Below, piece after piece: positions 1 through 38,896 of a DNA stretch of 38,896 bases; within the stretch, counting starts at the first letter, position 1; every line of letters starts with the position of its first letter. The notes beneath the pieces were generated by a model. The model saw only the letters and a program-made list of their open reading frames with translations, ran no database searches and had not been told where the DNA came from. Made by a program: the position numbers and the translations under genes. The stretch spans positions 1 to 38,896 of the forward strand of contig NZ_JAUNVV010000004.1 in the NCBI RefSeq assembly GCF_030540645.1, in the 5' to 3' direction. The stretch comes from Arthrobacter sp. GTDB lineage: Bacteria > Actinomycetota > Actinomycetes > Actinomycetales > Micrococcaceae.

Positions 1-164
1 AGGTCCACGTAGTCGCGGCCGTCGGCGTCGGTCAGGTAGGCGCCCTTGGCGTTCACCATGAAGCGGGGCGTGCCACCCACCGAGCCAAAGGCGCGCACGG
101 GTGAGTTCACCCCGCCAGGCATGAGGGTTTTGGCGCGGTCAAAAAGTTCCTGTGAGCTTGTCAT
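1..164 (-). CDS. hemL: glutamate-1-semialdehyde 2,1-aminomutase, N-terminal part
   Basis: PLP enzyme that converts glutamate-1-semialdehyde to 5-aminolevulinate, the second step of the C5 route to tetrapyrroles. Only the first 54 residues are present; the gene continues beyond base 1. The fragment has the family N-terminus, with SSQELFDRA followed by [13 protein letters not shown], then [19 protein letters not shown]. The ATG at 162-164 follows an AAAGGA ribosome-binding site on the minus strand. It is the last visible gene of the haem operon, 44 bp after hemB, so it is probably cotranscribed. The PLP lysine lies outside the window. Confidence 0.93.
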
Positions 165-208
165 GGGGATTCCTTTGGCTAACTGATGGAGGAAGAGCGG
201 GGGAAGAG

Positions 209-1189
209 TTAGTTTTCGCGGAGCCAGCCGGCCAGCTCGGCCGCCCAGTACGTGAGGATCATGGTGGCCCCGGCGCGCTTGATGCTGAGCACCGACTCTT
301 CGATGGCAGCGCGGCGGTTGATCCAGCCGTTGGCGGCGGCGGCCTCGATCATGGCGTATTCGCCAGAGATTTGGTAGGCGGCCACGGGCACGGGTGACAT
401 TGCTGCCACGTCAGCCAGGATGTCCAGGTAGCTCATGGCCGGCTTGACCATGACGATGTCGGCGCCTTCGGCCAAGTCCAGCTCCACCTCGTGGAGGGCT
501 TCGCGGCGATTTCCGGAGTCCATCTGGTAGCTGCGGCGGTCCCCGTGCAGCTGCGAATCCACGGCTTCACGGAACGGGCCGTAGAACGCGGAGGCGTACT
601 TCGCGGCGTAGGCCAACACTGCTACATCGGTGTAGCCGGCTTCATCCAGGGCGTCGCGGATCACGGCGACCTGGCCGTCCATCATGCCCGACGGCGCCAC
701 GACGTGCGCGCCTGCCGCGGCCTGGGCCACGCCCATTTTCGCGTAGATGTCCAAGGTGCCGTCGTTGTCCACATCGCCGGCTTCGTTGAGCACGCCACAG
801 TGTCCGTGGTCGGTGAATTCGTCAAGGCACAAATCGCTCATGACCACCAGATCGTCACCCACCTCGGTGCGCACATCCCGAATGGCCTTGTTCAGCACGC
901 CCAGCGGGTCAAGCCCTGCCGAACCCTGCGCGTCGCGCACGGCGGGAATGCCAAAGATCATGATGCCACCAAGGCCCAATTCGACGGCTTCGCGGGCGGC
1001 CGCCAGAAGGCTGGCCGTGGTGTGTTGCACGACGCCCGGCATGGACGTAATGGGGTTCGGCTCGCTCAAGTCCTCACGAATGAACACCGGCAGGATGAGC
1101 TCCGACGGTGCGAGCCGGTGCTCGGCGACGAGCCGGCGGATCGCTGCGGTGGTACGCAGGCGGCGTGGGCGGTGCTGGGGAAAACTCAT
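209..1189 (-). CDS. hemB: delta-aminolevulinic acid dehydratase (porphobilinogen synthase)
   Basis: Condenses two 5-aminolevulinate molecules to porphobilinogen in the cytosol. The protein has 326 residues, normal for the family. Both Schiff-base lysines are visible: Lys197 in [15 protein letters not shown] and Lys249 in [11 protein letters not shown]. The metal loop [14 protein letters not shown] (119-132) keeps Cys121 and Cys131, but has Asp123 where zinc-type enzymes have the middle cysteine, so the site is a mixed Cys/Asp version. The open frame extends far upstream, but the ATG at 1187-1189 has an AGGAGA site, begins the conserved protein, and overlaps the hemD stop (ATGA), which points to translational coupling. 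Confidence 0.96.
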
Positions 1190-2244
1190 GGTGTCTCCTG
1201 ACGTGCTGCTGGTGAAAAATGTGGGCGGGCGTCGGCCAGTGCGGCCACGATTCCCTCCGGTGTGGGGTGTTGGGCCGTCGCGGCGATCCGCAGGCCAAGC
1301 CGCTGGGCTTCGACCCGCGTGGGCTGCCCGATCGCAATGAGCAGGCAGCTTTCCGGCAGCGGCGCCATGGTTTCGGCCACCCTGCGTGCGGCGCTTCCCG
1401 AGGCAAGCACGACGGCGTTCATGGCCCCCGCGCGGATCTCCACTGCCGCTTCGGCTGGGGTGAGGACGGGCGACTCGGCGATGGAGCCACATGACCGGCC
1501 CGCCAACGTGGAAGTTAGGCGGAGCTCCGGACGCGCAGGATAGTCCACCGTCCGGTAGGCCGTGACCACGTCCGTCGTCCAGCCGGCCGCCTCGATCCCT
1601 TCCACCAGGGTGGATGAGGCGAGGTTGGACTGCGGCAGCAGGACACGCGCACTGTCGATGTGCACCGTGCTGCCCTCCGGGCCGCTGTCCCTTGTGGCGG
1701 GCGGCCACAAAGTCACGAGGCCGGCAGCAGACTGCACATCAACAGGGGCCAAAACGGCGTGCACCCCTTCAGCTGCAAGCACGGCAACCGAGGTGGGGCC
1801 GATCGTGGCGACACGTGTCCCATCGGGAACGAGCTCAGCAAGGGTGGTCCCGGCCCCGTTGCACCACTGCTTCAAGGCGCGCACGGTGGTGATGGAGCTG
1901 AGCACAAGCCAGGCGTACTCCCCCGCTGCGAGGCTGCGAAGGGCTGCACCCAGGTCGTCTTGGTCTGTAACCTCAAAGTCGATGAGCGGCACCAGCACCG
2001 GCTCCGCACCGGCCGCAGCCAGTGCCTCGGCCAGCGCTCCGGCCCGGTCAGCAGAGCGAGTGACGGCCACACGCAAGCCAGCGAGCGATCCGGCCTGAGC
2101 CAGGTCCGGTGTTTCCGTAGGCGACGTCAGGGAGGCCGAGGCCGCCCGCGGCCGATTGGCCGGAAACTCGCCGAGGGAATGCCGGTCCTGGCCGGGCCCG
2201 CCGTCCACCTCGTCGGCGAAGGCGCCGTCGCCGGTTGAGCTCAC
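1186..2244 (-). CDS. hemD: uroporphyrinogen-III synthase
   Basis: Cyclises hydroxymethylbilane to uroporphyrinogen III with inversion of ring D. The recognisable fold begins near residue 65 with [20 protein letters not shown] and continues with the family's [11 protein letters not shown] segment and a C-terminal part containing [14 protein letters not shown]. The family is poorly conserved, so the identification also rests on position between hemC and hemB. I chose the GTG at 2242-2244 because it overlaps the hemC TGA (GTGA). This gives 352 residues, longer than the usual 250-270, with a low-complexity N-terminal extension of about 60 residues. A later start is possible. The stop overlaps the hemB ATG. 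Confidence 0.88.
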
Positions 2245-3230
2245 TTGCTGGAGCCGGCCAAATCCGCCAGCTCGGCTGCGCCGGCGGCGAGCAGTTCTTC
2301 GGCCAGTCCAATGCCCAACAGTGTCGCTCCAACGGTGGTCAAGCCGTCGGTGGCCTTCTTCAGGCGTAGTGAGCGCGTGCCGTCGAGTGAAACCACCACG
2401 GTTTCCAGATGCAGCATGGAGCCCTTGCGGTACGCGAGGGCTCCGACAGGTGCTGCGCAGCCGGCTTCCAGACGCGCAAGGAGCGCACGCTCGGCGGTGA
2501 CGGCCAGGCGGGTGTCGTGGTCGTCGACGGCGGCCAGGGACTGGCCCAGGACTCCCGTGAGCTCGGTGCTTTCGGTGCGGCATTCCAAGGCGAGAGCGCC
2601 TTGGCCGGGGGCCGGGAGCATGACCTCCGAGGACAGGAATTCGGTGACTGCCGGAAGCCTGCCGATGCGGGCTAGTCCCGCTGCTGCGAGGACGACGGCG
2701 TCGAGGTCACCAACCTTGCCGGGAACGGCTTCCTTCACAGGGTTTCCGGGCAGCCCGGGAACCCTCCCCAAACGGGTTTCGACGTTGCCGCGGATGTCCA
2801 CGATCAACAGATCGGGACGTGCGGCCAGCAGCTGCGCCGCCCGCCGCGGCGAACCGGTGCCGACGGTGGCGCCCTGCGGGAGTTCAGCCAGCGTCAGGCC
2901 GTCCCGGGCGCACAGGGCGTCGCGGGCGTCGGCCCGAACCGGAATGGCACCCAGTGCCAGGCCCGGAACGGCCACTGTGGGCAGGTCTTTGAGCGAGTGC
3001 ACTGCCACGTCCACGCGCCCGTCCAGGACGGCGGCGCGCAGCTCCGCGGCAAACACCCCTGTTCCGCCCATTTGGGACAGCGGGCCGGTCAGGACGTCGC
3101 CGTCGGTCTTGATCGCGATGATGTCTGCGTCAAAGCCGCCGACCGCACTGAGCTGGTCAACGATTTGTCCCGTTTGACTCAGGGCCAGTTTGCTTCCGCG
3201 GGTACCAATTTTCACACTCGAGGTTGTCAT
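2241..3230 (-). CDS. hemC: hydroxymethylbilane synthase (porphobilinogen deaminase)
   Basis: Polymerises four porphobilinogens to linear hydroxymethylbilane on a covalently bound dipyrromethane cofactor. The 329-residue protein starts MTTSSVKIGTRGSKLALSQT, typical of the family. It has the catalytic Asp82 in VAVHSLKDLP, the arginine-rich substrate loop TVGTGSPRRAAQL (122-134), and the cofactor-attaching Cys258 in LEAGCAAPVGALA. The ATG at 3228-3230 overlaps the cpfC stop (ATGA), and the hemC stop overlaps the hemD GTG, so cpfC-hemC-hemD-hemB form a continuous translationally coupled chain. Confidence 0.97.
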   Translation of the reverse strand: MTTSSVKIGTRGSKLALSQTGQIVDQLSAVGGFDADIIAIKTDGDVLTGPLSQMGGTGVFAAELRAAVLDGRVDVAVHSLKDLPTVAVPGLALGAIPVRADARDALCARDGLTLAELPQGATVGTGSPRRAAQLLAARPDLLIVDIRGNVETRLGRVPGLPGNPVKEAVPGKVGDLDAVVLAAAGLARIGRLPAVTEFLSSEVMLPAPGQGALALECRTESTELTGVLGQSLAAVDDHDTRLAVTAERALLARLEAGCAAPVGALAYRKGSMLHLETVVVSLDGTRSLRLKKATDGLTTVGATLLGIGLAEELLAAGAAELADLAGSSK

Positions 3231-4411
3231 GAAGTCTGGGAACCGCCCTGGGCCGGGGATGCCCCACAGAGCGAGCCCACCGTGCTGCCCACTTCGGCAA
3301 TGGCAGGCTTTTCGCCGCGGAAGTTGGCGCAGCAACCGGGGTTGCACACGTCGAACCACGGGCCGAGCTCCGTCATGGCGGGGCGTTCGGCGATGTGGTT
3401 CTCGATGGTCCGCTCACAGATCAAGTCCACAAGGCCCTCAACGAACTTTTGGTGCGTGCTCGGCGTGGGTGCACGGTCAAAGGCCAGGCCCAGTTCAGCG
3501 CACGTTTCCTTCGCTTCGGTGTCCAGGTCCCAGAGTACTTCCATGTGGTCGCTGATGAAGCCCAGCGGAACCACCACAACACCGGCGACACCGGCCGCGG
3601 GGAGTTCGGCGAGGGCGTCGTTGATGTCGGGTTCCAGCCACGGCACGTGGGGCGCGCCGGAGCGGGACTGGTACACCAGCGACCACTTCTGGTCGGGATC
3701 GACCCTCGCCATGATGGCTTCGGCGTTGGCAAGGTGCTGTGCCACGTAGGCTGAGTCCTGCTCGAAAACCAATGGCTGCAGTTCCGAACGGCCAGCAGCT
3801 TCTGCATCCCGGGTGGGGATGGAGTGGGTGGCGAACATGACGTGTACGGGTGCGTCGGCTTTTCCGGCAGCGGCCAGTTCCGCCTTGACCTTCGCCAGTG
3901 ATGCTGCGGTTCCCTCGATGAAGGGCTCCACGAATCCTGGGTGGTCAAAATACTGGCGGATCTTGTCCACGGCCAGTTTGCCGTCAAGTCCCGTCTCCGT
4001 CAACGCAATGCCAATGTCCTCGCGGTACTGGCGGCAGCTGGAGTAGCAGGAGTAGACGCTGGTGGTGAGCATCAGCAGGCGGCGGTGTCCGGCGTCGTAG
4101 GCATCCTGCAGCACGGCGGGGATGTAGGGATCCCAGTTGCGGTTGCCCCAGAGCACGGGCAACTCGATGTTCCGGACGGCCAGCTCGGCTTCAAGAGCAG
4201 CCTTCAACGCACGGTTTTGGGCGTTGATGGGGCTGATGCCGCCGTTGGCGCGGTAGTGATGGCTGACTTCCTCCAGGCGCTCGTCCGGGATGCCGCGCCC
4301 GCGGGTGACGTTGCGCAGGAACGGAAGGACGTCGTCCTGGCCCTCGGGGCCGCCAAAGGAGGCGAGCAGGATGGCGTCGTACTGTGCGGGTTCAACTACT
4401 CGGTTGTTCAT
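3227..4411 (-). CDS. cpfC: coproporphyrin III ferrochelatase
   Basis: Inserts ferrous iron into coproporphyrin III, giving coprohaem for ChdC. The 394-residue protein opens with YDAILLASFGGPEG and has the conserved HSIPTRD segment and the GPWFDVCNPGCCANF region. Cys356, Cys360 and Cys361 near the C-terminus, plus Cys122/Cys126 in SVYSCYSSCRQ, match the actinobacterial class that carries a [2Fe-2S] cluster; which cysteines bind the cluster is inferred. About 30 low-complexity residues follow the last cysteine pair. The substrate call (coproporphyrin rather than protoporphyrin) rests on the neighbouring chdC and cgoX. The start ATG overlaps the chdC stop. The older name is hemH. Confidence 0.95.
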   Translation of the reverse strand: MNNRVVEPAQYDAILLASFGGPEGQDDVLPFLRNVTRGRGIPDERLEEVSHHYRANGGISPINAQNRALKAALEAELAVRNIELPVLWGNRNWDPYIPAVLQDAYDAGHRRLLMLTTSVYSCYSSCRQYREDIGIALTETGLDGKLAVDKIRQYFDHPGFVEPFIEGTAASLAKVKAELAAAGKADAPVHVMFATHSIPTRDAEAAGRSELQPLVFEQDSAYVAQHLANAEAIMARVDPDQKWSLVYQSRSGAPHVPWLEPDINDALAELPAAGVAGVVVVPLGFISDHMEVLWDLDTEAKETCAELGLAFDRAPTPSTHQKFVEGLVDLICERTIENHIAERPAMTELGPWFDVCNPGCCANFRGEKPAIAEVGSTVGSLCGASPAQGGSQTS

Positions 4412-5103
4412 TTCAGGACCTCGGCGATCTCGGCAGCGGCGATGCGGCGGCCTGTGTAGAAGGGGATTTCGTCGCGCACGTGCAGGCGGGCGTCGGTGCC
4501 ACGCAGGGTGCGCATCATATCAACCAAATCGGTCAGTTCGTCGGACTCTAGGCCCAGCAGCCACTCCCAGTCGCCCAGCGCGAAGGCCGAGACGGTATTG
4601 GCCAGGACCTGCGGGTAGTCCCGCCCCAGCATCCCGTGGTCGCGCAGCATGCGGCTACGGTCTTCCGCCGGAAGGATGTACCAGTCGTAGGAGCGCACGA
4701 ACGGGTAGACGCACACCCAGCCCTTGGGTTCGTTCGGGCCCATGTAGCTGGGGCCATGGTTCTTGGCGAACTCAGCCTCGCGGTGCACACCCATGGCCGA
4801 CCAGGCGATCTCGGTTGCGGCAAACAGTTCCAGCCTGCGGATGCTGCGCACGGCCCGCTGCAGGCCTTCCGCGTCGGCGCCCACCAGCCACACCATGATG
4901 TCTGCGTCGCTGCGCATGGCAGAAACGTCGTAAGCGCCGCGAACGGTGATGCTCTCCGCGGCCAAAGCAGCCACCAATTCCTCGAATTCGGCGACCGCCG
5001 AAGCGGTGCCTGCGAAGGATCCGGTCCGCTTGAAAACAGTCCACAGGGTGAACGGGGTTTCCGCGGGGCTTTTAGTGACAGATTGTGCGTTTGTGTGGCT
5101 CAT
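4408..5103 (-). CDS. chdC: coprohaem decarboxylase (ChdC/HemQ)
   Basis: Performs the last step of the coproporphyrin-dependent pathway, two peroxide-driven decarboxylations of coprohaem to haem b. The 231-residue chlorite-dismutase-fold protein has the catalytic tyrosine Tyr133 in VYPFVRSYDWY and the proximal haem ligand His156 in RDHGMLGRDYPQVLANT. His116 (KNHGPSYMGP) lies 17 residues before Tyr133, the spacing of the distal histidine that marks the actinobacterial clade of ChdC. The residue assignments rest on family knowledge. The ATG at 5101-5103 has only a weak ribosome-binding site. A gap of 74 bp separates it from cgoX. Confidence 0.96.
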   Translation of the reverse strand: MSHTNAQSVTKSPAETPFTLWTVFKRTGSFAGTASAVAEFEELVAALAAESITVRGAYDVSAMRSDADIMVWLVGADAEGLQRAVRSIRRLELFAATEIAWSAMGVHREAEFAKNHGPSYMGPNEPKGWVCVYPFVRSYDWYILPAEDRSRMLRDHGMLGRDYPQVLANTVSAFALGDWEWLLGLESDELTDLVDMMRTLRGTDARLHVRDEIPFYTGRRIAAAEIAEVLK

Positions 5104-5177
5104 GCGTACAAGTCTGCACCCAATCGTGACGAAATCTAAAACCGGCCTTCTCTACATGACGTAGAACGTGTGCAAGG

Positions 5178-6710
5178 TCACAGCCTCTTGGAGGCGTCCA
5201 CCACGGCACGGATCTGCCGCCGGGTGCCGGAGACAACGGCCGCCAAGCCGTTTCCTGTCATCCATGCCCCTGTCAACACCAAGCCGGGGACGTCATTGGC
5301 CAAGGAATGGACGTGCGCGATCTTGTCATGATGCCCCACTGCAGCAAACGGCAGCGCACCCTGCCACCGGACCACGTCCGCACCCAACAGGTCAGCCTCG
5401 GTTATCTCCACGCCGAGCATGGTGGTGGCATCTGCCAGCGCCGTGGCGATCAAGTCACTTTCCGTGGGTGTGTTCGCGGTCAGCCGCACCGCATCGGCCG
5501 GTTTGGTCCCGGCACGGCCGTAGGACAAGCGCACCACGTGGGTTCCGGGCCCGGTGGAATCCGCCAACCAGTGCCATTTCGCGGTGGAGTGTGTGAGTGC
5601 CTTGGCCGTGATCGACTCCACGGATGGGGCCACAAGAACTCCTGTGCCGCGCGGGGCCGAATCCAGTTCGGGCACATCCACCACCAGCGTCACCAGACGA
5701 ATGTCAGGTCCCGGGGCCGGAGTGAAGGGCAGCAGCTCGGGCATCTCCGGAGCCAGCAGCTTAACAGCCATAGGCCCGTCGGTGGCCATCACCAACAGCT
5801 TGGCGGCAAGATACCCGTGCGTTGTGCCGTGCTCCCATTCAACAATCCACGGTGAGGGCTCGCCGCCGTCGTACGTCGGTGTGGGGGCATCGTCGATGTC
5901 ACCGCGGTAGATGGCCTTCACCTTGTGCCCGAGATGCATCGAAACACCGGCCTCCTGCAGCTTCACCACGAGGGCGTCCACCAGCGTGTGCATGCCCCCG
6001 ACCAGCCCTCCCACTGCCGCCCCGGGCTTGCTGCCGCGGCCCCTGTCCCGCTGGGCAGCCACGGCCGCAGCCAGAGAGCCGTGGTCGCGAATGCCGGCGC
6101 GCAACCCGGGCGCCACCACGTCTACGTCCAGTAGTTCCGCACTGGCTGAATGCACTCCTGCCACCACGGGGGCGACAAGCCGTTCAAGAACCCGCTTGCC
6201 CATCCGCGCACGCACCAGGTCAGCCACGCTCATCGTGGCTTCGGTGGTGCCGATATTGACCGGCATTTTGGCGTCAAGGGCGGCACGCAGCACGCCCGAG
6301 GCGCCCAATGCCTGACGCACTTCCGGCGCACCCAGGTCCGAGGGGATGCCCAGCACGCCTGTGCGCGGCAGCGGCACGGGCCCGTCGGGCAGCCATACCC
6401 ATGCCCCGGCCGGATTGGGTTCCACAACCTTGTCTCCCAACCCCAACTCTGCAGCAAGTTCGGACACCGCCGTGTTGCGCGTGGCAAACGATTCCGCACC
6501 CGAGTCAAGGACCACCCCGGCCACCTCGTGCCGGCCTACGCAGCCGCCCCAAGAGGCGGAGGCGTCGTAAACAGTGACCTTGAAGCCCGCTTCCTGCAAG
6601 TCCCAGGCCGCCAGCAGACCCGAAATGCCACCTCCCACCACAACCGTTTGGTAGGGGGCCGGGTGGCTCAGTGGTGTGAAGGCCTTGGCGGCCTTTCTGC
6701 GGTTTTCCAT
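5178..6710 (-). CDS. cgoX: FAD-dependent coproporphyrinogen III oxidase
   Basis: Oxidises coproporphyrinogen III to coproporphyrin III; older annotations call it HemY or HemG protoporphyrinogen oxidase. The 510-residue protein has an N-terminal FAD-binding Rossmann motif, VVVGGGISGLLAAWDLQEAG (about residues 24-43), then a WGGCVGRHEVAGVVLDSGAE segment typical of the family, the MVG-like GGLVGGMHTLVDAL in the middle, and a C-terminal FAD contact near PGLVLTGAWMTGNGLAAVV. The ATG at 6708-6710 has an AGAGGA site. With cpfC and chdC it makes the full coproporphyrin branch. The gap to the upstream hemE is 41 bp, so it is probably in the same transcript. Confidence 0.94.
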   Translation of the reverse strand: MENRRKAAKAFTPLSHPAPYQTVVVGGGISGLLAAWDLQEAGFKVTVYDASASWGGCVGRHEVAGVVLDSGAESFATRNTAVSELAAELGLGDKVVEPNPAGAWVWLPDGPVPLPRTGVLGIPSDLGAPEVRQALGASGVLRAALDAKMPVNIGTTEATMSVADLVRARMGKRVLERLVAPVVAGVHSASAELLDVDVVAPGLRAGIRDHGSLAAAVAAQRDRGRGSKPGAAVGGLVGGMHTLVDALVVKLQEAGVSMHLGHKVKAIYRGDIDDAPTPTYDGGEPSPWIVEWEHGTTHGYLAAKLLVMATDGPMAVKLLAPEMPELLPFTPAPGPDIRLVTLVVDVPELDSAPRGTGVLVAPSVESITAKALTHSTAKWHWLADSTGPGTHVVRLSYGRAGTKPADAVRLTANTPTESDLIATALADATTMLGVEITEADLLGADVVRWQGALPFAAVGHHDKIAHVHSLANDVPGLVLTGAWMTGNGLAAVVSGTRRQIRAVVDASKRL

Positions 6711-6751
6711 GGTGTCCTCTTTGTGGCAGGTGCAGGTGTCGCTGATGCAGG

Positions 6752-7807
6752 CTAGATGGAGTGGATCAGGTCCACAAGGCGGGTCAGGACGGCCGGGTCT
6801 GTTCCAGGCGGCACGCCATGACCCAAGTTCACCACATGCGAGGGCGCAGTGGAACCGGCCCGAACAACTTCACGGGCGTGTTGCTCCAGAACCTCCCACG
6901 GCGCACTGAGCAGGGCCGGATCAATATTTCCCTGCAACGGCACGGTGCCGCCGAGCCGGCGGTTGGCTTCATCCAGCGGGAGCCGGTAGTCAACGCCCAT
7001 CACATCCACGCCCACATCATGCATGGCCCCGAGGAGTTCACTGGTTCCGGTGCCGAAATGGATGAGCGGCACGCCCAGGTCGCGGACGTGATCCAAGGCC
7101 CTGGACGACGCCGGCGCCACATGATTTGTGTAGTCGGCGAGTCCCAGCGACCCTGCCCAGGAATCGAAAAGCTGCGCGGCGCTGGCTCCGGCCTCAATCT
7201 GGGCTCGCAGGAATTTTCCCGAGGCGTCCGCAGCCCAGTTCATCAGTTCTGCCCAGAGCTCCGGCTGGGCATGCATCATGGTGCGGGGGCCGAGGTGGTC
7301 GCGCGAGGGGCGCCCTTCCACCATGTAGGCGGCCACGGTGAAGGGCGCACCTGCAAAACCGATGAGCGGGGTGCTGCCCAGCTCGGCCACCGTCAGGGCC
7401 ACTGCCTCGCGGATTGGGTCAAGGGCTTCGTCCGTGAGCTCCGGCAGGGCTGCAATGTCTTTGGCAGTGCGGATGGGTGCATCCAGCACCGGGCCCACGC
7501 CCGGGACAATATCCACGCCAACGCCGGCGAGTTTCAGCGGGATGACGATGTCTGAGAAGAAGATGGCTGCGTCCACGTCGTGGCGCCGGACGGGCTGGAG
7601 CGTAATTTCCGCGGCCATGGCCGGCAAAAGGCAGGACTCAAGCATGGTGGTGCCTTCACGCAGCTTGCGGTACTCCGGCAGTGAGCGCCCTGCCTGGCGC
7701 ATGAACCAGATGGGGCGGCGGCTTGGCGCACCTCCCCTGTAGGCCGTGATCAAAGGGGAGTTGGCCGTGCGGCCATCCATCAAGGGGTGGCTGGAGATCA
7801 GTGTCAT
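6752..7807 (-). CDS. hemE: uroporphyrinogen III decarboxylase
   Basis: Removes four acetate carboxyls from uroporphyrinogen III to give coproporphyrinogen III. The 351-residue protein has the family's N-terminal signature RPIWFMRQAGRSLPEYR and the second signature GFAGAPFTVAAYMVEG, and ends with a VNLGHGVPPGTDP segment seen in HemE. It is the first gene of the eight-gene minus-strand haem operon and is divergent from hemA. A TAGGGT hexamer ends only 4 nt before the ATG, so the message may be leaderless. Confidence 0.96.
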   Translation of the reverse strand: MTLISSHPLMDGRTANSPLITAYRGGAPSRRPIWFMRQAGRSLPEYRKLREGTTMLESCLLPAMAAEITLQPVRRHDVDAAIFFSDIVIPLKLAGVGVDIVPGVGPVLDAPIRTAKDIAALPELTDEALDPIREAVALTVAELGSTPLIGFAGAPFTVAAYMVEGRPSRDHLGPRTMMHAQPELWAELMNWAADASGKFLRAQIEAGASAAQLFDSWAGSLGLADYTNHVAPASSRALDHVRDLGVPLIHFGTGTSELLGAMHDVGVDVMGVDYRLPLDEANRRLGGTVPLQGNIDPALLSAPWEVLEQHAREVVRAGSTAPSHVVNLGHGVPPGTDPAVLTRLVDLIHSI

Positions 7808-7971
7808 GGCACCACCCTACAGAGCCAACTCAAACTGTTTTGTGGACAAACTGTCACCGCAAAGAGAGGACATGTTTACGGCCTTCTGTGAGCAGCATCA
7901 CAAAATCTTAGTGACGCTTTGTTCCATCATGTCCATAAACCACCAGCTTGGGGGGCTACGATATTGGCATT
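7808..7971. promoter_or_regulatory. divergent hemE / hemA promoter region
   Basis: This 164-bp interval separates the two haem transcription units and is more AT-rich than its flanks. For hemA, TACGAT at 7957-7962 lies 9 nt before the chosen GTG. For hemE, TAGGGT on the minus strand (7817-7812) lies 4 nt before the ATG. Neither has a clear -35 box. An inverted repeat TTTGTggACAAA at 7837-7848 lies behind the hemE -10 and could bind a regulator. All assignments are by eye. Confidence 0.4.
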
Positions 7972-9288
7972 GTGGTTCTATTCTCCCTCGTTGCTTCGCA
8001 CAGCAGCATTGATCTGGAAACCGTTGCCCGCCTTAGCGCCGGGGCCGCGGCAGTCAGTGCTGAGATCATCCCACCGGAAAATGCAGTCACCGGGCTCATC
8101 ACTTTGGCCACCTGCAACCGCTACGAACTGTATGTGCACGCCCGCAGCAGCGAGGACCTTGAGTCTGCCCGCAGCTCGCTGATCGAATCGATCAGCAGAC
8201 ATTCCGGACTTGCCGAACGGTACGTTGCAGCAGCGCTGTCCACCTTGGAGTCCGACGCTGTACCGCGGCACCTCTTCGCGGTGAGCACGGGCCTGGAATC
8301 TGCCGTGGTGGGTGAGCGTGAGATTGCCGGGCAGGTGCGCCGCGCGCTGAGCATCGCCCAGGAACAAGGCTCCACGACACCCTCCCTGGTGAGGCTTTTT
8401 CAGGCCGCAGCCAAGACTGCCAAGGATGTGGGCTCCCAAACGGCACTCGGACGCCGTGGCATGTCAATTGTGTCCGTTGCGTTGGATTTAGCCGCGGAAC
8501 TGCAGGAACGTCCACTGGGCGGACTTGCCGGCAAGTCCGCCGTTCTTTTTGGCACCGGAGCGTACGCGGGAGCGGCCATGGCGCAGCTGGTGCAGCGCGG
8601 CTGTACCGACATTTCCATCTACTCCCCCTCCGGCCGCGCCGAAACCTTCACCGCTTCCCGCGGCGGCACGGCCCTGACCGAGGAATCATTACCGTTGGCC
8701 TTGTCCACCGCGTCGCTGCTGCTAGGCTGCAGCGGTTCAGACCATCAAGTGACGCGCACAGATCTGGCACAGGTGCGCCACAACGATTCACAGCAACTCA
8801 CCGTCATCGACCTTGCCTTGAACCATGATTTTGCCGCCGATATCGACAGCCTGCCCGGGGTGGACTTAATGACTTTGGAAACTGTCCGTCAAGCCGCCCC
8901 GGCCGAAGAAGAATCCACGCTGTCGCAGGCTTCGTCACTCGTGGCAGCGGCGACAAGGGACTTTGAACGGGCCCAGAATTCCCGCTCCCTGGACCATGCC
9001 ATCGTAGCGCTGCGCCGGCACACCATGGGTGTCCTTGACGATGAAATCGCGAAGGTGCGTAAACAGCACGGCTGCTCTGCTGCTACTGCTGAAGTGGAAT
9101 TCGCCATGCGCCGCATGGTCAAGCAACTTCTTCATGTACCGACGGTCAGGGCTAAGGAACTCGCGGCAGCCGGGGACCCGGACAGTTATTTAGCGGCTCT
9201 AGACGCCCTATACGGGCTGAAGATCGACCCGGCTGTCATCGGCTCCACCCTGACTCAAAGCCTTGATCCGAACGAAGCCGCAGGTTAA
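7972..9288 (+). CDS. hemA: glutamyl-tRNA reductase
   Basis: Reduces glutamyl-tRNA(Glu) to glutamate-1-semialdehyde, the first committed and usually rate-controlling step of the C5 pathway. The chosen GTG gives 438 residues beginning VVLFSLVASHSSIDLETVA, as expected for HemA. The nucleophile is Cys48 in LATCNRYELYV, followed by GLESAVVGEREIAGQV, an NADPH-binding LFGTGAYAGAAMAQL segment, and a C-terminal dimerisation domain. A TTG at 7948 would add eight residues with no family support. There is no ribosome-binding site at a useful distance, and a TACGAT box lies just upstream, so the message may be nearly leaderless. The stop overlaps the stop of the convergent dehydrogenase. Confidence 0.95.
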   Translation: MVLFSLVASHSSIDLETVARLSAGAAAVSAEIIPPENAVTGLITLATCNRYELYVHARSSEDLESARSSLIESISRHSGLAERYVAAALSTLESDAVPRHLFAVSTGLESAVVGEREIAGQVRRALSIAQEQGSTTPSLVRLFQAAAKTAKDVGSQTALGRRGMSIVSVALDLAAELQERPLGGLAGKSAVLFGTGAYAGAAMAQLVQRGCTDISIYSPSGRAETFTASRGGTALTEESLPLALSTASLLLGCSGSDHQVTRTDLAQVRHNDSQQLTVIDLALNHDFAADIDSLPGVDLMTLETVRQAAPAEEESTLSQASSLVAAATRDFERAQNSRSLDHAIVALRRHTMGVLDDEIAKVRKQHGCSAATAEVEFAMRRMVKQLLHVPTVRAKELAAAGDPDSYLAALDALYGLKIDPAVIGSTLTQSLDPNEAAG

Positions 9289-10271
9289 CCGAACGCGTTG
9301 ACGCCCGTCAGTTCCGCAGACAGTGTCCAGAGCCTCCGGGCACTGTCCGGATCCACCGCGTGCTCGTCCACACCGGCAAATCGGGCAAACTCCGACTCCG
9401 GGTCGGTGGGACTGGCAATGTCGCAGTCCTCGCAGTACACCCCTCCCCTTCCGTCCAGCAGCGGCGAAGTTGCCGCCCACACCGACGTTGCTGCCCCTTG
9501 TTCCGCAGATTTAAACCCATCTTTGAGCTTCCCGGTGTCATCCATCCACCCTGCCGCCACCATTTCCTCGTTTGTGAGGTGGCGCTGGAGCCCGGTCATG
9601 ATGCCTCCGGGGTTCACGGCAAAGGCCCGCACTCCATAGTCCGTGCCCTTCGCGTCCAGTTCCACGGCGAACAGGCTGTTGGCAGTTTTCGCCTGCCCGT
9701 AAGCCTGCCACTTGTCATAGCCACGCGTGAATTGGGGATCATCAAAATGGATGCCGGACACTTTGTGCCCCGTGGAGGACAAAGCCACCACGCGAGCCCC
9801 GCCGTCGGCTAGCACCGGCCACAACTCGTTGACCAGGGTGAAGTGCCCCAGATGGTTGGTGGCAAACTGCGCTTCCCAGCCCGGACCCACCCTCGTTTCC
9901 GGGCATGCCATGATGGCGGCATTGTTGATGAGAATATCCAGACGATTTCCCGTGGCCACGTACTCGCGGGCAAACTCCTTGACGCTGGCCTGCACACCCA
10001 AGTCCATGTCGAACACTTCGACCCCGCCGAGGTCTGCTGCCGCCAGCACCCCCCGGGCATGATCGGGGCGGCGTGCCGGAACATAAACCCGCACCCCGAC
10101 GCTGGCCAGCGCACGGACCGTTTCCAATCCCAGCCCGGAGTAGCCGCCCGTCACAATGGCAACACATCCGGAAAGATTCATTCCCTCCACAACGGCCGCC
10201 GCAGCGGTGTAGTGCCCAAATCCCGAAGCGAGCGGTTGCTGTGGTGTTGGTTGTTGTCCGGTGTGGTTCAA
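9285..10271 (-). CDS. short-chain dehydrogenase/reductase
   Basis: NAD(P)-dependent oxidoreductase of the classical SDR superfamily; the substrate cannot be told. The protein has the cofactor motif TGGYSGLGLET, the NNAAIMA motif, a serine in ALSSTGHK, and the catalytic YGQAK (YxxxK), followed by VNPGGIMTG. It resembles the retinol-dehydrogenase/WW-domain-oxidoreductase-like bacterial SDRs. The best start is the TTG at 10269-10271, preceded by AGAGG at a good distance, which gives 328 residues. Upstream codons in the frame look non-coding. It converges on hemA with a 4-bp overlap and no visible terminator between them. Confidence 0.85.
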   Translation of the reverse strand: MNHTGQQPTPQQPLASGFGHYTAAAAVVEGMNLSGCVAIVTGGYSGLGLETVRALASVGVRVYVPARRPDHARGVLAAADLGGVEVFDMDLGVQASVKEFAREYVATGNRLDILINNAAIMACPETRVGPGWEAQFATNHLGHFTLVNELWPVLADGGARVVALSSTGHKVSGIHFDDPQFTRGYDKWQAYGQAKTANSLFAVELDAKGTDYGVRAFAVNPGGIMTGLQRHLTNEEMVAAGWMDDTGKLKDGFKSAEQGAATSVWAATSPLLDGRGGVYCEDCDIASPTDPESEFARFAGVDEHAVDPDSARRLWTLSAELTGVNAFG

Positions 10272-10786
10272 GATGCGCCTCTTTAGTGAGTGCCGGCCCC
10301 AGAATTGTGAGGAAGGCCTACTAAGAAATTTACTCCGATGCAGCGATTTTGTCGTTGGGCGAACAGACAAGTTTCCATGGCTACTTCAGAGCCCAAAGAT
10401 GGCAACGTCCGCTGTTCGCGAGGTTCTTTCTCCACGGATATGCCCACGCCGCCTTCCCACTCTTCACGGGCAAGACCGGGAAGAAGACGTGGACACCGAC
10501 TGATTGGAATCAGTGGGCGCTTGAGGACTCGATACGGTCAATCCGCCAAAAATCTGCTTATTTGCAAAAATACAAATATCAATCGAACTTTAGTACGCAG
10601 AGCAATAAGCCCCCATCCAAGGTGACTGCACACTAAGTCGAACTAAGTGCAATATAACCGGTCAGGCCATATCGAGTACCAAGTGGCGTATCACGCAGCG
10701 AGTATCTTCCAAGCAGAACTGTGATCCACCTGCCTTGAGTACTCAGCCCAAGACTCATGCGATTATACCTGTCAAATTAAAGAAAC

Positions 10787-10802
10787 TGACAATTGATTGT
10801 CA
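10787..10802. promoter_or_regulatory. palindrome, possible operator
   Basis: TGACAATtgATTGTCA is a perfect 7-bp inverted repeat with a 2-bp centre, in AT-rich DNA 510 bp before the repeat-protein gene. The symmetry fits a dimeric helix-turn-helix regulator. The binding protein is unknown, and the distance from any gene start makes its role uncertain. Confidence 0.3.
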
Positions 10803-11122
10803 AATTTTGTCACAAACAAACATAACAGTTTGCGCGAAAAAATTCATGGCACAGAATTCCAACAAACCTTCTTCAGTCATAAACATTGTCCGAGCCGGCA
10901 GAAAATTTCAGCAGAAACCTCGGCAACACAAGCATACAGGCCCTTTGGGGCCAGGCTGCCCCCGAATCTGGCGTCCCCTCAGAACTTTGACAGGGCATAC
11001 AAATACATGCACTGAGCCCAAATCTGCCCTCCCTGTCCAATGTGTGATTTCAGCGGTTAATGTTTTGCTTTGTGGTCTAAAAAACCGGAATTTGACTACG
11101 TATGTGAGATTTAAAATAGGGC

Positions 11123-11151
11123 TTGTCAAATATAGTCATTTCATTTACCCT
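11123..11151 (+). promoter_or_regulatory. candidate promoter of the repeat-protein operon
   Basis: TTGTCA at 11123-11128 and TACCCT at 11146-11151 are separated by 17 bp, the preferred spacing for a housekeeping sigma factor. Transcription would begin near 11158 and give a leader of about 150 nt before the ATG at 11312. Other AT-rich boxes in the same stretch could serve equally well. Confidence 0.3.
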
Positions 11152-11311
11152 AAATCATTATTATAAACGTGATTATAAATGTATTATTACCATTTGAGAT
11201 ATGTACATAACCGAATATTTGCCCTAACATGAATGACGTAATGACAATTCCAATATTTAATTACCCCCGGCGGTGATCATTACTCCCGCCGCCTTTGTAA
11301 GGAGAATCATC

Positions 11312-12490
11312 ATGGCTGGCGAACTTTCAACACAACTGCAGGACTTGGATGGAAACGGGGCAGGTTCATCTGCTGAAACAACCTCCTCAACATCCACAAC
11401 GGGCTCGAACGGGCACGGGTCAGTCCACTCCGCATTCAGCGTCGATCTCTCCCAAGACCCGCTGATGCTCGTCCCCGCAGGCTTGTTCGGCAACATCGTT
11501 GGCAGCTTGGCCGGCACCATCGGAAAGGAGGTCGGTGGATGGTTCGGGCAGAAGGCCCTGGGTCACGCCGTTGGTTCTGCCGCGGGCCCGTTGATCAAAC
11601 ACTTTTCCCCATTCCAGATCCTCCCACCGCAGGCTGCCGTGAACGACGCGGGACCCGAGGAAGCCCTCATGGTTGTGCCTGCCGGGTTCTTGACTGGCCT
11701 GCTCGGCGGTGTCGGAGGAAAAATCATTGGCACGGCAGTAGGCGGCCTGTTTGGGAACAAGAAGCTCGGAGGCCAGATCGGTTCCGGTACCGGCGGGGCG
11801 CTGGGCTCAATCTTTGGCCCGTTCGAAGTTGTCGCACCCCAGCTGGCGCCACAGTCCAGCGGTCCTCAAAACGACCAGTTGGATCACATCCAGGACGCCA
11901 TGGTGTTGGTGCCGGCTGGATGGCTGGGCCACCTGTTCGGTGGCATCAGTGGCGGGGTTGGCCAGATCATCGGCGGTGACACCGGCAAGGCCGTCGCTCA
12001 TCTTGGGGGTGCCGTAGGGAAACTGCTGCCATGGCAGGCAGTCCCGCCGGAGCTGGCCCCGGCCTCAACCGGTCCTGACGGCGGGGCCTCCAATGAGGAA
12101 CTCATCGTGGTACCGGCTGGTTGGCTTGGCAACCTTGCTTCGTCATTTGCCGGAACCATCGGGTCCTATGCTGGCCGCAAGCTTCTGAACAACGCCGGAG
12201 TCGGCCGGCAGCTTGGTGAGGCCGCTTCCCCACTCCTTCGGATGATCCCGTACTCAGTGGTCCCCGAAGAGCTGCAGCCGCAATCCACGGGCCCCGATGC
12301 GGACAACCCAGAAGACAAGCTCGTGTACGTCCCGGCATCGATGCTCGGAGGACTGCTTGGCAGCTTCGGCGGACTCGTGAGCAAGTCAGTAACGAATGGC
12401 GGGCGCAACAACGCCACCGTCGCCGGGGCTGCCGATGAACTCAAAAAGTTCAGCCCTTTCCAAGTCCTGCCCATCGGCGCCAGCGCCTAA
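11312..12490 (+). CDS. five-repeat glycine-zipper-like protein, possible polyprotein
   Basis: I do not recognise this 392-residue protein as a named family. Residues 1-50 are hydrophilic and rich in Ser, Thr and Gly, with no signal peptide. Five tandem repeats follow at 51-118, 119-196, 197-263, 264-336 and 337-392. Each opens with a VPAG-like motif (LVPAGLFG, VVPAGFLTG, LVPAGWLG, VVPAGWLG, YVPASMLG), continues as 35-45 residues rich in Gly and hydrophobics with GxxxG spacing, and closes with a PF-x-V-x-P box such as SPFQILPPQ or GPFEVVAPQLAP. Repeats 1-4 end in an acidic linker such as SSGPQNDQLDHIQDA or STGPDADNPEDK. The ATG at 11312 has AAGGAG 7 nt upstream and is preferred to 11273. It is the first of four genes with a downstream subtilase, so proteolytic release of five membrane-active peptides is one inference; a membrane-associated scaffold is another. 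Confidence 0.82.
   Translation: MAGELSTQLQDLDGNGAGSSAETTSSTSTTGSNGHGSVHSAFSVDLSQDPLMLVPAGLFGNIVGSLAGTIGKEVGGWFGQKALGHAVGSAAGPLIKHFSPFQILPPQAAVNDAGPEEALMVVPAGFLTGLLGGVGGKIIGTAVGGLFGNKKLGGQIGSGTGGALGSIFGPFEVVAPQLAPQSSGPQNDQLDHIQDAMVLVPAGWLGHLFGGISGGVGQIIGGDTGKAVAHLGGAVGKLLPWQAVPPELAPASTGPDGGASNEELIVVPAGWLGNLASSFAGTIGSYAGRKLLNNAGVGRQLGEAASPLLRMIPYSVVPEELQPQSTGPDADNPEDKLVYVPASMLGGLLGSFGGLVSKSVTNGGRNNATVAGAADELKKFSPFQVLPIGASA
11462..12487 (+). repeat. five tandem protein-coding repeats in the glycine-zipper-like gene
   Basis: Units at 11462-11665, 11666-11899, 11900-12100, 12101-12319 and 12320-12487 encode 68, 78, 67, 73 and 56 residues. They match at the protein level (VPAG start, GxxxG core, PF-x-V-x-P end) but differ widely at the DNA level, including at synonymous sites, so the duplications are old and kept by selection rather than recent slippage. 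The last unit lacks the acidic linker. Confidence 0.85.
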
Positions 12491-12508
12491 TTCGAAGGAG
12501 ACTGCAAG

Positions 12509-12832
12509 ATGGCATTCACCTGGAACCGACCGAACTCATCTGACCAGACCGTGGCCCTGGCTACAGCTGCTGTGAGCGCTGCAGCCGGGGGCGAGCCCGG
12601 AGTAACGGAGGCAGACCGAGAGCAGCTGGGCTCTTTGTTGGTTGGCTTCTACACGTACCTCAAGACCAACGCTCCCTCCTTTCCCGAGCTGGCTCCTGCA
12701 GTTCAGGAAATGCACTCCGCCGTGGCTGCCTACCATTCCGGGCAGTCCCAAGACCCGTTTGGGCCGATCAAAAAAGTGCACGCCAGCATCGCTGCACAAC
12801 GGCGTAACAATCCGATCATTCCCAAACCCTAG
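12509..12832 (+). CDS. hypothetical protein, 107 residues
   Basis: The family is not recognised. The protein is soluble-looking and mostly helical, with an alanine-rich segment (about 15-27), an acidic stretch EADREQLGSLLVGFYTYLK that could be one amphipathic helix, and a basic proline-containing tail. It has no signal peptide, membrane segment or cysteine. ATG at 12509 has AAGGAG 9 nt upstream, and the gene begins 18 bp after the repeat protein, so it is almost certainly cotranscribed. It could be a chaperone, immunity or scaffold partner of the repeat protein, but nothing in the sequence decides this. Confidence 0.78.
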   Translation: MAFTWNRPNSSDQTVALATAAVSAAAGGEPGVTEADREQLGSLLVGFYTYLKTNAPSFPELAPAVQEMHSAVAAYHSGQSQDPFGPIKKVHASIAAQRRNNPIIPKP

Positions 12833-12852
12833 GTAATCGGAGGCCACCACTC

Positions 12853-13095
12853 GTGTCAGTCCATGTCAAGCGATACATCGTCGGGGGTGATCCCCGTCTG
12901 ATCAAGCCATTTCTCGGTCTCTTCACTGCGGACTCCACAATGATCGTGCACTCGGTAGTCCGTGATGGCCGGGGTGACCCGGAACGACTGGTCGTCTCCA
13001 TGGACCCGGCCCGGGCCGCCGCCTTCGAGGCGGCGCTCGGGCCAGCGATCATCATCGAACCTGACGAACTACTCAACCCCCTAGGCGGCACCTGA
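12853..13095 (+). CDS. small protein resembling an I9-type subtilase propeptide/inhibitor
   Basis: 80 residues from GTG 12853, with GGAGG 9 nt upstream. The second half, ERLVVSMDPARAAAFEAAL then AIIIEPDELL, runs parallel to residues 72-100 of the adjacent peptidase (DKIVVATIPEQTVANLIRHP then VLVEEDSFIL). Both follow the pattern of inhibitor-I9 domains, which end in a strand with a V-E-x-D signature. Length and predicted beta-alpha-beta order fit a free-standing inhibitor or intramolecular-chaperone fold. The stop overlaps the peptidase ATG by one base (TGATG), so the two products are probably made in fixed proportion. The similarity was aligned by eye and is inference; no signal peptide is present. 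Confidence 0.7.
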   Translation: MSVHVKRYIVGGDPRLIKPFLGLFTADSTMIVHSVVRDGRGDPERLVVSMDPARAAAFEAALGPAIIIEPDELLNPLGGT

Positions 13096-14882
13096 TGTCA
13101 GCAAAACAGAACGACAACCCACTGCTTCCCGCCCGTGCAAGAACATTCCTGCTGGCCAAGGACAACACTGTTTTGTCCCCGGCTAGCGTCGGCTCTCTCG
13201 ATTTCGACTTCGTGATCGAACAACTGGAGGCTGACCCGGACGTGGAAATCCAACAACGGCTCACTCCGCGCACCTTCAGAGCCCAAGTCCTGGGCACTTC
13301 TATCACAGACAAAATCGTAGTTGCCACGATCCCTGAGCAGACAGTTGCGAATCTGATTAGGCACCCGCAAGTGCTCGTGGAGGAGGACAGCTTCATCCTG
13401 CCCCAACCTGCCGCAAGTTCGGTCCAGGAAATCGACCCCGGGCTGCTTAGCCCGTTCGGCACCACCACAACGTGGACCATTGTCCTCACTGGTTCCGGGC
13501 AGCAACCGGTCGCAGGGGCCACCGTTTACCTCTATGGCAGCGGCACTCCGGCCCAAGGACGCACCGACTCGGCCGGGTCTGTCACACTCAGTCTGCTCAA
13601 CGAGTCCGACTCCACGATCCGGGCAATCTACATCAACCCACAAGCCGACTACTGGTCGGCATGGATCGACCGGCCACAACTGACCAGTGGTGCCACCACC
13701 ACGATCCCGTTGGCTCCGCTATCCGATTCCTTCCCCGGATTCCCCGACTCCGAACTCATTGGCTGGGGACAACGAGCCATGCGGTTGGACCAGGTTCCGG
13801 CCACTTTCACCGGTAGAGGCATCAAGGTCGCAGTCGTTGACTCCGGAGCAGCCGCACTCACCCACCCCGACTTGACCGACATGCGTGAGGGCATCGATCT
13901 GACAAGCACGCCGAGCAACTATGAACAATGGAAAGACGACACCATCGCCCACGGGTCGCACTGCAGCGGCATCATCGCTGGAGCTCAGAACGGCGGCGGA
14001 GTGAAGGGATTCGCCCCAGAGGCGGAAATGCACCAGGCACGGATATTCCCGGGCGGACGCATCAGCAGCCTCATCGACGCCGTTGACTACTGCATTGATC
14101 AGGGGATCGATGTCGTCAACATGAGTCTGGGCACTGGGGGAAGCTCGCAGATCATGTTGCAGAAGCTAGCCCAGGCCAAGGAACTAGGTGTTGCCTGCAT
14201 CGTAGCTGCAGGCAACACCGGTGGGGACGTGCAGTTTCCCGGAACCTCGCCTGACGTGCTCACCGTCGCGGCGATTGGCAAAAACGACGAGTTCCCTGAA
14301 TCCAGCTACCATGCCCAACAACGCTGGAAGAACGGTCAGGACGACCTCGGGTTCTTTTCCGCCCAGTTCTCCTGCCACGGCGAACGGATCGACGTGTGTG
14401 GGCCAGGGGTCGCGGTCGTGTCCTCGGTGCCACCCAGTGGGTTCGCCGCATGGGACGGCACATCCATGGCCACCCCTCACATCGCCGGACTCGCAGCCCT
14501 CGTTTTGGGTCACCACCCCGACTTCCAATCCGGTCCCTTGCAACACAAAGGCGCAGCTCGCGTCGATCGCCTGTTCGACCTGCTGAAGTCCTCATCCACC
14601 CCTCTGCAGTTTGGTGATCCACAACGATCCGGGGCAGGGCTCCCCGACTCCATGCGTGCGCTTGGACTGGAGCAAAACGGCCAGACAGGAACCTCAGCAG
14701 TGTCCCAAGACACCGCAGTGCAAACCGCACTGGCCCAACTCAACAAGGAACTAATTGCAGCCGGCCTTCTCGCAGAAGTCATGAACATGGAGCCACCCGC
14801 CGCCAACACCGGACAGACCGTCCAACGCGAGCTCGAGGAGGTGCGCGCCCGCATGCTCAACGCGAGCCTGTCCGTCGCCTAG
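13095..14882 (+). CDS. subtilisin-like serine peptidase, family S8, without signal peptide
   Basis: Serine endopeptidase of 595 residues. The catalytic triad is intact: Asp249 in VAVVDSGAA, His286 in AHGSHCSGIIAG and Ser457 in DGTSMATPHIAG, with oxyanion Asn374 in VAAGNTGG. Residues 35-105 look like an I9-type prodomain, and residues 125-205 (PVAGATVYLYG, GRTDSAGSVTLSL) look like a transthyretin-like carboxypeptidase-regulatory domain. The C-terminal 90 residues are helical and charged. There is no Sec or Tat signal and no membrane segment, so it probably acts in the cytosol or leaves by an unusual route; most S8 enzymes are secreted. Translationally coupled to the I9-like gene, it is the last gene of the unit and the likely processing enzyme for the repeat protein. 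The peptidase identity is firm; the substrate is inference. Confidence 0.93.
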   Translation: MSAKQNDNPLLPARARTFLLAKDNTVLSPASVGSLDFDFVIEQLEADPDVEIQQRLTPRTFRAQVLGTSITDKIVVATIPEQTVANLIRHPQVLVEEDSFILPQPAASSVQEIDPGLLSPFGTTTTWTIVLTGSGQQPVAGATVYLYGSGTPAQGRTDSAGSVTLSLLNESDSTIRAIYINPQADYWSAWIDRPQLTSGATTTIPLAPLSDSFPGFPDSELIGWGQRAMRLDQVPATFTGRGIKVAVVDSGAAALTHPDLTDMREGIDLTSTPSNYEQWKDDTIAHGSHCSGIIAGAQNGGGVKGFAPEAEMHQARIFPGGRISSLIDAVDYCIDQGIDVVNMSLGTGGSSQIMLQKLAQAKELGVACIVAAGNTGGDVQFPGTSPDVLTVAAIGKNDEFPESSYHAQQRWKNGQDDLGFFSAQFSCHGERIDVCGPGVAVVSSVPPSGFAAWDGTSMATPHIAGLAALVLGHHPDFQSGPLQHKGAARVDRLFDLLKSSSTPLQFGDPQRSGAGLPDSMRALGLEQNGQTGTSAVSQDTAVQTALAQLNKELIAAGLLAEVMNMEPPAANTGQTVQRELEEVRARMLNASLSVA

Positions 14883-14898
14883 CCCGCGGCGTTCACCC

Positions 14899-14937
14899 GA
14901 TCAGGGCTGGCGTGGAACCTCTCCCCCAGCCCTGATC
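14899..14937 (+). terminator. hairpin after the S8 peptidase operon
   Basis: Perfect 12-bp inverted repeat GATCAGGGCTGG / CCAGCCCTGATC (14899-14910 and 14926-14937) with a 15-nt loop, 16 bp after the peptidase stop. Only a weak T-rich tail follows, as is common for terminators in high-GC Actinobacteria. Confidence 0.7.
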
Positions 14938-15006
14938 TTCCCTCAATGCTTCTGCTTCATAATAAAAACGGAGGCCAGAAACAAAAATTTACCCCCGTGC
15001 AGCGGG

Positions 15007-16188
15007 TTAGTCGCTGGCCGCCCACGCGTCCATGCCGCCGTCAAGATGCACGACGTCGGCGAAACCGGCTGTGCGCAGGCTCGCCAGTGCCTGGGCCGAG
15101 CGCGTGCCGGCCTTGCAGTGCAGCACCAGTGGAACGCCGCGCGGCACTTGACCCAGCGCCGTTCCGTCCTTGATGCCTGCCAGCGGAATCAGCACCGAAC
15201 CGGGTATCCGCACGATCTCAAATTCCACCGGTTCCCGCACGTCTATCAAAACAAAGTCGTCGCTGCCCTGCTCTCGCCCGGCCAAGCGTTCGGCGAGCCT
15301 TCCGACAGAGATGAGGTCGGCGTCGTCCTCGTCGTGCGCAACAATGCCGCAGAAGACCTCGTAGTCCACAAGCTCGGTGATGGGCGACGCCTCCGGGTCC
15401 TTGGCGATCCGAATTTCACGCCACCGCGACGTCAACGCATCGAACACGAGCAGGCGCCCAAGAAGACTCTGCCCAATGCCCGTGATGAGCTTGACGGCTT
15501 CTGTGACCATCATGGCCCCGATGGAGGCACACAGCATGCCGAACACTCCGCCCTCTGCACACGAGGGCACGGTGCCGGGGGCCGGCGGCTCGGGGTACAA
15601 ATCGCGGTAATTGGGGCCGAACCTGTCCCAAAACACGCTGACCTGGCCATCAAAGCGCAGGATGGATCCCCACACGTAGGGCTTGCCCAGCAGTGCAGCC
15701 GCATCATTGACGAGGTAGCGGGTGGCAAAGTTGTCCGCCCCGTCCAGGATGATGTCATAGTCGGCAAAGAGGCCCAGTGCGTTGGAGGAATCCAGGCGCA
15801 CGTGGTGCAACACCACGTTCACGCCCGGGTTGATGTCAAGGATGGAGTCCTTGGCCGATTCAAGCTTGGTGCGGCCAATATCCGCCACCCCGTGGATCAC
15901 CTGGCGCTGCAGGTTGCTCAACTCCACGACGTCGTCGTCGATGATGCCCAGCGTTCCCACGCCTGCCGCAGCCAAATACAACAATGCCGGGGAACCGAGC
16001 CCGCCGGCGCCGATCACCAGGACGCGGGCGTTGCGCAGCCGGCGCTGCCCTTCCAACCCAATTTCCGGAATCAGGGCATGGCGTGAATACCGTTCTAGTT
16101 CCTCAGCGGCCAGCGGTGGGCCCGGCTCCACCAGCGCCGGCAGACGGGTGGCAGTCGTGGTGTTCAAGGACGGAATGAGGGAAACCAT
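15007..16188 (-). CDS. moeZ: adenylyltransferase/sulfurtransferase MoeZ
   Basis: Activates the C-terminal glycine of ubiquitin-like sulfur carriers (MoaD, CysO, possibly ThiS) by adenylation and then thiolates it. Residues 30-280 are the ThiF/MoeB fold, with RYSRHALIPEIG, the ATP-binding VIGAGGLGSP (58-67), DDDVVELSNLQRQ and SCAEGGVFG. From about 295 a rhodanese domain follows, with FVLIDVREPVEF and the active-site loop around Cys358 (LHCKAGTRSA). Total length is 393 residues, usual for MoeZ. The zinc CxxC pairs of E. coli MoeB are absent, as is normal in the MoeZ branch. It is divergent from the TetR gene, with 107 bp between starts. It may supply sulfur to the ThiS encoded nearby. Confidence 0.93.
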   Translation of the reverse strand: MVSLIPSLNTTTATRLPALVEPGPPLAAEELERYSRHALIPEIGLEGQRRLRNARVLVIGAGGLGSPALLYLAAAGVGTLGIIDDDVVELSNLQRQVIHGVADIGRTKLESAKDSILDINPGVNVVLHHVRLDSSNALGLFADYDIILDGADNFATRYLVNDAAALLGKPYVWGSILRFDGQVSVFWDRFGPNYRDLYPEPPAPGTVPSCAEGGVFGMLCASIGAMMVTEAVKLITGIGQSLLGRLLVFDALTSRWREIRIAKDPEASPITELVDYEVFCGIVAHDEDDADLISVGRLAERLAGREQGSDDFVLIDVREPVEFEIVRIPGSVLIPLAGIKDGTALGQVPRGVPLVLHCKAGTRSAQALASLRTAGFADVVHLDGGMDAWAASD

Positions 16189-16295
16189 ACTTCTTAATCT
16201 AGTCCTGCTTGCAGCCTATGGCGCATTGCCCGCGAGTAGACTGACACAAAACAGCCCAGCAGCACCTGGGGGCAATGGAAAGAAAGGCTGCTGTA

Positions 16296-16934
16296 ATGAG
16301 TTTGGAACCGTCTGCCAAGGAACGTGCCGTCACCAAAAGCGCGCCGACCCGGCTGCCCCGCGATGAACGCCGCGCACAACTGCTGTCCGCCGCTTTGGAA
16401 GTTTTCGTCAACCATGGTTACCACGGTGCGGCCATGGATGAAATTGCCGAGACCGCCAAGGTCAGCAAGCCCGTGCTGTACCAGCACTTCCCCGGTAAAC
16501 GGGAACTGTACTTGGCGCTGCTGGACAGCCATCTTGAGTCTTTGACGTCCATGCTCGTGGATGCGTTGAACTCAACCACGGACAACAAGTTGCGCGTCCA
16601 GGCCACCATGAAGGCGTATTACACGTTCATGGCCAACGACGATCAGGCCCACAGGCTGGTTTTTGAATCCGACCTCGTCAACGACCCCGATGTGGCCGCC
16701 CGGCTGGAAAAATTCAATGCGAACTATGCCGATGCGATTGGCCAGGTCATTGCGGAGGACACCAAGCTCTCCCCCGTTGAGGCGACCCTGCTGGGACGCG
16801 CCTTGGCGGGCATGGCCCAGGTCAGCGCCCGCTATTGGCTCGAGGCCAGGGACAATATTGACATCGATGTGGCCAGCGATCTGGTTTATCGTTTAGCTTG
16901 GCGCGGAATTAGCCGCTTCCCCAAAGAATCCTGA
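16296..16934 (+). CDS. TetR-family transcriptional regulator
   Basis: 212 residues. The N-terminal helix-turn-helix is clear: RRAQLLSAALEVFVNHGYHG, then AAMDEIAETAKVSKPVLYQHF and PGKRELYLALLDSHLESL. The C-terminal ligand-binding half is typical in length, but its ligand is unknown. I prefer the ATG at 16296, which has AAAGG 8 nt upstream; an in-frame ATG at 16275 would add seven residues. It belongs to the actinobacterial moeZ / TetR / DUF3107 neighbourhood, also seen in mycobacteria (Rv3206c-Rv3208A region, from memory), so it is a conserved core regulator rather than an accessory one. Confidence 0.92.
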   Translation: MSLEPSAKERAVTKSAPTRLPRDERRAQLLSAALEVFVNHGYHGAAMDEIAETAKVSKPVLYQHFPGKRELYLALLDSHLESLTSMLVDALNSTTDNKLRVQATMKAYYTFMANDDQAHRLVFESDLVNDPDVAARLEKFNANYADAIGQVIAEDTKLSPVEATLLGRALAGMAQVSARYWLEARDNIDIDVASDLVYRLAWRGISRFPKES

Positions 16935-16996
16935 GCCGCTGCCCCTACAGTGGTTTGTACATACCTTTATCGCAAGTTTGCACCAAGGAGACAACA

Positions 16997-17221
16997 GTGG
17001 AAATTAAGATCGGCGTCCAAAACGTAAGCCGTGAAATCGTTCTTGAATCCGAGCAGAGCGCTGATGACGTGGCGGCCTTGGTGACTGAAGCATTGGACAA
17101 GGGAACTGCGCTTCGTCTTAAAGACGAAAAGGGCCGACTGTTGATTGTTCCCGGAAATGCCCTGGGGTACGTTGAATTGGGTGGCGAGAAGGCCCGCAGC
17201 GTCGGGTTCGGCGCCCTCTAA
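16997..17221 (+). CDS. DUF3107 family protein
   Basis: 74-residue small protein of the actinobacterial DUF3107 family (mycobacterial TB9.4-like), of unknown biochemical role. It has the family opening VEIKIGVQNVSREIVLES and the internal LIVPGNALGYVELG, and ends ARSVGFGAL. The GTG at 16997 has AAGGAG 6 nt upstream, so it is a much better start than an upstream in-frame ATG at 16955. It follows the TetR gene by 62 bp, and the pair is conserved together in Actinobacteria. Confidence 0.9.
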   Translation: MEIKIGVQNVSREIVLESEQSADDVAALVTEALDKGTALRLKDEKGRLLIVPGNALGYVELGGEKARSVGFGAL

Positions 17222-17263
17222 GAGCCCCAACCCTTTAGCTGGATAAAAGAGAGACGAATTTTC

Positions 17264-17569
17264 ATGGTCGCGTTGGTTATCATTGCCCTTTGTTCCGGTG
17301 CCCTGGGTGCCATCGCCTGGGCAGTGGACAAGTACCGCAGTACATTCGGCGCAGTGCTTCCTGCCGGTGCGGCCGTGGTGGCATCGTTGCTTGTCTGGAT
17401 CATCACCATGGCCGTGGGCTTGGGCAACGACAGCTCCACCGCTTGGATCCCATGGATTTTCTCCATCGTGGTCGGTGGCGCCGCAGCGTGGGCCACAGCA
17501 GGCTTTGTGGGCCGTGCGCGCCACACACAGCTGGTGCAGCAGGCCAACGCGATCTTGCACATGCAGTAG
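17264..17569 (+). CDS. small membrane protein
   Basis: 101 residues with three hydrophobic segments (about 2-21, 28-49, 60-83), predicted to span the membrane, and a short charged/polar C-terminus. No signal-peptidase site and no recognised family. It lies 42 bp after the DUF3107 gene on the same strand and is probably cotranscribed. The ribosome-binding site is weak (GAGAG). A 19-bp-stem hairpin follows the stop. Confidence 0.8.
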   Translation: MVALVIIALCSGALGAIAWAVDKYRSTFGAVLPAGAAVVASLLVWIITMAVGLGNDSSTAWIPWIFSIVVGGAAAWATAGFVGRARHTQLVQQANAILHMQ

Positions 17570-17578
17570 TCGAACCGG

Positions 17579-17644
17579 ATAAACGCACCTTCGCCGCATA
17601 TACGTGCTTCGGTACATGCCGATAAGCGGCGAAGGTGCGTTTAT
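17579..17644. terminator. long bidirectional hairpin between convergent genes
   Basis: A perfect 19-bp inverted repeat (17579-17597 and 17626-17644) encloses a 28-nt loop that itself holds a GTGC-TTCG-GTAC mini-stem with a UUCG tetraloop. It sits between the stops of the plus-strand membrane protein and the minus-strand pterin dehydratase, so it can end transcription from both sides. The arm ends in TTTAT on the plus strand. Confidence 0.75.
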
Positions 17645-17648
17645 GCTG

Positions 17649-17969
17649 TTATCCATGTGCCGCGACGGCGCCGGCCTCCTGTGCTGCAGCTGAAATCCCG
17701 CGCGCCAGGGCGATGTCGCGGGCGGTGACCTGCCCTCCGGCGTCGTGCGAGCTCGTCGCAATGATCAAGGTGTCATAGCGCCAGTCCACGTCGGGATGGT
17801 GGTTCGCCTGCTGGGCCAACTCCCCGATGGCGGCAAACAGCGCCAAGGCAGCGGCCGACGTCGGACATTTCAGTTCCGTGCGCAGCTCACCTGCGTAGCG
17901 CCACAGCGGCAGGGTGGCCAGTTCAGCGTCGATCTTGCTGCGTGTCAGTACATCATCGGGAACAGCCAT
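17649..17969 (-). CDS. pterin-4a-carbinolamine dehydratase
   Basis: Dehydrates 4a-hydroxytetrahydrobiopterin in pterin recycling; in bacteria without phenylalanine hydroxylase the family may serve molybdopterin or other pterin chemistry. The 106-residue length is normal. The active-site motif ANHHPDVDW (His57, His58, Asp60) and the following SSHDAGGQVTARD (His75, Asp76) are present. It lies 50 bp after thiG on the same strand and may be carried on the thiamine operon transcript. No aromatic hydroxylase is in the window. Confidence 0.9.
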   Translation of the reverse strand: MAVPDDVLTRSKIDAELATLPLWRYAGELRTELKCPTSAAALALFAAIGELAQQANHHPDVDWRYDTLIIATSSHDAGGQVTARDIALARGISAAAQEAGAVAAHG

Positions 17970-18019
17970 GGCAGGCTCCTTCGCCCAGTCCTTGCAGCCG
18001 TGTCTGCACGGCCACCTCT

Positions 18020-18856
<837 letters not shown>

Positions 18857-18897
18857 TCACTTTCGGCAGGTGGTGGGTTGAGGTTTGCAGCATGGGA

Positions 18898-19137
18898 TCA
18901 GCCGCCTTGGACGGCTGTGACGATTTCAAGGTCGTCGTTGTGTTCGAGAGCCGTTGCCGACCATTGGCTGCGCGGCACGATACCGGCATTGCGGGCCACC
19001 GCCACACCGAGTCTGCCACCGTCGGCCGCTTGGCCGGAGGGCAGCAGTGCCCGGCCGGTCATGGCTGAAACAAGCTGCGCCACGGTGGTGCCGGCGTCGT
19101 AGTGGTGGGGTGCTCCATTGAGTTGGATGGTGCTCAT
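18898..19137 (-). CDS. thiS: sulfur carrier protein ThiS
   Basis: Ubiquitin-like carrier of 79 residues that brings sulfur to ThiG as a C-terminal thiocarboxylate. The C-terminus ends AVQGG with the required Gly-Gly, and the beta-grasp opening MSTIQLNGAPHHY is typical. It is slightly longer than the usual 65-70 residues because of a glycine/alanine-rich insert (residues 34-47). The AAGGAG ribosome-binding site overlaps the thiO stop; the genes are 9 bp apart. Adenylation would need a ThiF/MoeB-type enzyme; moeZ in this window is a candidate. Confidence 0.94.
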   Translation of the reverse strand: MSTIQLNGAPHHYDAGTTVAQLVSAMTGRALLPSGQAADGGRLGVAVARNAGIVPRSQWSATALEHNDDLEIVTAVQGG

Positions 19138-19146
19138 GATGTCTCC

Positions 19147-20424
19147 TTAGCTGTTCTGGTCACTGTTCTGGTCGCTGAGCGTGTCTGTGCTGGCGGCAGC
19201 GTTGAGTGGCGGCGAAAATCTGTCCGGGCGGAAGGGCAGCCATGCCAGATCCGTAATATTTCCCAGCAACTGCCGGACAATCAGGGCCGCGATGGGCGTG
19301 AGCAGCACGCCATGGCGGAAGAAGCCGGTGGCGATGATGAGCCCGGCTATATCCTTGCCGTCCACACCTGCCACGCGTCCCAGCAGCGGAGCGTTGTCGG
19401 GGGTGCCGGGTCTGGCGCGGGCTGTCATTTCAAGAAGTTCCAGTTCGGCGACGGCAGGCATGAGGACTTGGGCATCACGCAGCAGCTGGTGGACTCCCCC
19501 GGCGCTGACACCTGCCGATCCGTCTTCGCGGCTGCTTGCGCCAATCACCACTGTGCCGTCCCCGCGCGGCACAATGTAGACGGGCAATCCGCGCACCAGG
19601 CCGCGGATGGTGGCTGTGGTCAGCGGACGCAGGTGTGCAGGAACGTTCAGACGTAGAATGTCGCCATGGACGGCACGCACCGGAAGCGTGAGCCCATCCG
19701 GCAATCCGGCCAGCTGCGGCGCCCCGAGCCCGTTGGCGACGATGACTTCACGGGCATGGATTTTGGTGCCGTCGGCGAGCAGCACCCCAGTCACGGCCGA
19801 CTGAGTATCGCCCGGATCCGCATGCAGCAAGCTTGTGGCCGCCTGGGCGATGAAGGTTTGTTCCGGATCAGTCCTGCCATGTTCGACGGCGGTTCGCAGG
19901 AGTTGAGTGCGCAGGGCCTCGGCCATGGCCCGCGGGTCCACCTGATGGTCCGCTTCCACCTTGTAGGCGCAGGAAATGTGCGGGCCCACCATGGGTTCAG
20001 CGGCGCGAGCTTCCCGGATGGTCAGCTGCGTGACTTCCAAGCCGTGCTGCAACTGGACGTCCCTGAGATCAGCCAGTGCCTTGCGGTCGGCCGGATCCGC
20101 TCCAAGGACAAGAGTCGGAGACGTGTTGAAGCCCGTGTGTGCATCCGCTGGCAGTGAGGCCACGAATTCCGGCCACCGGGCTGCCGAGGCCAGCGTCAGC
20201 TCCAGCAGCGCATCTTCCTGATAGTGGAGTTCACTGACGGGGGCCAGCATTCCGGCGGCCGCGAACGTGGCGCCAGTGGCAGGTACCGGGTCGATGACCA
20301 TGACGCTGCGCCCGGAACGTTGGGCTTCCCAGGCGATGCCAAGGCCCACGATTCCGCCGCCAATGACGGCCACGTCGGCACTGGTTGTTTCAGTGTTCGA
20401 AAATTCCTGCACGGTGCGCGCCAT
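19147..20424 (-). CDS. thiO: glycine oxidase ThiO
   Basis: FAD enzyme that oxidises glycine to dehydroglycine for thiazole synthesis. The 425-residue protein has the DAO-type FAD motif ADVAVIGGGIVGLGIAWEA near residue 17, a FAAAGMLAPVSE segment characteristic of ThiO, VIVANGLGAPQLAGL, PRGDGTVVIGASS and a C-terminal LIIATGFFRHGVLLTP. The ATG at 20422-20424 has AAGGAG upstream, directly after the TPP riboswitch. The last residues, SDQNSDQNS, come from a tandem 12-bp repeat at 19151-19174. Confidence 0.95.
   Translation of the reverse strand: MARTVQEFSNTETTSADVAVIGGGIVGLGIAWEAQRSGRSVMVIDPVPATGATFAAAGMLAPVSELHYQEDALLELTLASAARWPEFVASLPADAHTGFNTSPTLVLGADPADRKALADLRDVQLQHGLEVTQLTIREARAAEPMVGPHISCAYKVEADHQVDPRAMAEALRTQLLRTAVEHGRTDPEQTFIAQAATSLLHADPGDTQSAVTGVLLADGTKIHAREVIVANGLGAPQLAGLPDGLTLPVRAVHGDILRLNVPAHLRPLTTATIRGLVRGLPVYIVPRGDGTVVIGASSREDGSAGVSAGGVHQLLRDAQVLMPAVAELELLEMTARARPGTPDNAPLLGRVAGVDGKDIAGLIIATGFFRHGVLLTPIAALIVRQLLGNITDLAWLPFRPDRFSPPLNAAASTDTLSDQNSDQNS
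19151..19174 (-). repeat. tandem 12-bp repeat at the 3' end of thiO
   Basis: Two near-identical copies of CTGTTCTGGTCR encode the C-terminal SDQNSDQNS. It is a simple replication-slippage site beyond the folded domain and is expected to vary between strains. Confidence 0.8.
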
Positions 20425-20433
20425 CAAGGTCTC

Positions 20434-20540
20434 CTTCCCTACGCCGGTATGAGCCGGATCAGGTTCCACGTCCGCTGGACGTCTTTCGGTCGGCACATGT
20501 CGGTGCCCTCTCAGCCAGCTTCACTGGCTCCCGCGGTACT
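20434..20540 (-). promoter_or_regulatory. TPP riboswitch (THI element) before thiO
   Basis: On the minus strand the leader has the THI-box order: GGGAGCCAGTGAAGCTGG, then the invariant CTGAGAGGGCACC, a variable P3 stem, ACCTGATCCGGCTCATACC and the closing GTAGGGAAGG. It ends about 10 nt before the thiO ATG and overlaps the ribosome-binding region, so TPP binding would probably block translation, the usual mode in Actinobacteria; no terminator stem is seen. It controls thiO-thiS-thiG and perhaps the pterin dehydratase gene, but not the divergent thiE. Confidence 0.93.
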
Positions 20541-20557
20541 GCACTAGTCTATGAGAT

Positions 20558-21238
20558 ATGAGCACAACTTCTGCCATCCATGACAAATCATCCGCAACAG
20601 CCACCCCCAGCCTCGACACAGCCAGGCTGTATTTGTGCACCGACGCACGGGAAAAGCAGGGTGATTTCGCCGATTTTCTGCGTGCCGCCTATGCCGGCGG
20701 GGTGGATATCATCCAGCTGCGCGACAAGTCCTTGGAGGCCGCACAGGAGCTCGAACTGCTGGCCGTGCTGAAGTCCGTAGCCCAGGAATGCGGCAAGTTG
20801 TGGGCAGTCAATGACCGGGCCGACGTCGCCATGCTCAGCGGCGCACCCGTGTTCCATGTAGGCCAAAAGGACCTGCCGCTGCCTGCTGCACGATCCCTTG
20901 TGGGTTCCGAAACGGGCATGGGCTTGTCCTGCCACGACCCAGCCCAGGTGTCTGCTGCCGCTGCCAACCCCAACGCCGACTACTTCTGCGTCGGGCCGGT
21001 GTGGGCCACCCCCACCAAGCCGGGCCGTTCCGCCGTCGGGCTATCCCTCGTGGAGCATGCCGCCTCGCTAAAAACCACGAAGCCGTGGTTCGCCATCGGT
21101 GGGGTAGAGCTTCCCAACGTCGATCAGTTGGTAGCGGCCGGGGCCTCGCGCATTGTTGTGGTCAGGGCCATCACTGAGGCACAGGATCCGACGGCGGCCG
21201 CTGCGGAACTGCTCTCCCGCCTGCCTGCGCTGGGGTAG
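20558..21238 (+). CDS. thiE: thiamine-phosphate synthase
   Basis: Couples the hydroxymethylpyrimidine and thiazole phosphates to thiamine monophosphate. The 226-residue TIM barrel has [71 protein letters not shown] and [20 protein letters not shown], which together are diagnostic. TAGTCT at 20545-20550 lies 7 nt before the ATG with no ribosome-binding site, so transcription probably starts at the ATG. The gene is divergent from the riboswitch-controlled thiO and shows no riboswitch of its own. Confidence 0.96.
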
Positions 21239-21279
21239 CGTTTGGGGCGGCTCAACGTCTGGTGCCAGCGCGTCCGAGG

Positions 21280-22056
21280 CTAGAACGTTTGCCGTTGGTG
21301 CGTGCCCGCGGCCTGCAATCCAAGGATCTTCGCCAGGGAATCCAAATGGAGTTCAAAGAGAGCTCCCGGGTCTGCGAAGGTGGTTGCCCCGTACTGGCCA
21401 AAGACTTCAAAATTTACGGCACCAAACAGTGCTGCCCATACCAGGATTCCGCGTGCCAGAACATCGTCCGGAACCTCCAACCCCAGTTCCGCACGGACTG
21501 CCGCAAAGTTCGCTGAGGGCGTCTGGGCCAGTGCTGGGTCCGATTTCCGTGCCGTGGCTGAGCCAACCGTCTGGCCCTGCATGTGACCCTCCATCGCCCC
21601 GGCATGATAGGCCCCTTCGATGAGGTGCACCAGCCGAAGCACAACCCGCGTGCCCGGTGCCGTGGTTTCATTGGCCGGAGCCTCGTATCCTGGCACGGGT
21701 GCGCCAAAAAGCAGGCCGTAACGCGCGGGCTCTGCCAGCGCCCACTCCCGCACCGCGTGCCCCAGCGCGCGCAATTGAGCTAAGAAGTCGTCGTGCCCGG
21801 CCTCGTCCACAGCGTCGTCCACTGCACGGTCGACAGCGTCACCCAATGCGTTGTAGCCATCTACCAACAGCAATGTCAGCAACTCATCCCGGTTCTTGAC
21901 GTATCGGTAAACGGCCGAGGACACCACCCCCAGCTCACGTGCCACGGCCCGCAACGACAGTCCCGCAGCACCGTGCACGGCCAACTGCGCACGTCCAATG
22001 CTGAGAATTTCCGCCATCGTCTGCTCGCGGGCGCGCTCCCTGGGTGTTTTTGTCAT
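21280..22056 (-). CDS. TetR-family transcriptional regulator with TetR_C_33-like C-terminus
   Basis: 258 residues. The DNA-binding part is REQTMAEILSIGRAQLAVHG, then AAGLSLRAVARELGVVSSAVYRYVKNRDELLTLLL. The C-terminal domain, with REWALAEPARYGLLFGAPVPGY and WAALFGAVNFEVFGQYG, resembles the effector domain common in actinobacterial TetRs of this size. The subfamily label is from memory. The ATG at 22054-22056 is chosen because the frame upstream has no conserved residues. It is divergent from the epimerase gene, with two matching palindromes between, so it probably represses that gene and itself. Confidence 0.9.
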   Translation of the reverse strand: MTKTPRERAREQTMAEILSIGRAQLAVHGAAGLSLRAVARELGVVSSAVYRYVKNRDELLTLLLVDGYNALGDAVDRAVDDAVDEAGHDDFLAQLRALGHAVREWALAEPARYGLLFGAPVPGYEAPANETTAPGTRVVLRLVHLIEGAYHAGAMEGHMQGQTVGSATARKSDPALAQTPSANFAAVRAELGLEVPDDVLARGILVWAALFGAVNFEVFGQYGATTFADPGALFELHLDSLAKILGLQAAGTHQRQTF

Positions 22057-22097
22057 GGCACCATAATTCCGCGTAAACGAGACTGGCGTCAACTTAA

Positions 22098-22161
22098 GTG
22101 AGCACCGCTCTTGACTTTTTTGGGATCGGGCACCCAAACTTAATGCGAGAGCAGCGCTCTC
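22098..22161. promoter_or_regulatory. paired palindromic operators between TetR and epimerase
   Basis: Two sites share the core GAGC-N3-GCTCT: GAGCaccGCTCT at 22100-22111 and GAGAGCagcGCTCTC at 22147-22161, the second with perfect 6-bp arms. A TTGACT -35-like box at 22111-22116 overlaps the first. The arrangement fits binding by the divergent TetR protein. No other copy was noticed elsewhere in the window. Confidence 0.55.
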
Positions 22162-22194
22162 ACATCATTGGAACTCTGGGAGATTGAGTGCGTC

Positions 22195-23142
22195 ATGGAA
22201 GCTGTAAAAGTTGTTACGGGTGCAGGGCCTGTCGGCTGGACTGTTGCAGCGCAACTGGCTACTGCAGGGCACCGGGTGCGCATCCTCACCAAAAGCGGCT
22301 CGGGACCGGAGCACCCGCTGGTGGACCGGTGGCGTGTGGATGTCGGCGAACCTACGCTAATCCGAAATGCCTTGATTGGCGCCGATGCGGTATTTCATTG
22401 CATTCACGGCTCAACGTACAGTGCACAGGTCTGGCGGCGGGAGTTGCCCGGCACCGAGAAGAACGTGCTGGACGCGGCAGGCCAGGCAGGCGCCGTGGCG
22501 GTCTTCCCGGAGAGCCTGTACTCCTACAGCTCCCCCTCGCAGATCATGACCGAGGGGAGCCCTCGCGAAGCAACTGGCGGCAAGCGGGGTGTCCGCACCA
22601 TGTTGCTGCAGGCGCGGGCGGCATCAGTGACACGCACCGTGAGCGTGGTGGCCTCGGACTTCTTTGGGCCTCGGGTTCGGAACGCCCATGCCGGCGAACG
22701 CATGGTGCCGAGAATTTTGGCAGGCCGGAGCCTGCAGTTCCTCGGAAGTGCCGATGTACCCCACACCTTCAGTTACGTCCCGGATTTTGCAGCGGCCATG
22801 ATTCGGGCTGCGTCGACCCCAGCGGCATGGAACCAGGTGGTGCACGCACCCAGCCTGCCAGCTGCGTCCCAGCGGGAACTGGCGCAGGCGTTCGCAACGG
22901 CGGCCGGAGTCAGGCTTCCGCGGATCGGCACAATCCCCGGATGGGTTGTCAGGGCTACTGGCCTTGTTTCCGTTGACATGCGCGAGTTGGCGGAGACCAG
23001 CTATCAATTTAACGAACCTTTCATCATGGACTCCACCGCCAGTTCAGCCTTGCTGGACTTGAAACCCACCCCATTGGTGCGCGCAGCCGCAGAAACCGTC
23101 ACGTGGTGGCGCAGCCCGGCTAGTGGGCCGCTTCCACATTGA
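22195..23142 (+). CDS. NAD-dependent epimerase/dehydratase family protein
   Basis: 315-residue extended-SDR-like protein. The N-terminus VKVVTGAGPVGWTVAAQLATAG holds the GxGxxG cofactor loop, followed by RVRILTKSG and, near 105, a VFPESLYSYSSPS segment in the position of the catalytic Ser-Tyr region. Pro-rich mid-section and SADVPHTFSYVPDFAAAMI are typical of atypical SDRs that act on small metabolites. The substrate is unknown. The ATG at 22195 is preferred; an upstream TTG at 22168 would put codons over the operator region. Its expression probably answers to the divergent TetR. The 3' end overlaps the convergent MarR gene by 23 bp. Confidence 0.85.
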   Translation: MEAVKVVTGAGPVGWTVAAQLATAGHRVRILTKSGSGPEHPLVDRWRVDVGEPTLIRNALIGADAVFHCIHGSTYSAQVWRRELPGTEKNVLDAAGQAGAVAVFPESLYSYSSPSQIMTEGSPREATGGKRGVRTMLLQARAASVTRTVSVVASDFFGPRVRNAHAGERMVPRILAGRSLQFLGSADVPHTFSYVPDFAAAMIRAASTPAAWNQVVHAPSLPAASQRELAQAFATAAGVRLPRIGTIPGWVVRATGLVSVDMRELAETSYQFNEPFIMDSTASSALLDLKPTPLVRAAAETVTWWRSPASGPLPH

Positions 23143-23626
23143 GGGCCACTTTGCGCAAAAGTGCCGCCAGCTGGGCTTCCTCCCTGGCACTGAGGCCCGC
23201 CAGCATGTCGCGGTCCCGGGCAAGGAACTTGGGGAATTCACGGTCCACAAGCTGCTGGCCCAGCGGAGTCAGCTTCATCAACACCACCCGGCCGTCGCGC
23301 TCCCAATTCAGCCGCTCTATAAGCCCGCGCTTGAGCAGCCGGTCGGCATTTTTGGTGGTGGAGGCTCCGCTGAGCATGGTGGCCGCCGTGACTTCGCTGG
23401 CCCGAATGGGACCGCCGGCACGGGCAAGTGTGCACAGGACATCAAATTCAGCCCGCGTCACACCTGCCGGCGCCAGCTCCCTGCCGGCCCGGTGTGAGGT
23501 GAGGGCCCCGATCCGTCCGATCCTGCCCATGATCTCGATGCTGGAGACCTCCAGCTCTGGACGGACTTGTTCCCATCCTTGGCGCGCCTTGTCGACAAAG
23601 TCGCCCATTTCAGTTTTTGTGCCCAT
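23120..23626 (-). CDS. MarR-family transcriptional regulator
   Basis: 168 residues with a winged helix: GVTRAEFDVLCTLARAG, then IRASEVTAATMLSGASTTKNADRLLKRGLIERLNWERDGRVVLMKLTPLG in consecutive segments, ending in the dimerisation helix. No redox cysteine is apparent, so a small-molecule ligand is more likely. It is divergent from the FUSC transporter gene, and a perfect 12-bp palindrome sits between them. MarR regulators next to FUSC/aromatic-acid exporters are common, so local control of efflux is the likely role. Confidence 0.92.
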   Translation of the reverse strand: MGTKTEMGDFVDKARQGWEQVRPELEVSSIEIMGRIGRIGALTSHRAGRELAPAGVTRAEFDVLCTLARAGGPIRASEVTAATMLSGASTTKNADRLLKRGLIERLNWERDGRVVLMKLTPLGQQLVDREFPKFLARDRDMLAGLSAREEAQLAALLRKVALNVEAAH

Positions 23627-23667
23627 AAGCCCAGTCTAGAGAGGACTCTCACACGCTTCACATCTAT

Positions 23668-23679
23668 TTTACTAGTAAA
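23668..23679. promoter_or_regulatory. palindromic MarR operator candidate
   Basis: TTTACTAGTAAA is a perfect 12-bp palindrome in an AT-rich patch in the 73-bp gap between marR-like and FUSC genes, 20 bp before the FUSC start. Size and symmetry match MarR-family operators. Binding here would block the FUSC promoter and probably the regulator's own. Confidence 0.6.
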
Positions 23680-23699
23680 TTAGATAGTAGACTTAATGA

Positions 23700-25172
23700 A
23701 TGACCACAACCACCCGCATACGCCATTCCGGCACCGCACTCGCCCATGCCGCCTCAGCCACAACGTGGAGGAAATCCCTGAGTTTGCGCCCTGCTGATGC
23801 TGTCTTCGTCCCGGCCATGAAGGTGGGAATCGCTGCTTCCGCGGTGCTGGTGGTGGGTGGATTGACAGGCCAGCAGCACCTTGTGGGCTTGGCAACTCTC
23901 GGTGCGCTGGTCTCCGCTTTTGGCCGCTACCAACCTTACGGACGATTGGCCCGGCAGTTGGCTGTGGTGGCCGCAAGCTTGCTAATCGCCACGTGTGCTG
24001 GCGCCCTGATGGGGTCGGCAGGGGTTGAGCTGTGGATGCAAATTGCGCTGCTTTCGTTAATAGCCGGAGTGGCCTCCCACATCTTCCATGCCTTCAAGAT
24101 CACCGGACCCGGTGCCGTGATCCTGGTCTTTGCAGCTTCAGCCGGCGCTGGTACTGCCCACTCATTCACTGACATTGGCCCGGTTCTGCTAGCAGTTTTC
24201 ATCGGTGCGGCAGTGGGTTGGCTCATCGCCTTGGCACCGGTTCTATTCTTCCCGATGGGACCTGCCCGGCTGGCCACGGCACGCGCCATTGGCGCCGTGC
24301 TCCGGTGGGGAGAAATTGGCCAATCAACCATACAGGAAACGGAACTGCGCCAAGCGGCACTGCTGGCTGTGGGTACGGCGCATGATTCGGTGGCCATCAG
24401 TGCCTCAAGTCCAGTTCCCGGGAAAAAGCGCGCCACTGCATTGGCCCATCGGGCCCACGCACTGAAGGCGTTGCTGGCAGAAGCATCCATCGTGCTCCTC
24501 AACGAACCTCAGACGGCGGCGCGCCTGGACGGTCTGGCGCGTCACGAAGCAGCCTTGCGCAAGGTGCGCGGCCGTCCGACTGCCACTGCCCTGCCTGAAG
24601 CACCCCCGGCACCGGCCAGGCCCCGCATGTTTCCCACGGCCCGCATCGCGCTGTTGTCAAAAGATTCCTTCAGCCAGGCACTGCGCATGGCCGCTGCCTC
24701 GGCGCTGGCCGGTTGGGCCGCCGTCGTGCTTGGACTTGAGCATCCGCTGTGGGCTTCGATGGGTGCCGTGGCTGCGATGCAGGGGCTCAATTACAGCATC
24801 ACCGTCCAACGCTCCATCCAACGGCTGGTGGGCAATGTGCTCGGTGCGGTGCTTGCCTTGGTGCTGCTGTCCATGCCACTGGGGTTCTGGCCTGCCGTGG
24901 TCATAGTCATCGTTTTTGTCGTGCTCGCTGAATTGCTGGTCATGACGAACTACACGCTGACCACCATCGTGGTGACGCCCATGGCGTTGATCATGACCGG
25001 GCTCGGTACGCAGTTGGCGCCCACCGCGGCATTTGCCCGCGTGGGCGACACCCTGGTGGGCGTTGTCATCGGCGTCCTGGTGGCGGCACTGAGCATCTCC
25101 ATCTCAGACCGCCACCACCTTGTGGCCCGGCGCGAACTACACGGCCAAGGAGAGTTCCATGGCCTGCCCTAG
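23700..25172 (+). CDS. FUSC-family inner-membrane transporter
   Basis: 490 residues built as two membrane halves: about five or six hydrophobic segments from 35 to 195, a cytosolic linker (about 200-335) and a second set from 340 to 470. This is the fusaric-acid-resistance/aromatic-acid-exporter layout. The second half contains [20 protein letters not shown] followed by a [18 protein letters not shown] segment, a conserved FUSC pattern. The ATG at 23700 lacks a clear ribosome-binding site. Substrate unknown; phenolic acids or related toxic acids are likely from the family. The last 36 bp overlap the convergent flavin-dependent oxidoreductase. Confidence 0.9.
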
Positions 25173-26126
25173 CAGCTCAAAGCTGCGGATCCAGGCTGTC
25201 CGGTCGGTGATCTGCGAGGCCACGATCAGCTCGTCGGCGTCGGCCTTGGTGGCAAACTCGTCAAGGTAGGCGCGCACTGCGGGCTTCGTCCCCACGGCCG
25301 AGTAGCGACGCATGTTCATCACCTGCTGGCCTGCCGGGGATTCCAGCAGCAGATCGTACTCGGCTTCGGTGAAGGTGCGCCCCGGTGCCACGAGCGCACC
25401 GGCCATGCGGCGGTTGGCGGTTAAGGAAAGGGCATTGGCTTCCGACTGGGAGTCGGCCACAATGGCGTTGACGCCGGCAATCACGTACGGCTCAGCCAGG
25501 GCAGCTGAGGGCTTGAACTCGCGGCGGTAGATGCGCACGGCGTCTTCCAACGCCGCCGGGGCAAAGTGCGAGGCAAAGGAGTACGGCAGCCCCAATGCCG
25601 CGGCCAACCGCGCCCCAAACAGCGAGGAGCCCAAAATGTACACGGGCACATTCGTGTCCTTGCCGGGATAGGCGTTCACGCCCGAAATCCTTGTTTCGCC
25701 AGCAAAGTATGCCTGCAGTTCCTGCACGTCGGAGGGGAAGGTGTCCGCAGCGGACGGGTCCCGGCGCAGGGCCCGCATGGTGTTTTGGTCACTGCCAGGT
25801 GCCCGGCCCAGGCCCAGGTCGATGCGCCCGGGGTGCAACGTCTCCAGCGTGCCAAACTGTTCGGCAATTTGCAGCGGAGAGTGGTTGGGCAGCATGATCC
25901 CGCCGGAGCCCAGACGGATCGTGTTTGTGTGGGCTGCCACGTGGGCAATCAACACGCTCGTGGCCGAGGAGGCGATGGAGGGCATGTTGTGGTGCTCGGC
26001 GTACCAAATGCGCGTGTATCCCCACCCTTCAGCCTGTTGCGCCAATTCCACCGATGCGCGGAAGCTGGCGGCAATTCCGTCGTCGCCAATGTGGGCCAGG
26101 TCAAGGATGGAGATGGGAAGCGTCAT
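25137..26126 (-). CDS. LLM-class (luciferase-like) flavin-dependent oxidoreductase
   Basis: 329-residue FMN-dependent TIM-barrel protein. It has the opening [12 protein letters not shown], the [19 protein letters not shown] motif, [20 protein letters not shown], and [14 protein letters not shown], which place it with the MsnO8/YhbW-like LLM subgroup often found as orphan monooxygenases. The oxidised substrate cannot be told. The frame is complete and single. A 14-bp palindrome lies 56-69 bp upstream of the start. Confidence 0.92.
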
Positions 26127-26181
26127 GGGTGCTGCCTTTCAAAGTAGTCATTGGCGCCAACCTCTGAACGCCTGCGGTTAT

Positions 26182-26195
26182 TTCCACCAGTGGAA
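26182..26195. promoter_or_regulatory. palindrome upstream of the LLM oxidoreductase
   Basis: TTCCACcaGTGGAA has perfect 6-bp arms and lies in the 94-bp gap before the luciferase-like gene, where an operator would be expected. No regulator gene adjoins it, so the binding protein is unknown. It could also act in the tail of the upstream same-strand gene. Confidence 0.35.
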
Positions 26196-26220
26196 TGTGC
26201 CACGTCACGATCGGACACGC

Positions 26221-27279
26221 TCAGGCAGGGACACTGAGCTTGTCCAGGGCGGCCAGTGCTGCTGCCCGGCCTGCCCTGTTCGCACCCAGAGTGGACGCCG
26301 AGGCGCCGTAACCCACCATGATCAGCCGCGGTTCCCGGGCCACCTTGACCCCGTCCATGACGATTCCACCGCCCGGTTCGCGTATTTTCAGCGGGGCCAG
26401 ATGGTCAAGGGCGGCACGGAATCCGGTGGCCCAGAGGACGGCGTCGGCTATGAAGGTGGTGCCGTCCTTGAACACCGCACCATCAGTGGTGAGTCGTTGC
26501 AGGGGCCCTCGGGAAAGCAATGTTCCGGCGGCAATGCCGTTTTGATACTGGTGTGTCAAAGGAATGCCCGTAACCCCCACCACGCTCAGCGGCGGCAGGC
26601 CCGCAGTGGTGCGTTCGTTGACCCGGCGTTCAATATCGCGCCCCCAGTCCTGGTTGAACTCGCCGGTTTTGAATTCCGGAGGGCGCCGGGTGGACCAGGC
26701 CGTGTCCACACCCGCTTGAGCCAACTGCAGCAGGAATTGCACGGCCGAGGTGCCGCCGCCCACCACCAGGACGCGCAGGCCCGCGAATTCTGCCACGGAG
26801 CGGAAGTCGTGGGTGTGCAACTGCCTGCCGGCAAAGGATCCCACTCCCGGGTAGTGCGGCCAGTACGGCTTGTCCCAGGTGCCGGTGGCGTTGATGACCA
26901 GGCGCGTGGCGAAGGTGCCGGTGTCTGCCTCCACCAGCAGCCCGCCGTCGTGCGTGGGGGCAGGGCGCACAGCCCGGACCTTCACGGGCCTGCGCACCGG
27001 CAGCGAGAATTCCTTTTCGTAGCTGCCGTAGTAGCCGGACACGACGGCGGAAGCCGGCTCGGCGGGGTCGGATGCGGGAAGTTTCATGCCCGGAAGGCCA
27101 TGGACGGCGTGCGCGGTGCCGAGCGTGAGAGAGTCCCAGCGGTGCAGCCACGCGCCTCCCGGTGCCGGATTGGCGTCCAGCACTACGAAATCCGTTTCCG
27201 GCCGCAGCCCCTGCCTGGCCAAGTAGTATGCGGCCGACAATCCGGCCTGTCCTGCCCCAACAACCACCACATCGAGCAT
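26221..27279 (-). CDS. flavin-containing monooxygenase-like NAD(P)/FAD protein
   Basis: 352-residue two-dinucleotide-binding flavoprotein. FAD motif: VVVVGAGQAGLSAAYYLARQ at the start; NAD(P)H motif: LRVLVVGGGTSAVQFLLQLA in the middle; VLWATGFRAAL near the end. FAGRQLHTHDFRS stands where BVMO/FMO proteins have FxGxxxHxxxW, but the terminal Trp is missing, so it is closer to the CzcO/YpdA-like oxidoreductases. The ATG at 27277-27279 has a perfect AGGAGG site, so the much longer upstream frame is rejected. It follows a DUF2809-like gene by 40 bp on the same strand. Confidence 0.88.
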   Translation of the reverse strand: MLDVVVVGAGQAGLSAAYYLARQGLRPETDFVVLDANPAPGGAWLHRWDSLTLGTAHAVHGLPGMKLPASDPAEPASAVVSGYYGSYEKEFSLPVRRPVKVRAVRPAPTHDGGLLVEADTGTFATRLVINATGTWDKPYWPHYPGVGSFAGRQLHTHDFRSVAEFAGLRVLVVGGGTSAVQFLLQLAQAGVDTAWSTRRPPEFKTGEFNQDWGRDIERRVNERTTAGLPPLSVVGVTGIPLTHQYQNGIAAGTLLSRGPLQRLTTDGAVFKDGTTFIADAVLWATGFRAALDHLAPLKIREPGGGIVMDGVKVAREPRLIMVGYGASASTLGANRAGRAAALAALDKLSVPA

Positions 27280-27319
27280 CTTTACCTCCTTGAGTGGTTG
27301 AACCGGCTGGGCCCGGGGG

Positions 27320-27736
27320 CTATTCCGTTTGTGTTGCACGCCACTGGAGCGCGCGCTGCGACAGCGCCGTGTCCGCAGCACACGCCACGGCTGCACCCAC
27401 CGCGTAGGCCACCAGATCAAGTGCCGAAAAAGTGGTTCCAAAGACCAAACGTGCTGCCGGGAAGCTCTCCGCCAGCGCTGCCGGGACGCCTGTTAGCTGG
27501 GCAATTTCGATGAACGCGCTGACACCAAAGGCGGCGAGCGCCACCCAGATCCTACGGGCGGCAGGGAGCACGAGCGCGAACAACAGATAGAGCAGCACCG
27601 TGAACAAGGCGTCGGCGATCAGGCTGGAAACGTCACCCGGGACGAAGAAGTGCAGCGCGAGCCCCAGTACAGCCACATCGGTTGCAGCAAAGAGCAGCGC
27701 AAGGCGCCGGGAATTGGGAGTTCGGGGAAATGCCAT
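27320..27736 (-). CDS. small membrane protein, DUF2809-like
   Basis: 138 residues with four hydrophobic segments, starting MAFPRTPNSRRLALLFAAT. The conserved-looking portion RIWVALAAFGVSAFIEIAQL and FSALDLVAYAVGAAVA match the DUF2809/VanZ-like pattern, in which an Asp-Leu-Val-Ala-Tyr helix ends the protein. Function unknown. The ATG at 27734-27736 is preferred; the open frame further up has a charged, unconserved sequence and would approach umuC. Only a weak ribosome-binding site is present. Confidence 0.75.
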   Translation of the reverse strand: MAFPRTPNSRRLALLFAATDVAVLGLALHFFVPGDVSSLIADALFTVLLYLLFALVLPAARRIWVALAAFGVSAFIEIAQLTGVPAALAESFPAARLVFGTTFSALDLVAYAVGAAVACAADTALSQRALQWRATQTE

Positions 27737-27810
27737 GGGCCCGAGTCTAGCGAGGCGGGCACCGGCGTCGGTACGCCGCTGGACTCGGGTGCGTTTTTCA
27801 AATGCGGGTT

Positions 27811-29100
27811 TCAAGCCCGCACGATCGGCAGTTCGTCCCATTCAGTGGTGTACCGCGGCGAGCTGTGCTCGCGTTTCATGGACCAGGCCGGTGGCACGGC
27901 CAATCCACCCACACCGATGCCGATGGCCTGCGCCCCAAAGCGGCTGCGTACCTCCCCGAGCACGCCACCCACATCGGCTTGGCTGCCTTGCTGGCTGCCG
28001 TCCTGGGCAAACACATCAAACATTTGCGGTCCAGCTGCAGGCTCCAAGCCGTGGAACATGACCCCGGCCCGGAGATAGGCTGCCCCCTCGACAGCGCCTT
28101 GTGCCATGGCGGCAACAGCCGCGCGCATCATCACGATCGGGTCGCGCGTGGGTGTGGTGAAGCGGATCGTGGCGGCCGGAAAACTGCCCTCCCCGGCTGC
28201 GAAGCGGCTGGTCCCAGCCGTCACCGTCATGGACGACGCACACAGCCCGGAGTCTTGGAGCCGGGCGGCACCGCGCTGGGCATACACGGCCATGACCTCC
28301 TCCATTCCGGCCACTGTGGTGACGGGTTCGGAAAAGCTGCGTGAGAACATGATCTGCTGCTTGTCCGCGCGTTCCTCACTGTGTGAAATGCACTCGGTTC
28401 CGTTGAGTTCAAGAACGGTGCGCTGGAGCACCACTGAGAATTTCTTCCTAATGAGGGCCGGGTCTGCCGCCTTCAGGTCCGCGATGCTCTCGATGCCCAT
28501 GAGTTTCAGCCGCGCGGCCGTTTTGCCTCCCACACCCCACAGCCCCGAGGCAGGCACCCGCGCCTGGATGTAGTCGACCTGCCCGCCCGGCATGGCGTCA
28601 AGGGCACATACCCCGCCCAGCGCCGGGTTTTGCTTGGCAATCCGGTTGGCGAACTTCGCCAACGTCTTGGTCCCGGCCACACCCACGCACACCGGCACGC
28701 CCACGTGCCGCATCACAGCCGCCCGGATGCTGCGCCCCACGACCTGCACCTGTTCCTCATCTCCCAGCAGCCCCACGAATGACTCGTCAATGGAGTACAC
28801 CTCCTGCCACGTGCCAAAGCGGCCCACAACTTCCATGACCCGAGCACTCAAGTCGCCATACAATTCGTAGTTGCTCGAACGCGCCACCAAACCCCATGCC
28901 TTGGCTTGTGCTTGGAGCTGGAACCACGGCGCCCCTGTGGCAATGCCCAAGTCCTTTGCCTCCTGCGAGCGCGCCACCACGCAACCGTCGTTGTTGGAAA
29001 GCACGACGACGGGACGTCCTTCAAGCGCCGGGTTGAACACCCGCTCGCAGGAGACATAAAAATTGTTCACATCCACCAGCGCAATATGGGTGATGCTCAT
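27811..29100 (-). CDS. umuC: Y-family DNA polymerase UmuC (Pol V catalytic subunit)
   Basis: Error-prone translesion polymerase, 429 residues from ATG 29098-29100. Catalytic Asp10 in [16 protein letters not shown] and the Asp105-Glu106 pair in [11 protein letters not shown] are intact. Steric-gate region NNFY (12-15), helix-hairpin-helix [17 protein letters not shown] and the little-finger domain from about 235 ([13 protein letters not shown]) follow in the UmuC order. A TTG at 29113-29115 would add five residues. It lies 54 bp after umuD and is presumably under the same LexA box. Confidence 0.95.
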
Positions 29101-29154
29101 GGATTTCTCACGCAAGGCCCAGGTCCAGTTTGAAGCCGAAGCTGACGATGTCCA

Positions 29155-29562
29155 TCAGACATGATGCAGGCACCGGGTGACTACGCCCCACACCGCAAGC
29201 TCCCCAACAAGCGGGTCCGCAGCGTCTGCCGGGGACGGTGCATCGGCGGGTTCCGTCACCAAGGAGGGTGCGCCGTCGTGCATCACGAGGCGGCGGATGA
29301 GGAGCTCACCCTCCACCACGGCCACGACGACCGAACCGTCGCGCGGAGTGAGGGAGCGGTCCACAATGATTTCATCGCCATCAGCTATGCCCGCGCCGGA
29401 CATGGAGCTTCCGGAGACGCGCATGACGAAGGTGCAGGTACGGTCCCTGATCAGGTGCTTGTTGAGGTCGATCCCGCCGTGGAAATAGTCCTGGGCCGGG
29501 GAAGGGAAGCCGCTGGGAGCAGTATTGGGCGGCGTCGGTGCCACGAGGTCCATACCAAACAC
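29155..29562 (-). CDS. umuD: UmuD-like S24 protein with Arg in place of the catalytic Lys
   Basis: Partner of UmuC, 135 residues. The S24 fold is clear: GFPSPAQDYF after the usual processing region, Ser53 in VSGSSMSGAG, then IADGDEIIVDRSLTPRDG. At the position of the general-base lysine, 37 residues after the serine as in E. coli UmuD (Ser60/Lys97), this protein has Arg90 (GELLIRRL). Self-cleavage may therefore be lost or altered; I see no other lysine nearby. The GTG at 29562 has AGGAGG 7 nt upstream. Longer starts lie in or before the LexA box and are rejected. The usual cleavage Cys/Ala-Gly is Ser17-Gly18 here. Confidence 0.88.
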   Translation of the reverse strand: MFGMDLVAPTPPNTAPSGFPSPAQDYFHGGIDLNKHLIRDRTCTFVMRVSGSSMSGAGIADGDEIIVDRSLTPRDGSVVVAVVEGELLIRRLVMHDGAPSLVTEPADAPSPADAADPLVGELAVWGVVTRCLHHV

Positions 29563-29575
29563 CGCACCGCCTCCT

Positions 29576-29589
29576 AGAACAAACATTCG
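29576..29589 (-). promoter_or_regulatory. LexA (SOS) box of umuDC
   Basis: Read on the minus strand, CGAATGTTTGTTCT closely matches the actinobacterial SOS consensus CGAAC-N4-GTTCG (first arm CGAA, second TGTTC). It directly abuts the AGGAGG site of umuD, so bound LexA would cover the transcription start and block the operon. Confidence 0.75.
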
Positions 29590-29678
29590 ATATTCAAGCG
29601 TACCACCGCAGCCGCAGCACCGGAGTTCCGCCTGCGTCAATCAGTGGTTAAGCCGAGGGCGGGACATCCTCGCATGGA

Positions 29679-29709
29679 CTAGGCAAGCGGTTGGGCACTC
29701 GCCTAGGGT
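29679..29709 (+). promoter_or_regulatory. possible promoter with inverted repeat for the DJ-1/PfpI gene
   Basis: An inverted repeat CTAGGC-N16-GCCTAG (29679-29684 and 29701-29706) overlaps a TAGGGT -10-like hexamer at 29704-29709, 25 bp before the ATG. The layout suggests regulated transcription, perhaps in stress, but the factor is unknown. Confidence 0.3.
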
Positions 29710-29734
29710 GGGAAACGGACGAAAGGAGCATTTC

Positions 29735-30514
29735 ATGAAGAAAATCCTCATGGTACTGACCAGCGTTTCTGAGATTGCTGACACCGGCGAGAAGACCGGC
29801 TACAACGTGGCCGAGGCCGCACATCCCTGGAAGGTTTTCAAGGATTCCGGGCATTTCGTCGACTTCGCCTCCATCAAGGGCGGCCAGCCTCCACGCGACA
29901 CGGTGGACTCCGAGGATCCCATTCAGGTTGCGTTCACGGAGGACGAGACCACGCGCGCAGGCCTTTACAACACGGCCCGCATCGACGTCATTGACCCCGA
30001 ACAGTACGACGCCCTCTACCTCGTGGGGGGCCATGGCACCATGTGGGACTTCCCGGACAGCGAGGGCCTGCAGAACCTCGTGGCCAGCGTCTACAACGCC
30101 GGCGGAGTGGTGGGCGCCGTCTGCCACGGACCGGCCGGCTTGGTAAACGTGAAATTGGAGAACGGGATCCACCTCGTCAATGGCCGGAAGGTAGCGGCCT
30201 TCACCAACGACGAGGAGGTAGCCGCAGGCAAGGACAAGGTTATCCCCTTCTTCTTGGCAGACCGGCTCGAGGAACAGGGCGCCACCCACGTCGCCGCCGA
30301 CGCCTTCGAGGAGAAGGTGGTGGTCGACGAGCGGCTGGTGACCGGCCAGAACCCGGCGTCCGCGGCCGGTGTGGCCAAGGAGATGGAGAAGCTTTTGGCT
30401 GAGGTCATCCACCAGGAAAAGGCCGAGGAACAGCACGAGGCGGAAGCCCTGCGTGCAGAGAAGGACGCCGAGAAGGAAGCCAAGAAGGCGGCCGCGGAAG
30501 CCGCGGAGCACTGA
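29735..30514 (+). CDS. DJ-1/PfpI-family protein (Hsp31-like)
   Basis: 259 residues, class I glutamine-amidotransferase fold. Nucleophile Cys130 with His131 lies in VVGAVCHGPAGL, and the conserved acidic residue Glu27 in GYNVAEAAHPW. YLVGGHGTMWDFP precedes the nucleophile elbow. This pattern marks the HchA/Hsp31-like branch, whose members act as glyoxalase III, deglycase or chaperone. The last 35 residues are a Lys/Glu/Ala-rich helix absent from standard family members, likely a coiled coil. The ATG at 29735 has AAAGGAG; longer upstream frames are ignored. A terminator hairpin follows. Confidence 0.92.
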   Translation: MKKILMVLTSVSEIADTGEKTGYNVAEAAHPWKVFKDSGHFVDFASIKGGQPPRDTVDSEDPIQVAFTEDETTRAGLYNTARIDVIDPEQYDALYLVGGHGTMWDFPDSEGLQNLVASVYNAGGVVGAVCHGPAGLVNVKLENGIHLVNGRKVAAFTNDEEVAAGKDKVIPFFLADRLEEQGATHVAADAFEEKVVVDERLVTGQNPASAAGVAKEMEKLLAEVIHQEKAEEQHEAEALRAEKDAEKEAKKAAAEAAEH

Positions 30515-30549
30515 CGCTGACGTAGCACTGATCCCAACATTGCACTGAA

Positions 30550-30588
30550 ACTGACGGCCACCCCGACCCCGGGGGCCGTCAGTCTTTG
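30550..30588 (+). terminator. intrinsic terminator after the DJ-1/PfpI gene
   Basis: Perfect 10-bp stem ACTGACGGCC / GGCCGTCAGT (30550-30559 and 30574-30583) with a GC-rich 14-nt loop and a short CTTTG tail, 36 bp after the stop. Confidence 0.8.
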
Positions 30589-30679
30589 CTCCCGCCACAA
30601 CTGGCCGCAAACCTACTCGGGACGACCCGGCGCTGGCCCGCCGTTAGGTGCTGGTGCCCGGTAGTTCTACGGTTGTGGT

Positions 30680-31939
30680 GTGGCAAGAAGAAAGAAAGCG
30701 GACAAGGTTCCAGCAGCAGTAGGTGGCTTGTGGGAAGGCCACCTGCAGGGCAGCACCGGATACCGCAGGGTGCTGGCAGCACTGGCTTGTTCCGGCGTGG
30801 CAACGTTTGCGCAACTCTATTCCGTGCAGGGTCTGCTGCCGCTGATGTCACGCGATCTGGGCATCACCGCCGCCCAGGCAGCCCTGTCCGTTTCAGCAGC
30901 GACTGTGGGTCTGGCCATCGCCGTGCTGCCGTGGTCCTTTGTTGCCGACCGGCTTGGCAGGGTCCGCACCATGGGCTTGGCCGTGGTCATGGCAACAATT
31001 CTGGGCCTGCTGGTCCCAGCCGCCCCGACTTTCGAAATCCTCCTGCTGCTACGTGTTCTCGAAGGTGCGGCCCTGGGAGGGGTGCCCGCACTCGCGATCG
31101 CCTATCTGACCGAAGAGATCAGCCCTCGCCATGCAGGTGCAGCTGCCGGTGTCTACGTGGCCGGCACCACCATCGGTGGGCTTTCCGGCCGGTTGATTGC
31201 CGGACCCGTGGCGGAGATTGCAGGGTGGCGGGTGGGAACCCTGGTTGTTTCCCTGTGCGCTGCCGCTGCCGCTGTCGGTTTTCTCCTGCTGGCCCCCAAA
31301 CCCCGCGGATTTGTGCCCGTGTCAGCCCCCGGTGGCTTTGGCGGGGCCCTGCGCAAGTTGGCCCCACAGCTGCGCAGCAAGTCCCTGCTGGCGCTCTACG
31401 CCCAGGCATTCCTGCTGATGGGCTCATTTGTCAGCGTTTACAACTACCTCGGTTTCCGGTTGGAGGCGCCACCCTACCTTTTGCCTGCCTCCGCCATAGC
31501 GCTGCTGTTCCTGGCATACCTGTCTGGAACCGTGTCCTCACGTGCGGTGGCCGGACTGGCCACCCGGTTTGGCAGGCGCGCCATTCTCCTTGCCTCCACC
31601 GGCGTGATGGTGGCCGGCTTGGCCATGACCCTGGCCCATCCGCTGACAGTAATTCTGGTGGGTTTGGTGCTGTTCACGGCCGGCTTTTTTGGCGCCCACA
31701 GCATCGCTTCAGGCTGGACAGGAGCGCTGGCCGTCACGGGCCGAGCCCAGGCATCTTCGTTGTACAACCTCAGCTACTACGCCGGTTCGAGCCTGGTGGG
31801 CTGGAGTGCCGGTTTCGTCTTTCAACAGTTTGGCTGGACGGCCATGGCTGGTGCCCTGGCGGTGCTGGCGGCCCTGGCCGCTGCGGCTGCCTTAGCGCTG
31901 CTTCCCGGCCGGCAGCCCGGTAGCCGGGCTGCCCTATGA
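30680..31939 (+). CDS. MFS transporter (YnfM/arabinose-efflux-like)
   Basis: 419-residue major-facilitator protein with 12 predicted membrane helices from about residue 30. The motif-A loop after helix 2 is ADRLGRVRTMGLA, and its counterpart in the second half is ATRFGRRAILLAS. The motif order FAQLYSVQGLLPLMSRDLG and EEISPRHAGAAAGVYVAGT resembles the YnfM-type exporters, suggesting drug or metabolite efflux. The GTG at 30680 has no ribosome-binding site, but TACGGT at 30668-30673 ends 6 nt before it, so the message is probably leaderless. Confidence 0.92.
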   Translation: MARRKKADKVPAAVGGLWEGHLQGSTGYRRVLAALACSGVATFAQLYSVQGLLPLMSRDLGITAAQAALSVSAATVGLAIAVLPWSFVADRLGRVRTMGLAVVMATILGLLVPAAPTFEILLLLRVLEGAALGGVPALAIAYLTEEISPRHAGAAAGVYVAGTTIGGLSGRLIAGPVAEIAGWRVGTLVVSLCAAAAAVGFLLLAPKPRGFVPVSAPGGFGGALRKLAPQLRSKSLLALYAQAFLLMGSFVSVYNYLGFRLEAPPYLLPASAIALLFLAYLSGTVSSRAVAGLATRFGRRAILLASTGVMVAGLAMTLAHPLTVILVGLVLFTAGFFGAHSIASGWTGALAVTGRAQASSLYNLSYYAGSSLVGWSAGFVFQQFGWTAMAGALAVLAALAAAAALALLPGRQPGSRAAL

Positions 31940-32045
31940 CCGCTTTTTAGTACGGCAACCCCCGCCTCTCTTGAGGACTACCGCGCGAAAATCCTGACGC
32001 CACGGTTACAGTGAAGTCAGAAACCAGAACCCCCAGGGAGCCAAA

Positions 32046-32087
32046 GTGAACGTTGCCCGAACCAGTGTCGGCAGGTGCAGGTTCTGA
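32046..32087 (+). CDS. possible 13-codon leader frame coupled to the UbiB-like gene
   Basis: GTG at 32046 follows a strong AGGGAG site by 5 nt and opens a 13-residue frame (MNVARTSVGRCRF). Its TGA at 32085-32087 overlaps the ATG of the kinase-like gene (TGATG), which has only a weak site of its own. Translational coupling is the simplest reading. The peptide itself probably has no function. Confidence 0.4.
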   Translation: MNVARTSVGRCRF

Positions 32088-34102
32088 TGGCCGCCCTGGA
32101 TGTTGTTGTCATAGTGCTGCTGAGCATCGCCGGCGTGCTGTTTCTGACCCTTCAGTCATGGCTTGCAGCAACAGTGGTGCGGCGCGTGGTTGGTGTACCG
32201 ATCGGCTGGCCGCGCTCCATCGCCGTCGGCTTCGTCATGAGCGCCGCCATGGGGTTGAGCGTCCAGTACTTGTTTCGTGCGGGAACGGACCAAAATCCCA
32301 ACGGCCTGAACGTGGCCCCCACCGTGGCCATGCTGTTCTTGATATTGGCCGTCGGCTGGATTTTTGCCCTCGGCGTCGCAGCACTGGTGTTCTTCGAGGC
32401 AGCTTTCCCCACAGGCACCCTGCCAAGTTTCAGCCAGATTTTTACCGGCTGGAAGGCTCGACGGCGGCGCACCCGACGCTATGCGTTCGTCATCTCCATC
32501 GCGGTGCGCCACGGATTGGGCTCCCGGCTTCGCGGGTTTGGCCACGATGACGGGTTCGCCCAAGATACGAAAACCGCCCGGGCTTTACGCAACGCACTCA
32601 ATGAAGCCGGCGTCGCCTTTATCAAAATGGGCCAGATGCTCTCCACCCGGGCGGATCTGCTCCCCGAGGTTTACATCCGCGAGCTGGAGTCACTGCAAAC
32701 CAAAGCTTCCCCAGAACCGTGGGAGGCCATCCAACAAGCCCTGCGGGAACGGCTGGACCAGCCGTTGCATGAGATCTTCAGCCACGTCAACCCTGTCCCG
32801 CTGGCTTCCGCGTCCGTGGCACAGGTCCATCAGGCCACTTTGCTGGATGGAACCGAGGTGGTGCTCAAGGTCCAGCGCCCCGGCGCCCTGGATCAGGTGG
32901 CCCTGGACACCGACATCATTCTTCGCCTGTCCCGCTGGCTCAACAAGACAACGCCATGGGGCAAGTCCCTGGGGGTGCATGCCTTGGCCCGAGGCTTCGC
33001 CGATTCACTGGCGGAAGAGTTGGACTACAGGATTGAGCTGGATAACATGCGCAGCATTGAGCATTCACTGGCGCAATCGGGTAAGTTCGCCGTCACCGTC
33101 CCGCACGCCTACCCGGATCTTTCCGGCGAGCGCCTCCTTGTCATGGACAGGCTCCCCGGCCAGCCCGTTAGTTCAGCCGGTTCCTTGTTGACCGGCCTCA
33201 GTGCCAGCGAGCGCAGCACCCTGGCCGCCACCTTGCTGGGTGCAACACTGCAGCAGATCATCACCGACGGCGTTTTCCATGCAGACCTGCACCCCGGCAA
33301 CATCTTCATCACCCCCACGGGGACGTTGGGACTGCTCGACTTCGGTGCCGTGGGCAGGCTGGATCCGGCCACTCAAACAGCCTTGGGCATGATGCTCTAC
33401 GCCATCGACAAAAATGACAGTGCCGGAGCCACCGATGCACTGATCGAGCTGCTTGACCGCCCTGACGACCTCAATGAAAGGGCCCTGGAACGCTCACTTG
33501 GGCAGCTTCTCACCCGGCTTCGCACAGGTTTCGGACCCGGCGGCAGCCAGAAGATGTTCGGTGAACTGTTTGCGCTGGTGATCGCCCACAAGTTCGCCGT
33601 GCCGCCCCAGATAGGTGCAGCTTTCCGGGCCCTGGCCGCCGTCGAAGGCACCTTGCTGGTGATCGACCCGGGTCTGGACTTGGTGGCAGCCGCGCGCACC
33701 GAGGGTGCCCGGATCATGAATGAGAAGGTGAAGATTGGCAGTGTCAAGGATGAGTTTGAACTACGCGTCATGCAGTTACTTCCCCTGCTCAACCGTCTTC
33801 CGCGCCGCATCAACAAAATCAGCGAAGACTTGGAACAAGGCCGTTTCTCCATGAACGTGCGTGTTTTGGGTCATGCCTCGGATCGCCGCTTCCTGACCGG
33901 ATTGTTCCAGCAGCTCATTGTGGCGATCTTGGCCGGCTCCGCCGTCATTGGCGCCATCATGCTGATCACCGGCAATGAAGGTCCGCTGCTGACCGGTGAC
34001 ATCCACCTCTATGGATTCATTGGCTTCGCACTCCTCTTTGGCGGCTTCGTGCTGGGTATGCGGGCCTTGATGCTGGTCTTCAGAAACGGTGCCGACGACT
34101 AA
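32087..34102 (+). CDS. UbiB/ABC1-family atypical kinase, membrane protein
   Basis: 671 residues. The N-terminus has about three hydrophobic spans (5-30, 45-63, 78-105), and two more close the C-terminus. The kinase-like core has the family KxGQ motif (Lys180-Gln183, FIKMGQMLSTRADLLP), the Ala-rich loop PLASASVAQVHQA (238-250), Lys261 in VVLKVQRPG, HADLHPGN (398-405) and DFG (418-420). These are all ABC1/AarF signatures. In Actinobacteria such proteins support quinone or lipid metabolism, probably by ATPase activity; the exact partner here is unknown. I chose ATG 32087, which overlaps a small upstream frame; a GTG at 32075 would add four residues. Confidence 0.92.
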   Translation: MAALDVVVIVLLSIAGVLFLTLQSWLAATVVRRVVGVPIGWPRSIAVGFVMSAAMGLSVQYLFRAGTDQNPNGLNVAPTVAMLFLILAVGWIFALGVAALVFFEAAFPTGTLPSFSQIFTGWKARRRRTRRYAFVISIAVRHGLGSRLRGFGHDDGFAQDTKTARALRNALNEAGVAFIKMGQMLSTRADLLPEVYIRELESLQTKASPEPWEAIQQALRERLDQPLHEIFSHVNPVPLASASVAQVHQATLLDGTEVVLKVQRPGALDQVALDTDIILRLSRWLNKTTPWGKSLGVHALARGFADSLAEELDYRIELDNMRSIEHSLAQSGKFAVTVPHAYPDLSGERLLVMDRLPGQPVSSAGSLLTGLSASERSTLAATLLGATLQQIITDGVFHADLHPGNIFITPTGTLGLLDFGAVGRLDPATQTALGMMLYAIDKNDSAGATDALIELLDRPDDLNERALERSLGQLLTRLRTGFGPGGSQKMFGELFALVIAHKFAVPPQIGAAFRALAAVEGTLLVIDPGLDLVAAARTEGARIMNEKVKIGSVKDEFELRVMQLLPLLNRLPRRINKISEDLEQGRFSMNVRVLGHASDRRFLTGLFQQLIVAILAGSAVIGAIMLITGNEGPLLTGDIHLYGFIGFALLFGGFVLGMRALMLVFRNGADD

Positions 34103-34156
34103 CTCCGACTCGCAGAAATTTCGCCCGCCATCGACGTAACGTGCTTGGATGGAAGC

Positions 34157-34651
34157 ATGTCACTGCTCATTGTGCTGCGCGGCAATTCCGGCTCCGGCAA
34201 GAGCACATTGGCCCAAGCGTTGCAACGCGAACTCGGTGCCGTTTGGATTGAGCAGGACTACTTTCGCCGTACTGTCCTGGGCGAGGTAGGCAATTACTCC
34301 CCGCTCACGGTTGAGCTCATTGAACACACGGTTGCACTGGCGCTGAGCCACGACCGGACGGTTATTGCCGATGGCATGTTCAATGCCCGTAAATATAGTG
34401 CAAGCTTCAATACGTTGCGCCGGGCACATGCAGGGCACAGCTTGTTCTACGCTTACGACCTCACTTTGGAGGAGACCCTGCACCGCCACGCCACGCGACC
34501 GCGCAAACAGGCGATTTTTGGCGAGAAGGACATGCGCGGCTGGTACCACGGGTGGGACCCGTTGGACGGCATCGAAGAACAGCGGATTTCAGCACACGAA
34601 TCGCTTGGTGAAGCAATGGCCCGCATACTGGGCGATGTCCAGAACCTCTGA
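34157..34651 (+). CDS. P-loop kinase (zeta-toxin/AAA_33-like)
   Basis: 164-residue nucleotide-binding protein. Walker A is RGNSGSGKST (residues 8-17), followed by WIEQDYFRRTVLGE, a switch-like acidic pair in VIADGMFNARKY, and a lid-like RPRKQAIFGEKDMRGWYHG. The fold is that of small P-loop kinases, such as those acting on nucleosides, gluconate or antibiotics; the substrate is not clear. The ATG at 34157 gives a natural N-terminus MSLLIVLRG; a TTG at 34145 is possible. It lies 54 bp after the UbiB-like gene on the same strand. Confidence 0.85.
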   Translation: MSLLIVLRGNSGSGKSTLAQALQRELGAVWIEQDYFRRTVLGEVGNYSPLTVELIEHTVALALSHDRTVIADGMFNARKYSASFNTLRRAHAGHSLFYAYDLTLEETLHRHATRPRKQAIFGEKDMRGWYHGWDPLDGIEEQRISAHESLGEAMARILGDVQNL

Positions 34652-34678
34652 GCCGCCCCTGACGCGGGCCAATCCGAG

Positions 34679-35383
34679 TTAGGCGGTCAGTCCCAAAAGG
34701 CTCATCCGTTTGGAGTGGTTACGCGTCAGCGTCCTGAGGATCTTCGTCACTTCAGCCACAGCCTGCTCGTGGGTGGCATCAGGGCGCAGCCCCACCAGGA
34801 AGCTGTGCTTGGCTCCGATGTGCTGCACCTGGCTCAGCGCCTCCCCCACGAGCCGGCGGCCCCATAGTGCAAGCCGGGAGGAAAGCCGCGGGTCTTCGGC
34901 CAACATCTTCTTCAACATGGACGTCAGCCGTTCCACTTGTTCATCGCTGGTGCGCACTTGGGCGATCGCTTCACGGGTGGGCGCATCCAGGTGCTCCGCA
35001 ATGGCTGCATAGAACTCCTCGGTGATCGTTTCCACCACATAGGCCTTCATCAGCGACTCATGCCAGTCTGCCGGACGGGTGCGCTCGTGGAACGCATCCA
35101 CCATGCGCTGGTAGGGCGCCATGGCCAGTTCCGGGTCCATACCCATGGCTTCCAGGCGTGCACACATCGCTTCGTAATGGCCAAATTCCGAGACCGCCAT
35201 TTTCCCCAACACTGCCTTGTCGCTCAATGAAGGTGAGTGCCGCGCGTCAGCTGCCAGACGCTCAAACGCGGAGAGTTCCCCATACGCAATGCTGCCGAGC
35301 AGGTCCACCACAAAAGTGTCATAGCGGGCCCGTAATTCCCCGGCAGTTACGTAATCATCGGCGTCGGATGCTGAAATACTCAT
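34679..35383 (-). CDS. ferritin-like fold protein (tRNA-hydroxylase-like)
   Basis: 234-residue helical protein of the actinobacterial ferritin-like group related to MiaE. Acidic and histidine positions for a di-iron site are suggested by LLGSIAYGELSAFERLA, VSEFGHYEAMCARLEAMG and VVETITEEFYAAIAEHL, where Glu and Glu-x-x-His type motifs recur. Whether it hydroxylates tRNA is unknown. TACGCT on the minus strand (35396-35391) ends 7 nt before the ATG, suggesting a leaderless message. It is divergent from the ribonuclease and belongs to the conserved block with the DEAD helicase. Confidence 0.88.
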   Translation of the reverse strand: MSISASDADDYVTAGELRARYDTFVVDLLGSIAYGELSAFERLAADARHSPSLSDKAVLGKMAVSEFGHYEAMCARLEAMGMDPELAMAPYQRMVDAFHERTRPADWHESLMKAYVVETITEEFYAAIAEHLDAPTREAIAQVRTSDEQVERLTSMLKKMLAEDPRLSSRLALWGRRLVGEALSQVQHIGAKHSFLVGLRPDATHEQAVAEVTKILRTLTRNHSKRMSLLGLTA

Positions 35384-35448
35384 AGGCCCCAGCGTAGTGC
35401 TTGCCGCGCCGCCCTTGTTCTTGGGATGGAATCGTTTACGCTGAAACC
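35384..35448. promoter_or_regulatory. compact divergent promoter, both genes probably leaderless
   Basis: The 65-bp gap holds TACGCT at 35437-35442, 6 nt before the ribonuclease GTG, with TTGTTC at 35415-35420 as its -35 (16-bp spacer). On the minus strand, TACGCT at 35396-35391 lies 7 nt before the ferritin-like ATG. Neither start has a ribosome-binding site. Confidence 0.6.
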
Positions 35449-36933
35449 GTGCCGTACTCCCATATTGGCGTCAGACGTAGCGCCGCGCAGCAGTCACTCG
35501 CCCAAGCACTGGCCGCCCTGAGTGAGGAGTTCAAACTCCCTGACGGCTTCGCCCCCGATGTCCTGGCCGAAGTTGACGCCGTCATCGCCGGCCATGCCCT
35601 CCCCGCCCCGGATCTGACAGCGCTGCCGTTCATCACCATCGACCCTGCAGACTCACAGGACCTTGATCAGGCAATGTACCTGGCGCGCAGCGACGACGGC
35701 TACGTGGTCCACTACGCCATTGCCGACGTTCCCGCTTTTGTGCCTCCCGGAGGCCCGCTGGACGCGGAGACGCGCCGCCGCGGCCAGACCATTTACACTC
35801 CCGGCCAGCGCATCCCACTGCATCCGCTGACCCTGAGTGAGGGCGCCGCGAGCCTATTCGCCGACGACACCCGCTCCGCGTTCGTCTGGGAAATCCACCT
35901 GGCTGCAGACGGCTCCCAGACCAGCTGCAGCGTTCGACGCGCCACGGTGCGCAGCATCGCCAAGCTCGGATATGAGCAGGCCCAGGAAATGTTCGACGCC
36001 GGAAACGCACCACCCGCCTATGCCGGCACCTTGGAGCTGCTGGCCGAGATCGGGACGAAGCGCATCGAGCTGGAACGCGCCCGCGGCGGTGCCAGCCTGA
36101 ACGTGCCGGCACAGGAAGTGGAGTTCACGGACGGCCGCTACGTCCTGCAATTTCGGCCCAACCTGCCCATTGAGGACTGGAACGCCCAAATTTCCCTGCT
36201 CACGGGAATGGCGGCGGCCCAGGTCATGATCAAGGGCAAGGTGGGCATTTTGCGCACCATGCCGCCTCCCGATGAGGAAGCCATTGCCGCCTACCGTGCG
36301 CGAACCGTGGCGCTGGATAATCCGTGGGGCACGGACATTGCCTACGGCCAGTACCTGCGCACGCTGAACACCGAAAACCCCAAGGATCTGGCGCTCATGC
36401 ATGCAGCCACCACCTTGTTCAGAGGTGCCGGCTACACGCCCTTCAACGGTGAAGTCCCGGAAAAGGTTCTCCAGGCTGCCGTGGCAGCGCCCTATGCGCA
36501 TACCACCGCTCCACTGCGCCGCCTCGTGGATCGTTTTGTGCTGGCCATCTGCGCGGCCCTGTGTGCCAACGAGGATGTCCCGGCATGGGCCATTGACTCG
36601 CTGGATGAACTGCCGGACATCATGAATGCCTCCAACCAGCTGGCCTCGAAGGTGGACAGGGCAGCCATTGACACCGTCGAAGCAGCACTGTTGCGTCACT
36701 TCGTGGGAGACGAGTTTGACGCCGTCGTGCTTTCCGGGCCGAAGAACAACGGACACAGCTCAAAGGCATCCACCGCCCGCAGCACCATCCAGATTTCCGT
36801 CCCTGCTGTGACAGGTTATTGCGAAGGGGCGCTGGAGCCAGGCACCATGGTGCGCGTCAAGCTAGTCAAGGCGGACATCGCCACCCGCACCATCACCTTT
36901 GTACCTGCCGCATCCACCCCCATCGGGAGTTAG
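35449..36933 (+). CDS. RNB-domain exoribonuclease (RNase II/R family)
   Basis: 494-residue 3'-5' exoribonuclease. The catalytic cluster is TIDPADSQDLDQAMYL (63-78), with Asp65, Asp71 and Asp73 matching Asp201, Asp207 and Asp209 of E. coli RNase II, but Gln74 at the fourth Asp position. HYAIADVPAFVPPGG, YTPGQRIPLHP, RAGGASL-like RGGASLNVPAQEVEF and APLRRLVDRF follow the RNB order. There is no N-terminal cold-shock pair, and the C-terminal segment (about 440-490) may be a reduced S1-like fold, so this is the compact actinobacterial form. The GTG at 35449 is favoured by the promoter position and the family N-terminus VPYSHIGVRRS. Confidence 0.92.
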   Translation: MPYSHIGVRRSAAQQSLAQALAALSEEFKLPDGFAPDVLAEVDAVIAGHALPAPDLTALPFITIDPADSQDLDQAMYLARSDDGYVVHYAIADVPAFVPPGGPLDAETRRRGQTIYTPGQRIPLHPLTLSEGAASLFADDTRSAFVWEIHLAADGSQTSCSVRRATVRSIAKLGYEQAQEMFDAGNAPPAYAGTLELLAEIGTKRIELERARGGASLNVPAQEVEFTDGRYVLQFRPNLPIEDWNAQISLLTGMAAAQVMIKGKVGILRTMPPPDEEAIAAYRARTVALDNPWGTDIAYGQYLRTLNTENPKDLALMHAATTLFRGAGYTPFNGEVPEKVLQAAVAAPYAHTTAPLRRLVDRFVLAICAALCANEDVPAWAIDSLDELPDIMNASNQLASKVDRAAIDTVEAALLRHFVGDEFDAVVLSGPKNNGHSSKASTARSTIQISVPAVTGYCEGALEPGTMVRVKLVKADIATRTITFVPAASTPIGS

Positions 36934-37033
36934 CGGCTGGGCCGACAGAGTGTCTGGCGGGCTGGACATGTTGGCATTAATTCCGCGCCCGCAGGGGAAT
37001 TTGGCTGCATGCCGTTAGACTAAAAGGGTAGAC

Positions 37034-37066
37034 ATGGATGCCCGGTCGTTGATTGATAGTTTTTAG
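37034..37066 (+). CDS. possible leader peptide upstream of the DEAD-box helicase
   Basis: ATG at 37034 with AAGGG 5 nt upstream opens a 10-codon frame (MDARSLIDSF) ended by TAG. It precedes a terminator-like hairpin by 36 nt, the layout of an attenuator leader peptide. There is no run of rare or repeated codons to indicate an amino-acid sensor, so the role is speculative. Confidence 0.35.
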   Translation: MDARSLIDSF

Positions 37067-37102
37067 TTCAACAAACCCGCCCCTGCGCGCGTCTTTTCAG
37101 TT

Positions 37103-37146
37103 CCTCCCCCACCCGCCTTTCCGGCGATGGGAGGGCAAGTTTTTGT
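37103..37146 (+). terminator. terminator-like hairpin in the helicase leader
   Basis: CCTCCC (37103-37108) pairs with GGGAGG (37129-37134) around an inner CGCC-TTTCC-GGCG stem, and TTTTTGTTAG follows. It could simply end the ribonuclease transcript, or act as an attenuator if the helicase promoter is at about 37016. Confidence 0.6.
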
Positions 37147-37267
37147 TAGCCCGCGATCGGCTTCCCTAAGATTGTGCCGCCGTCCCCGGCTCCGTGAGGC
37201 CCATCATTGCGCCCGCGTTGAGCCCAGGCAGGAAGCACCTTGTATAGACGAATTGAACGGTAAGCAT

Positions 37268-38896
37268 TTGAGCATTGAAGCAGATTCCCTCCTGCAGGCT
37301 GAAGACAGCAGCGAGAAAGTCGAAATTGACGGCACACTGAGCAGCAACGAGCCTCCCCGCCAGGAAGAGAAGGAAACGTTCGCCAGCTTCGGCGTGCACC
37401 ATGAGATCGTTTCCTCACTAACTGAGGCCGGCATCATCCACCCCTTCCCCATCCAGGCCATGACGCTGCCCATCGCCTTGACCGGACACGACATCATTGG
37501 CCAGGCCAAGACCGGAACGGGCAAGACGCTCGGCTTCGGCATCCCGGCCCTGAACCGGATCGTGGCCCCGAAGGATGAGGGCTTTGAGAAGCTCGCAGCC
37601 CCCGGCGCACCCCAGGCCATGATCATCGTGCCCACACGCGAACTTGCCGTGCAGGTTGCCGGTGACCTGGTCACAGCGTCCAAGCACCGCGGCATCCGCA
37701 TCGCCACCATTTACGGCGGCCGCGCCTACGAGCCGCAGATCGAGGCCCTGCAAAAGGGTGTTGAACTGGTTGTTGGCACCCCGGGCCGTTTGATCGACCT
37801 GCTCAAGCAGCGCCACTTGAATGTGAAGCACGTTCGCATCGTGATCCTTGACGAGGCCGACGAAATGCTCGACCTGGGCTTCCTGCCCGACGTTGAGACG
37901 CTGATTTCCGGAACACCGGCCGTGCGCCAAACCATGCTCTTCTCGGCCACCATGCCCGGCCCGGTCGTTGCCATGGCACGCCGTTACATGACCCAGCCCA
38001 CGCACATCCGTGCTGCTGATCCCGACGACGAGGGCCTGACAAAGCGCGACATCCGCCAGCTGATCTACCGCGCCCACAACCTTGACAAGATCGAGGTGTT
38101 GGCCCGCATCCTGCAGGCCAACGGCCGCGGCCGCAGCATCATTTTCACGAAGACCAAACGTACGGCGGCGAAGGTTGCGGAGGAATTGGTTGACCGCGGA
38201 TTCGCCGCAGCCGCCATCCACGGCGACCTGGGCCAGGGCGCCCGCGAGCAGGCGCTGCGTGCTTTCCGCAACAACAAGGTAGATGTGCTTGTCGCCACCG
38301 ACGTCGCAGCTCGCGGCATCGACGTGGACGACGTTACGCACGTGGTGAACTACCAGTGCGTCGAAGACGAAAAGATCTACCTGCACCGCGTGGGCCGCAC
38401 CGGCCGCGCAGGCAACAAGGGCACGGCCGTGACATTTGTCGACTGGGATGACATGCCGCGCTGGGCCTTGATCAACAAGGCATTGGGCCTCAGCGTTCCT
38501 GAACCCGTTGAGACGTACTCTTCCTCACCGCACCTGTACACCGACCTGGATATTCCCGCCGGAACCAAGGGCCGCCTGCCGCGCAACCAGCGCACGCACG
38601 CGGGCATTGACGCCGAGGTTCTCGAGGACCTTGGCGAGACCGGCAAGCGCAACTCCCCCAAGTCGGAAGCCCCCCGTGGTGGAAACCGTGGAGGCAACCG
38701 CTCGGGTGCCCGTCATGGCGAGAAGCGTCGCGAAGAGTCCGGTGCCGGTGAGAAGCACGACGGCGGGCGCAACCGCCGTCGTGCATCCACCGAAACTGCC
38801 GCACCAGCTGAGGGCGGTGCTCCCACCGAGGCTCGCGCAGCACGCCCCAGGCGCAGCCGCACCCGTCGCCGCAACGGCGAAGTCGTGGCACACCAG
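37268..38896 (+). CDS. DEAD-box ATP-dependent RNA helicase, 3' end outside window
   Basis: RNA-unwinding ATPase; 543 codons are present and the frame is still open at the window end. All family motifs are visible: Q motif FASFGVHHEI to HPFPIQ, motif I AKTGTGKT, Ia PTRELA, GG (YGGR), TPGR, II DEAD (ILDEADEMLDLGF), III SAT, IV IIFTKTK, V VATDVAARGID and VI HRVGRTGRAG. After about residue 410 comes an Arg/Lys/Gly-rich tail that probably binds RNA, like mycobacterial RhlE (Rv3211) or cold-adaptation helicases. The start is uncertain: TTG at 37268 (LSIEADSLL) is best, and TTG 37253 is also possible. No in-frame ATG or GTG precedes the conserved region. Confidence 0.93.
   Translation, partial: MSIEADSLLQAEDSSEKVEIDGTLSSNEPPRQEEKETFASFGVHHEIVSSLTEAGIIHPFPIQAMTLPIALTGHDIIGQAKTGTGKTLGFGIPALNRIVAPKDEGFEKLAAPGAPQAMIIVPTRELAVQVAGDLVTASKHRGIRIATIYGGRAYEPQIEALQKGVELVVGTPGRLIDLLKQRHLNVKHVRIVILDEADEMLDLGFLPDVETLISGTPAVRQTMLFSATMPGPVVAMARRYMTQPTHIRAADPDDEGLTKRDIRQLIYRAHNLDKIEVLARILQANGRGRSIIFTKTKRTAAKVAEELVDRGFAAAAIHGDLGQGAREQALRAFRNNKVDVLVATDVAARGIDVDDVTHVVNYQCVEDEKIYLHRVGRTGRAGNKGTAVTFVDWDDMPRWALINKALGLSVPEPVETYSSSPHLYTDLDIPAGTKGRLPRNQRTHAGIDAEVLEDLGETGKRNSPKSEAPRGGNRGGNRSGARHGEKRREESGAGEKHDGGRNRRRASTETAAPAEGGAPTEARAARPRRSRTRRRNGEVVAHQ

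Follow-up and report, generated by a model that had tools for sequence, protein, structure and literature searches.

Tandem glycine-zipper repeat protein and S8 peptidase in one Arthrobacter operon: an apparently undescribed, probably protease-controlled system for toxicity, self-destruction or assembly

Kex2 is an S8-type protease with a dibasic cleavage signal, and the cyanobactin proteases PatA/PatG and the LanP enzymes are S8 enzymes that process precursor peptides. The locus described here is better compared with protease-activated pore-formers and Kex2-processed repeat proteins than with PatA/PatG and LanP, from which it differs in that its operon has no modifying enzyme or transporter. 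A fungal precedent is the S8 subtilase HET-Q2, which pairs with the gasdermin HET-Q1 (cited part of PMC10989679). In this pair and in the bacterial gasdermin-protease pairs the protease activates its membrane-active partner; both resemble our locus in the two-gene cluster of a protease and a substrate, putatively membrane-active here, and in a conflict role, here proposed (cited parts of PMC10989679 and PMC9612521). The fungal repeat proteins processed by Kex2 are also tandem repeat precursors cut by a protease, with highly diverse repeats, and the model precursor carries a signal peptide and undergoes cleavage in the Golgi (cited part of PMC7329392). The Cdz bacteriocins CdzC and CdzD are, like the units below, hydrophobic polypeptides with GxxxGxxxG motifs. 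According to the cited part of PMC5380434 they are separate proteins of 86 and 84 aa whose N-termini are signal-like, they come with a type I exporter and an immunity protein, CdzI, and many Cdz-like systems were apparently acquired horizontally. SUB1-ProM of malaria parasites, a stand-alone subtilisin propeptide-like inhibitor, is encoded by a separate gene beside subtilase genes, as gene 3 is here (cited part of PMC6993865).

The window, i.e. the whole stretch of 38,896 nucleotides that was analysed, contains an operon of four genes on the forward strand (11312-14882). Gene 1 (11312..12490) encodes a 392-aa repeat protein with five glycine-zipper units, gene 2 (12509..12832) a 107-aa candidate adaptor, helical by pattern, gene 3 (12853..13095) an 80-aa lookalike of the peptidase N-terminal domain and candidate inhibitor in trans, and gene 4 (13095..14882) a 595-aa S8 peptidase, predicted to be cytosolic. 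Unlike in the gasdermin pairs, no gasdermin or other family is matched by gene 1 (Pfam, PADLOC), which has repeated small glycine-zipper units instead, and the operon adds an adaptor-like gene and a copy in trans of an enzyme domain. In contrast to the Cdz toxins, the units stand in tandem in one protein beside a protease, without a signal-like N-terminus, exporter or immunity gene; neither a Cdz-type type I exporter nor a transmembrane immunity gene was matched among the four genes. The Kex2 precursor differs as well, as gene 1 has no evident signal peptide (by eye), its protease is encoded in the same operon, and the dibasic signal is absent from the four linkers of the window (by eye); KK or RK occurs inside three of the units. 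Compared with SUB1-ProM, gene 3 resembles a domain without a Pfam I9 match, and inhibition by it is only proposed. Pfam searches and gene calls reveal no leader, transporter, immunity gene or modifying enzyme among the four genes, in line with the initial annotation, which had noted the missing transporter and modifying enzyme; the modifying enzyme expected of a RiPP cluster is thus not among them (Pfam). Literature searches found no description of this system. We propose, with a probability of roughly 45%, that the peptidase binds the repeat protein and cuts out membrane-active units, for defence or killing.

The operon sits inside a lineage-specific insertion of 4.65 kb (10361..15008, no strand), flanked by an SDR-like gene and a moeB/thiF-like gene (named by eye); the latter, on the opposite strand, is the next gene past gene 4. 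The initial annotation had described four same-strand genes with ribosome-binding sites, a closing hairpin and an AT-rich upstream region. Gene calls agree on the layout, with spacings of 18 bp and 20 bp followed by an overlapping TGATG junction between genes 3 and 4, and an AGGAG/GGAGG-type site precedes each of genes 1-3 (by eye). Two 500-bp steps upstream of the operon have GC contents of 0.47 and 0.43, vs 0.58-0.64 in the other steps. The hairpin (14899..14937, forward strand) is predicted to fold at -31.2 kcal/mol (z -4.7), but it has no T-run and was not called in the terminator scan. Against PADLOC, genes 1-3 have no match and gene 4 alone matches models, the 'subtilase' model PDLC03014 at E 1.2e-23 and, weakly, IetS at E 7e-4.

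The five hydrophobic glycine-zipper-like units with acidic linkers, as originally described, are recovered by a unit profile that picks out exactly five in gene 1 at 67-100 bits each, the profile containing the window units by construction; D/E is present in the linkers. All on the forward strand, the units cover 11456..11659 (about residues 49-116), 11660..11878 (about 117-186, the acidic linker after it ending at 11893), 11894..12088 (about 195-256), 12095..12310 (about 262-329) and 12314..12487 (about 335-391). The protein has 13 overlapping GxxxGxxxG positions and 45 charged residues out of 392, and the hydropathy maxima of its units are only 1.25-1.65 on a 19-residue scale. In DNA the units have diverged, with just two 21-nt repeat families. 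Gene 1 has no match in Pfam, NCBIfam or PADLOC up to E 5, Pfam glycine-zipper families included, nor in PHROGs up to E 1; a Cupriavidus repeat protein gives a sub-threshold match to Gly-zipper_OmpA (E 0.0099). For neither of these two proteins were relatives found in phage and plasmid collections. The unit profile matches nothing in the PDB better than E 0.73, and the predicted structure of one unit is poor (pLDDT 53). The unit sequence is under constraint; two units within one Cupriavidus gene show 6-12 synonymous and 0 nonsynonymous differences among 53 codons, in four of four genes.

The units are homologous to those of a distant bacterial family. A profile built from the window units only matches three repeat proteins of the family of Cupriavidus (E 2.6e-23, 2.4e-33 and 2.8e-44) and that of G718 (E 1.7e-4), with a reversed Gln-rich protein as top decoy at E 0.0026; the profile is insensitive and missed the glycine-zipper protein of G404. 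Faint repeat-profile matches in six genomes of the window's class (E 0.003-0.01) were treated as chance.

The relatives of the operon show a real system. All ten close relatives in the family of Cupriavidus have a repeat protein with homologous units directly upstream of the same S8 peptidase, and the number of full units per repeat protein ranges from 2 to 11, which bears out, for this family, the predicted co-occurrence of a varying repeat number with a constant protease. Unit profile A3 matched seven of 180 genomes of this family, five of which had not contributed to the profile, and this S8 lies directly downstream in all seven; repeat homologues away from an S8 gene, named in advance as evidence against the idea, were not seen there. 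Searched with gene 4, the same 180 genomes gave nine, i.e. these seven plus G718 and G752. G718 has a repeat gene, whose glycine-zipper protein A3 missed at E 1e-4, and the distant S8 of G752 (34% identity) has none. Two membrane-protein-like genes follow the S8 in this family, and in the one case tested the second resembles bestrophin (PF14023, E 2.5e-44).

In the window's class, two loci (L042, L038) have the same four-gene order as the window, one of them with glycine-zipper units. Among the readable first genes of this class, nine out of 11 are Gln-rich (by eye). The six Gln-rich ones tested have no detectable homology to the units and a hydropathy never above 1.2, and therefore membrane action cannot be general. 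First genes are of low complexity, some nearly uncharged (0 charged residues in 165 aa for L043, 7 in 251 for L048).

Gene 4 belongs to peptidase family S8 (Pfam Peptidase_S8, E 8.2e-39, 134 bits vs a cut-off of 21.8). Residues D249, H286, N374 and S457 are all present and no signal peptide is evident (by eye), as expected from the initial description of an intact triad without a signal peptide. Two narrower identities were rejected, the type VII secretion mycosins (TIGR03921, 123.9 bits vs a cut-off of 278.75) and the cyanobactin maturation proteases PatA/PatG (TIGR03895, 25.8 bits vs 421.05). The N-terminal domain (13134..13412, forward strand, about residues 14-106, alignment A8) is prodomain-like by position, and it is followed by an Ig-like region (13461..13709, forward strand, about residues 123-205) with sub-threshold Big_1/CarboxypepD_reg matches. 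AlphaFold2, run with four Cupriavidus rows, gave a failed model of mean pLDDT 38.9, within which residues 121-210 are beta-rich with blocks averaging 54-84. Every one of the 12 loci with glycine-zipper units has an intact active site. It is broken in five of 27 S8 rows, and all five keep a Gln-rich partner gene, as in the pair from Streptomyces sp. 3211; binding alone can therefore suffice.

In a test for a shared cleavage motif, the repeat linkers of 12 loci were compared with the S8 linker between the N-terminal and Ig-like domains. In four related loci of the family of Cupriavidus the p-values for mimicry were 0.006, 0.03, 0.08 and 0.17; they were 0.27 in the window and 0.20-0.90 in seven other loci. 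The S8 tree gives no firm placement of the window peptidase, and therefore we make no claim of module exchange between lineages.

Judged by its sequence, gene 3 looks like the N-terminal domain of the peptidase encoded as a protein of its own. It matches the family of these domains at E 1.4e-6 (best of 312 decoys 0.71); the gene 3 profile does not match the window's own S8 and gives E below 1e-4 in just six of 26 S8 relatives. The label 'I9-like' given to it initially has no support in Pfam. Genes 3 and 4 have no Pfam I9 match up to E 5, 12 members of the gene 3/N-terminal domain family have none up to E 1, and there is no propeptide in a set of six PDB matches; the closing VExD pattern resembles I9. 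The suggestion that gene 3 restrains the enzyme is strengthened by its likeness to the N-terminal domain of the enzyme itself.

Gene 2 is matched at E 2.5e-10 by a profile built without it (best of 314 decoys 0.23), and of 18 genomes or records searched, 13 have exactly one match each, always at the operon. The peptidase tail carries a helix motif that (LAQLNKELIAAGL in gene 4, 14730..14768, forward strand, residues 546-558) occurs in 13/13 S8 proteins with gene 2 and 0/14 without it, a motif defined post hoc from the sequences then counted, 11 of the 14 having almost no tail. This co-occurrence suggests that gene 2 is an adaptor. The overall picture of the initial annotation stands for the co-occurrence; it misses the dedicated gene 2, the lineage-varying first gene and the relatives with a dead peptidase.

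We envisage the operon as a self-contained substrate-protease device. The gene 4 enzyme would recognise the tandem repeat protein in the cytosol and, where its active site is intact, as here, cleave it between the units. This would release multiple glycine-zipper peptides of 50-70 residues, which may associate in membranes and harm the producing cell, or a neighbour following lysis. Gene 4 might be restrained by its own N-terminal domain and by the separately made copy, gene 3, while the putative adaptor may dock on the short helix in the C-terminal tail and then present the repeat protein or sense a trigger. The likeliest use would be conflict, i.e. abortive defence or competition. If the enzyme does release membrane-active units, the operon encodes a compact effector that a protease triggers and that amplifies itself, as cutting one protein gives many peptides, and gene 3 would be its safety catch. 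The system lends itself to simple co-expression tests through its varying number of units, the pairing of gene 2 with the tail motif and the lineage change of the first gene, and the dead-enzyme relatives are a natural test of binding vs cutting. Tentatively, and with more doubt, we suggest a wider, so far undescribed family of bacterial conflict devices. In these a lineage-variable tandem repeat protein would be under the control of three partners, namely a subtilase-fold protein (active or dead), an inhibitory domain detached from it and an adaptor docking on its tail. Such a device would parallel, in prokaryotes, the cell death that proteases trigger, with a membrane-active glycine-zipper form and a polymer-forming Gln-rich form, one substrate yielding many effector peptides.

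The dead-enzyme relatives that retain the partner gene, and the low-complexity, sometimes almost uncharged first genes, would also suit an assembly system, in which the repeat protein self-assembles inside the cell into a polymer or condensate, the S8-fold protein acts chiefly as its binding partner or trimmer, and cleavage tunes assembly rather than releasing a toxin. Glycine zippers drive aggregation too, as in CdzC (cited part of PMC5380434). However, the active site is kept in every glycine-zipper locus, a pure scaffold would hardly need an inhibitor-like gene 3 of its own, and the window protein is not uncharged; we regard assembly as somewhat unlikely. An ordinary cytosolic subtilase next to an unrelated glycine-rich gene would fit the failure to find gene 1 (E 1e-3) or gene 4 (E 1e-30) in any of 294 further genomes from the window's family, but such a coincidence is hardly credible given that the linkage recurs in the window's class and the family of Cupriavidus, with units homologous across both.

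Near-identical repeated units in variable number, as in Kex2-processed repeat proteins (cited part of PMC7329392), recall a multi-unit bacteriocin, whose unmodified antibacterial units would leave by lysis or an unlinked exporter after maturation by the enzyme, like fungal Kex2. The two membrane-protein-like genes after the S8 in the family of Cupriavidus could serve immunity or export, but the window operon, followed by the moeB-like gene on the other strand, has no leader, transporter or immunity gene, and we consider this reading improbable. Slightly less probable still is that the repeats are pseudo-substrates, which keep the enzyme occupied until some trigger releases it to act on other proteins as the effector. 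An apparently intact, predicted cytosolic protease with inhibitor-like domains in cis and trans would suit it, as would the enzyme linker that somewhat resembles the repeat linkers in the family of Cupriavidus, but it leaves unexplained the constraint on every unit copy, the glycine-zipper character and the relatives with a dead enzyme.

The system is present in the window's class, the family of Cupriavidus and a temperate phage. It may have spread horizontally, and it is prophage cargo in at least one case. In the single viral instance found, the S8 matches 25 phage records, none of them over 80% of its length. The repeat gene and the peptidase of this prophage are flanked by an integrase-like gene on one side and, on the other, by that of the lysogeny regulator AimR, which scores 380 bits vs a cut-off of 70 (NF038310).

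The operon lies in a 3.55-Mb draft genome and consists of four co-directional genes (11312-14882). The first three are separated by 18 and 20 bp, and the last two meet in a TGATG junction, as the initial annotation described. Gene 1 (392 aa) contains the five proposed units, each of about 55-75 residues and Gly-rich, starting with [VL]VPA[GS] or YVPAS and ending with P[FWY] and a Pro-rich stretch. The pattern GxxxGxxxG is found at 13 positions. Gene 4 is indeed an S8 peptidase (E 8.2e-39) with all active-site residues present, preceded by an N-terminal domain and an Ig-like region. Searches of Pfam, NCBIfam and PADLOC (to E 5) and of PHROGs (to E 1) gave no match for genes 1-3. The hairpin that closes the operon is stable (z -4.7), but it lacks a T-run and is not called by the terminator scan. 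The AT-rich upstream region is also present (10400-11300, GC 0.43-0.47); no sigma-70-type site was found in it.

The operon sits in an insertion. In a relative of the same genus (G052), 715 bp separate the stretches that align with positions 7901-10360 (92%) and 15009-17625 (95%) of the window, and in another genome (G255) the aligned flanks are about 60 bp apart; a third, G113, adds nothing, as its contig stops close by. All 23 genomes of the genus have the flanking moeB/thiF-like gene. Of the 295 genomes of the family searched, which take in the 22 other members of the genus, the window's own was the only one to yield gene 1 (E 1e-3) or gene 4 (E 1e-30), with a restricted set of first-look candidates scored. 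The AT-rich stretch at 10400-11300 is part of the segment absent from G052.

The operon is a conserved system. At E <=1e-30, relatives of gene 4 were found in 14 of 394 genomes of the class (actinobacterial, to judge by Streptomyces relatives), the window's own included, and all 13 other loci were retrieved for reading upstream of the S8 gene. A relative of gene 2 is present in twelve of these and one of gene 3 in three. The first gene is readable in eleven, contig ends truncating it in the other two; in each of the eleven it encodes, as judged by eye, a repeat protein or one of low complexity. Two loci share the four-gene order of the window: L038, with two hydrophobic units, and L042, with four glycine-zipper units that match the combined unit profile A5 (E 3.2e-5, best of 200 shuffles 0.56) and do not match a profile built from the window units only. 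The nine other readable first genes are Gln-rich (Gln 19-40% in the seven measured), as are those at the Streptomyces plasmid loci L007, L008 and L127.

Between L042 and L044, from one genus, the S8 proteins are 76% identical and the first genes only 34%; for L036 and L040 the values are 82% and 80%, so this contrast is not seen in every pair. By eye, the first gene of L042 has glycine-zipper units and that of L044 Gln/Ala-rich helices. The first gene at L043:3703-4221 encodes 165 residues from the likely start, with no charged residue, no cysteine and, by eye, three near-identical repeats.

The system extends to a distant family. In a scan of named genomes, a glycine-zipper repeat gene lay immediately 5' of S8 at four Cupriavidus loci, and one further, distant S8 was identified (E 2e-4). 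The expected co-occurrence was found among 180 genomes of Cupriavidus' family: unit profile A3 matches seven, two of which supplied profile units, leaving five independent, and S8 adjoins in all seven. The S8 query on the same genomes returned nine matches, these seven plus G718 and the distant G752, in which no reading frame matches the unit profile. Pooling all sources, the repeat gene accompanies S8 in all ten genomes of this family whose S8 is close. The repeat number varies, as anticipated, from two units in four Cupriavidus genes to 11 full units in G718. The window-only profile matches three of four tested repeat proteins (E 2.6e-23, 2.4e-33 and 2.8e-44). Its value for the G718 protein, 1.7e-4, is weak alone because the worst decoy, a reversed Gln-rich protein, reached 0.0026; with A5 the E-value is 2.2e-50 (worst decoy 0.0011). 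Among 130 genomes across the phylum of Cupriavidus, the S8 profile (E 1e-60) matched the known Cupriavidus only, so the system is patchy.

The units are under constraint, and every copy is kept to almost one peptide. In the four two-unit Cupriavidus genes the units differ by 6-12 synonymous and no nonsynonymous changes in 53 codons, and same-type pairs in G718 differ mainly synonymously, except those involving the last unit (3-4 nonsynonymous). Such near-identity is expected if the units work singly, as products or as assembly modules.

An AimR (arbitrium) prophage also carries a repeat gene and S8 (38% identity, E 7e-89) as cargo, on viral contig IMGVR_UViG_2823022788_000001 (L120:3408-6101, L118:3-3986). 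They lie between an integrase-like gene, recognised by eye, and AimR (NF038310, 380 bits, cut-off 70), a lysogeny-cargo position that supports a role in conflict. A possible gene 3 on this contig matches below significance. This is a single instance, with no second case in the other viral scans. An assembly gap falls inside the prophage repeat gene.

Gene 3, which had been called I9-like, has no Pfam I9 match but does resemble the N-terminal domain of S8 enzymes. It matches a profile of eight such domains, the window's included (E 1.4e-6, best of 312 decoys 0.71). Built from three relatives of gene 3, a second profile matches the window's gene 3 (E 1.8e-4) and, below 1e-4, the N-termini of 6 of 26 S8 relatives; it does not match the window's own S8. 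Gene 3 therefore seems to be a separate copy of the enzyme's N-terminal domain that has diverged. Gene 2 matches a profile built without the window (E 2.5e-10). Its relatives give exactly one match, beside S8, in 13 of 18 genomes or records and none in the other five, with as many as 150 candidates per genome scored. The S8 tail motif [LI]..[LEM]...[ML]..AGL, defined after the sequences were seen and compared across related rows, is present in 13/13 S8s with gene 2 and 0/14 without; eleven of the latter have tails of <=16 residues and the other three (28-100 residues) lack both motif and gene 2. Among 127 frames of the window only gene 4 has the motif, and we infer that gene 2 docks on it.

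The likeliest model for the window, at a probability of roughly 0.45, is that gene 4 would cut the gene 1 protein and release membrane-active units. Four precedents give it this place: a subtilase adjoining its membrane-active substrate in HET-Q2/HET-Q1 (PMC10989679), the toxicity of the glycine-zipper proteins CdzC/D (PMC5380434), protease cutting of fungal repeat precursors (PMC7329392) and inhibition by a stand-alone propeptide in SUB1-ProM (PMC6993865). A direct search for a shared cleavage motif gave p 0.27 for the window, 0.006-0.17 for four related loci of Cupriavidus' family and 0.20-0.90 for seven others, and the hydropathy of its units is marginal for membrane insertion. Assembly into a polymer or condensate with S8 as partner is a serious rival of lower probability, also in line with near-identical units.

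The active site is broken in 5 of 27 S8 rows (the window and 26 relatives): His and Asn are lost in L043, Asn and Ser in L046, L007 and L008, and all three in L047. The differing combinations possibly mean that the loss arose more than once. All five loci have a Gln-rich first gene; the site is intact in 12/12 loci with glycine-zipper units and in the phage S8. An enzyme that has lost catalysis can therefore stay paired with its partner; this favours binding as the underlying relation, and cutting as a trait of the window's type. The five are pseudoproteases retained next to Gln-rich proteins.

The original finding is real, with support beyond what sequence alone could give. The principle of a protease with a substrate protein is known in kind. 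Searches of open-access PMC gave no paper that appeared to describe such an operon, and as far as these searches show its composition is undescribed. According to PMC11090510, another defence-type operon contains a bacteriocin-like glycine-zipper protein; its partner there is an AAA+ ATPase instead of S8.

On Rhizobium and Paracoccus plasmids (L009:4578-6327, L010:4479-6287) a more distant S8 is followed directly by an 81-aa gene, and nothing nearby matches the unit profile; this is possibly a wider family. In nine of the ten Cupriavidus-family loci read, two membrane-protein-like genes lie 3' of S8 (e.g. L077:7249-8947); at L048 only the second is seen. Where tested, this second gene is bestrophin-like (L048:8234-9034, PF14023), and both are candidates for immunity or export.
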